Positions 1 to 64,000 of a stretch of DNA of 64,000 nt are shown here, piece after piece. A program made the translations under genes and the position numbers. The notes below the pieces were generated by a model. That model was given only the letters and a program-made list of their open reading frames with translations. It was not told where the DNA came from and made no database searches. The DNA is from a virus. Location of the stretch: the IMG/VR virus record IMGVR_UViG_3300031746_000004, positions 1 through 64,000 of that record; one strand, 5' to 3'. How positions within the stretch are numbered: position 1 is the first letter of the stretch; each line of letters opens with the position of its first letter.

Positions 1-130
1 CCAGCTCAGCGCATGCCTTACGCCGCTCAGCGCATGCCTTATCCCACTCAGCGTCTGCCTTACACCACTCAGCGTATGCCTTATCCCGCTCAGTGCATGT
101 CTTATCCCGCTCAGCCCATGTCCTACGCCA
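1..130. repeat. Six tandem 21-nt repeats
   Basis: The pentamer CTCAG recurs every 21 nt (positions 5, 26, 47, 68, 89, 110) with moderately diverged flanks. The period is a multiple of three and all copies stay in the minus-strand frame, so they encode a seven-residue protein repeat. The array may continue beyond the left edge. Confidence 0.9.
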
Positions 131-319
131 AGCAATCGGTAACTCTTCTATTGCTTCTTTTGGTAAGAGCTTAAACAATCGCAATCTTATTTCTTGTTCA
201 TTCTGGGGTTTATCTCTTTTTATCGCTTCTACTCTCTCGTCATAATTATAACAATGCTCAATCAAAATATTATGATGACAATGAATAGAAAGACCTGATT
301 TAATTATACTCTCTTGCAT
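1..319 (-). CDS. Partial protein with seven-residue tandem repeats
   Basis: Starts at an ATG at 319 preceded by a GAGGTGA ribosome binding site and runs off the left edge with no stop, so only the first 106 residues are visible. Residues 1-63 are non-repetitive; from about residue 64 the chain becomes charged heptads of the form AExxKAx, encoded by 21-nt direct repeats. Such helical charged repeats occur in uncharacterised phage proteins. I do not recognise a function. It is the last visible gene of the leftward transcription unit. Confidence 0.7.
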   Translation of the reverse strand, partial: MQESIIKSGLSIHCHHNILIEHCYNYDERVEAIKRDKPQNEQEIRLRLFKLLPKEAIEELPIAWRRTWAERDKTCTERDKAYAEWCKADAEWDKACAERRKACAEL

Positions 320-609
320 TTCTTCACCTCTTTAAGTTTATTTCTTATTGCTTTAATTTCTTTATGCCAATAGCATTTATCAATCTTAATATTTTTTTCT
401 TGTAATTTAATAATATTCAATCCATCTCCCCAATATTTAAAATGATTAAGCCTGTATAATTCCTCTTTGGCATAACGTAATCTTGCTTTGAATATTTTTG
501 TTTTATCTTTATCAATCCTACCACAACAATTACATCCTACGCATATTTCTCCATAAGACCAGCCAGTCGCATAACAGTTTTTCATAATTCCATAATCTAT
601 ATTATTCAT
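304..609 (-). CDS. Hypothetical Cys-rich protein, 101 aa
   Basis: The ATG at 609 is chosen because AAGGAG lies just upstream; an in-frame ATG at 672 would overlap the neighbouring gene deeply. The N-terminal third carries the cluster CVGCNCCG, probably metal binding, followed by a basic helical tail (residues about 40-101). I do not recognise the family. It overlaps the start of the repeat gene downstream by 16 nt, as in a translationally coupled operon. Confidence 0.6.
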   Translation of the reverse strand: MNNIDYGIMKNCYATGWSYGEICVGCNCCGRIDKDKTKIFKARLRYAKEELYRLNHFKYWGDGLNIIKLQEKNIKIDKCYWHKEIKAIRNKLKEVKKCKRV

Positions 610-625
610 ACTCTCCTTCAGTCCT

Positions 626-1009
626 TTAGTTTTCCTTTCGCAAATAGAGCCATATTTCTCCCAATGCATCACAAAGATTATTACTATAGCTAAATGTTTG
701 TAATGCCATTTTATCTACATTATGTCCTACCTGATACCTTACACTATCATTTTCAGGATATTGTTTTATGCTAACTTCTCTTGGTAACTCCTCTAAAATC
801 TCTGTGGCGAGAGGGGCAGGGTATAGAACCTTGAAATCTACATAGTTTTTAGATAATTCTTTTCTGGAAAATATATCTATGTAGGCAGTCCAAGATTTTG
901 TATTCTCGTGATAATTGCTCCCTTCACAATACCAAAATTCCGTTTCCTTTTTCCACCCTGATTCCTTCAACTGCTTAGCTATCTCTAAACTTACACAATG
1001 CTTATCCAT
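626..1009 (-). CDS. Conserved phage hypothetical protein, 127 aa
   Basis: Begins MDKHCVSLEIAKQLKESG, a start I recognise as typical of a widespread small phage family that continues with an aromatic stretch (ETEFWYCEG here) and ends in an A-LG-IWLYL helix. The function of that family is unknown. The start follows GAAAGGAAAACTAA, a short sequence that recurs between genes at this end. Soluble, no membrane segment. Confidence 0.75.
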   Translation of the reverse strand: MDKHCVSLEIAKQLKESGWKKETEFWYCEGSNYHENTKSWTAYIDIFSRKELSKNYVDFKVLYPAPLATEILEELPREVSIKQYPENDSVRYQVGHNVDKMALQTFSYSNNLCDALGEIWLYLRKEN

Positions 1010-1132
1010 TTAGTTTTCCTTTCGTGGGGTTGGAGTTTCTTTTATAATTTTAATCCATTTATCACAAACATTGCACCACATAAAACCTTCAACAGTAAGC
1101 ACCCCAACAAATTGATGTTTACACTTCTCCAT
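1010..1132 (-). CDS. Small zinc-ribbon-like protein, 40 aa
   Basis: ATG at 1132 with a GGAGGG ribosome binding site; the TAA stop abuts the ATG of the next gene. The peptide contains MEKCKHQFVGV and MWCNVCDKW, one C-x2-C pair plus a Cys/His near the N-terminus, suggesting a single metal site. Length and packing fit the other small genes here. Function unknown. Confidence 0.55.
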   Translation of the reverse strand: MEKCKHQFVGVLTVEGFMWCNVCDKWIKIIKETPTPRKEN

Positions 1133-1134
1133 TC

Positions 1135-1161
1135 ACCCTCCTTTTCATATCTTGAATCGCT
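1135..1161. repeat. Dispersed 27-nt intergenic repeat, copy 1
   Basis: Matches 1881-1907 at 23 of 27 positions, both ending in CTTGAATCGCT. Each copy lies just downstream of a gene and contains the CCTCC complement of the next gene's ribosome binding site on the minus strand. The pair flanks the first methyltransferase gene. Confidence 0.7.
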
Positions 1162-1877
1162 TAAAGTAAATTCTCACTTGTTTGATTTATCCTTATTTCT
1201 GCGATTTTAAAGTATTCTGGTGATATTTCTATGCCGATGAAGTTTCTGCCGAGTTCTTTACAAGCTACTCCAGTTGTTCCTGAACCCATAAAGGGGTCTA
1301 AAACTAAATAGTTTATTTCTGTAACAGCATTTAGTACCTTTGTTACTAATTCAATAGGATATGGAGCAGGATGTTCTTTCATTGGTTTTGGAGATATTTC
1401 CCATACCTCCGAATAACTAAAACACTTGGGATTAAAATGTGGTGTCTTTCGCTCTTTAGTAATCCAAAACAGATATTCTGTGCAAGGCAAAAATCTTATT
1501 GGTTCTAACATTGGACTATTCTTTCTGTTCCAAACTATCATTTGCCTAACATTAAATTCTTCTAACCATCTATGCGGAAATATAACTTTATGTTCCCTTA
1601 TCTGTTGCTTGTGATTATAAAACATACTTCCACTTGTTTTCAAAACTCGCATACATTCTCTAATAACCTGTTTCTGCCATTCCTCATATTTGTCTTGAGG
1701 CATATTGTCATCATACACATCATATTTTATTCTGCCTTTAGACCAAGTTACCTGTTTAGTATTATTCTGCTGTTTGGAGCATTTATTATACGGGGGAGAA
1801 GTAATCACCAAGTCCACGCTATTATCTGGTATCGTCTTCATCACTTCCAAGCAATCACCCAACCTTAAATCTATCAT
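1161..1877 (-). CDS. DNA methyltransferase, beta class (TSPPY motif)
   Basis: This 238-residue protein is an S-adenosylmethionine-dependent DNA amino-methyltransferase. Motif IV TSPPYNKC is at about residue 27, and the AdoMet-binding motif DPFMGSGTTG lies near residue 195, after motif IV, which is the beta-class order. TSPPY is seen in N4-cytosine and some N6-adenine enzymes, so the target base is not certain. The N-terminus MIDLRLGDCLEVMKTIPD is identical to that of the second methyltransferase 960 nt away. There is no restriction gene nearby, so protection of phage DNA is the likely role. Full length. Confidence 0.92.
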   Translation of the reverse strand: MIDLRLGDCLEVMKTIPDNSVDLVITSPPYNKCSKQQNNTKQVTWSKGRIKYDVYDDNMPQDKYEEWQKQVIRECMRVLKTSGSMFYNHKQQIREHKVIFPHRWLEEFNVRQMIVWNRKNSPMLEPIRFLPCTEYLFWITKERKTPHFNPKCFSYSEVWEISPKPMKEHPAPYPIELVTKVLNAVTEINYLVLDPFMGSGTTGVACKELGRNFIGIEISPEYFKIAEIRINQTSENLL

Positions 1878-1880
1878 CCC

Positions 1881-1907
1881 ACCCTCCTTTTATACTCTTG
1901 AATCGCT
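1881..1907. repeat. Dispersed 27-nt intergenic repeat, copy 2
   Basis: Partner of 1135-1161 (23 of 27 identical). It sits between the first methyltransferase and the small zinc-ribbon gene, and supplies that methyltransferase's ribosome binding site on the minus strand. Confidence 0.7.
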
Positions 1908-1910
1908 GAG

Positions 1911-2069
1911 TTATCCCTTTAGTTTTCCTGTTATCTCAATTATTTCATTACAATAAATACATTCTATCTCGTGATACTCAGTAATAGGTTGAATATTAAA
2001 CGATATGGGAACTTTACAATATGGACATTTCATACTAATAACTATTTTATAAGTTACATATTCTTGCAT
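1911..2069 (-). CDS. Zinc-ribbon protein, 52 aa
   Basis: ATG at 2069 with AAAGGAC upstream. Two C-x2-C knuckles, CPYC near residue 15 and CIYC near residue 37, form a textbook small zinc ribbon. It lies between the two methyltransferase genes. Function unknown; single zinc ribbons in phages are often DNA- or protein-binding adaptors. Confidence 0.6.
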   Translation of the reverse strand: MQEYVTYKIVISMKCPYCKVPISFNIQPITEYHEIECIYCNEIIEITGKLKG

Positions 2070-2083
2070 ATTAGTCCTTTGGG

Positions 2084-2839
2084 TTAAAATAAACTCTTCA
2101 TTGTGTTATTTATTCTTCTCTCGGCGATTTTAAAGTAAGTTTCGTCTTTTTCTATCAAGATACAATTGCGGTTAAGGTTTTTACAAGCCACTCCAGTCGT
2201 TCCACTACCAGCACAGTTGTCTAAAACTAAATCTCCTTCGTTGGTGTATGTCTTGATTAGATATTCAAATAGGGCTACTGGTTTTTGGGTGGGGTGGAGA
2301 CGATTTACATTATTACATTCTGCTGATATTGAACTTATATTTATAAGTGTTTTAGGGTTTCTTTTTGTATTATCTCTACTATCAGAGTGTTTCCAATTAT
2401 GGACACCGATTATACCGTCCCTGTTTTTATATTCTTTTCCAGTTGGTCTTATGTTTTTAATTTTTGCCTCTGTTATTTGTTTATTAAAAACTGTTTTGCT
2501 TTTTGAAAAAACAAGTATGTTTTCGTGAACTTTCATTGGCTGATATCCACTACACATTATATTTCCCGCCTTATCTTTATTCCACACCCACTCATACTTA
2601 AACATCTTGATATTACTCATCACCAAAGCACTGGTAAAAGGTTGGGAGGCAGTCAAAACTATCGCCCCGTTGTCTTTGATTATTCTTTTATACTGTTCCC
2701 AAAGTGGCTCAAAAGGGATAATCGTATCCCACTTACAGGCGGTTGTTCCATAAGGTAAATCACAGAGTATCATATCTATACTCTTATCAGGTATCGTCTT
2801 CATCACTTCCAAACAATCACCTAATCTTAAATCAATCAT
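2084..2839 (-). CDS. DNA methyltransferase, beta class (DLPYGTT motif)
   Basis: This 251-residue protein is a second DNA methyltransferase. Motif IV DLPYGTTACKWD at about residue 27 is the form found in a common group of phage N6-adenine methylases, and the AdoMet motif DNCAGSGTTG near residue 205 follows it. Motif I has NCAGSG where the paralogue has PFMGSG. The shared N-terminus and C-terminal FKIAE-RI with the neighbouring methyltransferase show that the two are paralogues or have exchanged ends. Likely role is protection of phage DNA from host restriction. Confidence 0.92.
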   Translation of the reverse strand: MIDLRLGDCLEVMKTIPDKSIDMILCDLPYGTTACKWDTIIPFEPLWEQYKRIIKDNGAIVLTASQPFTSALVMSNIKMFKYEWVWNKDKAGNIMCSGYQPMKVHENILVFSKSKTVFNKQITEAKIKNIRPTGKEYKNRDGIIGVHNWKHSDSRDNTKRNPKTLINISSISAECNNVNRLHPTQKPVALFEYLIKTYTNEGDLVLDNCAGSGTTGVACKNLNRNCILIEKDETYFKIAERRINNTMKSLF

Positions 2840-2861
2840 CCCTCTCCTTTAGTCCTTTGGC

Positions 2862-3350
2862 TCAATCCCATAAAGAAAAATAGTATTTTTTCATAAAATC
2901 AAATGCTCTCTCTAATTCATACATATAGCTTTCAGATAATTTTTTATTTTTTAAAACTTTCATTTCAAATAATTCTGATACTAAAGAAAATCCTCTAATA
3001 ATTATGTTTAATATAGTATGCCATTCTCCCATAGCTAATTTATCTTTTTGTTTTTGTGTTAATTTATTATTGATTCTGTATTTTTCATAAATATCACTAG
3101 GACAACCATGATGTACTTTTTTTAAATGTTTAATTCCTTCTGTAATGACTTTAGCTAAATAAATATCAAAATCCCAAGTATCTTCGTTTGACCAACCTCT
3201 AAATCCTCGTTGTATAAATGATTTTATTTTTAAGGGTCTATCATATAACCAATTATACCAAATATAAAATCCATAGTATCTAATGTCATCTAACCACGTT
3301 CTTTTTGAAATATTTTTAATAAATTTAGGTGTAACTAATTCAGTTTTCAT
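2862..3350 (-). CDS. Conserved phage protein, 162 aa
   Basis: Contains RGFRGWSNEDTWDFDIYLA in the first half followed by AKVITEGIKHLK, a signature seen in a family of tailed-phage hypothetical proteins (RG-S-D--W-LD-YLA). The protein is helical and aromatic rich, with no membrane segment. I know of no assigned function. It overlaps the upstream gene by 11 nt. Confidence 0.75.
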   Translation of the reverse strand: MKTELVTPKFIKNISKRTWLDDIRYYGFYIWYNWLYDRPLKIKSFIQRGFRGWSNEDTWDFDIYLAKVITEGIKHLKKVHHGCPSDIYEKYRINNKLTQKQKDKLAMGEWHTILNIIIRGFSLVSELFEMKVLKNKKLSESYMYELERAFDFMKKYYFSLWD

Positions 3351-3528
3351 TTTTTATTATCCTTTTTATAATTTCTTCATGTAATAATTCAGATGCTTGT
3401 CCTCTAATTTCATTATCTATTACTTTTTCTAAATTTTTACATAGATAATAAGTCGTTATTTTTGTTATTAAATGAAGACATAGAAAATAAATACAAATTC
3501 CTAATATAATTTTAATGATTATTTTCAT
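3340..3528 (-). CDS. Small single-pass membrane protein, 62 aa
   Basis: Residues 3-22 form one hydrophobic helix (IIIKIILGICIYFLCLHLI), followed by a charged, helical, probably cytoplasmic tail. An AGGA motif precedes the ATG. It joins a group of tiny membrane genes on this arm. Function unknown. Confidence 0.6.
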   Translation of the reverse strand: MKIIIKIILGICIYFLCLHLITKITTYYLCKNLEKVIDNEIRGQASELLHEEIIKRIIKNEN

Positions 3529-3720
3529 TTATAATCCTATTTGTAAACGTTCAGTTAATTCGATGTATTCCTTTTTTCCTAAAGGAGAACAATAATTACA
3601 TTCGAACCAATCACATCCAAAATATCCTACAAAATGTGCAAAGAATTCACATGACTCACATTTTAATTCTTCTCTAGTAAATTCACATCTATCTTTGGGA
3701 CAATATTTAATGTGTAACAT
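3529..3720 (-). CDS. Cysteine-rich small protein, 63 aa
   Basis: Eight cysteines in 63 residues, including CESC and CNYC pairs, fit one or two zinc sites. The ATG at 3720 overlaps the stop codon of the upstream gene. No recognisable family. Confidence 0.6.
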   Translation of the reverse strand: MLHIKYCPKDRCEFTREELKCESCEFFAHFVGYFGCDWFECNYCSPLGKKEYIELTERLQIGL

Positions 3721-4046
3721 TATTCTTTCTCCTTTAAAATTTCATATAAATAACCCATTACATTAAACATTAAAGCACAAAGAGCATCTTCTATCCCTTC
3801 TCTACTTTTATAACCTCTATGTTCCATCCACCAATCGTGAAAATGTCTCCAAGCTGATTTGATATAAGCATTTTTTGGAATTCCCTTCATCCAATTATCC
3901 GAATCTCTTAATTTTCCATCTGCTTGTTTACGATGTTTATTCATATATTCGCCATATCGTCTAATTACCAAAGGACTTAAAAATCCTTCGTAATCGTATT
4001 TTCCTTCGTCGTTATCTCTTGTAGCTCCAGTATCAAATTGTCTCAT
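3720..4046 (-). CDS. dATP/dGTP diphosphohydrolase-like protein
   Basis: The N-terminus MRQFDTGATRDNDEGKYDYE, followed by FLSPLVIRRYGEYM, HRKQADGKLRDSDNWMKGIP and a W-HFHD-W-EHRG stretch, matches the phage family annotated as dATP/dGTP diphosphohydrolase, N-terminal domain. Related enzymes convert a purine dNTP to dNMP plus pyrophosphate; in some phages they feed synthesis of the base diaminopurine. No PurZ or DatZ partner is visible here, so the substrate is open. The next gene in the operon is a deoxyribosyltransferase-like protein, suggesting a shared role in remodelling the nucleotide pool. Confidence 0.8.
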   Translation of the reverse strand: MRQFDTGATRDNDEGKYDYEGFLSPLVIRRYGEYMNKHRKQADGKLRDSDNWMKGIPKNAYIKSAWRHFHDWWMEHRGYKSREGIEDALCALMFNVMGYLYEILKEKE

Positions 4047-4059
4047 ATTTACTTCTCCA

Positions 4060-4224
4060 TTATTTCCCGAAAGGTTGAAGATAAATAAAAATATAAAGTA
4101 TAACCAAAGCTAAATTCATTCCAAAACCCAGATTCCAATCTTTTTGAATAATACCAATTATAGTTAATCCCCCGAAAGAAGTAATAGCAATAATCTGTAA
4201 AATAAATTTAATATAGTTAATCAT
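4060..4224 (-). CDS. Small two-pass membrane protein, 54 aa
   Basis: Hydrophobic helices at about residues 4-26 and 34-50 are separated by the polar turn QKDWN. The ATG at 4224 overlaps the end of the upstream gene by 8 nt. No similarity recognised. Confidence 0.5.
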   Translation of the reverse strand: MINYIKFILQIIAITSFGGLTIIGIIQKDWNLGFGMNLALVILYIFIYLQPFGK

Positions 4225-4852
4225 TCTTTTTCTCTTCTTCTTTTGTTTCTATTTTAGGTTCTTTTCTCTTTAATTTGTATTTTTTATCTATAAATTCTAG
4301 ATAATCGTTTAAATTATTAAATACTTCTCCACCACTAACCAAAACACCTTGTAATAAACTTTTAGGTAATTCTTTTTTCAATAAGTCGGTAATTAAATAA
4401 ATAGGAATATTATGTTCTAACGCTATTCCGCATTCAAAAAAACTGCCACAAGGTTTATCTCCTTTACTATAAGTAAAAGTTAACCAATTAGACATAGTTA
4501 CATAATCAATATCTCCTGGAATATGTACTAATTCTTCTTTTCCATCTATATATTGTTTACCTTTCCAAATCTCTTTGGCTTTTTCTTTGAATAATTCCCA
4601 ATTACCAGAAGCTACCCAGCCAGACATTTTTTCTTTTATTTCTCCTGTTCTTAAACCTGTTTTTGATGTTTCTAATTTTACAGGATTAATCGGATATACA
4701 TTTCTCAATAATAACTCTTTTTCTACAATTTCTCGTTTTTCTGTGCCGTCGTCTTTTTCGACACAAATTTCCATAGAACCAATAAGATATGTAATATATC
4801 TATACTGTTCTTCTATTTGTTCTGGAAGTGGATAACCTCTATTTTCTTCCAT
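4217..4852 (-). CDS. Nucleoside 2-deoxyribosyltransferase-like protein
   Basis: The layout fits the nucleoside 2-deoxyribosyltransferase fold: a first strand and loop ITYLIGSMEI near residue 19, an aspartate-bearing strand HIPGDIDYVTMSN near residue 110, and the C-terminal CGSFFECGIALEHNIPIYLI, where a conserved glutamate precedes a Rossmann-like strand. These enzymes move deoxyribose between bases or hydrolyse the N-glycosidic bond. The last 25 residues are a charged tail. It lies beside a dNTP diphosphohydrolase-like gene. Assignment rests on motif pattern only; a nucleoside hydrolase of the same fold is possible. Confidence 0.65.
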   Translation of the reverse strand: MEENRGYPLPEQIEEQYRYITYLIGSMEICVEKDDGTEKREIVEKELLLRNVYPINPVKLETSKTGLRTGEIKEKMSGWVASGNWELFKEKAKEIWKGKQYIDGKEELVHIPGDIDYVTMSNWLTFTYSKGDKPCGSFFECGIALEHNIPIYLITDLLKKELPKSLLQGVLVSGGEVFNNLNDYLEFIDKKYKLKRKEPKIETKEEEKKND

Positions 4853-5733
4853 TAATACTTTACTCCTTCAAGAAACGCTTTAATTCTAGGTAAACTAATA
4901 GATAAAGCTAGACTAGATTCGGGTACAAAATCTAAACCTACTTTATAACCATCTACATTAGAAGGTATTCCTATTAATTCTCCTTTAATATTAAATAAAC
5001 CTCCACCTGAATTTCCAAATGTACTAGTATTGTCCGACATATAAAAATCTTCGTCTTTATTACTTAAAATTCCTTTCGAAATTGTTCTTTCATATCCTAA
5101 CGGATTGCCTATAGAATAAACAGTATCTCCTTTTATTGGTTCGTTTTCTGCTACAGGTAATTCTTCTAAATTATCATCTAATACTTTAATTTGAAGTAAT
5201 GCTAAATCATTATCAGTATCATATTTTTTTATTTCTGCTTCATATACTATTATACCTCTTACTATATTATTTTCGTCTGATTTACTATACATTACTTTTG
5301 CTTTTTCATTTATACCTTGTTCATTTATCCAAATAACATCGTCTATAACGTGAGCACAAGTTAATAGGTACATGGAATCTTTTGTCTTTTTAATTATAGT
5401 ACCAGACCCCATTCCTTCTAATCCTGACACAACAACACTTCCTTTTAGAAGTTTTTCTGTATCTGGAATAATAGGTATAATATCTTTAATTTTAGATATA
5501 TTATCATTAGTATTTTTTTCTAATTCTTGAACAGTAGCTAATATTTCTATCATATTATCAAAAGTTTCATTATTCATACTTACTAATTGACTAATTTTTC
5601 TATTTATTCTTTTTTCCGACAAAGCGATTTTCATATGTAAATTAAAAATATTTAAAATAACAAATACTATCAAAAAAACCTTAAACGTTACTAATAATAC
5701 TTTTAACGCTACTTTCAAGATTTTTTTAATCAT
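4852..5733 (-). CDS. Membrane-anchored trypsin-like serine protease
   Basis: This 293-residue protein has an N-terminal membrane helix (about residues 5-30), a coiled-coil stretch (about 35-85) and a chymotrypsin-fold protease domain of the HtrA/DegP type. The catalytic triad is visible as His128 in TCAHV, Asp176 in NDLALL and Ser242 in GNSGGG. No PDZ domain follows. The ATG at 5733 is chosen because GGGGAGG sits 9 nt upstream; an earlier in-frame ATG at 5751 has no such site. Trypsin-like proteases are rare in phages and this one is far from the virion genes, so an early role at the host membrane or envelope is inferred. Confidence 0.88.
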   Translation of the reverse strand: MIKKILKVALKVLLVTFKVFLIVFVILNIFNLHMKIALSEKRINRKISQLVSMNNETFDNMIEILATVQELEKNTNDNISKIKDIIPIIPDTEKLLKGSVVVSGLEGMGSGTIIKKTKDSMYLLTCAHVIDDVIWINEQGINEKAKVMYSKSDENNIVRGIIVYEAEIKKYDTDNDLALLQIKVLDDNLEELPVAENEPIKGDTVYSIGNPLGYERTISKGILSNKDEDFYMSDNTSTFGNSGGGLFNIKGELIGIPSNVDGYKVGLDFVPESSLALSISLPRIKAFLEGVKY

Positions 5734-5734
5734 T

Positions 5735-5974
5735 TTACTTTTCCTCCCCATAAATAAATCTATCCTCTTTTGGTTTTTGTTTTTTTATTTCTGCTATAAT
5801 AAATTGAAGTAAACATTCGTATTTATCAAAATGATAAGTTGTAAAATTTATTATTAATGCAATCGGAGTATCTTGTCCTACAATATAAACATCGCAACTT
5901 TTACCGCAAGTATCACATATTTTTTCTTTATAGTGTAGATTATTACATTCTTTACATTTAATTAACTTATACAT
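5735..5974 (-). CDS. Zinc-finger protein, 79 aa (paralogue of next gene)
   Basis: Two knuckles, CKEC near residue 8 and CDTCGKSC near residue 20, precede a domain ending FDKYECLLQFIIAEIKK. The upstream neighbour has the same plan, so this is a tandem duplication. The start overlaps the neighbour's stop by 8 nt. Function unknown. Confidence 0.65.
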   Translation of the reverse strand: MYKLIKCKECNNLHYKEKICDTCGKSCDVYIVGQDTPIALIINFTTYHFDKYECLLQFIIAEIKKQKPKEDRFIYGEEK

Positions 5975-6191
5975 TTTTATTATTCTCCTTTTTAATTTCG
6001 TTTCGAATGAACTCTAGCAAACATTCCTTATTACAAAAATGACATTCCATTCCATCTAAACCACTTCCGTAACCAAAACTAACTGTTATAGATATATAAT
6101 TTCCTTTTTCTGTAGATTTTTCACAATTGTCACATATATATCCTTTGAGAATATTTCTATGGCATTCCGAACAGCCTTCAATATTTTCCAT
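5967..6191 (-). CDS. Zinc-finger protein, 74 aa (paralogue)
   Basis: Knuckles CSECHRN and CDNCEKS are followed by a beta region and then FCNKECLLEFIRNEIKK, aligning with the downstream neighbour. The ATG at 6191 has a GGAG motif 8 nt upstream; the ATG at 6203 is an alternative four codons earlier. Function unknown. Confidence 0.65.
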   Translation of the reverse strand: MENIEGCSECHRNILKGYICDNCEKSTEKGNYISITVSFGYGSGLDGMECHFCNKECLLEFIRNEIKKENNKNV

Positions 6192-6327
6192 TTTTTTCTC
6201 CATTTAAAAATAATTTATATAAAAAATTATCTATCTTTATCTTTATTTTTTCTAATAAAGTTTTTCTGAAAATTCTATTATAATTATCAGAATATCGTTT
6301 ATTATATCCTACAAATGGTTTATCCAT
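6178..6327 (-). CDS. Small basic protein, 49 aa
   Basis: The ATG at 6327 overlaps the TAA of the upstream gene (TAATG), an arrangement used throughout this arm. The peptide is basic (lysine and arginine rich) with an amphipathic C-terminal half. No family recognised. Confidence 0.45.
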   Translation of the reverse strand: MDKPFVGYNKRYSDNYNRIFRKTLLEKIKIKIDNFLYKLFLNGEKNGKY

Positions 6328-6638
6328 TATTTCTTTCTTTTATGTGTTTTTCTACGTCTAAATTTTAATCCTTTAGATGAAGCTAATTTTTCTAAATATT
6401 TATCAAAAATTAATCCTAAAACGTCTCCCGAAGAATAAGATAATGCGTATAAAATTAATAAATTTATATTTTTAATATTTTCTACTATTTGAGAAACTAT
6501 ATATGCCCATAAAAATATATTAATAAAAGCAGTTATAAAAGATAATAATTTATTACTTTTTTGTCTAAATTTAGAATTTATAGTCGTTCCAAATGCTTCC
6601 AATAAACCTATTATAATAACTATTATATATTTAATCAT
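6327..6638 (-). CDS. Multi-pass membrane protein, 103 aa
   Basis: Three hydrophobic helices (about residues 3-18, 32-50 and 58-78) carry the pattern LLEAFG, then WAYIV, then YALSYSSGDVLG, and are followed by a very basic tail RRRKTHKRKK. The pattern resembles small bacterial membrane proteins of the DUF5698/DUF2179 type, but I am not certain. An RNA- or DNA-binding cytoplasmic tail is plausible from its charge. Confidence 0.65.
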   Translation of the reverse strand: MIKYIIVIIIGLLEAFGTTINSKFRQKSNKLLSFITAFINIFLWAYIVSQIVENIKNINLLILYALSYSSGDVLGLIFDKYLEKLASSKGLKFRRRKTHKRKK

Positions 6639-6661
6639 TCTCTTTTAATTATAAATAAATT

Positions 6662-6727
6662 TTATCCGTTTTTTATTAACAAATATAAACCTACTAATAA
6701 CATAATTAAAAAAATAATATTTATCAT
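6662..6727 (-). CDS. Membrane micropeptide, 21 aa
   Basis: A consensus AAGGAG site lies 7 nt before the ATG at 6727. The peptide is one hydrophobic helix ending in LIKNG. Similar one-helix peptides recur in this arm, which raises confidence that it is translated. Confidence 0.4.
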   Translation of the reverse strand: MINIIFLIMLLVGLYLLIKNG

Positions 6728-6728
6728 C

Positions 6729-7010
6729 TTATTTCTCCTTTTGTAATTTTAAAGATAATTTAATTAAATCATGGTCTATATTTTCTATTTCTAAAGCGTC
6801 TTTATGAATAAGATTTTTTAATCCTCGAATATCATGTCTTTCAGAAATTGCTCCTAAATCTCCCGATATAATTTTTAAATCTCTTATTATTTCTCCTAAT
6901 CTTTTAGCATCATTTAACATTTCTATATAATGAAAATTAGGAGAAGAATAATCTATGCCCAATTTCTGACAAACTTCTGCAATAGTTAAACTTATCCTTT
7001 TGCCTTCCAT
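6729..7010 (-). CDS. Helical hypothetical protein, 93 aa
   Basis: The ATG at 7010 follows GGAGG by 6 nt and overlaps the upstream TAA; an earlier ATG at 7028 lacks a site. The sequence is predicted all-helical with a short basic N-terminus (MEGKRISLTIAEVCQKLG) that could fold as a helix-turn-helix. Function unknown. Confidence 0.6.
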   Translation of the reverse strand: MEGKRISLTIAEVCQKLGIDYSSPNFHYIEMLNDAKRLGEIIRDLKIISGDLGAISERHDIRGLKNLIHKDALEIENIDHDLIKLSLKLQKEK

Positions 7011-7189
7011 TATAATTCCTCCACCCAATTACTTTGATGTAATAAAAATCTTCTTCCACATACACATTTATTATCTCCATCTTTATATATATCAATCGTT
7101 AATTCTTCTTTACAATAAGGACAAATAATACCTGCCATTTCCTCATCAATCCAAAGAAAATTTACTCTTATTTTATTAGATTTAATCAT
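7010..7189 (-). CDS. Zinc-ribbon protein, 59 aa
   Basis: Contains CPYC near residue 23 and CVCGRRF near residue 42, a compact zinc ribbon. Its ATG at 7189 overlaps the upstream stop as ATGA and its TAA overlaps the downstream ATG, so it is fully embedded in the operon. Function unknown. Confidence 0.55.
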   Translation of the reverse strand: MIKSNKIRVNFLWIDEEMAGIICPYCKEELTIDIYKDGDNKCVCGRRFLLHQSNWVEEL

Positions 7190-7332
7190 TTTTTATCTTT
7201 TTGATAATTTATACAATGTTCTTCTTCACATATAAATTCATCATTATCTGGATGATTACATAAAAAATTTTGTTCACAATCACATAGAGTTCTAAATTCG
7301 CATTTCTGAGAAAATTCTTCCCATACGTTCAT
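7186..7332 (-). CDS. Cysteine-rich small protein, 48 aa
   Basis: Six cysteines spaced through the chain (CEF, CDCE, CNH, CEEEHC) suggest a zinc-binding fold. The ATG at 7332 is preferred over one at 7389 because GAGGAG lies upstream. No family recognised. Confidence 0.5.
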   Translation of the reverse strand: MNVWEEFSQKCEFRTLCDCEQNFLCNHPDNDEFICEEEHCINYQKDKK

Positions 7333-7334
7333 AA

Positions 7335-7415
7335 TTACCATCTCCTCACAATAAAAATTACTCCCACTATTACTAATAAAAAAATCCAAATATCAATAAT
7401 TCCAACAATTATCAT
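7335..7415 (-). CDS. Membrane micropeptide, 26 aa
   Basis: A single hydrophobic helix with a terminal VRRW. The ATG at 7415 overlaps the upstream stop as ATGA. Another member of the one-helix peptide set. Confidence 0.4.
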   Translation of the reverse strand: MIIVGIIDIWIFLLVIVGVIFIVRRW

Positions 7416-7675
7416 TCGACATCTCCGTTAGTTTCTCTTGCTTCATCTTCTCTTTTATCTAAATAACGCCTTCTAAATTCATCTGCACAATGTTGAATTG
7501 CATAAACACAATCATGAAGGGTGGAATATCTATTTTCTCTGGTTGACATAAATTTCTTCATAAGAGTAAATACTAAATATTCCAAATCTCCTTTAGTTTC
7601 TATTCCAGTAGAAGATTTAATTGCTTTCATTATTATATAATATTTATCTCTTTGAGTTTGATTAATATAAGGCAT
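7412..7675 (-). CDS. Conserved phage protein (DUF6899-like), 87 aa
   Basis: MPYINQTQRDKY, KGDLEYLVFTLMKKFMSTRE and CADEFRRRYLDKREDEARE match a small family often seen in early regions of tailed phages and assigned only a DUF number. The protein is all-helical. Function unknown. Confidence 0.8.
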   Translation of the reverse strand: MPYINQTQRDKYYIIMKAIKSSTGIETKGDLEYLVFTLMKKFMSTRENRYSTLHDCVYAIQHCADEFRRRYLDKREDEARETNGDVE

Positions 7676-7676
7676 T

Positions 7677-7787
7677 TTATCTCCTATCTATTAATTCCTT
7701 TATCAATTCAATACCTAATGAAAATATTACAAACATTCCTACTAACCAAAAAAAACATAACATTATTATAACTATAACTTTTATCAT
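7677..7787 (-). CDS. Membrane micropeptide, 36 aa
   Basis: One long hydrophobic helix (residues 3-26) and a charged tail ELIKELIDRR. The ATG at 7787 overlaps the upstream stop as ATGA. Confidence 0.45.
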   Translation of the reverse strand: MIKVIVIIMLCFFWLVGMFVIFSLGIELIKELIDRR

Positions 7788-7858
7788 TTTAATTTTTTAG
7801 ATAATATATATAATAAACTTCCAATAATCGTTGCTATTAAAATCGCTAAAATTTTCAT
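7784..7858 (-). CDS. Membrane micropeptide, 24 aa
   Basis: A single hydrophobic helix ending in LSKKLK; the stop overlaps the next ATG (ATGA). Confidence 0.4.
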   Translation of the reverse strand: MKILAILIATIIGSLLYILSKKLK

Positions 7859-7859
7859 T

Positions 7860-8030
7860 TTATTCTTCCCTTGCAGATAAAATTAAACCACATTTCGAAC
7901 AAACTCGATTTAAACCTATTCCCTCGAAAGTATGATTTTTAATAATAATCTTAGGATTTTGGCATTTATTTACATCTATTGCTCCCTTTTCTTCTAAAAT
8001 AATTATTTCGGTATGACATTTTTTATCCAT
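7860..8030 (-). CDS. Zinc-ribbon protein, 56 aa
   Basis: An N-terminal CH pair, a central Cys and CSKCGLI near the C-terminus form a likely metal site. ATG at 8030 follows an AGGAG-like site. Function unknown. Confidence 0.5.
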   Translation of the reverse strand: MDKKCHTEIIILEEKGAIDVNKCQNPKIIIKNHTFEGIGLNRVCSKCGLILSAREE

Positions 8031-8041
8031 TTTCTTTTCTC

Positions 8042-8428
8042 CTATTTTATTTGATTTATTTCTTTTAAAAGGTCATCAAATACTTCTTTTCTTAAATTAC
8101 CATTGCTGTAAAAATCACGCCAAAATTGTCTGCGTCTTTGGCGATTAATTCCTGATTTTTCCATTTTTTCGTCAACGTATTTAAGTATTTTTATACAACG
8201 TTGAAGGTCTACTTTTATTTGTTGATATTTATTATATTCTTTTTTCTTTTTCTGATATTCTATATCGAAAACTAAAAATAAACTATTATATAATCTTATC
8301 AGTTCTCTTAAATAGGCTTTTCCTGTATCTCTAAATAGATAAATAATTTCTTTTAAAGATTTTTTAGTTTTTATCTGAGTAATTAAATATTTAATTAATC
8401 CTAAATGTAACTTAATTAATTGATTCAT
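8042..8428 (-). CDS. Helical basic hypothetical protein, 128 aa
   Basis: Lysine/arginine rich and predicted to be entirely helical, with a central coiled-coil-like stretch (about residues 55-95) and a motif NRQRRRQFWRDFYSNGNLRKE near the C-terminus. No family recognised. Confidence 0.6.
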   Translation of the reverse strand: MNQLIKLHLGLIKYLITQIKTKKSLKEIIYLFRDTGKAYLRELIRLYNSLFLVFDIEYQKKKKEYNKYQQIKVDLQRCIKILKYVDEKMEKSGINRQRRRQFWRDFYSNGNLRKEVFDDLLKEINQIK

Positions 8429-8530
8429 TTAAAGTATTCTCCTTCCATTTAAATAAAATCCTAATGAATTAGTTGTAAAACAAAAATGGTAATACTTATC
8501 AAAAATTCTAAACCATTTACTTATTGTCAT
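8429..8530 (-). CDS. Small aromatic protein, 33 aa
   Basis: The pattern KWFRIFDKYYHFCFTTNSLG resembles a 38-residue protein at 30080-30196 (KW, Y, F-T, S-G at similar spacing), so the two may be a family. The start overlaps the upstream stop as ATGA. Confidence 0.4.
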   Translation of the reverse strand: MTISKWFRIFDKYYHFCFTTNSLGFYLNGRRIL

Positions 8531-8649
8531 TTTCTCTCCTTTAAATATTTCTCTATATATTCTGCTAAACTTTCTACATCTTCTTCTATTAAAGAAGAAA
8601 TATTTCTTTTATCCCAATTTATAATAGCTTTTTTAATTTGTTTCTTCAT
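8527..8649 (-). CDS. Small helical protein, 40 aa
   Basis: First gene after the promoter-like element at 8654-8699, with a GGAGTAGG site before the ATG at 8649. The chain is a charged amphipathic helix pair (ISSLIEEDVESLAEYIEKYL). Function unknown. Confidence 0.5.
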   Translation of the reverse strand: MKKQIKKAIINWDKRNISSLIEEDVESLAEYIEKYLKERK

Positions 8650-8653
8650 TCCC

Positions 8654-8699
8654 TACTCCTTATAATTAAAGTATATACTATATTCCGCACCAAACCTAA
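8654..8699 (-). promoter_or_regulatory. Palindromic promoter-like element, class A copy 1
   Basis: The minus strand carries AGTATATACTTTAATTATAA, directly followed by the ribosome binding site. AGTATATACT is a perfect 10-bp palindrome. TTAGGT lies 18 bp upstream of TATACT, as in the copy at 28257. The same core occurs at 28257 and 30618, each time just before a start codon of the leftward unit, so this is probably a phage promoter/operator controlling 0.3-8.6 kb. A transcript from here would have almost no leader. Confidence 0.6.
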
Positions 8700-8737
8700 T
8701 CGTATTTTACCTATAATTAAAAAATTTCTATTTCTCA

Positions 8738-9259
8738 TTAAAATAAACTTTTTTGTTTTATTTCTTGTTTAGTTCCTGTATTTATTTCTTCAATATCAAA
8801 TCCTAATCGTTTAGCGTAATTTTTCATATTTAAAGATTTAGTTATTGTAGTTTTTACAAAAGTTTCGCTTGAATTAGACCCTGTAGTTTCTCTTCTTTTA
8901 CAACTATCTTCTAAAGTACAATAAAAATAATATAATTTTGTAGATACTTTTAATTTAGCAATAGCATCGAATACTTTAGTTTGATTTATTCTATCGCCTT
9001 CCATAATTATAGTATCGTAATTATTAATATTTTGGTTTATAAATTCTATAATTTGAGATTGAATTGTCATACTTAATACGTCCGTTCCACAACAACGTTT
9101 ATCAGAAGTGTAATCTCCTATCAAACAAATTTTATCTTGAGAAATAGTATGTTTAAACGGTTTCTCAATTAATTTTATAGGTTCTTTACAATAATTTTGT
9201 TTTACAAAAGTTGTTTTTCCTGAAGCACTTTGACCTATTATAATAATTATTTTATACAT
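8738..9259 (-). CDS. P-loop kinase, 5-hydroxymethyl-dU DNA kinase-like
   Basis: A 173-residue P-loop protein with Walker A GQSASGKT at residues 9-16, a central MEGDRI strand and a C-terminal part with RRETTG and a TKSLNMKNY helix. The MEGDR signature and its coupling to a transferase gene (13-nt overlap with 9247-10266) recall the kinases that phosphorylate 5-hydroxymethyluracil in phage DNA, the first step of thymidine hypermodification. Those reactions are known from Pseudomonas phage M6 and Salmonella phage ViI relatives. Here the role is inferred; another nucleotide kinase cannot be excluded. Confidence 0.7.
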   Translation of the reverse strand: MYKIIIIIGQSASGKTTFVKQNYCKEPIKLIEKPFKHTISQDKICLIGDYTSDKRCCGTDVLSMTIQSQIIEFINQNINNYDTIIMEGDRINQTKVFDAIAKLKVSTKLYYFYCTLEDSCKRRETTGSNSSETFVKTTITKSLNMKNYAKRLGFDIEEINTGTKQEIKQKSLF

Positions 9260-10266
9260 AAACTACCTTTTTTTGGTTCACATTTATTACATCTAATCTG
9301 ATATTTTTTAATATTAATACGAGATTGTAATTTATTATATTCAACTAAATTATCTTTATCAAAAATTTTTAATCTATTTTCTAATATAAAATTATCTATT
9401 GAAGTTATAGTATTAATTTTATATTGTTTATCTATTAATTTTAAATACATATCATCTAAATCCATATTTAAATAATAACTTCCTACTGCTATAGAATGAT
9501 AATTACATAATACTGTTTCTGTTTCGAACCAAGACATTTTGAAATCTTTTTTCCAAGGAACTTTACCCTCTACTAGCAATCCTATTTCTTCTGTCCATTC
9601 ATCTAATTTCATTGTTACAAATCTATAATTATCTTTAATCCATTTATGATTTTTTACATCTTGATTACATAATGCCAATATCGCTTCTCCTACTCCAGCT
9701 AATCGTTCTCTTACAAATAAATCTATACACCGTAAATCTATTTCGTCAGAAGTTTGAGTAATCAAATCAGAATATTTAAAAGCACTCCAAACTCCACCTA
9801 ATGGTAAATCTCTGATAGCTCGATTGATAGCTATAAATTTAGAAGCATCTTCGTCGGATTGAGTATTTTCTTCTATTATATATTTATCGAAATAATTACA
9901 TAAAGTTTTTTCTGGATATAAATATTTAATAAGTTTTTCTAATATTAAAGATAAACCTCCTGACCAATAAATTCCTCTTCTATCGCTACCTATTTTTATA
10001 TCTTTTAAATATTTATATTTCCATATTTCGTTTTTATAAGCTATTTCTAACGAAGGATAAGAAGTAAGTAATTCTAAAGTCCATGGTAAATTATAAACGT
10101 ACACATATAATAAACATCCCCATAAACGTTGTTCTTTATCGTAGTTATATTTATCGAAAAATTGTTTTAAAATAGGATATACAGGGTCTATGTCTCCGCT
10201 ATGAATAGAACAAACAGACATCGTAAAAAAATCTTTTTCTGTCATAGGATAAATTAATTTAGCCAT
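9247..10266 (-). CDS. Amino acid:DNA transferase-like protein
   Basis: This 339-residue helical protein has FIAINRAIRDLPLGGVWSAF followed by KYSDLI at about residues 144-169. That helical motif recalls the alpha-glutamyl/putrescinyl thymine pyrophosphorylase and amino acid:DNA transferase group, a glycosylase-like fold that replaces the pyrophosphate on phosphorylated hydroxymethyluracil with an amino acid or amine. A C-terminal C-x2-C and Cys (CNKC, then SLC) may bind zinc. It overlaps the P-loop kinase gene, and the PLP and radical SAM genes follow upstream. The family call is from memory of motif style and is not certain. Confidence 0.6.
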   Translation of the reverse strand: MAKLIYPMTEKDFFTMSVCSIHSGDIDPVYPILKQFFDKYNYDKEQRLWGCLLYVYVYNLPWTLELLTSYPSLEIAYKNEIWKYKYLKDIKIGSDRRGIYWSGGLSLILEKLIKYLYPEKTLCNYFDKYIIEENTQSDEDASKFIAINRAIRDLPLGGVWSAFKYSDLITQTSDEIDLRCIDLFVRERLAGVGEAILALCNQDVKNHKWIKDNYRFVTMKLDEWTEEIGLLVEGKVPWKKDFKMSWFETETVLCNYHSIAVGSYYLNMDLDDMYLKLIDKQYKINTITSIDNFILENRLKIFDKDNLVEYNKLQSRINIKKYQIRCNKCEPKKGSLCIK

Positions 10267-10399
10267 TTTTTATTATATGAGAAAGTTTCATATGTTCGCT
10301 ACTATTTTTACATAATTGGAGATTTTCGATTCTATCATCGTCTCTAATTTGATTGATATGATGAACTAATTCTTTACGACAATCTATACAACGATTCAT
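10259..10399 (-). CDS. Minimal HNH-type protein, 46 aa
   Basis: Contains CIDC, then HHINQIRDDDRIENLQL and EHMKLSH, the layout of an HNH homing-endonuclease active site reduced to its core. It sits between the transferase and PLP genes with its stop inside the next gene's start. At this length it may be a remnant rather than an active nuclease. Confidence 0.55.
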   Translation of the reverse strand: MNRCIDCRKELVHHINQIRDDDRIENLQLCKNSSEHMKLSHIIKNG

Positions 10400-10401
10400 T
10401 T

Positions 10402-11259
10402 CTAGCCACCTGCATTCCAAAATAAAACTTTATCACTTAAAATTTTTCTATTTTCTATTAACCACTTCCACGCTTTAGCATCGTATTGTAAATTACAAGG
10501 AAATTCTAAGGGATATATTGAACTTAAATCGTAATATTTCCAACCCATATCTATAAATTTTACTCTTTTTTGTTCTGTTGGAGTTAATTTAATAGGTTTT
10601 CTTTCTTGTATTAATATAGCATAAATAAAAATATTATTTATATTTTGTAAAAATCCTGTGCCTTGTAAAAGTCCTTGAAGTAATCCTCCAGTGGACATAC
10701 AAACTACAATTTCTTTAATATTAGTTAAATCTGTTTTTTTAACTTCTTGAGATATTCCTAATTTCATAAAACTTTTATCTCCGCCCAATGGAATCATATA
10801 TTGTACTTCATGACGATGTTTATACCAATGAATTTTAACCAAATATTTTCTATCATAAAAATGAATTTTAGCTCCATATTTTTCTATATCTTTTAATCTT
10901 AATTGAGATACTTCTCTAACTTCTTTAGGTAATTTTTCTATAGGTTTGCCCCAAATATGTAGTTCTAAATTTAAATATTTACAAATACTTGCTACACATT
11001 TTGCTGCTCTATAATCTCCTGCTTCTTCCCATCCTATAATAGTTAATCCTTGTTCTTTAATATTAGTTAATTCAGGAAGAAATCCTCTTGCCTTAGAAAA
11101 TCTTTCTACGTTACAACACATATCTTCTCTTTTCACAAAAATATTATATAGAGGATAATATTCTACAGGAGTATTTTCGTATAATTGAAAATTTTCGTAA
11201 GGAGTTATTACTCCTGCTTGTCTTCCGTAAGGATAGATATTTTCGACCAATCTTTCCAT
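10402..11259 (-). CDS. PLP-dependent enzyme, fold type II
   Basis: At 285 residues this resembles the tryptophan-synthase-beta/ACC-deaminase/threonine-synthase fold. VKREDM at residue 42, the likely cofactor lysine Lys56 in FSKARG, a PLGGDK loop near 158 and the phosphate-cradling STGG at 189-192 are all present. In thymidine-hypermodifying phages a PLP enzyme processes the amino acid attached to the base, so this is probably a tailoring step here. It overlaps the upstream radical SAM gene by 52 nt. The reaction is not determined by sequence. Confidence 0.75.
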   Translation of the reverse strand: MERLVENIYPYGRQAGVITPYENFQLYENTPVEYYPLYNIFVKREDMCCNVERFSKARGFLPELTNIKEQGLTIIGWEEAGDYRAAKCVASICKYLNLELHIWGKPIEKLPKEVREVSQLRLKDIEKYGAKIHFYDRKYLVKIHWYKHRHEVQYMIPLGGDKSFMKLGISQEVKKTDLTNIKEIVVCMSTGGLLQGLLQGTGFLQNINNIFIYAILIQERKPIKLTPTEQKRVKFIDMGWKYYDLSSIYPLEFPCNLQYDAKAWKWLIENRKILSDKVLFWNAGG

Positions 11260-12989
11260 TTTAATGCCTTTGCTTGTGGTAAAATAGAATTATTACAAGA
11301 TACTTTTCCTTTTTCTTCGCAATATAAACAATTACCATAGCAAGACTCTAAAGGTTCGAATCTTGACCCTCTTCTAACAAAAATAGGAACTCTTTTGCCG
11401 TGACATTGATGAGCAGTTGTAAAGGTTTCCCCTAAAGATTCTCCTGCAAGATTTATTTGTGAAGGTTTATATTCATAACATAATCCCATAGTCGCTTTAT
11501 CTTTCCAGATTGTAATAAATTTTTGATGTAATTTTTTTAACCATTCTAATCTAATTACATAATTAGTAGATATTTGATTACCTACATTTTGTCCAAATGT
11601 ATTATTAAAATATTCTAAACGTTCAGGATAATTAATAAATCTTTGTTGTAATTGTTGTTTAAAAGATTTATAATTTCCTATATCTTGTTCTACAAATTTA
11701 AAAATAAAATGTTTTACTCCTATAGATATACCTAATTCTATTAATTGTTCTAATTCTTCATAAGTTATTATGCCTGGAATTATAGGATTAACTTGCCAAC
11801 CAATATAAATTTTATCTGAAATATTTTTAATTTGAGAAAATATATCTTTTAAAGATGCTGCTCTCGGACTTAATCTTCGCCAAATTTCTTCGTTAGATGT
11901 ATTAATACTATATTGTAAATAAGAATATTTATTTTTTAGTAAATATTCTATTCCCCATTGAGGCACTATTTGTCTTGTTAAATAGAAAATAGGAAGTTGA
12001 TATTTTGTAAACACTTCGGATAAACGTTCGGTAATATGATAAATAGATTCTAAAGGATTAAAACATTCTGTAAAAGAAGAAATATAACCTATAGTAGCTG
12101 TTTTTAATTTATTTAAATCTTTATCTATTTTTTCTGGATAATAAGGGTCGACCGTTGTAGTGTGAGTTAATCTATATCCTCTCACTCCAAAATTAACGTA
12201 ACAATTATGAACTAAAATATTTTCAGCAAAAAAGTTTTCGGTGGTAGTTTGTAAATCATAAACTATTTGTTCTCCTTCTAATTTCTTAATCGATAATATT
12301 TTTACGCAATGAATAATTTCTAAATCCTCTATTTCTTTATTAAACATAGGATTATGAAGTTTCATAAAATCTCTTCTTTTAAAACGACTAGTTATATTTT
12401 GTAATTCAGTATAATCTAATAAAATATCTAATTCTATATCTAAATTATTAGCTTTGACCCAACCTCTATTTTCGGTATAAATTTTATGGTCTGAAGTAAC
12501 TTTAAGATTTTTTTTATTACTTAAAGTTATTTCTAGCAAATCTGATTTATAACCTCCCCATTTCCCTATAACTTTTGTAGGGATAGATATGTTATCCTTA
12601 AATCCCCAAATTAAATCTCCTACATTAATATCTTCTATCTTCTTAATACCTCCCGAAATTTTATTTTTACCATTTCTTATTACAGTTCTGATTGTAGTTC
12701 CTTCGCTTAAACAAAACACACAACCTACAGGACAAAATCCAGCATAAGGTCGAGTTAAAAATGCTTCTGAATAACAAGGTCGATTTCTTCTTCCTAAAGG
12801 TTCATGTTTATCTTTATACCAACCTCGTAATTGTGGAGATTTATTAGGTAATAATATATGAGGAATAGGTTTTTTATAAACTACATATTTACGAGTTTTA
12901 CCACCTTTGACTATAGCATAATTAACTTCTTCCGAAAGTCCTCTTAATTCGTTAATATTAGAAGGTTCTTTATAAGTAATATCTATCAT
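11208..12989 (-). CDS. Radical SAM enzyme (SPL-like) interrupted by an intein
   Basis: The 593-residue precursor contains a 170-residue intein (residues 93-262). The flanking exteins join to give CPVGCVFCYVNFG, a complete CX3CX2C cluster-binding motif, in a protein of about 423 residues similar to spore-photoproduct-lyase-like radical SAM enzymes. Such enzymes use a 4Fe-4S cluster and S-adenosylmethionine to start radical chemistry. A second cysteine group (CYGNCLYC) lies near the C-terminus and may bind another cluster. The ATG at 12989 follows GAAGGA by 6 nt and overlaps the upstream stop (ATGA). In the cassette it could rearrange the amino acid bound to the DNA base. Confidence 0.88.
   Translation of the reverse strand: MIDITYKEPSNINELRGLSEEVNYAIVKGGKTRKYVVYKKPIPHILLPNKSPQLRGWYKDKHEPLGRRNRPCYSEAFLTRPYAGFCPVGCVFCLSEGTTIRTVIRNGKNKISGGIKKIEDINVGDLIWGFKDNISIPTKVIGKWGGYKSDLLEITLSNKKNLKVTSDHKIYTENRGWVKANNLDIELDILLDYTELQNITSRFKRRDFMKLHNPMFNKEIEDLEIIHCVKILSIKKLEGEQIVYDLQTTTENFFAENILVHNCYVNFGVRGYRLTHTTTVDPYYPEKIDKDLNKLKTATIGYISSFTECFNPLESIYHITERLSEVFTKYQLPIFYLTRQIVPQWGIEYLLKNKYSYLQYSINTSNEEIWRRLSPRAASLKDIFSQIKNISDKIYIGWQVNPIIPGIITYEELEQLIELGISIGVKHFIFKFVEQDIGNYKSFKQQLQQRFINYPERLEYFNNTFGQNVGNQISTNYVIRLEWLKKLHQKFITIWKDKATMGLCYEYKPSQINLAGESLGETFTTAHQCHGKRVPIFVRRGSRFEPLESCYGNCLYCEEKGKVSCNNSILPQAKALKWKDWSKISILTEDKQE
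12204..12713 (-). mobile_element. Mini-intein in the radical SAM cluster motif
   Basis: The segment starts with Cys (CLSEGTTIRT, block A), has the block B motif VTSDHKIYT about 75 residues later and ends with block F/G (VYDLQ, ENFFAENILVHN) before a +1 Cys. These are the hallmarks of a class 1 intein. At 170 residues it lacks a full homing endonuclease; a stretch MKLHNPMFNKE near residue 117 looks like a NUMOD3 remnant of a lost HNH endonuclease. The intein's first Cys stands where the third cluster cysteine should be, and splicing replaces it with the +1 Cys. Confidence 0.9.
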
Positions 12990-14323
12990 AATATTCCTTC
13001 TTTTTTCCAACGAAATTCGTAAAGACGAGGAGAATATTCATAAATCAATAATCCTCTTTCGTCAACTTTTATTGGTTTTAATATTCCTTGATAATGAGAA
13101 TAAGGATTACAACCACTATTTAAATTATTCCAAGTATTTATAAACTCTCGAATATGACCTGTTTTTAATTGAGCATAATCTACTTGCCAATACTTTATAG
13201 AATCACCATAATATTTATATTCGGTAGCCCAATTATCCCACATTGTTTTTTCTATATCTTCAAATTTTAAATATTTATCTTTACCTTCACTAATCCAATA
13301 TCTTTTTCTTAATTCTTTTAAATGAAAAGTAATTTGTCCTTTACTAAAATTAGTAAGTTCTGGATTTATAGGATATTCGTCGGGGAGTCCGCAACAACAA
13401 CCTGAATAATTTAATTCTTTAAAATCAGGGTCGCTAATACTAATTCCTAATCCTAATTTTTTACAAGTTATATAAATACGTTTCATAAATATTTCTTTTA
13501 CATCTCGATTTAAACGTAAATAAGTACCTCTTTCGGTAGGAGAAAGTTTCTTATAAAAAGGTAAAATATCAAATCCTATTATATTACTTATATTTTTAAA
13601 TCTTTCTTTTAATAAAGGTGCTGCTCTTTCATCTATAGCAAAAAATTCCGTAGATATAGCTTTAGCTCCTGCTTGTTTAGCTTTAGTCAATAATTCTTCT
13701 AATCCTATATCTGTTATTCCTATAATAAAAGGTCGTAAACGTAATATAGTATAATATCCTAATTCCGACATTTTTTTAATTACCGATAATCGTTCCGAAG
13801 TAGAAGGAGTATTAGGTTCTATTTTTTTAGAAATTTCATCACTATTTGTAACTATAGAAAGTTGAAAAGCAAAATTTTTATACTTACTTCCTTCTTCAAA
13901 AATTTTCATATATTCTGGATTATCTAAAAACATCGATAAACCTTTAGTGGAAATTAAAGTGGGATAATGTAATTCTAATAAAGTTTTAATTATATCTAAT
14001 GTAATTTTATGTTTCTTTTCTATATAATCAAAACAATCTGTAAGACCTCCTATATGAAGAATAAATCGTTTAGAATAGAAATGTTGATAATAAGGATTAT
14101 CAATCTTTTTACCCATTATTAGTTCTCTAAAACTTTTAGGATTAACTAATTTTAATTCGGGTGATTTTTTACAGGCAGGATTTGTCGATGCAAATTGAGC
14201 AGCAAAACAATATTGACAACCGAAACTACATTTAGTAGTAGTATCGGCTGTTAAAGGAAGTGCACAATCAGTAAACTCTGAACTTATCCTACCAAATTTA
14301 TAATTATGTTTAAAATTTTCCAT
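12986..14323 (-). CDS. Radical SAM enzyme, second of the cassette
   Basis: A 445-residue protein with CSFGCQYC (Cys32, Cys36, Cys39), a CX3CX2C radical SAM cluster motif, then the barrel strands FILHIGGLTDCFD, LISTKG and FQLSIVTNSD typical of the SPL-like group. A CCCG cluster lies in the C-terminal third (about residue 305). It has no intein. It lies upstream of and overlaps the intein-bearing radical SAM gene, so the two are co-translated and may catalyse successive steps or act together. Substrate unknown; DNA-base tailoring is inferred from context. Confidence 0.85.
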   Translation of the reverse strand: MENFKHNYKFGRISSEFTDCALPLTADTTTKCSFGCQYCFAAQFASTNPACKKSPELKLVNPKSFRELIMGKKIDNPYYQHFYSKRFILHIGGLTDCFDYIEKKHKITLDIIKTLLELHYPTLISTKGLSMFLDNPEYMKIFEEGSKYKNFAFQLSIVTNSDEISKKIEPNTPSTSERLSVIKKMSELGYYTILRLRPFIIGITDIGLEELLTKAKQAGAKAISTEFFAIDERAAPLLKERFKNISNIIGFDILPFYKKLSPTERGTYLRLNRDVKEIFMKRIYITCKKLGLGISISDPDFKELNYSGCCCGLPDEYPINPELTNFSKGQITFHLKELRKRYWISEGKDKYLKFEDIEKTMWDNWATEYKYYGDSIKYWQVDYAQLKTGHIREFINTWNNLNSGCNPYSHYQGILKPIKVDERGLLIYEYSPRLYEFRWKKEGIL

Positions 14324-14324
14324 A

Positions 14325-14654
14325 TTATATATTTTCTAATAATTTAAATAATTCTAATATCAAACGAATATCCTTAATTTGTTTAGTATGAGGATTAAAT
14401 ATTAAGTATTTACCTAATAATTTTAAATCTTCTTCACTATCTACAAAAATTTCTATTTTATAACGTAATCCTTCTTCATTTTTAGCTAAAAGAGAAATTT
14501 TTTCTAATTTTTCGGGAGTAAGTACCCAAGATGCCTTATAAGTTGCTATATTTTCTGGAATACCTTCTTTTTCAAATTTATTTTTTAATTCGTTATATAC
14601 TTCCCATTTATTTCCCAAAGCTGTCTTAATATCTAAATAATCTGTTAATTTCAT
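14325..14654 (-). CDS. Hypothetical protein between cassette and clamp loader
   Basis: 109 residues with a helical N-terminal half (KTALGNKWEVYNELKNKFEK) and a beta-alpha C-terminal half (YKIEIFVDSEEDLKLLGKYL). No motif recognised. It overlaps the clamp-loader small-subunit gene by 4 nt (ATGA) and lies 2 nt from the radical SAM gene. Confidence 0.6.
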   Translation of the reverse strand: MKLTDYLDIKTALGNKWEVYNELKNKFEKEGIPENIATYKASWVLTPEKLEKISLLAKNEEGLRYKIEIFVDSEEDLKLLGKYLIFNPHTKQIKDIRLILELFKLLENI

Positions 14655-15022
14655 AATCCTAACTCCATTTTTAATTTTTCTTTGTCTAATAATTTATCTA
14701 TAAAAGGTTTAGTTAATTCTACTTCTCTTTTATTCCATTTCATTAATTTAATTAATTCTTCGGTAACTATATCTGTTGTTTCTGTAATTTTTTCAATCTT
14801 TTTAAAATAAGGTACTTTTCCTTGAGGAATGGTATAATATAAATTATAATATAAATGTAACGGATTAACGATAAATAAATAATTTAAAATATTACTCACT
14901 ATATCTTGTAACTTTTTATCTTGAGCAAGATAATATAAAATTATAACTAATTCTTCGGCAGTCGTAGTTTCTGGTAATTTATTCTTTAAATATAATGTAT
15001 TAATTAATTTAAAGTCAAACAT
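14651..15022 (-). CDS. Clamp loader small subunit (gp62-like)
   Basis: A 123-residue helical protein next to the clamp loader ATPase. The segment LYYNLYYTIPQGKVPYFKKI matches in layout the T4 gp62 region around FNYLMAAVPRGK, and the position between ATPase and downstream replication genes is as in T4-like phages. In T4 one gp62 joins four gp44 subunits to load the sliding clamp. It is shorter than T4 gp62 (187 residues). The call depends on this short match plus synteny. Confidence 0.65.
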   Translation of the reverse strand: MFDFKLINTLYLKNKLPETTTAEELVIILYYLAQDKKLQDIVSNILNYLFIVNPLHLYYNLYYTIPQGKVPYFKKIEKITETTDIVTEELIKLMKWNKREVELTKPFIDKLLDKEKLKMELGL

Positions 15023-15915
15023 TGTTTTATTCTTTCTAAATTACTTAATATTACCATTTTCTCTTTTACATTGAAATTTATTAATTTTTCCATTTGACAA
15101 AGTATTTCGCATAATTTACCTACTTTAGAAAAAGATAATTTACTGTTAGTTATATAAATAAAAAGATAATCTATAAATTCTTTTATATTTATTTCGTCGC
15201 TCATTATTTTTACTTTAGCATTATCATAATCTCCAGAAGATATTAATTTTAATAAATTTTCATTTTTACCCCTTTGGTCTAATAATTCTACAGGAATACC
15301 TTGTTTAATACTTTGAAGATGTAAAACCATTCTTCTTATATCAGGATAATATTTATTGATTATATAATCTATATTATCTATTTTTACTTCTTCTATTTTA
15401 ATTATTTGTAATAAATAATTTTTAATTTGGTCTTTAGGCGGTAAATTAAAATTAATATTTACACATCTACTAACTAAAGGTTCTATAATTTTTTCTATAT
15501 GATTTGCTGTTAAAATAAAAAAAGCATTATTAATAGTTTCTTCCATTAAATTTCTTAAAGAATTTTGTGCTTGCGAAGTCAATCCGTCTGCTTCGTCCAA
15601 TATTACTGCTTTCTTCACCCCTATCTTTAAAGATTTATTTTTAGTAAAATTACTAACTTGTTCTCTAATTATATCTATTCCTCTATCTGAAGAAGCATTT
15701 AATGTTAATATATCGCTACCTAATAAATGACAAAGTAGATAAGCTGTAGATGTTTTCCCTGTTCCTGCAGAAGAAGAATATAATAATAGATGAGGAATTT
15801 TTTCAGGTTCTTTAGATATTTGAGTTAAAAAAGTTTTGTATTTATCGTCTATTACTAAAGATTCTAAAATCTTTGGACGATATTTCTCAATCCATACAAT
15901 ATTTTTTGTATCCAT
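15004..15915 (-). CDS. Sliding clamp loader ATPase (gp44/RFC-small-like)
   Basis: 303 residues. It opens with WIEKYRPK, then Walker A SSAGTGKT (about residues 48-55), Walker B VILDEADG, sensor 1 FILTANH and the SRC arginine finger LVSRC, the full set for an RFC small-subunit/T4 gp44 AAA+ clamp loader. It opens the ring clamp at primer-template junctions using ATP. It overlaps the gp62-like gene and lies 2 nt from the clamp gene, giving a compact clamp-loader operon. Confidence 0.93.
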   Translation of the reverse strand: MDTKNIVWIEKYRPKILESLVIDDKYKTFLTQISKEPEKIPHLLLYSSSAGTGKTSTAYLLCHLLGSDILTLNASSDRGIDIIREQVSNFTKNKSLKIGVKKAVILDEADGLTSQAQNSLRNLMEETINNAFFILTANHIEKIIEPLVSRCVNINFNLPPKDQIKNYLLQIIKIEEVKIDNIDYIINKYYPDIRRMVLHLQSIKQGIPVELLDQRGKNENLLKLISSGDYDNAKVKIMSDEINIKEFIDYLFIYITNSKLSFSKVGKLCEILCQMEKLINFNVKEKMVILSNLERIKQCLTLN

Positions 15916-15916
15916 T

Positions 15917-16594
15917 TTAACTCACTTCCGCTACTAAAATTTCTATCTTAAAATCTTCGGTTTCTTGTTTTATCAGGATAGGAGAATTATTTTTTAAAAC
16001 CAATTCTACTTCTCCCTCTAATCCTTGAATGGCTTCTACAAAAGAATTACTCATCCTAACTTTCGCTTCTCCTGAACCTTCTATTAATTCTATTGTATCT
16101 ATTATATTATCTTTATTTTCTTCTAAAATACTCACTATTAAATCTTTTCCTTTTAATTCTAAATCGAAAAAAGTAGATTCAGTAGCTATTAAATAATTTT
16201 CTATATTTCTTAAATTTTTTAAATCTACTTTTATAGAAGAAACTCCTTCCAAAATTTTTATGATATTATTAAAATTCTTTTCTTCTACTTTACTATTTAT
16301 ATATTCTGGAGATTTTAATAATACATTTACTTTCTTTTTTCCTTCGCTTAACATTAATCTATTATCTTTTAATTCTATTTTAACTTTAGGTAATAAATCT
16401 AAATACTTTTTTAAACTATTTAATTTCTGAAGTCCTATAATTTCTTTAGTATCTAATATAGACTTTTTTGCTGTTAATCTTATAGCAATACTTTGGTCTG
16501 GAGAAGTAGCTAAAATCTTTTTATCGTTTACTACTATTTCATTTATTTCTCTTTGACCTTTTAAAGTTACTGATTTTAAAATATTTTTTAGCAT
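15917..16594 (-). CDS. DNA sliding clamp (gp45/PCNA-like)
   Basis: 225 residues of alternating beta and short helices with weak sequence motifs, as in T4 gp45: an N-terminal LKNILKSVTLKG, a basic central patch (KVKIELKDNRLML) and two similar halves. Its position directly upstream of the clamp loader genes makes the call. The clamp tethers the DNA polymerase and in T4 also activates late transcription. Confidence 0.82.
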   Translation of the reverse strand: MLKNILKSVTLKGQREINEIVVNDKKILATSPDQSIAIRLTAKKSILDTKEIIGLQKLNSLKKYLDLLPKVKIELKDNRLMLSEGKKKVNVLLKSPEYINSKVEEKNFNNIIKILEGVSSIKVDLKNLRNIENYLIATESTFFDLELKGKDLIVSILEENKDNIIDTIELIEGSGEAKVRMSNSFVEAIQGLEGEVELVLKNNSPILIKQETEDFKIEILVAEVS

Positions 16595-16604
16595 TTTCTT
16601 CCTC

Positions 16605-17324
16605 CTAAAATTTAATAGTAAATTTTCCTAATACTTTCTCAAAAAATCCTCGTTCTCCTTTATTAAATCCTGTTCCTACACTTACTCCAAATGCTGAATT
16701 TTCGGTTAGTTTATAAGATACTCCGAAAGGATAAAATCCTCCGTTCGTTAAACAAATATCCGCAACCCATTTAAAATATTTAGCATATCTAACCCCTATT
16801 CCATATTCCATTCCTGCTTTTACATTACTAATTCCTAATCCACCAACTGCTATAGGTTCTAAAATAAATCCATACGGTTTTAAATATTTTCTCAAATTAT
16901 CTAAATCCTTAACCTTAATATCTTTTAATACTGTTTTTTTATCTTTATCTAATACTTGCATACTTCCGTCTTTTTGGATATGTAAATAATGTTCGTTTAA
17001 TTTTACAAATTCTTCTTTTCCTCTCCAATCTATTACAACAGGTTTTCCTAATTGTCCTTTATAATAACAATAACCCCCCCAAACACCCATTACAATACCT
17101 ATAATTGCCAATCTAATTAACCAAGTTCTAATCGATAATTCTTGACTTACAGTTTTTCCCCATAAATCCGACCTAACAACTGACGTAATTCCTGTTACTA
17201 ATTTTTTTGTATCAAATTTTTCATTTTGAATTTTTGCTTTTAATTGTCCAGAAATTAAATTTTTTAAAATCCAAATTATTATTCCTGCCAAGAAACCGCC
17301 ACTTAACAATAATATATCTTTCAT
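16605..17324 (-). CDS. Membrane protein with beta-rich C-terminus, 239 aa
   Basis: Hydrophobic helices lie at about residues 3-24 and 68-88. The remainder is soluble and beta rich (IDWRGKEEFVKLNEHYLHI, then GGFYPFGVSYKLTENSAFG) and ends in an aromatic residue (KFTIKF). The last part looks like membrane or beta-barrel strands, but it is too short for a full barrel. I do not recognise the family. It starts the replication operon together with two small genes. Confidence 0.6.
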   Translation of the reverse strand: MKDILLLSGGFLAGIIIWILKNLISGQLKAKIQNEKFDTKKLVTGITSVVRSDLWGKTVSQELSIRTWLIRLAIIGIVMGVWGGYCYYKGQLGKPVVIDWRGKEEFVKLNEHYLHIQKDGSMQVLDKDKKTVLKDIKVKDLDNLRKYLKPYGFILEPIAVGGLGISNVKAGMEYGIGVRYAKYFKWVADICLTNGGFYPFGVSYKLTENSAFGVSVGTGFNKGERGFFEKVLGKFTIKF

Positions 17325-17501
17325 TTATGCTCCCATTGGTTTTTTTAATTTATCTAAAAAATAATTTAATGATTTTAATGGTTCTTTAGTCTTTCCTTTT
17401 CCGTCTATTTCTTGTCTATGATTAACTATACCATTATACCATTTTGTTATTTCTCTAATCTTATTTTCGTATGTCTTTTGACTTCTTCCTTTTTTTCTCA
17501 T
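17325..17501 (-). CDS. Small basic protein, 58 aa
   Basis: Lysine-rich (MRKKGRSQKTYENKI at the start), helical, with WYNGIVNHRQEIDGKGK in the middle. Its stop abuts the next gene's ATG. Function unknown. Confidence 0.55.
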   Translation of the reverse strand: MRKKGRSQKTYENKIREITKWYNGIVNHRQEIDGKGKTKEPLKSLNYFLDKLKKPMGA

Positions 17502-17575
17502 AATATCCTTTTATTGAATATAAATATTAATAAAAAACAAATTATTGCTATAAATAACTCTTTTAATATTTCCAT
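17498..17575 (-). CDS. Membrane micropeptide, 25 aa
   Basis: One hydrophobic helix (LFIAIICFLLIFIF) after a short charged start; overlaps the next gene as ATGA. Between it and 17720 are about 145 nt of AT-rich sequence with the 12-bp palindrome TAGTTATAACTA and no clear gene, possibly the promoter for the replication and modification operon. Confidence 0.4.
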   Translation of the reverse strand: MEILKELFIAIICFLLIFIFNKRIL

Positions 17576-17719
17576 ATTACTTTTTAATTAATAAAGTATT
17601 ACTATTTAGTTATAACTAAGTTAAAATACTTACTATAATAAAGCGTAACAGTTCTTTTTTGATTAATCATTTTATATCTTTGTAATTAAATAAAAGGAGA
17701 GAAGATATTTCCTATTGAA

Positions 17720-18397
17720 TTAACCATTATCCTCATCATTATTTATGGTAGAAAATAGATTCTTCTCTCCGATTATTATTTTAATCTTTTTTGTATAAAA
17801 TTCTTGCCAAAAAGTTCTGTTAAAATTTGCTCTTACATTACATGAATTACATAAAGTAATTAAATTTTCTTCATTGTAATTTATATGATTATAATCAATA
17901 TGATGAACATCCAAAATTCTACCTCTTACTATCAAATGTTCTTCTTCGGTCATACCGCAATTTTGACAAGTATAATTATCTCGTTTGCGAATTAATTCTC
18001 TAAGTTCATCATTAAATTCTACGGGATACGACTCATAACCTTTACCATGAATATAAGCACCAGATAGTATACCTTTTCTTATTCCTGTCCTTTTTGCCCA
18101 TTTATGATAGCATTTTTGACATCTAATTCCATAAAAAGTTATATGAGTACCACAATCCATACATTTATTATTTTTGGTTTTACCATGTTTATAATTGTAA
18201 TGATTTTTACCTGTGATAGTTTTAAAATAACATTCTTGACAATGTTTTACATCTTTAGTTATTTCTTTACCACATTCACAATAATATTTTTTAAAATTTT
18301 GTTTGCGACACAAATCAGAACAATATTTTTTATTAGAACCTTTAAAAGATTTAAATTCTTTATTACACTTTGGATTTTTACAAATTTTGATATTCAT
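17720..18397 (-). CDS. HNH homing endonuclease with zinc ribbons
   Basis: 225 residues: an N-terminal treble-clef-like zinc site (CKNPKCNKEF to CSDLC), two zinc ribbons (CECG, CMDCG) separated by a KNHYNYKHGKT linker, and a C-terminal HNH core RDNYTCQNCG, VHHIDY, NLITLCNSCNVRANFNR. The ribbons probably recognise DNA and the HNH core cuts it. It is free-standing, between the metallophosphoesterase gene and the replication operon. Four other genes in the window share this core. Confidence 0.9.
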   Translation of the reverse strand: MNIKICKNPKCNKEFKSFKGSNKKYCSDLCRKQNFKKYYCECGKEITKDVKHCQECYFKTITGKNHYNYKHGKTKNNKCMDCGTHITFYGIRCQKCYHKWAKRTGIRKGILSGAYIHGKGYESYPVEFNDELRELIRKRDNYTCQNCGMTEEEHLIVRGRILDVHHIDYNHINYNEENLITLCNSCNVRANFNRTFWQEFYTKKIKIIIGEKNLFSTINNDEDNG

Positions 18398-18398
18398 T

Positions 18399-19571
18399 TT
18401 ATAGTTTAAATCCCTTTGATAATTCTATTCCTTTAAAATCTAATTCAAATGCCCAAGTCATAGGTCTGGTCTTATTCGTACCAAAAAACCATTGTTTAGG
18501 CTCTGTATAAATACCATATAATTTACGAGCATAATCATCAAAAGGTATCCATGCCCCGTTAGTTAATAAAACTCCTTTATCTCCTATTGGTTCTTTTTCA
18601 AGAGAATGAAAATGACCCATCATATAGACATCGTACTTTTCTTCTGGTAAGTTTATATAAACATCTTTAGCTTTTCTAATTCGAGTAGTTTTTGCTCCAC
18701 CACCGCTTTCATCTCCATGTGTCATAAAAAACATGTGATTATAAACTTTAGTAGAATAATATCTGGATGTAGGGATAGTAACTGTTACTTTATCATTTTT
18801 TGCAGTTTTAAACATTAATTCCAATGTTTTATAAATATGGTATTCTAAATAATTTTCAACTGGCATATCTGCTTTTCGATTACTCGTTGACATCGAATGA
18901 TTACCAACTATACAAAAAACTTCTATTTTTGGAAATAATTTGCATAATTCATTTATTAAAAATGCAAAATCCCTTACAGCATCCCAAATCTGGTTTCCTG
19001 CTATTTTGGTTATTTTAAATTCTTGCCCTTCAAAAACATAGCCATCTCCTTCTATTAAATCTCCCAATAAAAATATATTTAGTTTTTCAAAACAATATGT
19101 ATTTCTTTGCATAGAAATTATCTCTACAATCGAATCTAAATATCTCTGTAACATTATTTTTCTAATACTGTCATTGTAAGTTTCAATTTCTTTTTGTAAA
19201 GGAGGATAATAAACTTTATTCGATTTTCCTATATGCATATCGGAAATAATTGAATTAGCAATTTCAGATTTTTTATTTTTTTTGTAATCTATTAAACATT
19301 TTACTGGTTTCAATCCACATACATATTTGTCTATTTGACTATTAAAAATTTCAAATATTTGATTATACATTTCACTTCTATTATTTTTGTTTATTATAGA
19401 TTTATCTTCTTTCTCATTTTCAATCATTTTTGGTTTTCCTCTCGTCAAATTTGCTCTGCGGTGCATAACAGATTTATAGGAACGATTAAGTTCTCTCGCT
19501 ATCTCTTCCGTAGTTTTGTTCTCTTCTACCATTTCAAGTAATCTTTTTTCTTCTTTATCATTCCATTTCAT
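18399..19571 (-). CDS. Metallophosphoesterase with N-terminal helix-turn-helix
   Basis: 390 residues. Residues 1-45 (WNDKEEKRLLEMVEENKTTE, then ARELNRSYKSVMHRR) form a Myb/SANT-like helix-turn-helix; the rest is a calcineurin-like phosphoesterase with ISDMH, LLGDLIEGDG, IVGNH and GHFHS metal-binding motifs. Such enzymes are two-metal nucleases or phosphatases, and fusion to a DNA-binding domain suggests a DNA nuclease. The ATG at 19571 has a GAGGAG site upstream, better than an ATG at 19607. Confidence 0.85.
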   Translation of the reverse strand: MKWNDKEEKRLLEMVEENKTTEEIARELNRSYKSVMHRRANLTRGKPKMIENEKEDKSIINKNNRSEMYNQIFEIFNSQIDKYVCGLKPVKCLIDYKKNKKSEIANSIISDMHIGKSNKVYYPPLQKEIETYNDSIRKIMLQRYLDSIVEIISMQRNTYCFEKLNIFLLGDLIEGDGYVFEGQEFKITKIAGNQIWDAVRDFAFLINELCKLFPKIEVFCIVGNHSMSTSNRKADMPVENYLEYHIYKTLELMFKTAKNDKVTVTIPTSRYYSTKVYNHMFFMTHGDESGGGAKTTRIRKAKDVYINLPEEKYDVYMMGHFHSLEKEPIGDKGVLLTNGAWIPFDDYARKLYGIYTEPKQWFFGTNKTRPMTWAFELDFKGIELSKGFKL

Positions 19572-19581
19572 TTTTTTCTCC

Positions 19582-19710
19582 TCAAAAATTATATTTATCG
19601 GGAGCAAAATTATAAATTTCTACTATATAATATCCTATTCTAAAGATACCTATATCTTGTGTAAATAAAATTCCAAAACCTAAATAATCTTTATCTTTAT
19701 AAATCTTCAT
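19582..19710 (-). CDS. Small hypothetical protein, 42 aa
   Basis: ATG at 19710 after GGAG; the peptide is beta-prone and aromatic (DYLGFGILFTQDIGIFRIGY). It ends inside the leader of the metallophosphoesterase gene. Function unknown. Confidence 0.45.
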   Translation of the reverse strand: MKIYKDKDYLGFGILFTQDIGIFRIGYYIVEIYNFAPDKYNF

Positions 19711-19726
19711 ATTATCTCCTAATTTA

Positions 19727-20011
19727 TTATTTAACTTTAGTTAATATTTTTCCTATATAATATTCTTGCCAATAATTTCGATTGTAATTTGCTCTTGTAT
19801 TACAAGGATTGCAAGTAGTTATTAAATTATCTTTTTTACAATCTATACAATAATGTTTTTCGAGAGTAAATCCTGTTTTGAAATTAGGATGATTTTTGGG
19901 ATTTTTATATTTTCCTTTTTGAGAACAGTGTCGACATTTTTTAGAATTATTTTGAATTAACTTTCCACAGTCTTTACATTTATTATTATCAGAATAATGA
20001 TATTTATTCAT
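19727..20011 (-). pseudogene. Internally deleted HNH homing endonuclease
   Basis: 94 residues keep two zinc-ribbon pieces (CKDCGKL, CRHCSQK), the KNPKNHPNFKTG linker and the extreme C-terminus DNLITTCNPCNTRANYNRN. CIDCKK is joined straight to DNLIT, so the segment with the first HNH cysteines and the HHID catalytic histidines is missing. The frame remains open. It overlaps the SpoVG-like gene by 8 nt. Likely catalytically dead, perhaps still DNA-binding. Confidence 0.75.
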
Positions 20012-20306
20012 TTCTAACTCTTTCTTTTAAAAAATTTGTATATGCAGATAATAAAAAATCCTCTATTTTATTTCCGATTGTTTTATTTATCGGATAAACA
20101 GAGGATATAATTTTTCCATTAGCCAAAGTAATACGAGGATATGAAATATAATATCCTCCTATTGGTTTGGTATAAATTCTTGCTTCGTTTATTCTTATTA
20201 AATTTTGGAAAGTAAAAGAAATATAGCAAACTAAACCTTTATCAGTTGGCTTTATAGGATAGAATGTTATTTCTGTTATTTCTTCTTTTTTTCTTCGATT
20301 AGTCAT
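20004..20306 (-). CDS. SpoVG-like nucleic-acid-binding protein
   Basis: 100 residues. The pattern ITEITFYPI, GLVCYISFTFQNLIRINEAR, GGYYISYPR, SSVYPINKTIGNKIEDFLL follows SpoVG (beta strands, a VHDIR-like element, P-K/R-P-like loop, HPI-N helix). SpoVG is a small site-specific DNA- and RNA-binding regulator in Bacillota. The gene lies directly downstream of the sigma factor gene and behind a promoter-like element shared with the ncRNA, so it may be a phage regulator. Confidence 0.72.
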   Translation of the reverse strand: MTNRRKKEEITEITFYPIKPTDKGLVCYISFTFQNLIRINEARIYTKPIGGYYISYPRITLANGKIISSVYPINKTIGNKIEDFLLSAYTNFLKERVRNE

Positions 20307-20314
20307 CTCTTCAT

Positions 20315-20357
20315 CCTTCTACTTATAAGTATACTAAAAAAACTCAAGAATTTAAGT
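20315..20357 (-). promoter_or_regulatory. Two-block promoter-like element, class B copy 1
   Basis: On the minus strand: ACTTAAAT, 16 nt, then TATACTTATAAGTAGAAGG. The identical two blocks with the same 16-nt spacing occur on the plus strand at 36503-36545. TATACT is a plausible -10 and the first block is placed like a -35. It overlaps the end of the sigma factor gene and would drive the SpoVG-like gene. Confidence 0.7.
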
Positions 20358-21054
20358 AGTATTTTAATTTTTTTTCTAATTCTTTACTTATTTGACTAAT
20401 TCTCGCACTACTAATTCCAAATCTTTTGGCTATTTCTACCTTTTTCAACCCTTTTTCTTTCAATAAGATACGAATATATTTTTTTTCTAAATCAGAACAA
20501 GAAATTATAAAATCTTTCATATCTATATTTTCTAAAAAATCTTCTTCTTTAGTATCTAAAATTGGTAATTCTTCTAATTCTCCTTCGTTATTTTCCTTAT
20601 TAAAAGGTTTATGCGTAATACTTTTTATAAAATCTTTAGTTAAAAACGAAGGAGTCCAATCGAACATACAACTATAAAGATAAGTATAAAAACTTTTAGA
20701 TATATCATAATTTTCTATAATTCTTAATATTTCTAAAATTAAATCTTGTTCTACGTCCATATAATCACATAAATTATAACTTCTAAGATTAAAAAATCCT
20801 TTAATACATTCGCATTTATCACAAGTTTTACATTCCGTTTTATCTTCGATTATACATTGACGACAAAATTTACATTTATGATAGAGAGACAATGGATACC
20901 ATTTTCTTTCGTAAATATATTTTGCTTTCTTTCTAATCAAAGGTCTAAAATATACAAATATTTCTTCTAATAATTTCTTATCTTTTATTTCTTTATATAG
21001 TTTTATTTTATTTTCTATATCTACTCTATTTTCTTCGTTAATTTTATTATTCAT
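20344..21054 (-). CDS. Phage sigma factor with Cys-rich insertion
   Basis: 236 residues. Residues 34-47 (YFRPLIRKKAKYIY) and 98-130 (DYMDVEQDLILEILRIIENY and onward) fit sigma-70 region 2; residues 197-230 (GLKKVEIAKRFGISSARISQ) are the region 4 helix-turn-helix. Between the two parts of region 2 is an insert with seven cysteines (61, 64, 67, 75, 78, 81, 83), likely zinc or iron-sulfur binding. It would redirect host RNA polymerase to phage promoters; the class A or B elements in this window are candidate targets. Confidence 0.82.
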   Translation of the reverse strand: MNNKINEENRVDIENKIKLYKEIKDKKLLEEIFVYFRPLIRKKAKYIYERKWYPLSLYHKCKFCRQCIIEDKTECKTCDKCECIKGFFNLRSYNLCDYMDVEQDLILEILRIIENYDISKSFYTYLYSCMFDWTPSFLTKDFIKSITHKPFNKENNEGELEELPILDTKEEDFLENIDMKDFIISCSDLEKKYIRILLKEKGLKKVEIAKRFGISSARISQISKELEKKLKYYLNS

Positions 21055-21310
21055 TATTTTTTCTCCTTCTTTCTATTTCGTCTAAATTTAAAATTTTATA
21101 TCCTTCTTCTCTAAATTCTCCAGTTAATAAATCTTTATCTTTTTCTGTAATTCCTAAAAATTTAATTTTATCTTTTTTCTTGTTCATAATTTCTAAAAAT
21201 TCCTCGTGCATACTTTCTCCTGCTTTCTTACCATTTTTTAAAGCAAGTTCGCAAATTTCTAAATAATCAGATATGTTCATTATAAAAAGTGCTTGTTTTT
21301 TATTTTCCAT
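21047..21310 (-). CDS. Helical hypothetical protein, 87 aa
   Basis: The ATG at 21310 follows GGAGG by 6 nt. The chain is charged and helical (MNISDYLEICELALKNG, then EFLEIMNKKKDKIKFLG). It overlaps the sigma gene start by 8 nt, so an anti-sigma or co-regulator role is conceivable but nothing in the sequence shows it. Confidence 0.6.
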   Translation of the reverse strand: MENKKQALFIMNISDYLEICELALKNGKKAGESMHEEFLEIMNKKKDKIKFLGITEKDKDLLTGEFREEGYKILNLDEIERRRKNNE

Positions 21311-21312
21311 AT

Positions 21313-21471
21313 TTAATCCTCCGACATAATAATCCGACATTCTTTACAAACGTATAAAGGATAAACTACTTCTCCATCATCACTAATATTTATAAATTCT
21401 CCTTTAAAAATATAATTACCACAAAAACCACATTTCTTTAATCCTAATAATTTTAAAATTTTATTCTTCAT
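21313..21471 (-). CDS. Zinc-ribbon protein, 52 aa
   Basis: KKCGFCGNY near residue 13 and VCKEC near residue 41 make a two-knuckle zinc ribbon. Ends 3 nt before the next start. Function unknown. Confidence 0.55.
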   Translation of the reverse strand: MKNKILKLLGLKKCGFCGNYIFKGEFINISDDGEVVYPLYVCKECRIIMSED

Positions 21472-21547
21472 CTTCTTTAGCCTCTCTCATAAAATCATTT
21501 CGTTCGTCAAATCTATAACTATTTTCTAACCATTCTTGGTCTGTCAT
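21461..21547 (-). CDS. Small acidic peptide, 28 aa
   Basis: ATG at 21547 directly after the recombinase gene; acidic and helical (TDQEWLENSYRFDERN). Overlaps the next gene by 11 nt. Translation is plausible from the packing only. Confidence 0.35.
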   Translation of the reverse strand: MTDQEWLENSYRFDERNDFMREAKEDEE

Positions 21548-21553
21548 TTTTTA

Positions 21554-22363
21554 TTATCCTATTTGTTTTTTATAAACTTCTTGTGCTAATTTATCGTCGG
21601 GATTTGCATAAATTAAGGTTGTTTGTAAAGAATTATGTCCTAAAATACGTTGTATAACTAATGGACTAATATTTTGTCTCATCATATAAGTAGCGGAAGA
21701 ATGTCTAAAAATATGAGTAGATATATTTTTATTTAAATATTTTCCTATTTTCTTCGATAAGTAATTAATTTCTGCTAATGTAATAGAAAAAGCATTATTT
21801 AATTCTTTTTCCGAATTAAAATAATCTGTTAAATCTTTAATAATTATATTAGGAAAATAAACTATTCTTTCGGTCTTATCTTTTTGCCCCCAAATATTTA
21901 CCGAACAATTTATTAAATCTATTTTTTCTCTATTTAAAGAAAGTAATTCTCCTTTTCTAATTCCTGTAAAAAATAAGAATTTTAAAATAGCATTACACTT
22001 AGTAGAAGACATTCCTGCTTTGCTATAAGTAGAATAATATTTTATGCCTTGTAGAAGTTCTTCATAAGTGATATAATTAGGTTGTTTTCTTTCTACTTCT
22101 AATAATTTAATTTCGAAACAAGCGTGTTTTTCTATTTTTAAAAATTTACAATAATCTCTACAACTCTTGATAACATTGTTTATAGAATTTTCAGAATATT
22201 TTTTATCTGTAAAATATTGAGCCAATTGTTCTTTTGTTAAAGTTTCAAAAATTATTTCTTTCGTTTCTAAATATTCGAAAAAAGGATTAAGGAAATTATA
22301 ATAAACCAATGACCTATGAATATTTAAAAGATACTTTTTATATATTTCTAATTGTTCTTTCAT
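21554..22363 (-). CDS. Tyrosine recombinase/integrase
   Basis: 269 residues. The N-terminal SAM-like core-binding region (about 1-110) precedes the catalytic domain with Arg in TGIRKGELL, HIFRHSSATYMM (His-x-x-Arg), the second His in LGHNSLQTT and the nucleophile in TLIYANP. The ATG at 22363 overlaps the small upstream gene (ATGA); an ATG at 22444 would run through that gene. It implies integration, plasmid-dimer resolution or inversion. I see no att-like core next to it. Confidence 0.9.
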   Translation of the reverse strand: MKEQLEIYKKYLLNIHRSLVYYNFLNPFFEYLETKEIIFETLTKEQLAQYFTDKKYSENSINNVIKSCRDYCKFLKIEKHACFEIKLLEVERKQPNYITYEELLQGIKYYSTYSKAGMSSTKCNAILKFLFFTGIRKGELLSLNREKIDLINCSVNIWGQKDKTERIVYFPNIIIKDLTDYFNSEKELNNAFSITLAEINYLSKKIGKYLNKNISTHIFRHSSATYMMRQNISPLVIQRILGHNSLQTTLIYANPDDKLAQEVYKKQIG

Positions 22364-22482
22364 TTGATTATCCACCTTATTCCATTTTGTTTTACTTTTT
22401 CTAAAAGTGATACTACAAATTCTAAAGCATCTGTTTCGGAACATTCCGTAAATTGTTGAACAAAATTAGAAAGTATTTCCAT
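22360..22482 (-). CDS. Small helical protein, 40 aa
   Basis: Acidic N-terminal half (FVQQFTECSETDALEFVVSL) and basic end. Coupled to the recombinase start as ATGA. Could be a recombination accessory peptide; no motif supports this. Confidence 0.45.
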   Translation of the reverse strand: MEILSNFVQQFTECSETDALEFVVSLLEKVKQNGIRWIIK

Positions 22483-22498
22483 AAAAATTATTTCTTTC

Positions 22499-22648
22499 TC
22501 ATTCTGTTTTTTCATTTTCTAATTCTTTTATTGCCTCTTTTAATAATCTTTCGATTTCGAGCATAGGATTTAAATTTTGTTTACCCATTCTAAAAAGTAA
22601 CCAATTTTTTGCGTATTTGTATAATTTTGTTTTTTTAATTTCTTTCAT
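22499..22648 (-). CDS. Small basic helical protein, 49 aa
   Basis: ATG at 22648 after AAGGAG; basic N-terminus (KEIKKTKLYKYAKNWLLF) and a charged amphipathic helix to the end. Function unknown. Confidence 0.5.
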   Translation of the reverse strand: MKEIKKTKLYKYAKNWLLFRMGKQNLNPMLEIERLLKEAIKELENEKTE

Positions 22649-22775
22649 TTAATCTCCTTTGTTTATTTTCCCATTGTTTTTGAGTTACGTGTCCTATAAC
22701 ATAACAAATTTTTATATTATCATCATCTTCTAACTCTATTATCTCTTTACATACTTTGCATTGTTGTTTTTTCAA
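22635..22775 (-). CDS. Small zinc-knuckle protein with TTG start, 46 aa
   Basis: No ATG is available; TTG at 22775 has GGAG 7 nt upstream, and another gene here (29802-30083) also starts with TTG. CKVCKEI near the N-terminus and a later Cys suggest a half zinc site. It overlaps its neighbours on both sides. Confidence 0.4.
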   Translation of the reverse strand: MKKQQCKVCKEIIELEDDDNIKICYVIGHVTQKQWENKQRRLNERN

Positions 22776-23445
22776 GATTTATCTCCTTTATTTTATATCT
22801 AAAAAACCATTTAATATATTGTTTTATCAAACCTTTTTCGACTAAATAACGATAAGCCCCCTGATGTATTTTTTGATGGTCTTTTATTTTAATTAACATT
22901 GTTTTTGTGCTATTTTCTTCTAAATATATATGATGTTTTATTAATTTATTTTTACCAAACATTGGATTGTTCTTACCCTTTAATTTATGATTATCGTAGT
23001 TTGGATTGTTTTTACCTGTCCTATTCGTATTTTTTCTTTTATTACTTTTCCAAGATAATTTAGTTCCGCAAGATTTACAATAATTATTATAATAATTTTT
23101 TATTATTGTTCCGCATTGACAATAATGTTTTTTAATTGTTCTTCCGTCTATATAACTTGGATGTTTTCTTGGATTTCTAAATAATTTTTTCATAGAACAA
23201 GACTTGCATAATTTAGTTTTGTTCCCATAACTAATTTTTGCTTTACATATTTTACAATAATATTTAATTTTAGTTCTATTATCTATATATGCGGGGCTTT
23301 TTCTGCCCTTTCTACCATACATTCCGTTATGTTTACCTTTAAAATTTAATTTGTTAACTTTAAAGGCATATTTGGTTGCACAAGAATGACATCTTTTAGT
23401 ATCTTTTGTGCTAACCCTTTTTCCACAATCGAAACAATTATACAT
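22747..23445 (-). CDS. Homing-endonuclease-like protein, HHIYL type with NUMOD3 motifs
   Basis: 232 residues: three or four zinc ribbons (CFDCGKR, CKICKAK, CQCGTI, CKSC) joined by NUMOD3-like linkers (GKHNGMYGRKG, GKNNPNYD, GKNNPMFGKN), then KHHIYLEENSTKTMLIKI and HQKIHQGAYRYLVEKG, an HNH-like active-site arrangement typical of some homing endonucleases. Its ATG overlaps the stop of the RuvB-like gene. The N-terminal modules are shared with the other endonucleases here while the nuclease end differs. Confidence 0.8.
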   Translation of the reverse strand: MYNCFDCGKRVSTKDTKRCHSCATKYAFKVNKLNFKGKHNGMYGRKGRKSPAYIDNRTKIKYYCKICKAKISYGNKTKLCKSCSMKKLFRNPRKHPSYIDGRTIKKHYCQCGTIIKNYYNNYCKSCGTKLSWKSNKRKNTNRTGKNNPNYDNHKLKGKNNPMFGKNKLIKHHIYLEENSTKTMLIKIKDHQKIHQGAYRYLVEKGLIKQYIKWFFRYKIKEINLEKTTMQSM

Positions 23446-24436
23446 TTAAACTCCTTAATAATTCTTCTCCCTTTAAAGTTCCCAATCTTCCACGAGCGGT
23501 TCTTGACAAATAATTATTAAATATTAAAAAAGGTTCTATAACGTATTGAAAATCTGCTCTACTAACTCCTGCAATCATAGATAATGCTTCGATACCAACT
23601 GGTTTTTTGATTTCTACTAAATGGGATAATATCAAAATATCAGTAGTAGTTAAACCGTTTTTTACTATTCTATGAGCATTTAAAACTTTGTTTATATCTT
23701 CGCAAACCACAAAATCATCGAAGAAATTTAATGCTATTCTTGGCGTTCCTCTTGTATTTTGAGATAATATAGTATAAATTTCGGAAGATATATTTTTTTG
23801 ATATATTTTATTATTATATTGGATAAGTATTTGTTTTATTTCTTCGTCTTTATATGGTTCTAAAATTATATTTGCTCCGCATCTATCTACTAAAGGAGAG
23901 AATTTCTTTAATAATAAATTCATATCTGTTGTAGCAGTAATAAATATAAATGGTTTAAGTTTTAAATTGTTTCCTTCTGGAAGAATAAAATCTTCAATTA
24001 CTGGATATAAATATTCGGCTATTTGTTTTTCTAAATTATGTCCTTCGTCGACAAATAAAATCTCAATATTTTTACTATCCTGATTACGAATAAGAAATTG
24101 TTTTAAATTATCCATAGTAAAAGCCCCTGCAATATACCAATTCATATTTGCTAATAATTCGTTATTTATCACATTTGCAAGAGTTGATTTTCCTGCTCCT
24201 TTGTGTCCAGAAATAACGAAATGAACAGGTTTTATTTTTCTAATTTTCTCTAAATTAAGATTAACTAAATCTTTTGCTCTTTCCTGCCCTATGTATTCGG
24301 AAAGAAATTTAGGTCTATAATTAAATTTTATAGGTCTAACTTCTTCAGAATGATATTCTTTTTTCGAAGTTATACCTATTTTTTCTTTAAACATTTCTAA
24401 TACTTGACTAATTCCAAAAATATCTAATATATCCAT
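23438..24436 (-). CDS. RuvB-like Holliday junction helicase
   Basis: 332 residues with the RuvB plan: PKFLSEYIGQERAK near residue 42, Walker A SGHKGAGKST, Walker B ILFVDEGH, sensor FITATTD, arginine finger in LVDRCG and a C-terminal winged helix (GIEALSMIAGVSRADFQYV, ending RTARGRLGT as in RuvB). It drives branch migration of four-way DNA junctions, normally with RuvA, which is not seen here. It follows the terminator at 24.5 kb and so probably has its own promoter. Confidence 0.88.
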   Translation of the reverse strand: MDILDIFGISQVLEMFKEKIGITSKKEYHSEEVRPIKFNYRPKFLSEYIGQERAKDLVNLNLEKIRKIKPVHFVISGHKGAGKSTLANVINNELLANMNWYIAGAFTMDNLKQFLIRNQDSKNIEILFVDEGHNLEKQIAEYLYPVIEDFILPEGNNLKLKPFIFITATTDMNLLLKKFSPLVDRCGANIILEPYKDEEIKQILIQYNNKIYQKNISSEIYTILSQNTRGTPRIALNFFDDFVVCEDINKVLNAHRIVKNGLTTTDILILSHLVEIKKPVGIEALSMIAGVSRADFQYVIEPFLIFNNYLSRTARGRLGTLKGEELLRSLNV

Positions 24437-24499
24437 TTTATTATCCGTTGTCCTTATATTTGTCTTGATTTCTTGTCATATTAGTCCTTTCTTGCTATT

Positions 24500-24560
24500 A
24501 TTAATAAAAAAGACCTATCTTACCACTATTGAGCCAATTTCTTGGGTAAAATAGGTCTTA
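24500..24560 (-). terminator. Rho-independent terminator of the accessory operon
   Basis: On the minus strand a 15-bp stem (24545-24559 pairing with 24510-24524, one G-U pair) is followed by a run of T. A second hairpin (24569-24598, CCTTAAT/ATTAAGG) lies just before it. Both sit after the last gene of the 24.6-28.3 kb unit and before the RuvB-like gene. Confidence 0.8.
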
Positions 24561-24610
24561 AATCTTTGCCTTAATGAGTTCTTACGAAGTGATTAAGGTC
24601 TTTATTTTAA

Positions 24611-24904
24611 TTATAATTTCACAATAAACTTTTCCATTCCTTTTTGTATTTCATCAGGTTCTTCTGCGTGTTCTCTTATTTCTGCAAATTTATAACTTAA
24701 TTCATCATCATAATTTTCATCATCTTCATCTAAATCAGGGTCAAAATTAATATGTTCATCTAAAAATTGTTCTTCTACTAATCTAATAACATCTTCTTTA
24801 TCTGCAAAAATTGTTATCTCATCTGCTTTTTGTTTTGTTTTACCTACCCAAAAATCACCAAATATACTTCTAACTACTGCATAATTCCATTTAACTTTTA
24901 CCAT
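24611..24904 (-). CDS. Acidic hypothetical protein, 97 aa
   Basis: N-terminal half is mixed beta/alpha (VKWNYAVVRSIFGDFWVGKT), the second half very acidic (DPDLDEDDENYDDELSYKF). A DNA-mimic or DNA-competitor role would suit the charge but is speculative. Last gene before the terminator. Confidence 0.6.
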   Translation of the reverse strand: MVKVKWNYAVVRSIFGDFWVGKTKQKADEITIFADKEDVIRLVEEQFLDEHINFDPDLDEDDENYDDELSYKFAEIREHAEEPDEIQKGMEKFIVKL

Positions 24905-24906
24905 AG

Positions 24907-25095
24907 TTACTCCTTTTCTAATTTTTTAACAGCACTTTCTATACCTTTAAGATGTCGTTTTATAGTTTTTATTATTTCTTTTTTTCTATTTACATTTCCT
25001 AAACAATTTTGTTCTAATGATACTTGTGGATTTTTACATTTCCCATCTTTGGCAGCAAATAAACATAAATCATTTATTAAACTACATTTACTCAT
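24907..25095 (-). CDS. Small Cys-containing protein, 62 aa
   Basis: Four cysteines in the first half (SKCSLINDLC, GKCKNP, NCLG) then a basic amphipathic helix. Possibly one zinc site. Function unknown. Confidence 0.55.
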   Translation of the reverse strand: MSKCSLINDLCLFAAKDGKCKNPQVSLEQNCLGNVNRKKEIIKTIKRHLKGIESAVKKLEKE

Positions 25096-25109
25096 CTTTT
25101 ACCTCTCTT

Positions 25110-25247
25110 TCATAATTTATATAATAATTCTCTCATAAAAATACAAATATATTTTAATTCTTTTAATATCAAATGAAGATGTAATAAATCAACTACACAA
25201 AAAACTAATAAAACTAAACCTAAAAATAACAATAATATGTTATTCAT
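25110..25247 (-). CDS. Small membrane protein, 45 aa
   Basis: The ATG at 25247 follows GAGGAT and is preferred to an ATG at 25316. One long hydrophobic helix (NNILLLFLGLVLLVFCVVDL) and a basic tail. Function unknown. Confidence 0.5.
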   Translation of the reverse strand: MNNILLLFLGLVLLVFCVVDLLHLHLILKELKYICIFMRELLYKL

Positions 25248-25255
25248 TTTATCCT

Positions 25256-25330
25256 CTATTTTATCATTATACAAATTAAATTGATTAAACTGCAAATTAA
25301 AATAATTATCAAACAAATTGTTTTTATCAT
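25256..25330 (-). CDS. Membrane micropeptide, 24 aa
   Basis: Almost entirely hydrophobic (ICLIIILICSLINLICIM). Overlaps the upstream gene's stop as ATGA. Confidence 0.4.
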   Translation of the reverse strand: MIKTICLIIILICSLINLICIMIK

Positions 25331-25635
25331 TTTATTATAAATCCTCTTTTTTCAAGTTCTCTTTTATAATTTTGATAAACTTTTTCTCCCATTATCTCTT
25401 TATTTCTCTGTATTAAACTTAATGTTTCGTCGCCACCTATTTCTTTAAACCATTTATTTATATTTTCTTCTGCTTGTTCTTCTAAAGATTTTATAACTAT
25501 TTCATCTAAATTTAAGATATGTAATTGTTTTCCACAAAAAGCACAATGAGTAAAACTCTGTCCATTTTCTATAAGTTCTAATTCGTCTTTTTCAAAATCT
25601 AAACAATGATTATCACAAAAGAATTTTATACGCAT
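25327..25635 (-). CDS. Zinc-binding hypothetical protein, 102 aa
   Basis: An N-terminal CDNHC and a CAFCGKQ knuckle form a zinc site in the first 40 residues; the rest is a charged helical domain (residues 45-102). Function unknown. Confidence 0.6.
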   Translation of the reverse strand: MRIKFFCDNHCLDFEKDELELIENGQSFTHCAFCGKQLHILNLDEIVIKSLEEQAEENINKWFKEIGGDETLSLIQRNKEIMGEKVYQNYKRELEKRGFIIK

Positions 25636-25817
25636 TATTTTTTACCAAGTTCTGTTTCTATCAGTATCCATTTATCATTTATTTTTTCTTCAATTCTAAA
25701 ATGAGTTATTTGTTCTTCATTTTCAAAAGAAAGTATATAATTATCTACCTCATCTCTCGTAGATAATTGTTTTGCCTCTATTCTTCCTTTATTAGTTACT
25801 ATTCCAACTTTATACAT
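25635..25817 (-). CDS. Small hypothetical protein, 60 aa
   Basis: Mixed beta-alpha layout (MYKVGIVTNKGRIEAKQL, then DEVDNYILSF) like many small phage accessory proteins. Overlaps the next gene's ATG by 1 nt. Function unknown. Confidence 0.6.
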   Translation of the reverse strand: MYKVGIVTNKGRIEAKQLSTRDEVDNYILSFENEEQITHFRIEEKINDKWILIETELGKK

Positions 25818-25818
25818 T

Positions 25819-25920
25819 TTATTTTATTAATTTAGATAATAAATCTATAATTATTGTAAGTTTATTAGAAATTTCTATTAAACCCATTATTATAATTATA
25901 ATTGCTATAAATCTTAACAT
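25819..25920 (-). CDS. Membrane micropeptide, 33 aa
   Basis: Hydrophobic N-terminal helix (LRFIAIIIIIMGLIEI) and a second amphipathic helix. Another one-helix peptide. Confidence 0.4.
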   Translation of the reverse strand: MLRFIAIIIIIMGLIEISNKLTIIIDLLSKLIK

Positions 25921-25945
25921 TTAGTATCTCCTTTAGTCCTTTGGA

Positions 25946-26173
25946 TTATCTACCTTGATTAGCCAATTCTTCATTAACATAATCTAAAACTGCTTCTTGT
26001 TCTTCTTCTGTTAATAATTCTTGTCCTTTAAAAATTTCTGTATCTCCTTCAAATCCAAAATCATCTTCTTCATACCATTTACTTACTAAAACTTCTTTAT
26101 TATTAATATTTATTTTATATTGTATTTCTTCTTTACTATATACTACTTGTCTTTCTATTAATTCTATATTCAT
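25946..26173 (-). CDS. Acidic small protein, 75 aa
   Basis: ATG at 26173 with AAAGGAG upstream (an ATG at 26209 is less likely). Beta-rich with an acidic stretch (KWYEEDDFGFEGDTE) and a C-terminal helix (EEEQEAVLDYVNEEL). Function unknown. Confidence 0.6.
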   Translation of the reverse strand: MNIELIERQVVYSKEEIQYKININNKEVLVSKWYEEDDFGFEGDTEIFKGQELLTEEEQEAVLDYVNEELANQGR

Positions 26174-26198
26174 CTTATTTCTCCTTTTGTAATTAAAA

Positions 26199-26348
26199 TT
26201 ATAACTCAACTATTTTATATTCAAAAGCACAATTTTCTTTAGCAAATGTTTCTGCTTCCTCTCTGGTATCAAATGTTTCGTTAATACCATTTACATCAAC
26301 CATTAAGCCCATTACATAATTGCCATTGTGTTCTAAAATTATATACAT
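26199..26348 (-). CDS. Small hypothetical protein, 49 aa
   Basis: Beta-beta-alpha-beta plan (MYIILEHNGNYVMGL, then TREEAETFAKENCAFEYKI), like short DUF-type phage proteins. ATG at 26348 after a purine-rich site. Confidence 0.5.
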   Translation of the reverse strand: MYIILEHNGNYVMGLMVDVNGINETFDTREEAETFAKENCAFEYKIVEL

Positions 26349-26385
26349 TTTTACCCCCTTAATTATCAAAATAAAAATTATCTTA

Positions 26386-26562
26386 CTAATACCCTACTAA
26401 CCTTAATACTGCTAACCTTTCTTTTTCGTTTAATCCCGATAATAAGTCGGCTATTGCGTCAAGTTCAAAATCCCAATACTCAGAATTATCGTATCGGGTC
26501 AAAATATCCTCTCTTAAAACTTCCCAAATCTGCCTCACTAATACTTTTTTTACGTCGGTCAT
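26386..26562 (-). CDS. RYDNSEYWDF-family small protein, 58 aa
   Basis: Shares VLREDILTRYDNSEYWDF almost exactly with the protein at 28075-28254 (QLRDNIVSRYDNSEYWDF). N-terminal helix, the shared block, then a helical tail. A real paralogous family by this match; function unknown. Confidence 0.6.
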   Translation of the reverse strand: MTDVKKVLVRQIWEVLREDILTRYDNSEYWDFELDAIADLLSGLNEKERLAVLRLVGY

Positions 26563-26566
26563 TATC

Positions 26567-26812
26567 TTACTCCTTTTTTGTATTTACTTTTTTAATTTCC
26601 CATTCGCCATATTGCAATAAATAATCTAATTTTTCTTGAGTAGTTTTAAATTGTTCTAAATACTCATATATGGTTCTTTCATCATTATCTTTCAAACACC
26701 CTGTAAAATCTATATCGTGGTAACTTGCTAATGCCTCAACAATGGCTTTTTTTGTTTTAAATCTTCTTTCTTCCATTGTGCCTACGCCCTGTAAATCAAT
26801 TATTTTATACAT
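26567..26812 (-). CDS. Conserved small protein, 81 aa
   Basis: MYKIIDLQGVGTMEERRFKT and ALASYHDIDFTGC are reminiscent of a small family found in Gram-positive phages and mobile elements. Mixed alpha/beta. Function unknown. Confidence 0.6.
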   Translation of the reverse strand: MYKIIDLQGVGTMEERRFKTKKAIVEALASYHDIDFTGCLKDNDERTIYEYLEQFKTTQEKLDYLLQYGEWEIKKVNTKKE

Positions 26813-26815
26813 ATT

Positions 26816-26959
26816 TTACACCCCTTCTTCTATTACATCATCAATATACATATCGTTATTAGAAGTATAATCACTTATTTCTTCAACTAATACTTCGTAT
26901 TGTTCTTTTGTTACAGGTTCATTTGTTTTAATTATAAAAGTAACATTTAACTTATCCAT
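26816..26959 (-). CDS. Small acidic protein, 47 aa
   Basis: Beta strand (LNVTFIIKTNEPV) then an acidic helix. Packed 1 nt from the collagen-like gene's stop. Function unknown. Confidence 0.45.
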   Translation of the reverse strand: MDKLNVTFIIKTNEPVTKEQYEVLVEEISDYTSNNDMYIDDVIEEGV

Positions 26960-28048
<1,089 letters not shown>

Positions 28049-28074
28049 TTTGTATTCTCCTTTTTAATAATATG

Positions 28075-28254
28075 TTAAAAATTTTGTGTAATTTTTACTA
28101 TATCGTTATCCGTTAATTTATTATCGTGTTTAAAACTTTCAATAGTATTAAAATCCCAGTATTCACTATTATCATATCTTGATACAATGTTATCCCTTAA
28201 TTGCTTTCTCAATTTTAATGCTAAAGTCGCTTGTTTCATTGTTAATTTTTTCAT
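28075..28254 (-). CDS. RYDNSEYWDF-family small protein, 59 aa
   Basis: First gene after the class A element at 28257. Shares the RYDNSEYWDF block with 26386-26562 while the ends differ (here FKHDNKLTDNDIVKI). Function unknown. Confidence 0.6.
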   Translation of the reverse strand: MKKLTMKQATLALKLRKQLRDNIVSRYDNSEYWDFNTIESFKHDNKLTDNDIVKITQNF

Positions 28255-28256
28255 CT

Positions 28257-28303
28257 TACTCCTTTATAATTAAAGTATATACTAAAAAATATACCTAACC
28301 TAA
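28257..28303 (-). promoter_or_regulatory. Palindromic promoter-like element, class A copy 2
   Basis: Contains the minus-strand core AGTATATACTTTAATTATAA with the palindrome AGTATATACT, then AAGGAGTAAG before the ATG at 28254. Core and ribosome binding site are identical to 30618-30645. TTAGGT lies 18 bp upstream of TATACT as in copy 1. It heads the unit ending at the terminator near 24.5 kb. Confidence 0.65.
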
Positions 28304-28306
28304 TTA

Positions 28307-28444
28307 TTACTCATTCCAGTCATTCCATTCTACCCGATAAAGTCTTTTATTCCCCCAAGAAATAATTTCAAACTTTAATCTATATAAATGAATACATATA
28401 CTATTATATTTTCTTTTAATTTTATATTTAGTAATTTTTATCAT
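28307..28444 (-). CDS. Small basic protein, 45 aa
   Basis: Basic, aromatic peptide (KITKYKIKRKYNSICIHLY, then RVEWNDWNE). Its stop lies just upstream of the class A element, so it ends the preceding unit. Function unknown. Confidence 0.45.
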   Translation of the reverse strand: MIKITKYKIKRKYNSICIHLYRLKFEIISWGNKRLYRVEWNDWNE

Positions 28445-28445
28445 T

Positions 28446-28589
28446 CTAATATCCTCTATGCAAACATAACCACCCTTTGTGTCCATTCTCGCCTGTTTCG
28501 CTCTTAAAATCCCCTGTATAATACATTTTAACCAATCTATTAACTATATTACATTTCATTCTTTTAATTGTTCCTTTTTTAATTCTCAT
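28446..28589 (-). CDS. Small basic protein, 47 aa
   Basis: Basic N-terminus (RIKKGTIKRMKCNIVNRLVK) and a glycine/histidine-bearing end (GENGHKGWLCLHRGY). Possibly nucleic-acid binding by charge. Function unknown. Confidence 0.45.
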   Translation of the reverse strand: MRIKKGTIKRMKCNIVNRLVKMYYTGDFKSETGENGHKGWLCLHRGY

Positions 28590-28681
28590 TTTAGTATCTC
28601 CATAACTCTTTTAACTTGTTTTAAAGTCAATCCATAACCTATTAAATAAAATTCTAATTTTAACAATGCTTTTTTAGTCAT
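28586..28681 (-). CDS. Small helical peptide, 31 aa
   Basis: ATG at 28681 after GGAGG; amphipathic helix pair (LKLEFYLIGYGLTLKQVKRV). Coupled to the next gene by ATGA. Confidence 0.4.
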   Translation of the reverse strand: MTKKALLKLEFYLIGYGLTLKQVKRVMEILK

Positions 28682-28691
28682 ATTAACCTCC

Positions 28692-28865
28692 TTATTTTCT
28701 TTTAATAATATCTATAACTATATCTTCCAAATCATACCACCTTGTATCCCCATTTCTACAATCAAATATCTTCTCATCGCACAAATATTCTGCTATACTT
28801 TCTAAAATATCTATTGCTTTTTTTCTTGCGGGGTCTATTCCAGAATTATATTTTTTGTTTTTCAT
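28692..28865 (-). CDS. Small hypothetical protein, 57 aa
   Basis: Helical with a central CDEKIFDCRNGD and DTRWYDLEDIVIDI. Follows the DUF932-type gene by 5 nt. Function unknown. Confidence 0.5.
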   Translation of the reverse strand: MKNKKYNSGIDPARKKAIDILESIAEYLCDEKIFDCRNGDTRWYDLEDIVIDIIKRK

Positions 28866-28870
28866 TATTT

Positions 28871-29812
28871 TTAAATTAATTTTAATGCTTCTTCGTATGC
28901 TTTCCTTTTCATAGTTGCTCCACTACCAAATAATATAGAATTTACTCTATTATTTCCTCTTGTTGTTTTATAATGGTCGGCAAATTCTGTAAAAGCATTA
29001 TATCCAGCCCATAATGTATTTTTTATTCCTTCTTCATTATTGCCTTTGCCATTTATAAATAAAGAAGAAAGTCTATCTATATTATTTTCTAAATTCGTGC
29101 TTTTCTCTGTATTTTCAGTTATATTTAATATTCTAAAAGCATATTGGTCAAAACCTTGTCTTGTCATAGAAGTATTAACAAATTTTTGAGTAATTATTTC
29201 AAAATCTTTATAAAAATCTAATGCTAATCCCAATAATCTTTTTGCTTCTTCAGTTTTAGCATTTATATTTCCAACGTGATTGATACTAATTCCTTCGTTT
29301 TGGTCTTTATAAGAAGCAATGAGAGTGTTTTGACATACTACTCTGATTGGAGTAAAATACATTTTAACAGCACTTTTTCCATCGTGTGAATTAGTAAATA
29401 ATAAATATTTTTCTACAACATCGTTTCTAAATACTAATAAATTTTTAGGCAATTTTGCTAATATCCAAATTTTTTCTCCATTACCTAAAGCACCTGCTGA
29501 ATGATAAAATGCTTCTTTTGATTTCACTATTCCATCAAAAAATTCAAACGCTTTTATATTTTGCACTATTTTATATCTATCGGCAACTACTCCTAAAATT
29601 TTATTATTAGATGTATTTAACGTTCCAAATACTTCAGCATCTATTTTTTGATTATTTTGTTCCGCAAATAAAGGCACTTTAATAACTTCATAATCTAATC
29701 CTGATAATTTTATTGCTTCTTCAGAAGTAACTTCTTCATTAATTCTAATCCCTACATCGTGCCACGCTTTGCCTACACAAAACATTCTATTTTCATAAAT
29801 ATTATGAGCCAT
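28871..29812 (-). CDS. DUF932-family phage/plasmid protein
   Basis: 313 residues with the family features: an N-terminal AWHDVG, a central NNKILGVVADRYKIVQN, then KYLLFTNSHDGKSAVKMYFT and PIRVVCQNTL. This phage/plasmid-like family (TIGR03299 type) has no firm biochemical role but is often encoded near replication or accessory genes. Length fits the family. It overlaps the following upstream gene by 11 nt. Confidence 0.88.
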   Translation of the reverse strand: MAHNIYENRMFCVGKAWHDVGIRINEEVTSEEAIKLSGLDYEVIKVPLFAEQNNQKIDAEVFGTLNTSNNKILGVVADRYKIVQNIKAFEFFDGIVKSKEAFYHSAGALGNGEKIWILAKLPKNLLVFRNDVVEKYLLFTNSHDGKSAVKMYFTPIRVVCQNTLIASYKDQNEGISINHVGNINAKTEEAKRLLGLALDFYKDFEIITQKFVNTSMTRQGFDQYAFRILNITENTEKSTNLENNIDRLSSLFINGKGNNEEGIKNTLWAGYNAFTEFADHYKTTRGNNRVNSILFGSGATMKRKAYEEALKLI

Positions 29813-30083
29813 CTTTTTCTCCTTGTTTTATTTTATTTAAATGAAATTCTAATTCTTGTATTGTAAATTTATTTAAATCTATTTCTACATCTTTATATTC
29901 AGGTCTTATACTTAAAATTTCTTTGATAATAGGTTCTTTAATTACATCTATTGTATCTTGTATTTTTTCTTTTAAAACTTTAATTTTCTTATGAAGGTTT
30001 ATTCGTTCGGGTGTTCCTGCTTTACAAGACAATTTTAATTTTTTTAATTTTCTAATTTCTGATTTAATTTCTTTATTATTCAA
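29802..30083 (-). CDS. Coiled-coil hypothetical protein with TTG start, 93 aa
   Basis: The first codon is TTG at 30083, with AGGAG 5 nt upstream. Lysine-rich helical chain with coiled-coil tendency (EIKSEIRKLKKLKLSCK, then INLHKKIKVLKEKI). Upstream of and overlapping the DUF932-type gene. Function unknown. Confidence 0.6.
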   Translation of the reverse strand: MNNKEIKSEIRKLKKLKLSCKAGTPERINLHKKIKVLKEKIQDTIDVIKEPIIKEILSIRPEYKDVEIDLNKFTIQELEFHLNKIKQGEKDGS

Positions 30084-30196
30084 TATTGCTCCTCTTTTAA
30101 ATATCCTTTGATAAAATTTCTTTTTGCTCCTGCGGAATGTTTCAGAGAAGTAAAATATATATTTATTTCATAATGTAACCACTTAATTACTATCAT
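30080..30196 (-). CDS. Small aromatic protein, 38 aa
   Basis: KWLHYEINIYFTSLKHSAG resembles the 33-residue protein at 8429-8530 in spacing of KW, Y, F-T and S-G. The gene's tail supplies the next gene's ribosome binding site. Function unknown. Confidence 0.4.
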   Translation of the reverse strand: MIVIKWLHYEINIYFTSLKHSAGAKRNFIKGYLKEEQY

Positions 30197-30204
30197 TTTC
30201 TCTC

Positions 30205-30615
30205 CTATATTAAAGATAAACCTTTTTCAATAAGTTTTTTTTCTGTAAATTTAGTATCTTCATTATAAAAAGTATCTTCTTCAATTTTATGTTTACAACA
30301 AGGACAAAGCTCTTCTTCAACACATATTTCCTCACATAATTGCCCTGTTATTCTGTCCTCAATACTTTTGCCTTTAATAGTTATATTGTCTTTAATTTCA
30401 TTTATATATAAACTATTAAAAAATTCTTTGGCTTCTCTATATGTATCAAAAGGTTTGTATGTCTTTGATTCACCTTTAAAATCTTTTGTTTTATCACTTA
30501 TCCATTCATAAGCATTCATATCTTTATTGCGATAATAATAATCTTCAAATATACTTACCCAATATTTATTTGGTAATTTTCCATCGGCTATTTGTATTGT
30601 AGAAATTTTTTTCAT
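30205..30615 (-). CDS. Hypothetical protein with CPCC knuckle, 136 aa
   Basis: First gene after the class A element at 30618. An alpha/beta N-terminal part (GKLPNKYWVSIFEDYYYRN) is followed by a short zinc-like CPCCKH near residue 108 with two earlier cysteines. Function unknown. Confidence 0.6.
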   Translation of the reverse strand: MKKISTIQIADGKLPNKYWVSIFEDYYYRNKDMNAYEWISDKTKDFKGESKTYKPFDTYREAKEFFNSLYINEIKDNITIKGKSIEDRITGQLCEEICVEEELCPCCKHKIEEDTFYNEDTKFTEKKLIEKGLSLI

Positions 30616-30617
30616 CT

Positions 30618-30662
30618 TACTCCTTTATAATTAAAGTATATACTAAAATTAACACCTGAGCA
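30618..30662 (-). promoter_or_regulatory. Palindromic promoter-like element, class A copy 3
   Basis: Core AGTATATACTTTAATTATAA followed by AAGGAGTAAG and the ATG at 30615, identical to copy 2 over the core and ribosome binding site. Upstream TTTGCTCAGGT is at the position of TTAGGT in the others. Heads the 28.3-30.6 kb unit. Confidence 0.65.
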
Positions 30663-30664
30663 AA

Positions 30665-30838
30665 TCAAATTTTAGCATATCTACTTTTTGCCGCATTCGT
30701 ATTTCTCACTTGTATATCCATATATTTTCTAATTTTTATTGCTCTTTGTAAAAGTAATTCTAAATAATTCTTACAATTTTCTGGTGTCTTATTTTCTCTT
30801 GTTTGTAATTCATACTCTGCTAAATTAAATATATTCAT
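30665..30838 (-). CDS. Small helical protein, 57 aa
   Basis: Begins MNIFNLAEYELQTRENK, similar to the start of the gene at 31122-31217 (MNIFKLAELQVLRENK). Helical and basic (LLLQRAIKIRKYMDIQVR). Function unknown. Confidence 0.5.
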   Translation of the reverse strand: MNIFNLAEYELQTRENKTPENCKNYLELLLQRAIKIRKYMDIQVRNTNAAKSRYAKI

Positions 30839-30850
30839 ATATCCCCCTTT

Positions 30851-31102
30851 TTAATAACCGTTAGAATTTTTAACTACCTCTAAAAATTTTGTTTTTTCCT
30901 CGCCTGTAAAATTATCCTCAATAAGTTTTACTATTACGCTTTCAAATTCAAACCTTTCCCAAGTCCTATTGTAATAGCAACATTTAGTCTTTGCAATATC
31001 CTGACCATTAAAACATAAAACTGCTAAATGTCTAAACCCATATCTTGTGTTTTCAAAATTGCAAACTATATTATACTCATTATTTAAATTGAAAATTCTC
31101 AT
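30851..31102 (-). CDS. Conserved small phage protein, 83 aa
   Basis: MRIFNLNNEYNIVCNFENTR, GFRHLAVL and CYYNRTWERFEFESV match a small family common in phages of Gram-positive bacteria. Beta-rich with a C-terminal helix. No assigned function. Confidence 0.75.
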   Translation of the reverse strand: MRIFNLNNEYNIVCNFENTRYGFRHLAVLCFNGQDIAKTKCCYYNRTWERFEFESVIVKLIEDNFTGEEKTKFLEVVKNSNGY

Positions 31103-31121
31103 TTTCTCACACCCCCTTTTT

Positions 31122-31217
31122 TTATAACTCTATTTCAGTATCTTCATTTAAATAAATCGCTGTTAATTCTTTATTTTCTCTTAATACCTGCAATTCGGCT
31201 AATTTAAATATATTCAT
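31122..31217 (-). CDS. Small peptide, 31 aa
   Basis: MNIFKLAELQVLRENKELTA, sharing its first residues with 30665-30838. ATG at 31217 after AAGGAG. Function unknown. Confidence 0.4.
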   Translation of the reverse strand: MNIFKLAELQVLRENKELTAIYLNEDTEIEL

Positions 31218-31230
31218 ATATTCTCCTTTG

Positions 31231-31398
31231 TTATATAATTAACAAACTTTTAATTTTTTGTAATTCACTTTCATCTATATCCATCCAGTTTGTTTCTCCA
31301 TTGGGCTTTATAATCTTAATTTTTGGTCTGAATTCACTATATTCTGTTTTTACTTTTTCAAATTGTTGAATTCTATATTCTTTTGTTATTTTATCCAT
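31231..31398 (-). CDS. Small basic protein, 55 aa
   Basis: Lysine-rich helix (KEYRIQQFEKVKTEYSEF) then a beta hairpin (KIKIIKPNGETNWMDID). Function unknown. Confidence 0.5.
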   Translation of the reverse strand: MDKITKEYRIQQFEKVKTEYSEFRPKIKIIKPNGETNWMDIDESELQKIKSLLII

Positions 31399-31420
31399 AT
31401 ATATTATCACCTCACTTTCA

Positions 31421-31579
31421 TTATATTATTGTAACATCTTTTATTTTGTCTTTTATAACTATTGACTTTTGAATTACATTTTGTATTTTCCAACAAGACT
31501 CACATAAGTAAGGTTCAACAACAGGATTGACGTGCCCAATATTTTCTTCAATTCCGCACTTTGAACATATATATTTCAT
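31421..31579 (-). CDS. Zinc-ribbon protein, 52 aa
   Basis: CSKCGIEE near residue 5 and CESCWK near residue 27 form a compact zinc ribbon, followed by a beta/helix tail. Function unknown. Confidence 0.55.
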   Translation of the reverse strand: MKYICSKCGIEENIGHVNPVVEPYLCESCWKIQNVIQKSIVIKDKIKDVTII

Positions 31580-31582
31580 AAT

Positions 31583-31987
31583 TTATTCTCCATTTTTCTG
31601 ATATAGACTCTCATTCAAGGTATAATGTAAATCATTCGCTGAATTCTCATATATAGTAATAATTTTCTTTTCAGCGGATATAACAAGAATAATATCTATT
31701 GTTTTATTGAATTTTATCCTATAACACAATTTCAATAATTCACCTTTGTCATCAGTATAGAATTCAAATATGTCTTCATACTTCAATTTTAAATTTTTAA
31801 TGAATAATAAAATTGCTTCAACATCAACATCCCTGTATTTCAAATTGTCCAGACAATGAGAAGAGAATGCCCATTGTTTGACATTTAACAAGCCTGTAAA
31901 TGTTTCCAGTCTTTTTGTATCTTCAAATTTAAAATATACTTTTTTATGATATCTTAACATTTCTTGTCCTTTGTCCATCAATAACAT
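31583..31987 (-). CDS. RelE/DUF4258-like protein, 134 aa
   Basis: AFSSHCLDNLKYRDVDVEAI, then LLKLCYRIKFNKTIDIILVI and KKIITIYEN, follow the DUF4258/RelE-like layout (helix with conserved His, beta sheet ending in I-T-Y-N). A ribonuclease-toxin-like fold is possible, but no antitoxin partner is obvious. The start is uncertain: an ATG at 31960 with AAGG upstream is equally good. Confidence 0.5.
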   Translation of the reverse strand: MLLMDKGQEMLRYHKKVYFKFEDTKRLETFTGLLNVKQWAFSSHCLDNLKYRDVDVEAILLFIKNLKLKYEDIFEFYTDDKGELLKLCYRIKFNKTIDIILVISAEKKIITIYENSANDLHYTLNESLYQKNGE

Positions 31988-32047
31988 TCTTTAATTACAT
32001 TGTAGTTCAATTATTTTCAGACTGTCCAATACTCTATACCTTGTATT

Positions 32048-32224
32048 TTATAATTTATTTATTTTTGAATTTTCTAATTCTTTATGTTCCAGCCAATAAG
32101 TAAATGAACCTTTCAAATTATATCTTTCAAATAATTCTTGACAAGGAATATCATTTTCATTTACCCAGTCAATCCATAAATAATGCAATTGTCTTAAACT
32201 ATATCTTTTATTTTTCACGGTCAT
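32048..32224 (-). CDS. Small basic protein, 58 aa
   Basis: Tyrosine/tryptophan-rich helical chain (YSLRQLHYLWIDWVNEND, then YWLEHKELENSK). ATG at 32224 after GAGGTGA. Function unknown. Confidence 0.5.
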   Translation of the reverse strand: MTVKNKRYSLRQLHYLWIDWVNENDIPCQELFERYNLKGSFTYWLEHKELENSKINKL

Positions 32225-32235
32225 CTATTATCACC

Positions 32236-32430
32236 TCACTTTTTTTTAAGTTTATCGCAAGCAAGTTTATAATATCTCCGCCACCGCAATCTTTCAATTG
32301 CCATAGTTTTATCCTCAATCATTTGCCAAACAATTTTCTTGCCATATGAATTGATATAACCTTTGAGCAATAAAACTATAAACTTGATTGCCAATTTTCT
32401 TTGTTTTAGAGTCAGCCTGATATGTTTCAT
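32236..32430 (-). CDS. Small very basic protein, 64 aa
   Basis: Highly basic helical peptide (RLTLKQRKLAIKFIVLLLKG, ERLRWRRYYKLACDKLKKK). Overlaps the GATase gene by 1 nt. Possibly nucleic-acid binding; no family recognised. Confidence 0.45.
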   Translation of the reverse strand: MKHIRLTLKQRKLAIKFIVLLLKGYINSYGKKIVWQMIEDKTMAIERLRWRRYYKLACDKLKKK

Positions 32431-33254
32431 TATTCACACCACCTGTCAATGTATAATTCCCTACAATCTTTACAACAGTTTATCATCCAATCATTATAAT
32501 ACTTTGTGTCTTTTTTATTCGACATACATAATTCGCAAAACTTTTTGCTATGCTTTGTAATTCTACCAAGTTTGTCCTGCTCTTTATAATCATCTACAAT
32601 ATCGTGCCACTTGTAATTATTGTATGAATTTGTATTGTTGTAAGCATCGAAGGGCACAGTATTATATATCATCCTTGTTTTAAAACCTTCATTGGAATAG
32701 TAGCATTCATCTGTGTGCTTAATAAATTTGCCAAATAATAAAATGTCAGATTCAATATCATTTGTCATTATAGCAAGTTTGTCTCCATTCAAAAACTTTG
32801 TAATCAATTTTTGTATAGTTTTATTTTTAAGATTGTTTTTTATTTTTGACGATGCCAATATGTCTATAATAAATTTTTGCGTGTCTGATAATTTTCTGTG
32901 CTGTCCATAGGGTAGAATTCCGTTATGAGCAACTGCAAACCTTGTCTTCAAATCCAAACATCTTAAAAGTTTTATGTTCCTTGTTATAGGGAACGGATGT
33001 CGATTGCCTTTGTCTATTAGTCCGTGTGTAGCAAGCCTGAAGTGTATAATCAGTTTGTCTTGTTTTTTAATAGTATCATTCAACCAGTTATAAAACTTTT
33101 TGAAATTGTTGAAATCTTTGCGAATGTAAACTGTTTGTATTCCTTGCTTTTTGTATGCTACTCCAACACCATCAGAATTATTTTTGTAGCATATTTCCAA
33201 AGTGCTTTTATTCGGGATGTCTACATTTTCAGGCTTAACTACTATCATACACAT
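32430..33254 (-). CDS. Class II glutamine amidotransferase-like protein
   Basis: 274 residues. After removal of Met the chain begins with Cys2 (MCMIVV), the N-terminal nucleophile of class II glutaminases. NSDGVGVAY at about 26-34, HFRLATHG at about 72-79, NRHPFPI and AVAHNGIL complete the usual glutaminase set. A C-terminal zinc ribbon (CELC, CCKDC) follows. These domains release ammonia from glutamine. The next gene upstream, only 2 nt away, is an amidoligase that would use the ammonia or an amine, so they form a two-component unit. Confidence 0.8.
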   Translation of the reverse strand: MCMIVVKPENVDIPNKSTLEICYKNNSDGVGVAYKKQGIQTVYIRKDFNNFKKFYNWLNDTIKKQDKLIIHFRLATHGLIDKGNRHPFPITRNIKLLRCLDLKTRFAVAHNGILPYGQHRKLSDTQKFIIDILASSKIKNNLKNKTIQKLITKFLNGDKLAIMTNDIESDILLFGKFIKHTDECYYSNEGFKTRMIYNTVPFDAYNNTNSYNNYKWHDIVDDYKEQDKLGRITKHSKKFCELCMSNKKDTKYYNDWMINCCKDCRELYIDRWCE

Positions 33255-33256
33255 AT

Positions 33257-34756
33257 TTATTCACCTCTGTTTTGTAATACGGCACTTGCCATCTTTGCTG
33301 GGCTCATAATTCCTTGTGACTTTGTAATGCTTGTCAAGTGCATTCTACGTTTGATTAAAAATTTATACAAACATTTGTATCTGTTATTTATTTTCACATA
33401 ATCTATAAAATTACTCCAAGACTTTCCATTGAAGAAAATTATTGAAGTGCTTTGTTTTATAAAATCAATCACAGCAAGAATAAAATTTAATGAATTCATA
33501 AAACTTTCATAATTCAGAGTGCCCCTAAAAATTCTGAATTCAATTGTCTTGCTTGTCTCATTTACAGCAACGTATCTTGATTCATTTGGTTCCGCTGTCT
33601 TTGATAATATATTTTGGAAAGTATAATTTTCAATGCGTGCATAATGTGATAATGCATCTTCAGACTTTCTGCGTGAAATTTTTAAAATTTTATTTTTATT
33701 TAATGAAAAGAATGTTTTAAGTTTTATTATATCTGATTCATCAAAATGCTTTTTTGAAATATGAAAATGCAATCCACACAAATCATTATCGTGCGATGTG
33801 TATTTATTTTCTTTTAAATAAGTCAGCAAATCTTTTATCCTCAAATCTTTAAAACATAGTTTTGTTGTAGGATGACTCACTATCTCAAAACCTCTGCCGT
33901 TCAAACTGCCATCTTCTTTTAAATAATATCTGTCTTGAATTTTAAGTTTATTCAATTCATCTGTTAACTCCGATGCGTGCTCTTTTAAATTTTCTTCACA
34001 TAAAACTTCAAGTTCAAATCCTATATACAAAGCATTGTGTTCATAATCTTTTTTTACAAATTCAGGGTCAGGCTTGTATTCATATCCGCGCAAAATTCTA
34101 TCTCTATCATCATAACAAGACTCACAAACATATTCATCGGAGTCATCATTATACCTTAAATCATCTATCCAAACTATTTCATTACAACTGGCACAAGTGC
34201 CGCAATGATTATTAAAGCAATCTTCACAATAGAGTGTATCACTTGGGCTGTGATATGATTCATCCACAGAAAATGTATTGTTGCAATTGTCACAAACAAA
34301 ATATAATCTGTCAAAGCAAGATTGACAATAGACTTCACCATTTGGGCTGGACAACCTATCATCAATCAAAACTTCATTTTCACAACTGGCACAAGATATA
34401 TAATTTTCATTGTGCCATTCTTCATAGCAATCCTCACATAAAAATTTATTGTCTGCCCTGCGTGTCGCTTCAATAGAAAATTTATGACATTCATAACAAA
34501 AACTTTGACTCAATTTTATTGTAGTATGAATTGAAGTTAAGTCATCAACTACTTTTATCACTTCAATTTTATCATTTAAAATTCTGCCAAACAAGTTAAT
34601 CCCGTAAGTCTCATTCCATATCTTTGCTTGCGATAAACTTGTATTATAATTTAAAAGCAATCCAAATTGCTTGCCATTCCTATTTTCTAAAATAATAAGT
34701 TTGTCTGGAATTTTTAATACTACAGTATGTCTTTTAAATAATGTTAACATAATCAA
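33257..34756 (-). CDS. Amidoligase with LIM-like zinc fingers
   Basis: 499 residues. After an N-terminal region (about 1-85), four consecutive LIM-like fingers (CYEC, CEDC; CASC, CQSC; CDNC, CEDC; CASC, CESC) span about 87-220. The C-terminal half has YIGFELEVLCE, KEDGSLNGRGFEIVSHPTT, CGLHFHISKKHF and TIEFRIFRGTLNYESF, the motifs of the glutamine-synthetase-like amidoligase (COOH-NH2 ligase) family. Such enzymes form amide or isopeptide bonds using ATP. The first codon is TTG at 34756 with AAGGA 6 nt upstream; ATG at 34750 is the alternative. The zinc fingers may select a protein substrate. Confidence 0.85.
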   Translation of the reverse strand: MIMLTLFKRHTVVLKIPDKLIILENRNGKQFGLLLNYNTSLSQAKIWNETYGINLFGRILNDKIEVIKVVDDLTSIHTTIKLSQSFCYECHKFSIEATRRADNKFLCEDCYEEWHNENYISCASCENEVLIDDRLSSPNGEVYCQSCFDRLYFVCDNCNNTFSVDESYHSPSDTLYCEDCFNNHCGTCASCNEIVWIDDLRYNDDSDEYVCESCYDDRDRILRGYEYKPDPEFVKKDYEHNALYIGFELEVLCEENLKEHASELTDELNKLKIQDRYYLKEDGSLNGRGFEIVSHPTTKLCFKDLRIKDLLTYLKENKYTSHDNDLCGLHFHISKKHFDESDIIKLKTFFSLNKNKILKISRRKSEDALSHYARIENYTFQNILSKTAEPNESRYVAVNETSKTIEFRIFRGTLNYESFMNSLNFILAVIDFIKQSTSIIFFNGKSWSNFIDYVKINNRYKCLYKFLIKRRMHLTSITKSQGIMSPAKMASAVLQNRGE

Positions 34757-35067
34757 TCGCCATCCTTCAAAATTGAAATAGACTGTTTTGAATAATACAA
34801 TTGACTTTCCAACTCTCTATTCCTTAACCAGTCAATCAAAACTTCATCACCGCAGGCAATTCTATTGCCTACATAATTGTTTGCTTTTTTATTCAGATGA
34901 CTTTTATTTAAGCAATCAAGAATAAAAATTTTATTTTCAAGGATGACTCCACTCTCAATAATATCTTCAGGTTCAAAACCTTTGACACGTGCCAATTGAT
35001 AATGGTGCATTGTATCGCTTTTAAACTTCTGTCCATTCTTCATAATAATAAATTTTAAATCTTTCAT
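34753..35067 (-). CDS. Hypothetical protein, 104 aa
   Basis: First gene of the minus arm. Alpha/beta with no recognised motif; contains KFIIMKNGQKFKSDTMHHYQ and CGDEVLIDWLRN. It overlaps the amidoligase gene start and could be a third component of that unit. Confidence 0.6.
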   Translation of the reverse strand: MKDLKFIIMKNGQKFKSDTMHHYQLARVKGFEPEDIIESGVILENKIFILDCLNKSHLNKKANNYVGNRIACGDEVLIDWLRNRELESQLYYSKQSISILKDGD

Positions 35068-35099
35068 CCTCTTATCCTTTGTTCACTCTGTTCCTGTTT

Positions 35100-35130
35100 C
35101 CTATTATAGTATACCTTACAATTCAACAGA
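35100..35130 (-). promoter_or_regulatory. Sigma-70-like promoter for the minus arm
   Basis: TATAAT on the minus strand at 35103-35108, in the context GGTATACTATAATAGG, lies about 35 nt upstream of the ATG at 35067. Upstream TTTCTG gives an 18-nt spacing but is a poor -35. It is the only consensus -10 near this start. Confidence 0.4.
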
Positions 35131-35742
35131 AAGCAAATAAATCTTATACAATAAACTGTTATAACTCAACCACTTACAAAGCCAACAAAATAAAAATCAT
35201 AATAAACCTAACTTGTTATAAATACATAACTTATAATAATTGAGTAGTAAAAATAATCTATACCTTAATAAAACCTTACAACAGGGATGTTTTGAACATA
35301 AATAAAAAACTATGAAGGTTATGTGCTATGATACATAAAACAACAAGATTGAATAAATCTATAATACGGAATAAAATAAAAACTAATCCTATTACAATAA
35401 ATAATTGAAGTAGTTAAGGAATATGAAATTGAAACTTTTAAAAAAGTTTATTCAACCAAATGTGCAAATAATTTTAACTATAATAAGTTAAATCTAATGA
35501 ATTATACCTAACCAATTGAAGTATAACAAGATAAGTTATAGGCAGGGTTCATTTTAGCGGATTACAACAGGACACCGAACGATACCCCTACTATACCTTT
35601 CTTTCGATTTTCTACCTTTTTCAACCTCTTTAACTTCAACACATTAAAAATTAAATCCACTCTAAAAATCGTAAAAACACAAATTGGTCGAAATATGCCC
35701 ATAACGGACATTAATATATATAATATCGGAATAGGATTATTG

Positions 35743-35783
35743 TTATCTTTTTTAGTTATAATCTTATCCTTTTTAGTTATAAT
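35743..35783. repeat. Tandem 21-bp direct repeat
   Basis: TTATCTTTTTTAGTTATAAT (35743-35762) is repeated as TTATCCTTTTTAGTTATAAT (35764-35783), one difference over 20 nt, period 21. Two adjacent protein-binding sites on the same helix face would fit. Confidence 0.85.
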
Positions 35784-35840
35784 TAACTTATTACCTTTAT
35801 TTAGGATTAATTAGCGTTTTTTTTCGGTCTTTTTATAACT

Positions 35841-36195
35841 TCTACCCTCTTTTACCTTATTGATATTATTATAGTTATATTAATACTAAATTAGTATTTA
35901 TCAGTATTTTATTAGTATTTCAAATCTACCTCTTCTACCTTATTGAAAACAAATAACTTACGATTTCTACCTAATTTCTACCTTTTTAGAAGGTAGAAGA
36001 TACTAGTTAATCTTAATACCTATATATATCTACCTATTTCTACTATTCGTTAAATAAACAAGATACGAAAAAATTACAGATAAATGTAATTTTTAAGTAC
36101 TAAAGTAGGAAGAAGGAGAAAGTAGTCGTGCTGAAGTTGCCCCCTACCCCCGACTTATTATTAGCTAAGATACTATATTTCTACCCTAATCTACC
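35841..36195. repeat. Iteron-like TCTACC cluster
   Basis: TCTACC occurs at 35841, 35925, 35934, 35966, 35977, 36029, 36180 and 36190, and once inverted (GGTAGA at 35992). A further copy is at 35611. Several are followed by TTATTG, and three pairs are spaced 9-11 bp. A 9-bp inverted repeat TTCTACCTT/AAGGTAGAA is centred near 35987. Such clusters are typical of initiator- or regulator-binding arrays. Confidence 0.65.
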
Positions 36196-36261
36196 TTATT
36201 GTAAATAAAGAAGTTAGAAAAAGAATACAATGGTCGAATATATATAACGAGAATACGGTAA

Positions 36262-36457
36262 GTTAACCTAGCTTTATTAGGTTAACGTATTAGGTCGATA
36301 AGACCTAATTAGTAGACCATAGGGTTCTTCTTTTACGAGTATTTACGTAGTAAATACGAGTAAAAGATAAATTATTACTTTTATCGTATTGTATTGATAC
36401 TTTATATCATATAGATTAATATAATATATAAGTATACGTTGGTATAATATTTATACC
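36262..36457. promoter_or_regulatory. Group of palindromes upstream of the class B element
   Basis: Four inverted repeats: GTTAACCTA/TAGGTTAAC (36262-36286), ATTAGGTC/GACCTAAT (36289-36309), a 17-nt arm pair at 36330-36366 with only a GA/GA internal mismatch, and GGTATAA/TTATACC (36441-36457). They could be operators or RNA hairpins; no T-run follows, so they are not simple terminators. Confidence 0.5.
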
Positions 36458-36502
36458 TTAATTTATTGTAATTATTATAGTTATAAAAATAATAATATAT
36501 TT

Positions 36503-36545
36503 ACTTAAATAATCGGTATTTTCGAGTATACTTATAAGTAGAAGG
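36503..36545 (+). promoter_or_regulatory. Two-block promoter-like element, class B copy 2
   Basis: ACTTAAAT, 16 nt, TATACTTATAAGTAGAAGG, matching 20315-20357 on the opposite strand in both blocks and in the spacing. It would start a plus-strand transcript at about 36540, at the beginning of the candidate ncRNA. Confidence 0.7.
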
Positions 36546-37086
36546 TAAAAATGTTCTTTAAAATATATAGACCAATTGAATTGAGTAGAAAGCAGCATAA
36601 TAACCGATAAAACTCGGTAAAGATACTATTAATAACAAACGTCTATCTGAATGATAGAAACGCAGTTAAAAGAAACTTATAAATAGGCTGCACAAACAAA
36701 ACTTTAATTCATGGTAAATTGTTGAAGAATATTATGATAACGATAATAGTTTGTATAGTTTGGTTATTTTTTATGTGGCTTTTTGGGCTAACTAAAAATA
36801 TACCAAGAATTTGATTTATTCTCTTTCTGATTTCTTGAGTTGAGATTGGCTAATAGTAAGCAATCGAAAAACAAATTAAGGATTCAGATTCAGAAAGAGT
36901 TATTATTGCTTGGAGGGCGTTAAGCTCTGCTTGATAGCTCTCCTTTGCTAGCTTCATACTGTCGATTGACAGATAAATGGGTAGCTACTGATTATCGGGG
37001 GCTACCCGACTAAAAATTAATTAAGGCTAAAGATAAAGTTATGGACTGGGAAATCCTGGTCGATTTTGTCTTTAGCCTTTTTTATT
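36540..37086 (+). ncRNA. Candidate large structured non-coding RNA
   Basis: About 545 nt between the class B element and a terminator, with no gene-sized frame. Many helices can be drawn: CCGA/TCGG (36604-36617), TCTATC/GATAGA (36642-36658), a long-range perfect 10-bp stem CTCTTTCTGA/TCAGAAAGAG (36821-36899) enclosing GATTG/CAATC, a strong hairpin GGAGGGC/GCTCTCC continuing into TTAAGC/GCTTGA (36912-36943), CTGTC/GACAG (36959-36972), GGGTAGC/GCTACCC (36979-37007) and the terminator stem. Length and ornateness recall the phage RNAs ROOL and GOLLD, but I cannot confirm a family. A 19-codon frame at 36551-36610 with an AGAAGG site is the only possible peptide. Confidence 0.55.
37023..37085 (+). 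terminator. Rho-independent terminator after the ncRNA
   Basis: Perfect 11-bp stem AAGGCTAAAGA (37023-37033) with TCTTTAGCCTT (37069-37079), followed by TTTTATTT. The loop contains a nested hairpin GACTGGG/CCTGGTC. It separates the ncRNA from the structural operon. Confidence 0.8.
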
Positions 37087-37212
37087 TATTAGCAAGGGAT
37101 TCGTCAAGTGTAGTAAAAACTGAAACGTCAACTTCGCTAATAATAATTATCACGATGGTGAGAAATACTTCATAGAAAGTTAAAAAGTAATGCTCACCCC
37201 ATAGGAGAATAA

Positions 37213-37605
37213 ATGATATTAGATTTATATATAACTTATAAAAAAATAGAAGAAATAGATATAATTCAAGACCTCATAATTAAAAAAAGAGATTCTGTAA
37301 CTTATGACTGTTTTTTCTATGACGAAAATAATACTTTAGTTGACATTACAGGAGCCACATTATTTTTTACAATAAAAGAAAAATCATCTGATACAGATGA
37401 AACTGCAATTCTTAAAAAAACAATTACTTCTTTAACAAATTCTACAGATGGTGAAGCAAAAATCGAATTAAACCCAACTGATACTAATTTAACAGTTGGA
37501 AATTATATTTATGATATTCAGATTAAACTTTCTACTGGAGAAATATATACTTGTTTAGAAGGAAATATTTGTGTTAAACAAGATATAACAATCAGAACAA
37601 GTTAA
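37213..37605 (+). CDS. Baseplate/tail-fibre N-terminal domain protein (BppU-like)
   Basis: 130 residues of beta-sandwich character: KKRDSVTYDCFFYDENNTLV, TGATLFFTIKEK, then GEAKIELNPTDTNLTVGNY and YDIQIKLSTGE. This matches the N-terminal immunoglobulin-like domain of phage BppU-type upper baseplate proteins. A second copy of the domain is at 56863-57189. First gene of the plus arm, with AGGAG before the ATG. No receptor-binding part is attached. Confidence 0.65.
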   Translation: MILDLYITYKKIEEIDIIQDLIIKKRDSVTYDCFFYDENNTLVDITGATLFFTIKEKSSDTDETAILKKTITSLTNSTDGEAKIELNPTDTNLTVGNYIYDIQIKLSTGEIYTCLEGNICVKQDITIRTS

Positions 37606-37606
37606 A

Positions 37607-38350
37607 ATGACTAGAGAATATTATTTAAAACATAGAAAAGAAATTTTAAAATATCATAAAAAATATTTTATAAAAAATAAATGTATGGATTGTGGAAAAA
37701 AAGTTAGTACAGAACATACTAAAAGATGTAGAAAATGTTATATAATTTTTTCTAAAGGAAAAAATGCGACCAATTATAAAAATGGTCGTTCTTTGATAGA
37801 AAAATTTTGTATTGATTGTGGTAAAAAAATAGATTGGAAGTCTAAAAATAATTATTGTAAAAATCATGTTGGTAAATATGTATCGCCAAAAGCAGAAAAC
37901 AGTTATAATTATATAGATGGAAGATGTTCTAAAAAATATTATTGTATAATTTGTGGAAAAGAAATAAGCCTTTCTTCTGGTTTTTATGGTAATAAAAAAT
38001 GTAGTTCATGTCATGCTAAAACAAAGACTCCTACTTTTGGAAAATTGCCTTCTCATGGAAAAAGAATTCATTATAAAAATAATTGCTTTCGTTCTACTTG
38101 GGAATCAAATTTTGCTAAATGGTTAGATAAAAATAATATAAAATGGTTATATGAATCAAAAACATTTAAATTAGATAATGGAACTTATACACCAGATTTT
38201 TATTTACCAGAATTTAATTTATGGATAGAAGTAAAAGGCTATTGGCGTGATAATGCTAAAGTTAAATTTGAATTATTTAAACAAAAATACTGCGGCGAAA
38301 GAATAAAAATTTTAGGAAGACAAGAATTAAAAATATTAAAAATAATTTAA
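37607..38350 (+). CDS. Homing endonuclease, PD-(D/E)XK type with zinc ribbons
   Basis: 247 residues. Three zinc ribbons (CMDCGKK, CIDCGKK, CIICGKE), linked by KNATNYKNGRS- and NSYNYIDGR-type NUMOD-like segments, precede a nuclease domain: FRSTWESNFAKWL, then YTPDFYLPEFNLWIEVKGYW, a PD-(D/E)XK core (D, E-x-K). Its ATG is 2 nt after the preceding stop, and it has no ribosome binding site of its own. The ribbons resemble those of the HNH endonucleases in this window, with a different nuclease. Confidence 0.82.
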   Translation: MTREYYLKHRKEILKYHKKYFIKNKCMDCGKKVSTEHTKRCRKCYIIFSKGKNATNYKNGRSLIEKFCIDCGKKIDWKSKNNYCKNHVGKYVSPKAENSYNYIDGRCSKKYYCIICGKEISLSSGFYGNKKCSSCHAKTKTPTFGKLPSHGKRIHYKNNCFRSTWESNFAKWLDKNNIKWLYESKTFKLDNGTYTPDFYLPEFNLWIEVKGYWRDNAKVKFELFKQKYCGERIKILGRQELKILKII

Positions 38351-38365
38351 GGAGGAAATTAAAAC

Positions 38366-38611
38366 ATGATTGATAAATCATTAAGTTTTGGAATTCAAAA
38401 TTATTTTTTTGTTACTCAAGACGAAACAGACCCAGTTTATGTTTATGTTGGTTATCAAAATAAAAAAGGTTCTACATTACTTGGTCGTTACAAAAAAGAC
38501 GATACTGAAGGTTTATACTATATCGCTGTCGGAGCATTTGCTGGAATTTGGGCAGGTAGAGTAGGATATAGTTACGCTTTACCAAGTTTGCTTGTTGAAC
38601 CAGCGATTTAA
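38366..38611 (+). CDS. Small structural protein, 81 aa
   Basis: Mixed chain with TDPVYVYVGYQNKKGSTLLG and GLYYIAVGAFAGIW, with AGGAGG before the ATG. Located in the fibre region, so probably a virion or assembly protein. Not recognised. Confidence 0.6.
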   Translation: MIDKSLSFGIQNYFFVTQDETDPVYVYVGYQNKKGSTLLGRYKKDDTEGLYYIAVGAFAGIWAGRVGYSYALPSLLVEPAI

Positions 38612-38612
38612 T

Positions 38613-38900
38613 ATGAAACATTATTGCATCGATTGTAAAAAAGAATCAATCCGTAAAAGAGATAACTATATCTGTCAAAATTGTTCGATGATTGAAGAAG
38701 AACATTTGATAGTAATAGGTACTAATTTACATATTCATCATATTGATTACGATAAAGAGAATTGTAACGAGAATAATTTAATTACTTTATGTAATTCATG
38801 TAATGTAAGAGCAAATTTTAACAGAGATTATTGGAAAAATATTTTTCAAAATAAAATTGCCCAACTAAATAAGGAGGCAACCAAAAATGAGTCAATATAA
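38613..38900 (+). CDS. Short HNH homing endonuclease
   Basis: 95 residues: one CIDCKK knuckle joined directly to RKRDNYICQNC, then IHHIDYDKENCNENNLITL and CNSCNVRANFNRDYW. It keeps the full HNH core but lacks the long zinc-ribbon array of its relatives. It starts 2 nt after the previous stop, and its 3' end contains the AAGGAGG site of the next fibre gene, which it overlaps by 14 nt. Confidence 0.8.
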   Translation: MKHYCIDCKKESIRKRDNYICQNCSMIEEEHLIVIGTNLHIHHIDYDKENCNENNLITLCNSCNVRANFNRDYWKNIFQNKIAQLNKEATKNESI

Positions 38901-40113
38901 ATACAAATTTAATTGTCGTAGTGGAGTTTTTGATTTAGTACCATCTACGATTATTGTATTCAAGGCATCAGTAGCAAATTATGCTGCACTTCCTGCTGTG
39001 GGTAATACCATCGGAGATGCAAGAATTACTGAAGACACAGACCATTGGTATTCATGGGATGGTTCTGTTTGGAATGACCAGGGGGTTTTTATAGCATCAA
39101 ATTGGGAAAATATAAATGGTCGTCCATCTTCTCCAGTTGCGGATATTGATGATGCTGTTACAAAAAGACATACACAAAATACAGATACTTATTTAGATAA
39201 TATAGTTAAAAATGTTTTATATGTTGATGGGAATAGAACAGATGTTTATACTGCGAATGGTTCGATAACAAAACCATTTAAGAAAATACAAGATGCTATA
39301 GATGCTGTAACTGCTCCTTCTGCAATTAATAAATATCTTATTGAAATTGCACCAGGTGCTTATTATTCTGATGCATTAGCAATAAATAAAGTTTATATTA
39401 CTTTTAGAAGTTGTGGAATTCAAGGAGCAAGAATTTCTGGTGCTATAACAGTAACAAATCCTTCTGACCCTACTCCAGAACAAATTACATTTGTTGGTCT
39501 TAGAATAAGTGGCGGACTTACTTGTTTAGCATCTCATATTTGTATAAATGCAGTAGATTGTAATATAACTGGTTCTGATTGGGTAATGAATCCAACAGTT
39601 CCTACTGACGACGAATACTTACAGGTATTTGGTGGTCTTTATAATGTAACTACTACCCTTACAAATGTATATACTTATTTAATGGGGGGCGGTTATTATT
39701 GTACTTTTGTTGCTACAAATAAAGAATTTAATATAAATAATGCAGATATAAATGACCCATTCCAAGTTACTTTGAATGGAACAGTTATAGCTTCTGCTTA
39801 TGGAGATAGAACAGGTAATTCAAAATTTATTGTAAATGCTGGGGCAACTTTAAATATCGATGCAGACACCGAAGGTGGTTCAGTTTTAACTTTAGACCCA
39901 GCAGCAATATTAAATAGAACTACAATAGCAGCAAATATAAAAAATATTCCAGCAGGTACAATTTCTTCAACTAACGTTCAAGATGCTATTAACGAATTAG
40001 ATGGCGAAGTATTAAATGCAATTAAATCTACTGCTGGTGGAGATTGGAAAAAAGTTACAGCAATAGAATACAATCCAGCAACTGGAAATTTAAGAGTTAG
40101 TTACGAAGAATAA
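38887..40113 (+). CDS. Tail fibre/spike with parallel beta-helix
   Basis: 408 residues. An N-terminal domain (about 1-90) with DARITEDTDHWYSWDGSVW, as in adhesion proteins, is followed by DGNRTDVYTANGSITKPFKK, typical of pectin-lyase-like fibres, then a beta-helix. The C-terminal block AGGDWKKVTAIEYNPATG recurs in the next gene. Likely a receptor-binding appendage. Confidence 0.8.
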   Translation: MSQYKYKFNCRSGVFDLVPSTIIVFKASVANYAALPAVGNTIGDARITEDTDHWYSWDGSVWNDQGVFIASNWENINGRPSSPVADIDDAVTKRHTQNTDTYLDNIVKNVLYVDGNRTDVYTANGSITKPFKKIQDAIDAVTAPSAINKYLIEIAPGAYYSDALAINKVYITFRSCGIQGARISGAITVTNPSDPTPEQITFVGLRISGGLTCLASHICINAVDCNITGSDWVMNPTVPTDDEYLQVFGGLYNVTTTLTNVYTYLMGGGYYCTFVATNKEFNINNADINDPFQVTLNGTVIASAYGDRTGNSKFIVNAGATLNIDADTEGGSVLTLDPAAILNRTTIAANIKNIPAGTISSTNVQDAINELDGEVLNAIKSTAGGDWKKVTAIEYNPATGNLRVSYEE

Positions 40114-40155
40114 GATAAAAGATAATATACTATTTTTTAAAGAGGAGAAATAAAA

Positions 40156-41544
40156 ATGGCAATCAAACAAGAAATTCTTACTAAACAATATATTATTGTA
40201 GATGGAGTTGCCTACGCTAGAACTTCTACAGGAATTAACGCTGCAATAGACGCTTTAGGAAGTTCAGGCGGAGAAGTTTTTTTAACAAAAGGAGATTATG
40301 ATATTACTTCTTCTATATTAATCGATTATAATAATACTACTATAGAAGGAGTTGGTGATGGAACTAGATTATTAGCTACAAATAGAGCAACTTTTGATGA
40401 TGCTACAGGTACTCTTTCTGAAGGAAATACAATAACAGGAGGAGTTAATTCATATACTGCTATAGTAGCTAAAATAACTTATAATACGGCAACAACAGGA
40501 ATTATTTGGTATAGAAGTTTATCAAATATATTAGATTTTGAAGACAATGAAGTTCTTAGTAGTGGGGCTAATAATATTACTTTAAATATAACACCTACAA
40601 AACCAAATTTTTCTTGTTTAAATTTTAATGGTAAAAATAATTGTAAAATTTTAGATTTAAGAATTATAGGCAGTAGATTTAATACAGCATCAGTGAGTGC
40701 TATTGGTGGAGCTTTCTGCGAATATGATGTAATAGATAATATTACTATAGAATATTTATATAATGAGAATTCAGCAGCTGGTGTATTAGGTTTCGCTTGG
40801 GCTAATTATTGTACTATAAAAAATTGTAGAATTAAAAATTGCGAAAGTGTTGCAATAGCAGGTGGGGCAGGTGTAGAGAATAGACTTATAATTATTAATA
40901 ATATTATTACAGGGGGATGTAATAACTATGCTATAGGTGGCTCTTTGGAACATTCTATTGTGAAAGGTAATACTATTAGAAATACTACAGGAGTAGGCAT
41001 TCAAATAACTTCTCATGAACATAATACAATATCTAATAATAGTATAGAAACTTGCGGAAATATAGGAATTTCTATATGGTCTAATTACAATACAATCGTA
41101 GGTAATACTATTAGCGATACAGCTTCAGGATATGCTGATATAAAAATAATTAATGATTATAACATAATTATAGGCAATAATTGTTATGGAGATGGTACAT
41201 CGGATATAGGTATATGGCTTGACGAAGCTGATTATTGTATTGTAGAAGGTAATTATACTGAAAATCACGATATAGCAGGTATACAAATAGATTCAGATTG
41301 TGATAACGATTCTATAGCAGGTAATATTTGTAAAGATTCTACACCTTATATAAATAATGGAACGAATGGAAAATTTTTTATTCAAGATTCTCTATCCGAT
41401 GGTACTAATAATGTAAAAATTTCAGAAATAAAATCTATAATCGACGGAGGAATTACTTCTACGGCAGGCGGAGATGAGAAAAAAATAACATCTATGACTT
41501 ATAATCCATCTACAGGAAAAATTTCGGTTAATTATCAAGAATAA
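40156..41544 (+). CDS. Tailspike-like parallel beta-helix protein
   Basis: 462 residues: GINAAIDALGSSGGEVFLTK near the start is the classic entry to a pectin-lyase-like right-handed beta-helix; repeated N-x-I-x-x-N turns (for example NTISNNSIETCGNIGISIWS) fill the middle. It ends with AGGDEKKITSMTYNPSTGK, the same cap as the previous protein. Such helices bind or cleave surface glycans; no catalytic residues can be assigned. Confidence 0.85.
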   Translation: MAIKQEILTKQYIIVDGVAYARTSTGINAAIDALGSSGGEVFLTKGDYDITSSILIDYNNTTIEGVGDGTRLLATNRATFDDATGTLSEGNTITGGVNSYTAIVAKITYNTATTGIIWYRSLSNILDFEDNEVLSSGANNITLNITPTKPNFSCLNFNGKNNCKILDLRIIGSRFNTASVSAIGGAFCEYDVIDNITIEYLYNENSAAGVLGFAWANYCTIKNCRIKNCESVAIAGGAGVENRLIIINNIITGGCNNYAIGGSLEHSIVKGNTIRNTTGVGIQITSHEHNTISNNSIETCGNIGISIWSNYNTIVGNTISDTASGYADIKIINDYNIIIGNNCYGDGTSDIGIWLDEADYCIVEGNYTENHDIAGIQIDSDCDNDSIAGNICKDSTPYINNGTNGKFFIQDSLSDGTNNVKISEIKSIIDGGITSTAGGDEKKITSMTYNPSTGKISVNYQE

Positions 41545-41604
41545 TTTTTAAAGATAAAAAGATAAAAGATATTATATAATATCTAAAAATGGAGGAAAAC
41601 AAAT

Positions 41605-42072
41605 ATGGCTATTCAAACAATTACATTTAATCCTCTTGATGGTTCTACAGCTATTGTAAATGCTTCTACTGCTGATTCTAAAGCAGTTGTAGGTATCGGA
41701 GATGCTTCTACTGCGGATAGTAAAGCAGTTGTCGCTTTAGCGGACGCTAGTACTGGTATCGTTAATGCAAGTACAGCAGATTCTAAAGCGGTTGTCGCTT
41801 TAGCTGACGCTTCTACTGCTGAAGTCGATGCACAGACTGGTATTACTAACGCTTCTACAGCAGACTCTAAAGCAGTCGTTGCTTTAGCGGATGCATCTAC
41901 AGCTGTTGTAAATGCTAGTACTGCAGATAGTAAAGCAACAATAGCAAAAGCTGAAGCTGATTCTGCTATCGGTTCTGAACCTTCTGCTGGTCAATATATT
42001 GTGACCGATATAAAAAGAGACGCAACTGGTTCTATTGTAATAGATTACAATGATTCTGCTATCGGAAGCTAA
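41605..42072 (+). CDS. Alanine-rich heptad-repeat fibre protein
   Basis: 155 residues. Residues 14-125 are sixteen seven-residue repeats, mostly STADSKA and VVALADA, ending in Ala, which would form a trimeric coiled coil or fibre shaft. A short end domain (GQYIVTDIKRDATGSIVIDY) follows. GGAGG site before the ATG. Followed by a strong hairpin at 42087. Probably an abundant virion fibre component. Confidence 0.8.
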   Translation: MAIQTITFNPLDGSTAIVNASTADSKAVVGIGDASTADSKAVVALADASTGIVNASTADSKAVVALADASTAEVDAQTGITNASTADSKAVVALADASTAVVNASTADSKATIAKAEADSAIGSEPSAGQYIVTDIKRDATGSIVIDYNDSAIGS

Positions 42073-42086
42073 TCTTATTGATAAAA

Positions 42087-42110
42087 GAGGGGAGTCGAAA
42101 GACTCCTCTC
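42087..42110 (+). other. Intercistronic hairpin after the fibre gene
   Basis: GAGGGGAGTC, GAAA loop, GACTCCTCTC: a 10-bp stem (one G-U) with a stable GNRA tetraloop, followed by CCAAAATAAAA rather than a T-run. Comparable hairpins follow the capsid and tail tube genes, so an mRNA-stabilising or processing role is more likely than termination. Confidence 0.7.
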
Positions 42111-42120
42111 CCAAAATAAA

Positions 42121-42690
42121 ATGAATGAATTAAAAAACTTATATATGGTATGTGCACATCCTGATGATGAAGTTATTTTTGGTTGGTTGGTATTAAAACA
42201 AGCATCTAAAATCATAACAGTTGTTGGTAGTTCTAAATATGATACCTATCATCCGAAATGGAGAGATATGGTTTTAGAAGAAATGGGAAAATTTTTAGGC
42301 ATCGAAGTTATTAATTTACATTATGAAGATTGTATTTGTAGACTTCCAGAGAATGAAATAGAAATATTGTTTGAAAAATTAAAAGAAGTAACTAAAGATT
42401 CTGAAATTATTTTCACACATAATGAACATGGCGATTATGGGCATCCAGACCATAAACTTTTATTTCAATTAGTAATGAGATTAAATAAAAGAGTAATGGT
42501 AAGTAATATTACTAATTTTACAAAAGATGCAATTAATCATGCATCCGTAAAAGTTACAGGTAAAGAAATTAAAAAATGTATAAATGATTTAGATTTCTAC
42601 GAAAAATGTCATAAAATTTACGATAAAAATGCTAGTTGGACTTGGGGGAATCCTCCAATAAAAGAAGCAATATTAATAGAAAAAATCTGA
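42121..42690 (+). CDS. PIG-L/LmbE-family deacetylase
   Basis: 189 residues with the zinc signature AHPDDE at residues 12-17 and the second metal motif HNEHGDYGHPDH at about 101-112, the two hallmarks of the family. These hydrolases remove acetyl groups from N-acetylglucosamine-containing sugars. Together with the following glycosyltransferase it could modify a glycan on the virion or the host surface. Confidence 0.88.
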   Translation: MNELKNLYMVCAHPDDEVIFGWLVLKQASKIITVVGSSKYDTYHPKWRDMVLEEMGKFLGIEVINLHYEDCICRLPENEIEILFEKLKEVTKDSEIIFTHNEHGDYGHPDHKLLFQLVMRLNKRVMVSNITNFTKDAINHASVKVTGKEIKKCINDLDFYEKCHKIYDKNASWTWGNPPIKEAILIEKI

Positions 42691-42703
42691 AAGTAGGGAG
42701 AAA

Positions 42704-43732
42704 ATGAAAGTTGTACATTTTTCAAACTGGGCAGTAAATAGGTCAGGATTATTTATGTGTACTGCCGACCAAATAAAATATGAACGTAGATTGGGAATAG
42801 ATAGTCAAATGGCTATCTACGAAACTGAATTTCCAAAAGAAGAATGGCTCTTTGATAACTGGCTTAAACCAATCAGTTGGGAAGAAACAAAAAATGCAGA
42901 CCTCTACGTAATTCACAGAGGATTACCAAAAAAATTAGAAGACTTGAAAAAACCAGATATAATGGTAATTCATGGCACAGCAGAGTTTCTTATTTTAGAA
43001 GAAGTTTTTTCTAATGCTGAAAAAACTCCGTTCAATACGCATATAAATTTGGTTCGAGACTGTGATGCAAGTGTTGCTGTAAACGAACACGATAGACAAA
43101 TATACTCATTATATGACCCAGGAGATAAATTAGTTTTGATTAATGATTCTATCGATACAGAAAAATATACTATAGAAGGTAATAAATATCCCTTTACACA
43201 TACTCAAATATTATGGGCGGATTCTCTTCGACCAAATAAAAATCCTTCTGCTGCAATTTTCGCAATGGCAGAAGTAGCAAAAAAACGACCTGACGTTAAA
43301 TTAAGTGTTATCGGACTTTCACTAGATTCTATTTTAACTTGGAGAAATCTTATTTTACGAAGTCCAAATAATCATCTTGCTGCTAATATTGAAAATGTGC
43401 AATTACTTACAAATGATAGTCCGAGTTATTTTAGAGGAGCATCGATTTTAATTAATGGAAATATGAGTGGGATTCCTAGTAGAGTTTCTCTTGAGGCTAT
43501 GAGTTGTGGTTGTCAAGTAGTAGGTTATTCCGATTCTTTTACAAAATGGAAATGTTCTTTTGATATTTATGATATGGCAAAAATTATTTTAGAATGTTTA
43601 GAATATATTGAAAAAGACCCTGCAAAGGCAAGATTAGAGGCTCGACAATATATTTTAGATAATCATTCTATAGAAAAAAATATTGAAAAATACATAGCAT
43701 TATATAAAAAAATATTGAAAATAGATAAATAA
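42704..43732 (+). CDS. Glycosyltransferase, GT4-like
   Basis: 342 residues with two Rossmann-like halves; the C-terminal donor-binding part shows ILWADSLRPNKNPS and the signature VSLEAMSCGCQVVGY with the conserved Glu. Likely transfers an activated sugar, possibly to a fibre protein, since it lies among fibre genes and beside a sugar deacetylase. Confidence 0.85.
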   Translation: MKVVHFSNWAVNRSGLFMCTADQIKYERRLGIDSQMAIYETEFPKEEWLFDNWLKPISWEETKNADLYVIHRGLPKKLEDLKKPDIMVIHGTAEFLILEEVFSNAEKTPFNTHINLVRDCDASVAVNEHDRQIYSLYDPGDKLVLINDSIDTEKYTIEGNKYPFTHTQILWADSLRPNKNPSAAIFAMAEVAKKRPDVKLSVIGLSLDSILTWRNLILRSPNNHLAANIENVQLLTNDSPSYFRGASILINGNMSGIPSRVSLEAMSCGCQVVGYSDSFTKWKCSFDIYDMAKIILECLEYIEKDPAKARLEARQYILDNHSIEKNIEKYIALYKKILKIDK

Positions 43733-43734
43733 AA

Positions 43735-44277
43735 ATGAATAAATGTATCGATTGTAAAAAAGTATTAAAAGATTCGAGAAATAAAAGATGTCAAAAATGT
43801 TATTTAAAAATTATGAAAGGTAAAAATCATCCGAATTATAAACATGGAGAAGCATGTCAAAATAAGAAACATTTTTGTAAAGATTGTGGAAAAAAAGTAT
43901 GTGATTATATTGTAATAAGATGTCGTTCTTGTTCCAAAAAAGGAAAATTAAACAATCTTTTTGGTAAACATCATACATTAAAAAGTCGTAAAAAAGCTAG
44001 TTTATCTAAAGGCGGTACAGGAATTCCTTATGAATTTAATAAATATCCTGAAAAATTCTTTAAAATTAGATACTGGATTTTAAAAAGAGATAATCATACT
44101 TGCCAAAAATGTAATAAGTATGGTAATGAAATTCATCATATAGATTACGATAAAGAAAATAATAAAGAAGATAATTTATTGGTTTTATGCCATAAATGTA
44201 ATATTAGGGCAAATTACAATCGTTCTTATTGGATAAATTTTTATCAGAATAAATTAAGAATTTCTTCGGAGAAATAA
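43735..44277 (+). CDS. HNH homing endonuclease with NUMOD3 motif
   Basis: 180 residues: zinc ribbons CIDCKKV and CKDCGKK, a NUMOD3-type FGKHHTLKSRKKASLSKGG, and an HNH core KRDNHTCQKC, IHHIDYDKENNKEDNLLVL, CHKCNIRANYNRSYW. It starts 2 nt after the glycosyltransferase stop and ends 3 nt before the next ATG. Confidence 0.88.
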   Translation: MNKCIDCKKVLKDSRNKRCQKCYLKIMKGKNHPNYKHGEACQNKKHFCKDCGKKVCDYIVIRCRSCSKKGKLNNLFGKHHTLKSRKKASLSKGGTGIPYEFNKYPEKFFKIRYWILKRDNHTCQKCNKYGNEIHHIDYDKENNKEDNLLVLCHKCNIRANYNRSYWINFYQNKLRISSEK

Positions 44278-44280
44278 ATA

Positions 44281-46008
44281 ATGGCTATACAAGAACAAAC
44301 ATTATATCAATTAAGTACTAATACTTGGAAAAAAATTTATGAAACTACTTTAACAGATGCAGCAACAAGTGTAACTATATCTTCTTTAGATGGAAATACT
44401 GATGAAGAATATATTTTAATTTGTCGTTTTATTGACGACGATACCACAGGTGGTTATTATCTTCGTTTTAATAACGATAGCGGAAATAATTATGGATATC
44501 AATATATAAAAGGTTCATCTTCTACTGCTTCTGCTTTAAGAGATACTTCAGAAGCTCAAATAGATTTAGGTTATACTAATACAGATGGTAATATTTGTTT
44601 TTCTAAACATTTAATTCATGCTAAAAGTGGTTATGTAAGAACAGTAATAAGTGAATCAGCAGAAGATATAGCAACAACTACTGTAACAAATATAAAATCA
44701 ATAGGTCAAGTATGGAATAATACAGCCGATAATATAACATCAATAGTTATTGGTGCTTTAAATGATAAATTAAATATAGGTAGTAGAATTATTTTATTAA
44801 AAAAAGCAAGTATAACTGGTTCTGGTTCTGGAATAAAAAATATTATAGCAGGAACTAAAAAAGGAAGTTGGGAAAGAATTTATTCTACTACTTTAACAGA
44901 CGCAGATGCTTATACCAAACTCTTACTTCATTGCGATGAATCTACTCTCTATGACGTAACTGGTAAAACAGTTACTTTAGTAGGTACAGCAGCAATGAGT
45001 ACAGCTCAAAAGAAATTTGGTATAGGTAGTTGTTTATTAGATGGTGATAGTGATTGTTTAACTTTAGCAGATTCAGACGATTGGTATTTCGGAACAGATA
45101 ATTTTACTATAGATTTTTGGGTTAGATTTATAAGTGTAGCAGGAGACCAAGTCCCTATTGCTCAATGGTGGGATTTTGCTGGTGATTTGAGTTTTAGAGT
45201 CATATTTGAATCGGGGGCATTACATTTTTATTATTCGACAGACGGTACGATAATAAAAGATGTTAGCTTTGGAGCTTTTTCTGTCGCAATAAATACGTGG
45301 TATCATATAGCTATAGTAAGAGATACAGTTAACCTTAAAGTATATGTTAATGGAGTACAAATAGGTTCGACTTATAATATAAGTACTGACCCTTTATATA
45401 ACTCATCCAGAGTTTTATCAATTGGGGCTAGATATGGTTCTTCTGTAGTACAGTTTTTAAACGGTTACTTAGACGAAATAAGAATTAGCAAAGGTATAGC
45501 ACGATGGACTGCTAACTTTACTCCTCCAACAGAACCCTATACAAGTAAATTAACTTCTCTTTCAATAAATAATTTAGATGGTAATACAGATATTTTATAT
45601 AGATTAAGATGTAGATTAATAAATGGTTATAATGGTGCAGCAAGTTATTATTTAAGACCTAATAACGACTCAGATTCAGATTATGGTTATCAAGAGGTTG
45701 ATGGAACTGATTCTACTGCATCAGCAGTAAGAGATACATCAGAAGCACAAATGCACTTAGGTTATGCTGCTGCTCAAAATAATTTATCTATATCAGAGAC
45801 TATTTTTTATGTAAAATCTGGTTATTTAAGAACAGCACTAACCCAATTAATAAAAACAATAACAGGAACTACCTGTACTTCTACGAATTTAAAAGGTCAA
45901 GTTTATCAAGATACAGCAACAAATATAACTTCATTAGTTATTCTTGCAGACCAAGCAAATGGTTTGGGAGTAGGAGTTGTTATAGAATTAGAAAGATTAA
46001 ATTTATAA
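44281..46008 (+). CDS. LamG-containing structural protein with duplicated flanking domain
   Basis: 575 residues. An N-terminal domain (about 10-175; NTDEEYILICRF, YYLRFNNDSGNNYGYQ, RDTSEAQ) is repeated at the C-terminus (about 430-570; NTDILYRLRCRL, YYLRPNNDSDSDYGYQ, RDTSEAQ). Between them is a LamG/concanavalin-like jelly roll (about 215-415) with FTIDFWVRF, WYHIAIVRD, LKVYVNGVQIG and GYLDEIRISKGIARW. LamG domains bind carbohydrate, so a receptor-binding or host-adhesion role is likely. Confidence 0.82.
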   Translation: MAIQEQTLYQLSTNTWKKIYETTLTDAATSVTISSLDGNTDEEYILICRFIDDDTTGGYYLRFNNDSGNNYGYQYIKGSSSTASALRDTSEAQIDLGYTNTDGNICFSKHLIHAKSGYVRTVISESAEDIATTTVTNIKSIGQVWNNTADNITSIVIGALNDKLNIGSRIILLKKASITGSGSGIKNIIAGTKKGSWERIYSTTLTDADAYTKLLLHCDESTLYDVTGKTVTLVGTAAMSTAQKKFGIGSCLLDGDSDCLTLADSDDWYFGTDNFTIDFWVRFISVAGDQVPIAQWWDFAGDLSFRVIFESGALHFYYSTDGTIIKDVSFGAFSVAINTWYHIAIVRDTVNLKVYVNGVQIGSTYNISTDPLYNSSRVLSIGARYGSSVVQFLNGYLDEIRISKGIARWTANFTPPTEPYTSKLTSLSINNLDGNTDILYRLRCRLINGYNGAASYYLRPNNDSDSDYGYQEVDGTDSTASAVRDTSEAQMHLGYAAAQNNLSISETIFYVKSGYLRTALTQLIKTITGTTCTSTNLKGQVYQDTATNITSLVILADQANGLGVGVVIELERLNL

Positions 46009-46029
46009 TTTATAAAAAGGAGATAATAG

Positions 46030-46323
46030 ATGAAATCAAATAATTGTAATTGTAATTGTGAATTTGAAGAAATTAAAAATAATGTTGAAGATTCTACTGC
46101 TAAAGGTTATGTTTTAGTTTCTGAATGTAACGATTGTAAAACTAAAAGAGAAGCAAATGCAATCGAATCTGCTAAACAAAATCGTAAACAAGAAATTATA
46201 AATGAACTTAATGAATTAGATAAGAAAGTAATTCGACCTCTTTTAGATGGCGAAATAATAAGAGTTAACGAAATAAAAGCACAAAAAGTAGTATTAAGAG
46301 AAGAATTAAATCTCTTAGGATAG
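46030..46323 (+). CDS. Small tail-associated protein, 97 aa
   Basis: Cys-rich start (CNCNCEFE) then a helical coiled-coil-like part (KQEIINELNELDKKVIRPLL), similar in plan to small proteins such as YorD that follow fibre genes in SP-beta-like phages. Function unknown. Confidence 0.5.
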   Translation: MKSNNCNCNCEFEEIKNNVEDSTAKGYVLVSECNDCKTKREANAIESAKQNRKQEIINELNELDKKVIRPLLDGEIIRVNEIKAQKVVLREELNLLG

Positions 46324-46338
46324 AAAGGAGTAAATATA

Positions 46339-48000
46339 ATGGCTAATTCGGGATTAGGAGACGGACTTTTTTCAGCTTTTATTAATTGGCTTTACACAAC
46401 TGGTGATATTTCAGTTCCACCTGATTTTCATAGTCGCTGCGAAAAAATTAAAGGAATGATAGATAACGATATTTCGGGGGTTATAAATACAGTTTTAGAT
46501 TATTCTATTTCTTCTGCTTCTAATGCACAATATAAAATAGAATGTAGCGATAATAATTTACAAAAATTATTAAATACTTGGTTACAAAAAATTAATTTAG
46601 AACTAAAGGGAGTCCCCACAGGATTACAAGAACTCTCAAAAGAATATTTTAAAGAAAGATGGCAGGGTTCTTCTTTATGTTTATTAAGAATTAAAGGTTG
46701 GGAAACTTTAACTATAGATAAAAATACAATAGAAGTACCTACTATTATGTGGTATGTTAATGGTTCTTCAGTATATGTAAAAAGAGATGCTGATAGTAAT
46801 TATAAATTAGGTTCAGATATTTATTATTTAGATAAAGAACATAAAGTAAAAGTTCCAGAAGGAAATAAAGAAGAGATAATAATGCAAAAACCATTTGATA
46901 GGTGGTTTGACCAATATGCTACTCCTTATTTAATTCGTAAAGGAGTATATAAAAATTGGTTAACAATGAAAGTTTTACAAGAAAAATCTGACGAAGTTAT
47001 TTCTAAAATTTTACCTTACTTATTTATAATTAAAAAAGGAACAGAAAGATTATTTATAGAAGGCGATATTAGTTACGACGACCCAGATTTAAAAAAAGTA
47101 GTAGATGGATTAAAAGAACAATTAGAATCTTATAAAAATCAAAAAAGTAAAACTCCTACAAATGCTACTACATTTGATACTGAATATGACCATTTAATTC
47201 CCGATTTAAGAAAAATTTTGACAGAAGACCTTTATAAACAGGGTTTTCGTTTAATTTTATCAGGATTGGGATTTGTTGACATGTTAGAAATTGCTTCTTC
47301 AAGACAGGAAAGTAGAATAAATCCTAAACCATTTGTAGCAGAAATAAATAATGGTGTAGAAGGTTTTAAGTCTATGTTACTAGATATAGTTTATAAAATT
47401 ATAGAACGAAATAAAGAAAAACATCCTAAATTATTTAGTAACAATAATAAATTATTAATAGTAAATTCTCCTCTAAAAATAAATGTAGAACAAATTTTAG
47501 ACCAATTAAGAAGTGGTTATATTTATGGAGCAAGTTCTATTACTACTTATCAAGAAGTATTAGGATTAGACCCTGAAACAGAAAAAGAAAGACGACAAAA
47601 AGAATTAGACGAAGGATTAGAAGATTTATTTTATCCGCATTTAATTCAGAATAGAGAAGATATACCTGATAGAATGATTCCTTCGAAACCTAAGACAACT
47701 AAAAAAGAAACAGAAAAACAAAAAGAAAAAGAAACACTTCCAGAACATATGCAAGAAGCAGTTACTCAAGAAGATTTAGAAACAGCTCCTTATAAAAATT
47801 TAGATGAATTACCTAAATATATAAAGAAAATGACAAAACATTGCCAAGAAGTTTTTATGGCAACATTTAATTCTGTTTATAAAGATACAGGAGACGAAGG
47901 TAAAAGTTTTGCTATAGCCAATTCTTCTGCTCGTAGATGTATGAAGAAGCAAGGTTATAATTATGATAAAGAAACTAAAACTTGGAAAAAGAAAGAATAA
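46339..48000 (+). CDS. Portal protein with C-terminal ChaB-like domain
   Basis: 553 residues. The body (about 1-430) fits phage portals: DNDISGVINTVLDY, ATPYLIRKGVYKNWL, LILSGLGFVDMLE and ASSITTYQEVLGLDPETEKE are typical stem/crown pieces. The end (about 485-550), NLDELPKYIKKMTKHCQEVF and FNSVYKDTGDEGKSFAIANS, is a ChaB-like domain, often fused to phage portal or capsid-protease proteins. Twelve copies would form the vertex through which DNA passes. Directly followed by an HNH endonuclease gene. Confidence 0.85.
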   Translation: MANSGLGDGLFSAFINWLYTTGDISVPPDFHSRCEKIKGMIDNDISGVINTVLDYSISSASNAQYKIECSDNNLQKLLNTWLQKINLELKGVPTGLQELSKEYFKERWQGSSLCLLRIKGWETLTIDKNTIEVPTIMWYVNGSSVYVKRDADSNYKLGSDIYYLDKEHKVKVPEGNKEEIIMQKPFDRWFDQYATPYLIRKGVYKNWLTMKVLQEKSDEVISKILPYLFIIKKGTERLFIEGDISYDDPDLKKVVDGLKEQLESYKNQKSKTPTNATTFDTEYDHLIPDLRKILTEDLYKQGFRLILSGLGFVDMLEIASSRQESRINPKPFVAEINNGVEGFKSMLLDIVYKIIERNKEKHPKLFSNNNKLLIVNSPLKINVEQILDQLRSGYIYGASSITTYQEVLGLDPETEKERRQKELDEGLEDLFYPHLIQNREDIPDRMIPSKPKTTKKETEKQKEKETLPEHMQEAVTQEDLETAPYKNLDELPKYIKKMTKHCQEVFMATFNSVYKDTGDEGKSFAIANSSARRCMKKQGYNYDKETKTWKKKE

Positions 48001-48635
48001 TGAAACATAACAAATGTATAGATTGTAACAAAAATTTGCATCCACTATCAAAATATCAAGGTTCTATACGATGCAAGTCTTGTGCAAGAAAATATCAATA
48101 TGCTACAAGACCAGAAACAAATCCATTGTTTGATAAAAAAGGCAAAAATCATTATCAATGGAAGGGTGGCAAAGATTCGAGAAAATGTTATTGTATAGAT
48201 TGTAATAAAGAATTAAACGAAAGTGCACATTATAGAAAAGATAAAAGATGCAAATCTTGTTATTATAAAACATTAAAAGGTGAAGGCAATCCGATGTTTG
48301 GAATTCATCGATTTGGAGAAAAAGCTCCTACATGGATAGATGGTCGTTCTTTTGAACCTTATACAGAAGAATTTAATTCCGAACTTAAAGAATTAATTCG
48401 TGATAGAGACAATCATGAGTGCCAGAATTGTAGTATGACCGAAGAAGAGCATTTGATAGTTAGAGGCAGAGTTTTAGATATTCATCATATCGATTACGAT
48501 AAAAAGAATTGTTCAAAAGAAAATTTGATTACTTTATGTAATTTTTGTAATATACGAGCCAATTTTAATAGAGATTATTGGCAAGAACTATTTATGAATA
48601 AAATGGAGGAATTATGCAAAACGATAAAAAATTAA
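48000..48635 (+). CDS. HNH homing endonuclease with zinc ribbons
   Basis: 211 residues. Zinc ribbons CIDCNKN and CIDCNKE are joined by KNHYQWKGGKD and a NUMOD3-like GEGNPMFGIHRFG; the HNH core is RDNHECQNCS, IHHIDYDKKNCSKENLITL, CNFCNIRANFNRDYW. The ATG overlaps the portal stop (TAATG), and the last codons contain the GGAGG site of the protease/scaffold gene, which it overlaps by 22 nt. Confidence 0.9.
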   Translation: MKHNKCIDCNKNLHPLSKYQGSIRCKSCARKYQYATRPETNPLFDKKGKNHYQWKGGKDSRKCYCIDCNKELNESAHYRKDKRCKSCYYKTLKGEGNPMFGIHRFGEKAPTWIDGRSFEPYTEEFNSELKELIRDRDNHECQNCSMTEEEHLIVRGRVLDIHHIDYDKKNCSKENLITLCNFCNIRANFNRDYWQELFMNKMEELCKTIKN

Positions 48636-50488
48636 TCGCAGAAGCCCTTTTAGAAATTGCCAAAAAATCTACGACTGAATTTATAGAAGATTCTAAAATT
48701 GATAAAGAAATTAAAGATGCTGCAAAGAAAATTGGGATTGAATTACCATCTCCAGATATTAGTATTTTTAAGACAGTATATGCAGAAATTGATAAAGTTA
48801 ATTTGAATGGTGTAATCCTTCCTCGTAAAGCAGTTGAAGATGGATTAAAAACATTAATTTCTAAACAAGTAAATTTTGAACATGAAGGAGCAGGTCGTGT
48901 ATGTGGATATACAATAGATGCAAAAATTAATGAAGATAAAATAGAAACAATCAATGTTTTTTTTAAATCTCTATTTTTTGACCAATTTGATGAATTAAAA
49001 GAAAAAGTAAAATCTGGAGAAGCTGCGGTATCATTTGAGATTTGGAATAAAGACCCAGAAACAGGAGAGTCGGTAGTTAAAGAATTAAAAAATGGTTTTA
49101 AAGAAATCTCACCAATTATTTTTCATGGTACGGGATTACTATTAATTAATTCACCTGCTTGCCCAAAGGCAAAGGTATTTCATCTTGTTGCGAATAAGGA
49201 AATTCAAGAAGCAGAAAAAATTGTTAATAAAATATTTGATGAGAATTTAATTTATGCTTCTTTTGCTATAACAGATTCAAAATGTAAAAACTGTGGTATT
49301 TGTATATGCGGAAAAGAAGTAAAAGTAATAATAAAACAGATAGAATCTAAAGAATGGATTTGCCCTTATTGTGAAAAAGAAATAGGGGAAAAAGAATTAT
49401 TTTTGGATGAAAAAACCAATAAATGGTATCATCGACCTTGTCAAGAAAAGGGAGAAATAATTCTACCAAAAGAAACTGCAAAAGAAAAGGAGGAACAAAA
49501 AGTGGAATTAGAAAAATTATATGCTAACGTTACAAAAGAAGAAGATATTACTTTCGAAATTGCTATGACATTTTATTATTCTACAGAGGAAGAGCAAAAA
49601 ACATTGACAGAAGATGCTGCAAAATGGACTCGTAAGTTCATTAATAGCTTACCTGATTCAGCATTTGCTGCAATTGAACCTGCTTATCCTGAAAAATTAG
49701 AAGATAAAAATTGTAGACATCTTCCTCATCATAATGGCGAAGGTGATTTAGGGAAAGACAAATCAAATGCGAATTTAGATTTGCCCCATTATAAAAATGC
49801 TTTAGCAAGAGTAAGTCAAATTAAACCAGTTAGTGATTCTATTTCTGCCGAAGATTTAATAAATAAAGCAAGTTCTCATTTAGAAAGGCATAAGGATGTT
49901 TTAGAAAAATCTTCCGAAGAACCTAAGACTGAAGTTAAACCAGACGAAACCAAGCCAGTAGATGCTGGTGCTGAAACGAAACCTGTGGAAACTGAAGTCA
50001 AAAAAGAAATAGCACAACCTTTAGAAGTTATTGAACCAAAAATAGTAGTTAAAGTTACTCGTAGTTATACTGATGTTTCTGTAGACACTTATGTCGATGG
50101 AACTCCATCTGGAACTTCTCAAGGAAAAACTACTTCAAAAATTATAACAGAGTATAAAGATGGAACTCAAGATGTGGTTGAATCAGAATCAGAATATAAA
50201 AGAAAATATGACCTTGCTGAGCTAGAAGAAGCAGTAAATTCTGCCAAAGCCGAAAAGGATACAGAAATTGCTACTTTGAAAGCTGAACAAGATAAAGTTT
50301 TACAAGAAAAAGATAAAGAAATTAATACTATCAAAATAGAACTTGAGCAGAAGTCTCAAGAGATTGAAAAGGCAAAAGTCGAAGACAAAAAGACGGATGA
50401 CCTTACTGTAGGTACTGTTGAAGTAAAAGATAATTATCAAACCAAAAGAGAAGGTATAGATAATAGAGCTTTTGGAAAAAAGAAATAA
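48614..50488 (+). CDS. Prohead protease/scaffold fusion with zinc ribbon
   Basis: 624 residues. N-terminal third: a capsid maturation protease-like domain (FKTVYAEIDKVNLNGVILPR, then EHEGAGRVCGYTI, AAVSFEIWN, and SPIIFHGTGLLLINSPACPK). Middle: zinc ribbons (CKNCGICICG, CPYCEKE) and a domain with SLPDSAFAAIEPAY and HYKNALARVSQIKP, as in phage DUF6582 proteins. C-terminal third: a disordered stretch and a coiled coil, as in scaffolds. Position between portal and capsid genes fits. Confidence 0.78.
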   Translation: MQNDKKLIAEALLEIAKKSTTEFIEDSKIDKEIKDAAKKIGIELPSPDISIFKTVYAEIDKVNLNGVILPRKAVEDGLKTLISKQVNFEHEGAGRVCGYTIDAKINEDKIETINVFFKSLFFDQFDELKEKVKSGEAAVSFEIWNKDPETGESVVKELKNGFKEISPIIFHGTGLLLINSPACPKAKVFHLVANKEIQEAEKIVNKIFDENLIYASFAITDSKCKNCGICICGKEVKVIIKQIESKEWICPYCEKEIGEKELFLDEKTNKWYHRPCQEKGEIILPKETAKEKEEQKVELEKLYANVTKEEDITFEIAMTFYYSTEEEQKTLTEDAAKWTRKFINSLPDSAFAAIEPAYPEKLEDKNCRHLPHHNGEGDLGKDKSNANLDLPHYKNALARVSQIKPVSDSISAEDLINKASSHLERHKDVLEKSSEEPKTEVKPDETKPVDAGAETKPVETEVKKEIAQPLEVIEPKIVVKVTRSYTDVSVDTYVDGTPSGTSQGKTTSKIITEYKDGTQDVVESESEYKRKYDLAELEEAVNSAKAEKDTEIATLKAEQDKVLQEKDKEINTIKIELEQKSQEIEKAKVEDKKTDDLTVGTVEVKDNYQTKREGIDNRAFGKKK

Positions 50489-50569
50489 AAAAAGCAAAAG
50501 ACATAAGTCTAGCTTAAAAAGATAGTAACAAAAAACGAAACAATCGATAAAAAAATAGGAGAAATAAAA

Positions 50570-51478
50570 ATGAGTGATAAAAGAGTGGATTTAGAAATAG
50601 CAAGATTAATCGGGCAACCTATTAATCCAAATCTGCCTTCGCCATTGGCGTTGACAGAGGCTTGTAACGTCGAAGCAGCAGCTCCTGGAGAAGAAATTAA
50701 AGCATTTACAGGTGATACTAGTGATATAGATGACATTTATACTGCAGACGCAGATGGTAAATTAACGATTCATAAATGTACTCCAGTTACACCCGCTGCA
50801 GTTACTTGGGTTGGTTTACAGTCATTGTTAGAGTATGTATTAATTAATGATGTACTTCCTAGCGAAGACCAGGGTGCATTAGCAAGAAAGAAAGCTGGAA
50901 TTACTAGAGCTATGGATAAACAAGAAGTAAAATTAGTTTGTGATGCCGCGTTGGGAGTAGTTTCTCAGAGAGTAACAGCAGAAGCTGGTAAAGATGTTCT
51001 TCATCGTATTATACAATTAAAGCAAAAAGTTGGAGTTTATGGTGATAATTTTGTACTTTTAGTTGGCACAGACATTGCAGATGCAATCGATACTTATGAC
51101 ATTGATTATGTTACTACACATGAATATAAAATAGGTATTAAAGATGTATTAGCTAATTTGGGAATTACAGTTATAAAAATAGTTGGCGAAGTTAATGGTG
51201 CAGTAATTTTAGGTGCTAAGAAAGGTATTTTAGTAGCTAGAAATTCTATGTTAGCTGAAGGTAGACCTATTTATTTTCTTAGACGTTCAATTAGTCCTGA
51301 AATTGCAGCTCAGATGGGAATCGAAAGTGGCGTGAGATTAATTTCCGTTGCTCAAGTTCCTACAATTATAGATACTAAGAATACATTAGGTTATGGATGT
51401 TTTGGTTATGAAAGTTTTATGTTAGTTATAACAAACTATAGAGCAATTGCTACTATGGTAGACTTATTAGCTGCATAA
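50570..51478 (+). CDS. Major capsid protein
   Basis: 302 residues directly after the protease/scaffold gene. Contains KKAGITRAMDKQEVKLVCDA, QKVGVYGDNFVLLVGTDIAD and GIKDVLANLGITVIKIVGEV, an A/P-domain pattern typical of HK97-fold capsid proteins. A purine-rich leader with AGGAG precedes the ATG, and a strong hairpin follows the gene. No N-terminal delta domain, consistent with a separate scaffold. Confidence 0.82.
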   Translation: MSDKRVDLEIARLIGQPINPNLPSPLALTEACNVEAAAPGEEIKAFTGDTSDIDDIYTADADGKLTIHKCTPVTPAAVTWVGLQSLLEYVLINDVLPSEDQGALARKKAGITRAMDKQEVKLVCDAALGVVSQRVTAEAGKDVLHRIIQLKQKVGVYGDNFVLLVGTDIADAIDTYDIDYVTTHEYKIGIKDVLANLGITVIKIVGEVNGAVILGAKKGILVARNSMLAEGRPIYFLRRSISPEIAAQMGIESGVRLISVAQVPTIIDTKNTLGYGCFGYESFMLVITNYRAIATMVDLLAA

Positions 51479-51493
51479 TCTTTAGATAAAAAA

Positions 51494-51521
51494 GAGGGGG
51501 ATAGGTAAAACCTTCTCCCTC
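51494..51521 (+). other. Intercistronic hairpin after the capsid gene
   Basis: A stem of about 12 bp with one bulge (GAGGGGGA, AGGT; ACCT, TCTCCCTC) and an AAA loop, followed by CCATAAAAT rather than a T-run. Similar in design and position to the hairpins at 42087 and 55723. Confidence 0.65.
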
Positions 51522-51544
51522 CCATAAAATTACTAAAGAAAAAA

Positions 51545-52036
51545 ATGATTAAGAAATTAAATAAAACTAATATACAAGATATTTATGAATTTGTTTCTAA
51601 AGTTAAAGATAAAGAAGAAGATTTTTATATTACAGAAAATAAACAAAGAAAATTTCTAAAAGAAAATTTTAAGTTAATAGAAAAAATTTTAAAGTATCAA
51701 GAAGTATATGGTAAAATAGAAAAAGATAATATAAAAGCAATTTTTATTATATATAAAGAAAAAGGATTTAGACCTTATTTAAAAATTTTAGGCGAAACTA
51801 CGGAAGATAGTTTAGATTTAATTAAATTTATAAAATGGAATTTTTCAGAATTGGAAGTATATTGTAAATTAAAAAAATATAATCCATTAACACAAAAATT
51901 ACAAAGAGAAGGATTTTTTCCTATAGGAAGTAGAGGAAAAGAGATATTGTTAATTAAAAAAAGTTATAAGACTAATAAAATAGTAGCAAAGGATAAAGGA
52001 GAAGAAGATGGATACAATAATAGAAAAGATTCGTAA
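51545..52036 (+). CDS. GNAT-like protein, 163 aa
   Basis: An alpha/beta chain with KLNKTNIQDIYEFVSKVKD, a central strand pair AIFIIYKEKGFRPYLKIL and EVYCKLKKYNPLTQKLQREG, then FFPIGSRGKEILLIKK. The order resembles a GNAT acetyltransferase fold, but the acetyl-CoA loop is not clear. It lies between the capsid and connector genes and overlaps the latter by 29 nt. May be a structural or inactive GNAT fold. Confidence 0.5.
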   Translation: MIKKLNKTNIQDIYEFVSKVKDKEEDFYITENKQRKFLKENFKLIEKILKYQEVYGKIEKDNIKAIFIIYKEKGFRPYLKILGETTEDSLDLIKFIKWNFSELEVYCKLKKYNPLTQKLQREGFFPIGSRGKEILLIKKSYKTNKIVAKDKGEEDGYNNRKDS

Positions 52037-52613
52037 TCTCATTGAAGATATATTAATAACTACTGGAAGAGATGTGTTTCAATACGAATCTATAACTTCA
52101 TCAAAGATTTTTACATTAACAGAAAGTAATATCTCTGTTTCTACAATAATAGTTTATAAAAATGGAATAGTTTGGGCAGGAACTAATTATTCTTATTCAA
52201 CCACTACAGGAAAATTAACAGTAACGGGTACTTTAGTGGTAGGAGATTCATTAGAGATTATTTACTCATATTATGCTAAATATTCGGATAACGAATTAAG
52301 AGGATGGATTAGAGCAACATTATCTTATATTTCTGTAGAAAAATATAGAACATTTGTAGCAAAAAGTGATAATATAATTTTTCCTACTCCATCTGAACCT
52401 GAATCTAATTTAATAGCAGTTATTGCTGCAATTTTAATAAAAGGAGATATAAGACAATATCGTACACCTGAAATAACTATTAATTTTGAACCTTCGGAAT
52501 CTAAAGAAAAAAAGATTAGAAGAGCAGTTAGACAATTTAAAACTAGTTATGGAATTTTAGATTATGTTCAAATGGATAAAAAAATAGTAGAAGTAGTTGA
52601 CCAAGATATTTAA
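52008..52613 (+). CDS. Head-tail connector/adaptor protein
   Basis: 201 residues. N-terminal helix (IIEKIRNLIEDILITTGRDV), a beta region and a helical part DNELRGWIRATLSYISVEKY, in the position of a head completion adaptor. Sequence similarity is weak and the call relies mainly on gene order. Confidence 0.6.
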   Translation: MDTIIEKIRNLIEDILITTGRDVFQYESITSSKIFTLTESNISVSTIIVYKNGIVWAGTNYSYSTTTGKLTVTGTLVVGDSLEIIYSYYAKYSDNELRGWIRATLSYISVEKYRTFVAKSDNIIFPTPSEPESNLIAVIAAILIKGDIRQYRTPEITINFEPSESKEKKIRRAVRQFKTSYGILDYVQMDKKIVEVVDQDI

Positions 52614-52628
52614 TTAAGAAGGATTGCA

Positions 52629-53006
52629 ATGAATAAAAGAATAAATTTATTTGGTATTTTAAAAAATGAAAACAAACTCTCTACTTTACTAGTCTATTCT
52701 GCTCAGGAAGTAACATTAGACCCGTACGAACGAAACACAGAAAAGAAATTTAACAATCCTTTACCAATTAAAGCATTGGTAAGGCAAATTTCTCAAGAAT
52801 CTTTACGTTGGAAGTATTATGGTATGATTCCTTCAAAATCGATTGAGGTCATAGCAGAATTAAAATATGAAACTTTATTTAAAACAGCAGATAAAATTAA
52901 ATATAATGAAGAATATTATAAATGTTGGAAAGATGATAGTCAAAATTTTATGATAACTAAAAGAAATGATTACATTTTAGTTATATTAGGAATAAAAAAT
53001 GATTAG
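52629..53006 (+). CDS. Head closure (stopper-like) protein
   Basis: 125 residues, beta rich, with LPIKALVRQISQESLRWKYY and KTADKIKYNEEYYKCWKDDS, similar in size and position to head-closure proteins. Overlaps the next gene by 8 nt. Confidence 0.6.
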   Translation: MNKRINLFGILKNENKLSTLLVYSAQEVTLDPYERNTEKKFNNPLPIKALVRQISQESLRWKYYGMIPSKSIEVIAELKYETLFKTADKIKYNEEYYKCWKDDSQNFMITKRNDYILVILGIKND

Positions 53007-53664
53007 AATAAGTGTAGATTGGAAGGGAGAAAAAGGGTTAGATAATTTAATACGATATATAGAAAATAATACTCTATATTTTGAAGCACAAGAAGGAATT
53101 AGAGTTTTGGGTCATCATACTGCCGATAAAATGAGACAAGTTATCAATTCCGAAAGAAAAAGACCAGATAAAGGAACTCATAGATTAGAAAATTCTATTA
53201 CCGCAGAAACTATATCTACTACAGGTGGAGTAGAAATAGGAATAGGTAGAATTTCTAAAATGACTGAAGAAGCACCTTATTGGGAAGTTTTAGATAGGGG
53301 CGGATATGTTCCAAATTATGGTAATTTAGTTCCTTTAGGAGCTTTTATTCCTGGAGAACCCATACCCAATCCAAAAAATTTTAGACAAGGAAATTGGGAA
53401 GTAGGAGAAGGAAAATATACTTTTAGAGCAACCAGACCAATCGAAGGAATTGATTATGTAGGAAAATCGATTCGCCATTTAGATTCTGAACTAAAAGAAA
53501 TGATAACTAAATTAGGTGGAAGTTGGTTAGAAGGAATGGAAAAAATTTCTGTAACTTTTGTAGGTATTCAGCAAGGTTATGGAAATATACCTAATGTTAC
53601 TTTAGTTAATTTACCTAATAAATCAACTGTAGCATTTGACCCTACAAAACATAAGATAGTTTAA
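52999..53664 (+). CDS. Tail completion protein, HK97 gp10-like
   Basis: 221 residues: GEKGLDNLIRYIENN, then HHTADKMRQVI, TGGVEIGIGRISKM, YWEVLDRGGYVPNYG and RPIEGIDYVGKSI fit the HK97 gp10 family (helix, beta, R-P-x-F ending). It acts at the neck between head and tail. Confidence 0.75.
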   Translation: MIRISVDWKGEKGLDNLIRYIENNTLYFEAQEGIRVLGHHTADKMRQVINSERKRPDKGTHRLENSITAETISTTGGVEIGIGRISKMTEEAPYWEVLDRGGYVPNYGNLVPLGAFIPGEPIPNPKNFRQGNWEVGEGKYTFRATRPIEGIDYVGKSIRHLDSELKEMITKLGGSWLEGMEKISVTFVGIQQGYGNIPNVTLVNLPNKSTVAFDPTKHKIV

Positions 53665-53677
53665 TGGAGAAATAATA

Positions 53678-54148
53678 ATGGCTACTTACAGGCAAATTCG
53701 TAATTGCGAGGCTAGCTTAATCGATTGGCTTACAGAAAAACTTGAAGATGGTGGCTGGGTCGGAATCAGAGTAGAAAAATCTTTTGCCGAAATTTATAAA
53801 GGAACTTTACCAGCTATTTGTATTAATTTAATTGAAACAAGACTTGAGAAGTTAGAGATTGGGTCGAAAACTAATCTAAAATATTATACTATAACTATTC
53901 GCATCTTCGGAACCTCAGATGGAATTCGTTGTGATTTAGCAAGTTTTTTGACAGATTTATTAGAGGATGATATAAATTATTATTCTTATGTTATTACCAA
54001 TGGAGAAGTTGCTTCTAAAGATTTAACAGGAAAAATAGTTATAAGAACAATTACAAGAATGGAAAAAGAATTAACCAATACTGAAGGATTAGCTAAAGAA
54101 GATAAATATAGACATCTTATTGAATTTATTTGTTTTGTAGCTAAATAG
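53678..54148 (+). CDS. Tail terminator-like protein
   Basis: 156 residues. Alpha/beta with LIDWLTEKLEDGGWVGIRVE, LPAICINLIETRLEKLE and KYYTITIRIFGTSDG, the usual plan of tail terminators that cap the tail tube. Position before the tail tube gene fits. Confidence 0.68.
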   Translation: MATYRQIRNCEASLIDWLTEKLEDGGWVGIRVEKSFAEIYKGTLPAICINLIETRLEKLEIGSKTNLKYYTITIRIFGTSDGIRCDLASFLTDLLEDDINYYSYVITNGEVASKDLTGKIVIRTITRMEKELTNTEGLAKEDKYRHLIEFICFVAK

Positions 54149-54157
54149 GAGAATAAT

Positions 54158-54361
54158 ATGAATTGGTTAGCTAATTTAGGAATAGGATTTTCTATTATTA
54201 CAGCTATTATTAACGTTTCAGTTTTAATAGCAATGAAATTTAACGACTTACATCACGTTCAAAAAGATTTAGATGAAATAAAAGAAGATTTAAAATGTTT
54301 TAGAGATAAATTTATAAAATTAGATGAAAGAGTTGCTCATATTGAAGGAAAATTAGAATAA
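54158..54361 (+). CDS. Small membrane/coiled-coil protein, 67 aa
   Basis: One hydrophobic helix (about 4-27) and a coiled-coil tail (DLDEIKEDLKCFRDKFIKLD), similar in plan to XhlA-like or other short membrane-anchored coiled-coil phage proteins. Function unknown. Confidence 0.55.
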   Translation: MNWLANLGIGFSIITAIINVSVLIAMKFNDLHHVQKDLDEIKEDLKCFRDKFIKLDERVAHIEGKLE

Positions 54362-54479
54362 ATTAAAATAAAAAGATAAGTTTTTGTGAGGAAAATAGTA
54401 ATAGTAAGTTGAGTAACAAATTCTGTAAAGAAGACAGAATGAAACCAAATCATTAACAAATCAAAGGAGGATTTAAAAG

Positions 54480-55700
54480 ATGATACCTAGTAAATTTTGC
54501 AAGCCGAGAATTTTTCCAGCAAACTCAGCAAGAGTCCCTGAGCAGTGTGACAGAATACAGGATATAGGCATGGACTTGACTTTAAACAGAGAAAAACAGC
54601 ATGAAATCGGTAGAGTTGGTATTTTAGCTTATAAGGAAGGAACTCCAGCATTAGCTTATTCAATGAGACAATTTGAATTTGGTGATATGGCTCTTTGGTA
54701 TGCCATGGCTAATAAAGCAGGAACTCCTAATTATGTTAGTTTAGATGATTTCAAAACCAATACTTTTGACATTGCTGCATTTTTAACAGATGATAACGAT
54801 ACATTTAGAGGAACAATAGTTCTTCCTAAATTAAGAGTTAATGGATTTTCTATTAATATCGGAGACCCAGATGCTATAGTTGAAAGAAATTTTGATTTAG
54901 TTGGCGAAGATAAAAAATTATTAGACGAAAAATATTATGCTTATGATTCGTTAGCAGTAATAGATGCAGACCCAATACAAACATTAACATTAGACCCAAT
55001 AGCTGTAGAATATGCAACTGGAAAATTTGTTTCTAAAGTTTTAAGAGTAAGAGCAGGTGCAGTTAGTGAATTGGAAGAAGATGCTACTTCTACCTATGAC
55101 GCAAATACTTGGAGATACTCTGCAGGTGCTGTAATTGTTCAAACATGCGAAAATGGTGATTTAATAAAAGTTTATTATGTTTCTTCAACTGCTTATGATA
55201 CACTTTGGACAGACCATAATGAACCAAGTTATTCTAACTTTTTATTGGCAGATTCTTGTACAATTCTTATGAAAGTAGGTGTTGGAGATGCTGCAAAAAT
55301 TTACCGTTTACAATCTGTAGGAACGGATATTGCTTTTGAAAGAGCTGATTATAAAGAAATAGGTAATAGTGAAATAGTTCTTCGTGGTTCTAAAACAGAA
55401 ACTGTAACAATCGCATTAAATAAATTTGCTGAAGATTTAACTCTTGAAAGAATCTTAGCAGGCGGTGGTACAGATGTTTTAATCGACCCTAGAGATTTTG
55501 TTGACACTATTCAACTTAGAATAGAAGTCTATGAGGATAAAACAAAAGAAACATTTAAAATTGGTTATTTAATGACAGGACTTACCCCCACTACATTAGG
55601 TACAACTCAGGCGGTAGAAGATTATCAAGTAAGAACAACTAATTTGGAAGGGGCTAACTGTAAAATATCTCATCTTATTGCACAATTAGCCTGGTTATAA
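54480..55700 (+). CDS. Major tail tube protein
   Basis: 406 residues, beta rich. It follows the terminator-like gene and precedes the chaperone-like and tape measure genes. Features include DRIQDIGMDLTLNREKQHEI, VGILAYKEGTPALAYSMRQF, LPKLRVNGFSINIGDPDAIV and QLRIEVYEDKTKETFKIGY, consistent with a tail tube protein enlarged by an inserted domain. A GGAGG site is 8 nt from the ATG, and an ATTCTGT/ACAGAAT hairpin lies in the leader (54420-54440). No sheath gene is seen, favouring a non-contractile tail. Confidence 0.75.
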   Translation: MIPSKFCKPRIFPANSARVPEQCDRIQDIGMDLTLNREKQHEIGRVGILAYKEGTPALAYSMRQFEFGDMALWYAMANKAGTPNYVSLDDFKTNTFDIAAFLTDDNDTFRGTIVLPKLRVNGFSINIGDPDAIVERNFDLVGEDKKLLDEKYYAYDSLAVIDADPIQTLTLDPIAVEYATGKFVSKVLRVRAGAVSELEEDATSTYDANTWRYSAGAVIVQTCENGDLIKVYYVSSTAYDTLWTDHNEPSYSNFLLADSCTILMKVGVGDAAKIYRLQSVGTDIAFERADYKEIGNSEIVLRGSKTETVTIALNKFAEDLTLERILAGGGTDVLIDPRDFVDTIQLRIEVYEDKTKETFKIGYLMTGLTPTTLGTTQAVEDYQVRTTNLEGANCKISHLIAQLAWL

Positions 55701-55722
55701 AATAATAATTGAAATGAAATAC

Positions 55723-55758
55723 GAAGGAGAGAATCTCTTTCTTGAGAAACTCTCCTTC
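55723..55758 (+). other. Intercistronic hairpin after the tail tube gene
   Basis: GAAGGAGAG pairs perfectly with CTCTCCTTC, and inside it TCTC with GAGA; followed by CCAAAATTG with no T-run. The same type of hairpin follows the capsid and fibre genes. Confidence 0.7.
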
Positions 55759-55835
55759 CCAAAATTGTAATAAATGTAAGGTAAGGAAAATGAATAAAAA
55801 AGAAAGTAAAAATAATTCAATTATAATACACGCAG

Positions 55836-55885
55836 AGAGGAAACTAACGCCTATCGTATATGAAAGGTCTGTTTCCTCTTTTTTG
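55836..55885 (+). terminator. Rho-independent terminator after the tail tube gene
   Basis: A 9-bp stem AGAGGAAAC/GTTTCCTCT with a 26-nt loop, directly followed by TTTTTTG. It is the last signal before the homing endonuclease gene at 55901 and would end or attenuate the tail tube transcript. Confidence 0.7.
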
Positions 55886-55900
55886 CTTTATGGAGAATAG

Positions 55901-56629
55901 ATGCAATTTAAATTTTGCTCAGAATGTAAAACGAGAAAATCTATAAATCAATTTCATAAATGTATTAGAGATGGAATATCTAGTTGGTGTAAAGAATGTT
56001 ATAAAGAATATTATATATTGCATAAAGAAGAAATAAAGAAATATAAAGTGAAACATTATCAAATTCATAAAGAAGAAATTAGAGAAAAACACAAAGAATA
56101 TCAAAGGATTCATATAAAAGAAATTAAACAAAAGCACCACGACTATTGGTTAATAAACAAAAAACAATTAAGACAAAAACAAATAAATTACAACATAACT
56201 AATCGAGATAAAATTAAGCAGTATCAACATAATTGGTATATAAAACATAAAGAAAAAATAATAAAACGACAAATCGATAATGAGAAAAGCAAATATAAAA
56301 CAGATATTTGCTTTAGAATTTTAAAAAATTTAAGAGTCCGAATAAGATTGGCATTAAAAGGCAATCTCAAATCCGAAATTACTATGAAGTTATTGGGTTG
56401 TAGTATTAAATTTTTTAGAAATTATTATGAATCTAAATTTACCAAAGGTATGTCTTGGACAAAAGTAATGAATGGAGAAATCCACTGCGACCATATCAAA
56501 CCCTGTGCTTCGTTTGATTTATCTAAACCAAGCGAGCAAAAGAAATGTTTTAATTACACTAATCTTCAACCTCTATGGGCAATTGATAATTTAAGAAAAA
56601 ATAAGAAGGAATTTATATGCAGCCAATAA
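55901..56629 (+). CDS. Homing endonuclease, DHIxPC type (paralogue of 57203)
   Basis: 242 residues: an N-terminal zinc ribbon (CSECKTR, WCKECY), a long basic repeat region with HKEEIKKYK- and HKEEIREKH-type units, then LLGCSIKFFRNY and a C-terminal CDHIKPCASFDLSKPSEQ and FNYTNLQPLWAIDN, an HNH-type nuclease core. The 57203 gene has the same ending. It overlaps the next gene by 13 nt and provides its ribosome binding site. Confidence 0.82.
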   Translation: MQFKFCSECKTRKSINQFHKCIRDGISSWCKECYKEYYILHKEEIKKYKVKHYQIHKEEIREKHKEYQRIHIKEIKQKHHDYWLINKKQLRQKQINYNITNRDKIKQYQHNWYIKHKEKIIKRQIDNEKSKYKTDICFRILKNLRVRIRLALKGNLKSEITMKLLGCSIKFFRNYYESKFTKGMSWTKVMNGEIHCDHIKPCASFDLSKPSEQKKCFNYTNLQPLWAIDNLRKNKKEFICSQ

Positions 56630-56850
56630 GTTTATTAACGAAGGGTTTAATTTCTCAAAAAGGAGAAATAATAAATAATTATTTCTTCCCATTTCAAATT
56701 TCTATAGATTATGGTTCTAAAATAATTGAAGTATTATTAGAAGATGTTAATTTATTAGTAGAAATAGAACAAGAAGCAGTAATAGTCGAAGCAGGACAAG
56801 AAGATTTAACAGTAGAAATTGAAACTATAAATGTAGAAGTAACTATTTAA
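56617..56850 (+). CDS. Small beta-rich protein, 77 aa
   Basis: Short chain with FFPFQISIDYGSKIIEVLL and repeated valine/glutamate strands (VEIEQEAVIVEAGQEDLTVE). Probably a tail-associated or fibre subunit by position. Not recognised. Confidence 0.5.
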   Translation: MQPISLLTKGLISQKGEIINNYFFPFQISIDYGSKIIEVLLEDVNLLVEIEQEAVIVEAGQEDLTVEIETINVEVTI

Positions 56851-56862
56851 TAAGGAGAAAAA

Positions 56863-57189
56863 ATGAACGACATTACCCTAAAAATTAAGGAACAAAAAGT
56901 AATTGCATTTACTTTTAAAGATGCTTCTGGCACTATTATTCCATTAACAGGTTGTACATTTGCTCTTACAATGGAAAATTCAGAAGGTACTGATGTTATT
57001 ACAAAAGTGGATGTAGATTTTGATAAAACACAAATTGCAGCAGGGGTAGTAAAATGCACATTTACAGTAGCAAACTTAACACTTCCTGCTGGAGTTTATT
57101 TATTGGAATTAAAGACCATTTTTACAACGGGAGAGGTGGATAAATCGACTTCATTCCAAGTTAATGTAATTTCCGCCATTACTGATTAA
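56863..57189 (+). CDS. BppU-like N-terminal domain protein, 108 aa
   Basis: IKEQKVIAFTFKDASGTIIP, LTGCTFALTMENS and LPAGVYLLELKTIFTTGEVD follow the immunoglobulin-like domain of upper baseplate proteins. It resembles 37213-37605, giving two separate copies of the domain. AAGGAG site before the ATG. Confidence 0.65.
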   Translation: MNDITLKIKEQKVIAFTFKDASGTIIPLTGCTFALTMENSEGTDVITKVDVDFDKTQIAAGVVKCTFTVANLTLPAGVYLLELKTIFTTGEVDKSTSFQVNVISAITD

Positions 57190-57202
57190 TAGGAATAAAA
57201 TC

Positions 57203-57949
57203 ATGAAAAAAATATGCTCTATTTGTAAAGAAGAATTTATACCAAATTCAAATTCGCAAATACATTGCAAATTATGTAAAAAAATTTTTTATTTAAAATA
57301 TCAAAAAGAATATCATAAAAAACATAAATTAGCTCCAAAAATTAAAATTTGTGTAATATGTGGTAAAGAATTTATAAAAAATAGCAATCAAATATGTTGC
57401 TCCGAAGAATGTTCTCAAGAACTGAGGAAACAATATGCAAGACAATATAGAAAAGAATATTATAAAACCCATAAAGTAGAATTAAATAATAAAAAGTCAA
57501 TTTGGAATAAACAATATAGGGAACAAAATAAAGAAAAAGTTGCAATATATATGAAGAATTATTATCTTAAAAATAAGGAAGAAATAAGCAAATATAAAAC
57601 AGAATATCAGAGAAATAGATGTAGAAATGATGTTAGTTATAGATTAAAAAAGAATTTAAGAAAAAGAGTTTGGGATGCTCTAAAAGAAAATGCAAAATCT
57701 GAGATAACTATGAAATTAATAGGTTGTAGTATAAATTTTTTAAAACAGCATTTAGAATCTCAATTTAAAAATGGAATGTTTTGGAATAATTATGGTAAAC
57801 AAGGATGGGAAGTAGACCACATAATTCCTTGTGCTAGATTCGATTTAACTAAACCCGAAGAACAAGGTAAATGTTTTCATTACACAAATTTACAACCCTT
57901 ATGGGCAGACGAAAATTCAAGTAAAAGAGATACATTAATTACAGTATAA
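57203..57949 (+). CDS. Homing endonuclease, DHIxPC type (paralogue of 55901)
   Basis: 248 residues: two zinc sites (CSICKEEF, CVICGKEF to CCSEEC), a basic repeat region (YKTHKVELNNKK, NKEEISKYKTEY), LIGCSINFLKQH and the nuclease core VDHIIPCARFDLTKPEEQGK, FHYTNLQPLWADEN. It is inserted between two small tail genes. Confidence 0.82.
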   Translation: MKKICSICKEEFIPNSNSQIHCKLCKKIFYLKYQKEYHKKHKLAPKIKICVICGKEFIKNSNQICCSEECSQELRKQYARQYRKEYYKTHKVELNNKKSIWNKQYREQNKEKVAIYMKNYYLKNKEEISKYKTEYQRNRCRNDVSYRLKKNLRKRVWDALKENAKSEITMKLIGCSINFLKQHLESQFKNGMFWNNYGKQGWEVDHIIPCARFDLTKPEEQGKCFHYTNLQPLWADENSSKRDTLITV

Positions 57950-57962
57950 AGAGGAATAAAAA

Positions 57963-58313
57963 ATGTTATTTGCAAATAAAAAATCTCTAAAAGGTGGAGG
58001 AGCAATTTTATCAATAAATGCTCAAATAGGTACAACTTATCAACTAGTAATTACAGATGCAGGAAAATTAATTATATTAACTAATGCTTTACCAATTGCA
58101 GTAACGATTCCTACCAATGCAGTTGTACCATTTTTAATAGGAACACAGATACAATTAATTCAAGGTGGTGCAGGTAAAGTTACTTTCTCAGGCGTAGGAG
58201 TTACAATTAAATCAAAATCAAGTAATAAATCAATAGGTGCACAGAATGTTACTGTCGCTTTAATTCAGGAATCAATAGATGTATGGAATTTAATTGGCGA
58301 CTTAATTGCTTAA
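57963..58313 (+). CDS. Tail-associated protein, 116 aa
   Basis: INAQIGTTYQLVITDAGKLI, ALPIAVTIPTNAVVPFLIG and TQIQLIQG are typical of a short beta-sandwich domain found in phage fibre and decoration proteins, ending in VWNLIGDLI. Usually a fused domain; here alone. Confidence 0.68.
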   Translation: MLFANKKSLKGGGAILSINAQIGTTYQLVITDAGKLIILTNALPIAVTIPTNAVVPFLIGTQIQLIQGGAGKVTFSGVGVTIKSKSSNKSIGAQNVTVALIQESIDVWNLIGDLIA

Positions 58314-58328
58314 AAATAAGGGGAATAA

Positions 58329-59468
58329 ATGATTAGTTTAGGAGTACTCACATACAATACAGAACAACCACTACCAATGAGCACCATTGCATCGGTTATA
58401 TATGAAGGAGCACCAGCTTTTTCTTATCAACGTAAAAGTTTTTATGCAAATGGAAGATTTTGGGTATTTTGGAGCAATGGAAGACAGGCAGCAGGAGATT
58501 TTAATATTTTATATTCTACTTCAATAAATGGTATAATTTGGACTTCTCCAATAATTATTAGACCCTGTATCAATAGTACAATGTTTTCGATTTGGTTTGA
58601 TAATACTTATGTGCATTATGCTTATGCTGATAAAACTAAAATTTATTATCGGAGAGGAATTCCAAATGTAGATGGAACAATTACTTGGAGTGCAGCAGAA
58701 CAAGTTATATCCACTACATATAATCGGGCATCTTTTCCAATGGTATCTATTGATAGTAATGGTTATGTATGGGTGGGTTATCTTGATTGGACTGGAGCAT
58801 CTGGAAGTGGCTATTATGCCTATGTTATTAAGTCTGGTAATAATAATGGAACGTGGGGAATAACTCCTTCTGGTTTTCCCTACAGATGTCCAGGCACTTC
58901 TGTAAATGTAGCTAAAGCAACTGTTATTCCTTTAACTTTGGGTAAAGTACTTATTATTTATTGTACTTATATGAATAGGAGTTTTAGAAGTCAATACTGG
59001 AATGGTTCTACTTGGAGTGGAGAAAAAGCACTTTCATCTGTTCCTTACGGTACTTGGGCACATTCAGCAGTTGCAGAAGGTGATGATGTTCATCTTACCT
59101 TTTTGCAGAAAACTACGTATAATATTCAATATGCAAAGTATACTTACGCTATAGATAGTTGGTCTACAGAAGAGACTATACAAATAGCAGCAACCTCACA
59201 AAGCGACCCAGTTTTATGTAGAGATATTATTTCTAATAATTTATATTGTTTTTGGTTTAAAAGTCCAGATTCAAATACTATTTATTATAAGAAAAGAATT
59301 AATGGAACATGGGATAGCAATCCTATTACTTGGATAACAGATATTTTAACCCTATCTGATAATCGTTTAAATTGTTTTTATAATAGTTATTCTGGAAAAA
59401 TAGGAATAATGTATTGTTCTAAGACAACCAGTCCATTTGATTTAAGATTTACACATTTAATAATTTAG
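58329..59468 (+). CDS. Beta-propeller (sialidase-like) structural protein
   Basis: 379 residues of repeated blades with strand pairs such as FYANGRFWVFWSNG, NTYVHYAYADKTKIYYRRG, MVSIDSNGYVWVGYLDWTG and DVHLTFLQKTTYNIQYAKYT, the plan of a sialidase/BNR-like six-bladed propeller. Likely a glycan-binding tail component. No catalytic residues can be assigned. Confidence 0.72.
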   Translation: MISLGVLTYNTEQPLPMSTIASVIYEGAPAFSYQRKSFYANGRFWVFWSNGRQAAGDFNILYSTSINGIIWTSPIIIRPCINSTMFSIWFDNTYVHYAYADKTKIYYRRGIPNVDGTITWSAAEQVISTTYNRASFPMVSIDSNGYVWVGYLDWTGASGSGYYAYVIKSGNNNGTWGITPSGFPYRCPGTSVNVAKATVIPLTLGKVLIIYCTYMNRSFRSQYWNGSTWSGEKALSSVPYGTWAHSAVAEGDDVHLTFLQKTTYNIQYAKYTYAIDSWSTEETIQIAATSQSDPVLCRDIISNNLYCFWFKSPDSNTIYYKKRINGTWDSNPITWITDILTLSDNRLNCFYNSYSGKIGIMYCSKTTSPFDLRFTHLII

Positions 59469-59477
59469 GGGAATAAA

Positions 59478-60032
59478 ATGATTATTTTAACTTATTTTAC
59501 AGAAAACAACATTCCAAAAACAGGATTATCACCCACTATAAGAATTAGAAATGCCTCTACAGGCATTTTAATAATAACAGATGAATTAATGTCTGAAGTA
59601 GGTGATGGATTTTATAAATATGAATTTGTGGGTTATGATTCTTCTATTGATTATGCAATTCGATGTGATGGTGGAATGAGTTTATCAAATGATGAACGTT
59701 ATTCTTATGCTGGAAATGATGTAGACCAAACTGAAGAAATTTGGTCAAATACGATAAGAACTTTAACTTCAGGAACTAAAGATTCTGAAATAGATGCAAT
59801 AAAAACCCAAACAGATAAAATACCTAGAATTTTAGGTTTAAATATGGAAAATCACAGAATATTTTCTCCAACTTATGATGCGAATAATTGTTTAACGAGT
59901 GCAACGATAAAAATATATCCTACCAAAGCAGATTGTATAGCTGACACAAATTCAATAGCAACTTATTCGATGGTAGCAACATTCGATAGTGAAAGTAAAT
60001 GTTTAACCTATAGAATGACTCGTGAGATTTAA
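59478..60032 (+). CDS. Phage tail-associated protein, 184 aa
   Basis: ILTYFTENNIPKTGLSPTIR, EVGDGFYKYEF, YAIRCDGG, SLSNDERYSYAGN and SEIDAIKTQTDKI are a pattern I recognise from many phage structural modules without an assigned role. Beta-rich N-terminus, helical linker, beta end. Confidence 0.72.
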   Translation: MIILTYFTENNIPKTGLSPTIRIRNASTGILIITDELMSEVGDGFYKYEFVGYDSSIDYAIRCDGGMSLSNDERYSYAGNDVDQTEEIWSNTIRTLTSGTKDSEIDAIKTQTDKIPRILGLNMENHRIFSPTYDANNCLTSATIKIYPTKADCIADTNSIATYSMVATFDSESKCLTYRMTREI

Positions 60033-60707
60033 ATGAAAAAATGTACGGATTGTAATAAAGAAATAAATTATCGAGCAATAAGATGTAGAGAATGTGATAA
60101 TTTAAATAGAAAAATAAAATATAAAGGCGAAAATAATCCAGCATTTATTGATGGTAGAACTTTAAAAAAATATTATTGTCTTATATGTAATAAAGAACTA
60201 AGTTGTTATCAAACAAAAACAAATATGTGCCAATCTTGCGAAAATAAAGAAAAATATAAAAACCCAAAAAATCATCCAAATTATAAAGACGGTAGAAGTT
60301 TAGAAATTAAATTTTGTATCGATTGTGGACAAGAAATAGAATATAGAGCAATGAGATGTTCAAGTTGCGAAACCAAAAGGAGATATATTTTAGGTATTTT
60401 AAGTCCAGAAAAAACTCAACCAGAAATAAAATTACAAAAATTATTAAAAAGATTATTTCACAAAAAATATAAATTTGTAGGAAATGGAATATATTGGATA
60501 ACCAATTTTAATCCAGATTTTGTAAATATAAAAAATAAAAAGATTATAGAACTTTATGGCGATTATTGGCATAATAGACAAGATATTAAAGAAAAAGATA
60601 AATTAAGAATTCCTACTTATAAGAAATATGGTTATAAAATTCTTATTGTTTGGGAACATGAATTAGAAGATTTAAATGAATTAATCAAAAAATTAAGGAA
60701 ATTTTAA
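60033..60707 (+). CDS. Homing endonuclease, PD-(D/E)XK (Vsr-like) with zinc ribbons
   Basis: 224 residues: zinc ribbons CTDCNKE, CLICNKE, CIDCGQE with NNPAFIDGR and KNHPNYKDGRS linkers, then a nuclease part FNPDFVNIKNKKIIELYGDYW and YGYKILIVWEHEL, like Vsr/DUF559-type PD-(D/E)XK folds. The ATG directly follows the preceding stop, and its own stop overlaps the next ATG (TAATG). Confidence 0.82.
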   Translation: MKKCTDCNKEINYRAIRCRECDNLNRKIKYKGENNPAFIDGRTLKKYYCLICNKELSCYQTKTNMCQSCENKEKYKNPKNHPNYKDGRSLEIKFCIDCGQEIEYRAMRCSSCETKRRYILGILSPEKTQPEIKLQKLLKRLFHKKYKFVGNGIYWITNFNPDFVNIKNKKIIELYGDYWHNRQDIKEKDKLRIPTYKKYGYKILIVWEHELEDLNELIKKLRKF

Positions 60708-60982
60708 TGGATGAATTTAAATCGATTATAGATTATATTGTTCAACAAGAATCAAGAAAAACAGTTGGTATCCTCTTAAAAAGAATAGAATTATCAGTAG
60801 AATTAGCTAAAAAAGAAAATAGAGATTATCTAACTTTTCAAGAAGTTGAAGGATTAAAATCTCAAATAAAAGAGGCGACCTATGAGGCATATAGGAATAT
60901 AAGAGATTTTTTAAATACTGGTAAAATTATACTTGTAAATGCAAATGAACAAAAACGTAAGGAAAACCTAAAAAAGGAGTAA
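60707..60982 (+). CDS. Helical tail-region protein, 91 aa
   Basis: All-helical, charged chain (FKSIIDYIVQQESRKTVGIL, LTFQEVEGLKSQIKEATYEA). Between endonuclease and chaperone-like genes; function unknown. Confidence 0.6.
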   Translation: MDEFKSIIDYIVQQESRKTVGILLKRIELSVELAKKENRDYLTFQEVEGLKSQIKEATYEAYRNIRDFLNTGKIILVNANEQKRKENLKKE

Positions 60983-60985
60983 GGA

Positions 60986-61618
60986 ATGGAAGATAATCAT
61001 ATGGAAGAAGCAAAAAAAATAGTCGAAGAAATGGATAAAGATATAAATTTAAAAAGAGCAGAAGAACTTATTAGAGATAATAAGATTCAATTTGAATATA
61101 AAGATAAACAATATAGAGTTCGTATGCTTAATTTAAAAGAAAAGGAAGAATTAGATATGCTTCGTAGAAAAAAATTTGGACAACTTATTCAGGATAAAGA
61201 TATTCTTCTCGAAAAAGACCTTATTAAAGTACTTAAAACAAGAGATATAGATGTAGATAAAATTAATGACGATATAAAAAAATTAGAAGTTGGAGAATTA
61301 GATTTACAAATAAAATTAGGAGAAGCTATTTCTAAAAACGAAAATGAAACTATTTTAAAAAGATATAAAGAGCAAATCGAAGAAATAAGATTAAAAATAG
61401 CAATATTAAATACTCAAAAAACTTTAATATTAGAATTTAGTTTAGAAAATCAACTTTTAAATTATATTTCGCAAATAATTACTTATTTGAGTGCAGATAT
61501 TTTAGAAGATGGAATTTGGAGAAGGATGTTTAATTCTTTGGTAGAATTTCAAAGTTATTCAGACGAATCTTTAATTAATAGAGCAGGGCAAATGAGTATG
61601 ATTTTGCAGTATATTTAA
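60986..61618 (+). CDS. Tail assembly chaperone-like protein
   Basis: 210 residues, helical, with IQFEYKDKQYRVRMLNLKEK near the start, as in tail assembly chaperones that recognise the tube or tape measure, and WRRMFNSLVEFQSYSDESLI near the end. AAGGAGTAAGG precedes the ATG. Gene order immediately before the tape measure supports the call. Confidence 0.65.
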   Translation: MEDNHMEEAKKIVEEMDKDINLKRAEELIRDNKIQFEYKDKQYRVRMLNLKEKEELDMLRRKKFGQLIQDKDILLEKDLIKVLKTRDIDVDKINDDIKKLEVGELDLQIKLGEAISKNENETILKRYKEQIEEIRLKIAILNTQKTLILEFSLENQLLNYISQIITYLSADILEDGIWRRMFNSLVEFQSYSDESLINRAGQMSMILQYI

Positions 61619-61622
61619 AAAT

Positions 61623-61961
61623 ATGAATATATGGTATAATATCAGGTTATTAGCTAAGAGTATAAAGGCTCAAAATTTATTTGCAGCAGCAAAAGAAATT
61701 TCAAGTATTAAATTATTTAAAAATAATTTTAATTTTTCTAAAATACAAGAATTATATCTTAACTATTTATATATGTACGATGCTATTTTAAAAGATATAA
61801 TTACCGAAAATATTAGTAAACATGTAATAGACAATGAAATTTATGAAGATGCTTATATGTTATGGCGAAAAGAAAATAGATACAAAAAACAAAAATCACA
61901 AGATAAAAATAAAGGCATTCATTTGGTTGCTGGAAACAAAATAAAATTTAAAGAGGGATAA
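61623..61961 (+). CDS. Second tail assembly chaperone-like protein
   Basis: 112 residues, basic and helical (IQELYLNYLYMYDAILKDII, EDAYMLWRKENRYKK). In siphophages the second chaperone reading frame sits here, but this one has no clear ribosome binding site, suggesting coupled re-initiation after the upstream stop. Confidence 0.6.
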   Translation: MNIWYNIRLLAKSIKAQNLFAAAKEISSIKLFKNNFNFSKIQELYLNYLYMYDAILKDIITENISKHVIDNEIYEDAYMLWRKENRYKKQKSQDKNKGIHLVAGNKIKFKEG

Positions 61962-61965
61962 TACT

Positions 61966-64000
61966 ATGCCAAGTGGAGATTTTCTCGCACGTATAAAATT
62001 AGCATTGGAAGGAAAAGAAAAAGTCGTAAGTGGGTTATCAGAAACACAACGTGCTGCTCAACAACTTGCCAAGACTAAAGTAACTACTACCTTCGATAAA
62101 GAAGGTCTAGCTACAGGTAAACAAATAGAAGAAACTTTTAAAAATATAACTCCAGCAGCATCGAAAGCCTCTGGTATGATGAACGATTTTACCAAAGCAT
62201 TATCTAGAGTTATAATAGTAGCTCCTATTTGGATGGCTTTTAGAGCAATTTTACAAAGTACAATGGCTTTACTTAGTGAAGGATTTAAAACATGGGAAGA
62301 TTTTGATAGACAATTAATAAAATCTAAAGCTGTTATTCACGATTATTCTGGAACTACTGACCAAGCTATGGTTGTCTTAGAAGATAGAATTAGAACTTTT
62401 TCTAAAGAATCAGGAATAGCTTTAGACCAACTAACTTCTTCTTTTTATAGATTCGGAACTGTAGGAATAGCTTTCGAAGATGCTTTATCAGGAGCAATTG
62501 CTTCGGCAAAATTAGCCAAAGCAACTTTAGGAGACGTAGATACAATTTCTCGTTCTTTAGCTATGACTTATAGATTGTTAGGAGATACAATAGATAATAG
62601 TCTATCTCCTATGCAAAAACAAGAAAGTTTAGCAGGTAAAATTTTTCATTTATGGAAATCTAACGCTTTCGAAGCAAACGAATTTGCTGCTTCTTTAAAT
62701 AATTTTGTTTCTACAGCTAACATCGCAAATTTTACTGCAGACCAAACAGTTGCAACTTTAGCTGCGTTAGGTACAGCAGGTGTTCAGGGTTCGAGAGGTG
62801 GTGCTTTATTAAAAACATCTATATTTAAATTAATAGAAAATATGGATAAATTAGCAGGAAGTTTAGGATTAGCAGTCAATCCTGAATTAGAAACAACATT
62901 TGGTCTTTTTACGAGAGTATTAGATAAAATAAATTTATTAAGCCAAACTAAAGGAATTCCTGCAGAAGCAATGAAAGATATACAAGAAATATTTGGTGGG
63001 GTAAGAGGAGCACAAGCAATTTCTGCTTTAAATGCTTTACTCCCTGAATTAAAACAAAATTTAATAGATTTAGGAAAAGACCCTCAACAATTTATAGCAG
63101 GATTAAACGAAAGATTTGAAGAAGTAAAAAGTACAGTTAGTGGACAATTAGATATTTTTAGAAATTTAAGAACTCAAATCGGCGAATCGTTTGTCAAGGC
63201 TTTATTAGGAGCAGATGATTTTAAAATAGCTTTAGAAGGTATTAATTACGATATGGAAAAAATGATGGAAACAGCAAAAAATATAGGAGAAGTACTTTAT
63301 TTTTTCCATAATCCAGTAAAAGTAGCCGAACAAGATTTTATAAACATAACAAAAGAAGAAGCAAAATTTAATAAATATATATCCGATGGAATTAAAGGTG
63401 CATTATCTTTAGCAGATACTATAAAATTAATGTCTTTAATTGAAGTTACTGAAGAAACAGAAAAATTAGTGAATAAACTTAGAAAAGTAGCTGTAGAAAT
63501 GGTAAAAGATTCGAATACAGCTATAGAACTTGAAAAAGAATTACAAAGAGTTGCAGATATATATAATAAAACATATAAATTAAGAGACGAATCAGCAGAT
63601 AGAAAACTATCTCCCGAAGCACAACGTAAAGTAGAATTAGTTAAAACGGAATATGAAATACTAAAAAAACAGAAAGCAGGAGTAGAGGATACAGTTATAG
63701 CTTATGAAAAAATGAATAATTTTATTAATATTTTAGTAGACGAATATAATAAATTAGAATCAGCAAATGGAAAAACAGTAGAACAAATTAATAAACAATC
63801 AATAAAAACTGCACTTTTAAAAGGAGATTTCGAAAAAATTAATGATATATTTAAAGAAAGAAAATTATCAGAAGAAGAATTAAATTCTTTAATAAAAATT
63901 TATTCGGATATAAATAAAAGTACTTTATCCGACGTGGAAAAAAGATTAGGAATAAATTCTTCTTTATTAAGAATAGCAAACGAAGAAGAATCAGCTATTA
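61966..64000 (+). CDS. Tape measure protein, partial
   Basis: An ATG at 61966 begins PSGDFLARIKLALEGKEKVV, and 678 codons stay open to the right edge. The region ADQTVATLAALGTAGVQGSR, then GGALLKTSI, about residue 260, is the signature of TP901-type phage tape measure proteins. It sets tail length and helps eject DNA. Incomplete at the right edge. Confidence 0.9.
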   Translation, partial: MPSGDFLARIKLALEGKEKVVSGLSETQRAAQQLAKTKVTTTFDKEGLATGKQIEETFKNITPAASKASGMMNDFTKALSRVIIVAPIWMAFRAILQSTMALLSEGFKTWEDFDRQLIKSKAVIHDYSGTTDQAMVVLEDRIRTFSKESGIALDQLTSSFYRFGTVGIAFEDALSGAIASAKLAKATLGDVDTISRSLAMTYRLLGDTIDNSLSPMQKQESLAGKIFHLWKSNAFEANEFAASLNNFVSTANIANFTADQTVATLAALGTAGVQGSRGGALLKTSIFKLIENMDKLAGSLGLAVNPELETTFGLFTRVLDKINLLSQTKGIPAEAMKDIQEIFGGVRGAQAISALNALLPELKQNLIDLGKDPQQFIAGLNERFEEVKSTVSGQLDIFRNLRTQIGESFVKALLGADDFKIALEGINYDMEKMMETAKNIGEVLYFFHNPVKVAEQDFINITKEEAKFNKYISDGIKGALSLADTIKLMSLIEVTEETEKLVNKLRKVAVEMVKDSNTAIELEKELQRVADIYNKTYKLRDESADRKLSPEAQRKVELVKTEYEILKKQKAGVEDTVIAYEKMNNFINILVDEYNKLESANGKTVEQINKQSIKTALLKGDFEKINDIFKERKLSEEELNSLIKIYSDINKSTLSDVEKRLGINSSLLRIANEEESAI

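Follow-up and report, generated by a model that had tools for sequence, protein, structure and literature searches.

The cassette and its genomic setting

The window analyzed here, a stretch of 64,000 nucleotides, covers positions 1-64000 of a virus record of 105,284 bp with a G+C content of ~27%. The ends of the record share an exact 127-bp overlap within an array of imperfect 21-bp tandem repeats that spans them (window 1-120 and genome 105060-105284); the assembly is therefore very likely circular and its gene content near complete. Other phage genes encode a family-B DNA polymerase, a T4-type clamp loader, a Prim-Pol, and RuvB- and RecA-like proteins. Two N6/N4 DNA methyltransferases lie near the record start (window 1161-1877 and 2084-2839, minus strand), and the same strand carries a collagen-repeat protein (window 26960-28048), a DUF932 protein (window 28871-29812), and an Amidoligase_2 protein beside a protein that weakly resembles class-II glutamine amidotransferases (window 32430-34756).

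The first-pass annotation had placed five overlapping genes between 8738 and 14323 and read them as a candidate thymidine hypermodification cassette. We confirmed all five genes on the minus strand, but not the overlap of all of them, as a 135-bp gap separates the PLP enzyme and ADDT. Along the minus strand the order is small protein, rSAM2, rSAM1, PLP enzyme, ADDT, and kinase, and the features are as follows.

8738-9259, minus strand: kinase; P-loop protein, predicted 5-hydroxymethyl-dU DNA kinase (Ploopntkinase3-like), from HMM, phrog_800, and motifs
9247-10266, minus strand: ADDT; amino acid:DNA transferase (formerly aGPT-Pplase2), from PF18724, a local HMM, and invariant motifs
10402-11259, minus strand: PLP-dependent fold-type II enzyme, homologue of M6 gp052, from phrog_7093 and sequence identity
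11208-12989, minus strand: rSAM1; radical SAM enzyme, homologue of M6 gp053, interrupted by an intein, from phrog_9252 and sequence identity
12204-12713, minus strand: mini-intein of 170 aa inside rSAM1, from PF14890 and junction residues
12986-14323, minus strand: rSAM2; radical SAM enzyme, predicted O2-independent thymine-methyl hydroxylase, from a 64-member family, context, and predicted fold
14325-14654, minus strand: small protein directly upstream of rSAM2, with weak phmmer matches; putative member of the cassette
15004-15915, minus strand: T4-type clamp-loader large subunit, outside the cassette (phrog_168, E = 1.7e-56); also found near rSAM2 in locus L176

Homology to the M6 cassette

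Four of the five genes are homologues of the cassette of Pseudomonas phage M6, and on this homology the proposed hypermodification cassette is well supported as one of the M6 type. The rSAM1, PLP enzyme, ADDT, and kinase genes are the clear best matches in the genome to HMMs of known cassettes (E = 2.7e-92, 8.8e-23, 1.7e-16, and 3.9e-14, respectively). The kinase HMM, built from the cassette kinases of Montesquieu and MO526, reached 1.5e-26 on iteration, so that the P-loop kinase proposed earlier is indeed a cassette-kinase homologue. It carries the motifs GxxxSGKTT, GTDxLS, and EGDR and belongs to the subfamily found in TET and rSAM2 cassettes, not to HMUDK_HMUD1; it also matches phrog_800 (E = 5e-12), a family annotated, like M6 gp054, as 'terminase small subunit'. 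For ADDT, the match to PF18724 (E = 5e-5) is under the curated cut-off, the local HMM reached 5e-30 on iteration, and the motifs DPxY, RR, and ETxLC...S...G.Y...D are invariant and common to M6 gp051 and MO526. HMMs and motifs agree in relating this product to the AADT fold, so the reading was not refuted on this point, one of two that the first-pass annotation had named.

The PLP enzyme matches phrog_7093 (E = 1.8e-21), is 32% identical to M6 gp052, and retains the lysine of the FSKxRG motif. From its fold type II, as opposed to an obvious decarboxylase, it had been deduced that the final base may be new. We rejected this deduction because the same fold-II family occurs in M6, whose DNA contains 5-(2-aminoethyl)-dU (PMC6449724), and in about 60 other phages, with the same rSAM family next to it in those that are annotated.

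The rSAM1 protein is an M6-type enzyme (phrog_9252, E = 2.9e-84). Its start codon is the ATG at 12989, in an ATGA overlap with the rSAM2 stop, and not the TTG at 13010. With the intein removed, it is 41% identical to M6 gp053, with the CxxxCxxC motif and the C-terminal cysteines invariant. The intein (PF14890, E = 7e-13, over the cut-off; no homing endonuclease domain matched in its 170 aa by Pfam) directly precedes the third [4Fe-4S] cysteine of CxxxCxxC, with the junction signatures CLSEGTT...TSDH...VHN/C. The spliced protein reads CPVGCVFCYVNFG, as in M6, with a motif region (CPVGCVFCYVN) close to that of M6. The rSAM2 relative L018 is likewise interrupted by an intein at this point (CSFGCIY/C...VHN/CFSQ), and NCBIfam includes an intein-containing Rv2578c radical SAM model, which suggests that the third-cysteine site in radical SAM proteins may be a recurrent one. 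Two more inteins, both with LAGLIDADG homing endonuclease domains, lie on the minus strand in an amidoligase-like protein, the second amidoligase of the record (genome 72816-74480), and in a terminase-large-subunit-like protein (genome 92388-95018).

In M6 and its relatives, the rSAM, PLP, ADDT, and kinase families cluster as gp051 to gp055. The M6 rSAM is said to be an isomerase and the PLP enzyme a decarboxylase, as Lee et al. reportedly described in 2022. The wider M6 cassette (gp051-gp058; also in SN1, Yua, Bordetella CN2, and Pseudanabaena Pam3) shares with the present locus ADDT, the fold-II PLP enzyme, rSAM, the kinase, and a compact operon. In contrast, M6 has a TS-type dUMP hydroxymethylase, HMUDK_hel (aGPT-Pplase1), and Nmad5, all absent here, and lacks the intein and rSAM2, both present here. 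M6-like SN1 has a hydroxymethylase, Nmad5, aGPT-Pplase1, kinase, rSAM, PLP enzyme, and aGPT-Pplase2 (PMC9476957).

Search for a hydroxymethylase

Because the kinase acts on a hydroxymethyl group, a source of that group is needed. The absence of a hydroxymethylase from the window, stated earlier, is correct and extends to the whole 105-kb record, in which neither a TS-superfamily hydroxymethylase (PF00303; no significant match to a local TS HMM) nor a TET/JBP protein (Tet_JBP, PF12851) was found. Local HMMs detected no HMUDK_hel or Nmad5 in the record, and a Pfam scan of most of the larger proteins in the non-structural regions gave no other hydroxylase candidate. The expectation that the hydroxylase lies elsewhere in the genome was thus not borne out by the genome-wide TS-type search; instead, rSAM2 appears to replace it. 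No C5-cytosine methyltransferase was found in the record, and no full ParB-like partner or recognized SAM synthetase in the window.

rSAM2 belongs to a separate radical SAM family

The rSAM2 protein scores 32.5 bits against PF04055 (Radical_SAM; cut-off 29.5). It lies next to rSAM1 and is distantly related to it (an rSAM1-type HMM finds rSAM2 at 4e-10). The radical SAM step described earlier as doubled does comprise two genes, but not a duplication: rSAM2 represents a separate family. Its nearest NCBIfam models are the PA0069/Rv2578c radical SAM proteins (NF033668, NF038135, and NF038136; one version contains an intein), with E = 5e-22 and a score far under the curated cut-offs (78 vs 360 bits). 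Among 64 aligned members, the invariant cysteines are C20, the CxxxCxxC cysteines C32, C36, and C39, and C310 and C311, and most members have one more cysteine shortly before C310; C20, C310, C311, and this neighboring cysteine are compatible with one auxiliary cluster.

The structure model computed from the 64 sequences (pLDDT 89.9, pTM 0.91) superseded an earlier, poor model from 4 sequences (pLDDT 60). The six top-ranked PDB structures for it are, without exception, spore photoproduct lyase (Foldseek E = 1.9e-6, TMt 0.60), a radical SAM enzyme that works on thymine in DNA and the closest solved fold. Unlike the lyase, rSAM2 is larger, has the extra invariant C20, C310, and C311, lies in a phage operon, and is only ~13% identical; against the lyase model TIGR04070 it scores 12.1 bits (cut-off 400) and is not a member by sequence.

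Scanning viral contigs with the rSAM2 or ADDT sequence alone gave no matches, and alignments were required. Scans baited with rSAM2 yielded 138 stretches of viral sequence and 25 loci in genomes; the 104 loci in which rSAM2 was strong reduced to 75 clusters at 90% identity, taken as non-redundant phage and prophage loci. A representative member had no match among 50,697 GenBank phages. Named loci come from Clostridia, Bacteroidaceae, Prevotella, Selenomonas, Victivallales, Oscillospiraceae, and similar lineages, which we take to be anaerobic, and some are prophages beside terminase genes in cultured strains (S. ruminantium S137 and B. fragilis S82). TET relatives in GenBank phages belong instead to those of Mycobacterium, Microbacterium, Arthrobacter, Gordonia, Rhodococcus, and cyanobacteria, all aerobic hosts. 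The papers searched in full text contained no earlier report of the family; it may be mentioned in Lee 2018, Lee 2022, or Iyer 2013.

rSAM2 and the known hydroxylases occur in different loci

The flanks of the 75 non-redundant rSAM2 loci contain no TET, TS, or HMUDK_hel, and whole-record Pfam searches of rSAM2 contigs found TS in 0/43 and TET in 0/43, with TET detected in 7/7 positive controls. Among kinase-bearing loci, TS or TET occurs in 0/34 with rSAM2 vs 103/120 kinase+ADDT loci without it; the corresponding Fisher p of 9e-22 is descriptive, because the rSAM2-positive and rSAM2-negative sets were drawn with different baits, and the contigs are often fragments. When viral contigs were scanned with rSAM1 as bait, 69 kinase+ADDT loci divided into 40 with TS, 4 with TET, 4 with rSAM2, and 21 with none, free of overlaps; an ADDT-baited scan gave 71 with TET, 1 with TS, and 3 with none. 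Cassettes of ADDT, PLP enzyme, rSAM1, and kinase exist either with TET (L027 and L028) or with rSAM2 (L018, L021, L023/L248, and L231).

The actinobacterial TET/JBP-kinase-ADDT cassettes (Tonitrus, MO526, Kozie, and Gordonia and Mycobacterium phages) share the kinase subfamily and ADDT with the present locus. Like rSAM2 cassettes, they have a ParB-like partner, and hydroxylation would take place on polymerized DNA in both. They differ in using a 2-oxoglutarate/O2-dependent TET/JBP enzyme, in aerobic hosts, where rSAM2 is found here. The ParB-like partner is present in 67/75 rSAM2 loci and 67/79 TET loci vs 0/43 TS loci, a distribution that groups rSAM2 with TET, an enzyme working on polymerized DNA. 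The small protein upstream of rSAM2 gave phmmer matches to the gene at the same position in L176 and to the L178 gene for the ParB-like protein (E = 1e-7 and 8e-7; 21 and 18 bits; weak, in a set of 5 sequences), and may be a distant relative of the C-terminal portion of this partner.

Partners of rSAM2

Most rSAM2 loci have neither rSAM1 nor the PLP enzyme. A kinase, with or without ADDT, is present in 34 of the 75 loci and the TET-associated glycosyltransferase (TAGT; PF20691) in 26, while no kinase, ADDT, or TAGT was recognized in 15 of the 75. Kinase and TAGT, both of which act on a hydroxymethyl acceptor in known systems, almost never occur together in rSAM2 loci (one exception, L281, is outside the 75). 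Traced along the rSAM2 tree, the kinase/ADDT label switches 14 times, with at least 12 of these switches required by supported branches, and the TAGT label switches 17 times; with such repeated swaps, a single rSAM2 first step appears to feed interchangeable downstream steps. A GNAT acetyltransferase regularly lies beside the kinase and rSAM2 (L209, L256, L261, L264, and others) and is likely a further tailoring step.

TAGT and ParB-like partners were rejected as stand-alone markers of hydroxymethylation: 67 TAGT loci (L292-L358) lack both TET and rSAM2, and a ParB-like gene accompanies 63 of these; the two partners alone are therefore not diagnostic. Such TAGT and ParB-like pairs, free of TET, TS, and rSAM2, possibly represent a further modification system.

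A SAM synthetase lies nearby in 13/75 rSAM2 loci vs 0/156 others, the pattern to be expected from stoichiometric use of SAM. C5-cytosine methyltransferases occur in only 3/44 rSAM2 records, a rarity that makes thymine the likely methyl substrate and, with none encoded here, disfavors 5-methylcytosine.

Proposed pathway and alternatives

We consider it probable that rSAM2 makes the 5-hydroxymethyl group on thymine in DNA without O2, in place of TET/JBP, and that the kinase, ADDT, rSAM1, and the PLP enzyme convert the product into an M6-like base. The genomic context for rSAM2 as the hydroxylase is strong; its chemistry is predicted from that context and the modeled fold. A 5'-deoxyadenosyl radical would take a hydrogen from the thymine 5-methyl in DNA, the methyl radical would be oxidized, perhaps via an auxiliary Fe-S cluster held by C20, C310, C311, and the one neighboring cysteine, and water addition would give 5-hydroxymethyl-dU, performing the function of TET/JBP by unrelated chemistry. 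We know of no close precedent for a radical SAM enzyme that hydroxylates an unactivated methyl with oxygen from water; the oxidations carried out by anaerobic sulfatase-maturating enzymes come nearest. The lack of a full ParB-like partner and a recognized SAM synthetase in the window also counts against this reading, as do the 15 rSAM2 loci with no recognized kinase, ADDT, or TAGT. For the steps from kinase to PLP enzyme, we infer from homology to M6 that the kinase would phosphorylate the hydroxymethyl, ADDT would swap the phosphate for an amino acid (glycine by analogy), rSAM1, active only once its intein is spliced out, would convert the N-linked adduct to a C-linked form, and the PLP enzyme would decarboxylate it. 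By the same analogy, the final base would be 5-(2-aminoethyl)-dU or a close relative.

The proximity and distant kinship of the two radical SAM genes would also fit a standard M6-like cassette in which rSAM2 tailors the base after amino-acid attachment and hmdU comes from the host or from an unrecognized phage gene, many phage genes being of no recognized function. A tailoring enzyme would still need TS or TET, however, which were never found with rSAM2, and rSAM2 occurs in kinase-only and glycosyltransferase-only loci, mostly in the company of neither rSAM1 nor PLP enzyme; we regard this explanation as unlikely. Radical SAM chemistry is diverse, and a thymine methyl radical, plausible for a fold like that of spore photoproduct lyase, might be resolved otherwise, for example as 5-formyl-dU or by direct coupling, with the kinase or transferase family using that product. 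Against this stands the recurrence with rSAM2 of kinase, ADDT, and TAGT alike, families known to act on hydroxymethyl pyrimidines or on compounds derived from them in M6, ViI, T6, and TET phages, and an alternative product seems to us rather improbable. Relatives of rSAM2 are annotated 'DNA repair photolyase', in keeping with its nearest fold, but in 75 non-redundant loci rSAM2 is tightly and repeatedly linked with kinase, ADDT, TAGT, and ParB-like genes and excludes TET and TS, which makes it very improbable that a photolyase-like repair enzyme lies in the modification operon by chance.

TET/JBP oxygenases need O2, so the route by which phages of strict anaerobes could oxidize bases in DNA has been unclear, and the rSAM2 family is a candidate answer. 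Extending the predicted hydroxylase role to the whole family, we lean, with somewhat better than even confidence, toward a widespread, undescribed radical SAM family of O2-independent thymine-methyl hydroxylases, the anaerobic counterpart of TET/JBP, that starts many amino-acid and sugar hypermodifications in phages of anaerobic bacteria. The idea is open to direct test in cultured Selenomonas ruminantium S137, which has a prophage with the family, and, if correct, might offer an enzyme tool for labeling thymine under anaerobic conditions. It would also establish a radical route to 5-hydroxymethyluracil and give phages of the gut and rumen a new entry to DNA hypermodification.

Follow-up and report, generated by a model that had tools for sequence, protein, structure and literature searches.

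What, other than protein, might be encoded at the single divergent junction of a phage genome, and what could such a product do there? The window analysed here, a stretch of 64,000 nucleotides, comes from IMG/VR record IMGVR_UViG_3300031746_000004 (105,284 bp; G000, the phage under study, known solely through metagenome data). Comparison with a near-identical relative (G002; 109,585 bp, 97% identical) points to ends that overlap by ~127 bp, and hence to a circular map of ~105 kb. Listed open reading frames (ORFs) point to the left as far as 35067 and to the right from 37213 onward. No other stretch without genes comes near the 2.1 kb that separate the two arms, at whose rightward end lies the candidate RNA considered here (36540-37085). 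A sequence-only reading of this DNA had proposed a large structured RNA in ~545 nt that lack a gene and are bracketed by a promoter-like element and a strong terminator, and both parts of that proposal stand. There is no ORF of at least 60 aa in 36540-37086, the promoter element before it is one that recurs in the genome, a hairpin with a T run closes it, and folding, conservation and covariation support the RNA itself. We judge it very probable that a real structured RNA, whose transcription we infer, is encoded at 36540-37085.

Folding of the predicted plus-strand transcript (~546 nt, from promoter to terminator) gives -155.8 kcal/mol for 36540-37088, against -109.5 +/- 5.6 for dinucleotide shuffles (z -8.2), whereas the minus strand of the same region reaches z -3.7. 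Without its terminator the RNA retains z -5.4; the middle segment (the region of stem A, described below) gives z -3.4, and the 5'-most 276 nt by themselves reach z -2.3. A control of equal length taken from upstream gives z -0.3, so the DNA there is not RNA-like. A portal-protein scan of viral contigs yielded relatives at 49-61% identity; in four of them, G010, G011, G012 and G014, a homologous RNA occupies the junction, likewise oriented and placed ahead of the virion arm, with fold z of -7.1, -4.7, -5.5 and -3.9 and predicted lengths of ~500, ~260, ~300 and ~490 nt, respectively (260-550 nt when G000 is included). The G002 RNA is identical to that of G000 except for one inserted nucleotide in a hairpin loop. 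It is the 3' part of the RNA that is conserved, with G010 and G012 84% identical along a 75-nt segment of it (E about 5e-14), and the 5' part that varies.

The variable 5' domain (36554-36674, plus strand, as are all the elements that follow) may be closed by pairing of TTCTTT (36554-36559) with AAAGAA (36669-36674), as judged by inspection, which also finds equivalent arms in G010 and G014. These two relatives have the 5' motif TGTTCTTTTNACATAAATTTNAAGGTC in common; because the closing arms are conserved but do not covary, their pairing is weakly supported. Further downstream, stem A (36821-36899) joins CTCTTTCTGA (36821-36830) to TCAGAAAGAG (36890-36899), a perfect 10-bp stem exactly as it had been drawn before. 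Since such a stem occurs somewhere in 30% of shuffled 547-nt sequences, stem A alone is weak evidence; it becomes strong evidence because relatives keep it (10 of 10 pairs in three lineages) with compensatory double changes at two pairs. The next hairpin (36912-36943, ~14 bp), also pointed out earlier, is present in the minimum-free-energy fold but was not found when looked for in the homologues, and appears to be lineage-specific. Hairpin B (36959-36972), CTGTC-GATT-GACAG in G000 and CCTGG...CCAGG in relatives, has changed on both sides in four of its five pairs with pairing kept, and hairpin C (36979-37007; GGGTAGCTACTGATTATCGGGGGCTACCC), which contains a conserved A/G mismatch, has two compensatory pairs. 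A degenerate pattern of hairpin C finds four matches in 2.9 million IMG/VR viral contigs, all of them in this group. The RNA ends in an intrinsic terminator (37023-37083), a long hairpin followed by a T run; a scan recovered the inner hairpin, and the hairpin with its T run is clear. Three compensatory pairs separate the terminator hairpins of G000 and G011, a level reached by 66 of 500 shuffles and, with two sequences compared, suggestive only.

Covariation in related phages had been named as a check on the RNA, and it was assessed in a helix-by-helix alignment of stem A and hairpins B and C from three genomes (G000, G010, G012). All 27 pairs are formed throughout (81/81 cells, 100%), and 8 of the 27 show compensatory double changes, a level reached by 0 of 500 shuffles and lower in all controls in which the partners were slid; with three sequences, and arms picked by eye, this support is good, not overwhelming. 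A plain MAFFT alignment of the RNAs was dropped, since large indels misaligned the helices; its place was taken by a curated alignment of the helices, GAAA standing in for the loops, so the pair counts depend on the arms that we selected. These results bear on the reading that there is no functional RNA and that the region acts purely as regulatory DNA or is a small coding gene that has been misread. Such a reading can appeal to a strongly hydrophobic 26-aa ORF within the RNA (36737-36814; MITIIVCIVWLFFMWLFGLTKNIPRI), to a 19-aa ORF that follows AGAAGG at 36540, and to the fact that the RNA is known here from sequence alone. The strand bias of folding, the compensatory changes in three helices and the changed terminator pairs argue against it, and of the small ORFs present (20-35 aa) none was found conserved in the homologues; the 26-aa ORF was not seen in them and could be due to chance. 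We consider this reading very unlikely.

The RNA looks like a previously undescribed, covariation-supported family that starts and stops with its own signals. An exact DNA pattern of the 3' part matched only the near-identical G002, the neighbouring amidoligase gene led to no relatives, and two matches to a hairpin-B DNA pattern (L098, L101), both inside coding sequence, were rejected as chance. Rfam 15 has no family at gathering threshold in the window or in the rest of the genome, and there is no real match to the RNA or to two of its homologues in 50,697 phage records. A covariance model built from the curated alignment (R1) fails, owing to large inserts, to put stem A where it belongs in G000 and G012, so that its matches rest on hairpins B and C; R1 gave no convincing match in distant relatives (portal ~35% identity), which have a divergent junction of the same kind. 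In one of them (G021/L048) a promoter with TATACTTATAGTGAAGG stands before a different transcript. At two such distant junctions (L048 1600-2230 and L055 4300-4950) we noted a TTGACA-N17-TATACT promoter, a 41-aa ORF and a terminator, followed, by inspection, by four tRNA-like genes in a row.

The promoter of the RNA (36505-36532, plus strand) reads TTAAAT-N16-TATACT, then TATAAGTAGAAGG. Its -35 match is weak, and in a scan for the sigma-70 consensus it is not conspicuous (15 sites, 15.3 expected); it is recognised by repetition, as an element before a spoVG-like gene and as a motif before the homologous RNAs. The 65-bp element has a minus-strand counterpart, 79% identical, at 20315-20379, directly ahead of the spoVG-like gene (20004-20306; gene and element together 20004-20379), whose 100-aa product has a Pfam SpoVG domain (PF04026). 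The motif GTATACTTATWAGTA found before the RNA is exact in G010 and has one mismatch in G014, and the homologous RNAs are preceded by TTGTGA-N16-TATACT in G010 and TTGTAA-N16-TATACT in G011. Three units of G010 are preceded by the motif: the RNA, a SpoVG-like gene (here with one mismatch) and an HSDR_N-like gene; a further match at 51432 was discarded because it lies inside a coding gene. The promoter is common to RNA and spoVG-like gene in two lineages, G000/G002 and G010. In G000, the spoVG-like gene lies directly behind a weakly sigma-70-like gene (20344-21054), whose 3' end the promoter element overlaps.

On the other side of the promoter, 35540-36200 resembles regulatory or origin-like DNA, with a GGCAGGGTTCATTTTAGC box near 35543, a GCCCCCTACCCCC box at 36139-36151 that is conserved in G010, G012 and G014, and repeated TCTACCTT-like motifs; the first of these boxes (GGCAGGGTTC..TTTTAGC) is also recognisable in G001. 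This stretch is a candidate replication origin, and plasmid primer RNAs and T4 origin transcripts offer models for a transcript that would prime or open an origin among the repeats upstream of it. Such a role is favoured by the conserved boxes and the repeats, which lie at the one place where the gene arms diverge, but the conserved structure is the 3' end of the RNA, adjoining the terminator, and transcription runs away from the repeats; a replication-linked RNA seems to us decidedly unlikely. Elsewhere in the window, many related zinc-ribbon/HNH-like genes are, by inspection, scattered between virion genes (37607-38350, 38592-38900, 43735-44277, 47982-48635), with relatives that recur across G001, and an amino acid:DNA transferase-like gene (below cut-off), a DNA photolyase-like gene and radical SAM genes lie together at 9247-14323, possibly as a DNA hypermodification cluster.

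The sequence-only reading had overlooked that the RNA lies directly before the virion operon, a position that opens a leader or antitermination reading. The first rightward virion-arm gene (37213-37605, plus strand) is tail-associated (matches to PHROG 3304, tail, and PHROG 1084, no function), and inspection suggests a leader hairpin before it (GGTGAG/CTCACC, 37157-37198). Between terminator and gene lies a second small structured element (37086-37146, plus strand), AAGGGATTCGTCAAG...AACGTCAACTT closed by TTATTAGC/GCTAATAA, which is 88% identical in G011 and possibly mobile, since unrelated sequence takes its place in the otherwise near-identical G002. The first virion-arm start codon follows the end of the T run after ~23 nt (G010), 35 nt (G012) or 27 nt (G014), hardly enough for an ordinary promoter of its own plus a ribosome site; the distances in G000 (127 nt) and G011 (~287 nt) would accommodate other promoters. 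In G011 (L085 5400-5550 and 2280-2490), a second tail-type gene is preceded by another copy of the terminator module and of a leader hairpin (TACCTGCTCTAGGTAGCC...GCAGGTA), which looks as if RNA 3' ends and tail cassettes shuffle together.

Our analysis suggests that the RNA is most likely also the terminated leader of the rightward virion operon, giving both free RNA and read-through, a reading to which we assign close to an even chance; the leader mechanism by itself is graded about half as firmly as the existence of the structured RNA. Polymerase would start at the promoter (36527), make a folded 0.55-kb transcript and mostly stop at the terminator (37083), so that a discrete RNA is set free; once the late genes are called for, it would pass the terminator into the gene at 37213 and beyond. 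Helices A, B and C, before the terminator, would be the part recognised by a protein or by polymerase, and the co-regulated SpoVG-like protein is a candidate recogniser; transcription, read-through and any partner protein are steps that we infer. The leader is favoured by the fold z-score, the covariation, the conserved position before the virion arm, the short gaps and the promoter common with the spoVG-like gene. Counted against it are the room for promoters in G000 and G011, the dissimilar structure of the lambda leader and the lack of an antiterminator helix: among five homologues, no pairing that would compete with the terminator rose above chance (all p at least 0.08), so classical attenuation is unlikely, which leaves processive antitermination or partial read-through. 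The Pfam scan, which covered a minority of the genome's proteins, showed no gene for an antitermination protein. A short phage-specific late promoter overlapping the T run is possible.

The same features could instead belong to an abundant phage RNA that stands free and acts in trans, by itself or together with the SpoVG-like protein, and that resembles the ~800-nt RNA of ICP1, GOLLD or ROOL in role, not in sequence, with the virion genes served by their own late promoter; we entertain this tentatively, as the chief contender. The RNA's own promoter and terminator, and a fold that is still significant without the terminator, speak for it, and the promoter in common with an RNA-binding-type protein gene fits it too. 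It also has parallels in the conserved 3' and variable 5' domains reported for GOLLD (PMC12286853) and in ICP1, whose most abundant transcript is a ~800-nt noncoding RNA in a gene-less 1-kb gap (gp139-gp140; PMC7567579). Less easily accommodated are the very short terminator-to-gene distances in three relatives, the wide variation in length and the version in G014, which has the promoter motif in common with G010 but lacks hairpins B and C; in their place, in the 3' half of the RNA, is a 38-aa ORF (L088 4104-4220; MEKYELTKLDKFDVAIVKIQKEIDALKARLEKIKISVK).

SpoVG is an RNA-binding protein that in Listeria binds the noncoding RNA Rli31 (PMC4959528), which makes a functional coupling of the RNA with the SpoVG-like protein plausible. 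A more specific proposal, that the two are made from copies of one promoter and form a ribonucleoprotein controlling read-through into the virion operon, is in our estimation unlikely; if true, it would be a new RNA-based late-gene switch. An undescribed, covariation-supported family joins the few large structured phage RNAs known, and here the clues to function, a promoter common with an RNA-binding-type protein gene and a position before the virion operon, are unusually concrete. For the role of large phage RNAs, they suggest directly testable ideas (late-gene leader, SpoVG binding).

The RNA had been likened to ROOL and GOLLD, a resemblance that holds for size and phage setting and breaks down over covariance models and tRNAs. 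The Rfam model search proposed at that time came back empty at E<=10 in the genome and ten relatives: ROOL (RF03087) matched none of the 11 genomes, with no positive-control genome matched, and GOLLD (RF02032) none of the 11, in a run without a positive-control genome. Permissive Rfam scans of the RNA region and four homologous RNAs gave matches far under gathering scores, with neither ROOL nor GOLLD among them, and no tRNA genes were found in the window or in the rest of the genome. At the sensitivity used, the RNA is not ROOL or GOLLD. ROOL is an octameric RNA-only cage, frequently but not universally found near tRNA islands. Our RNA resembles it in length (~550-580 nt), in being phage-encoded and in its intricate predicted fold, and differs in having no covariance-model match, no tRNA island and homologues only half as long. 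Lengths down to ~260-300 nt among these homologues argue against a cage being obligatory, and that the RNA is a divergent ROOL or GOLLD member, or some other cage-forming RNA, strikes us as extremely improbable. From GOLLD it differs in lacking a covariance-model match, in being shorter and in having no tRNA neighbours; the likeness, a universally conserved 3' region with a variable 5' region (PMC12286853), recurs here in other sequence and is one of layout only.

The ICP1 RNA, too, is large and lies in a gap without genes next to a gene cluster, in a lytic phage that has no tRNAs (PMC7567579). At ~800 nt, and adjoining lysis genes, it is set apart from ours on these grounds and not by direct sequence comparison. 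The late leader region of lambda consists of the pR' promoter, a terminated leader RNA (tR') and then the late virion operon, and promoter, predicted terminated RNA and virion operon follow one another in that order here. The leader proposed here is longer, strongly structured and covarying, whereas to our knowledge the lambda leader RNA needs no conserved structure, and no Q-like protein was identified in the partial Pfam scan. Q antitermination in lambda is described in passages of PMC6606751 and PMC7171158, and a passage of PMC9378689 presents the put RNA of phage HK022 as a structured transcript that, while still nascent, acts on the polymerase making it. To the extent of that description, the RNA proposed here would be akin to put, as a structured phage RNA acting on its own transcription; put acts on early transcription, whereas the conserved helices here lie just before the terminator.
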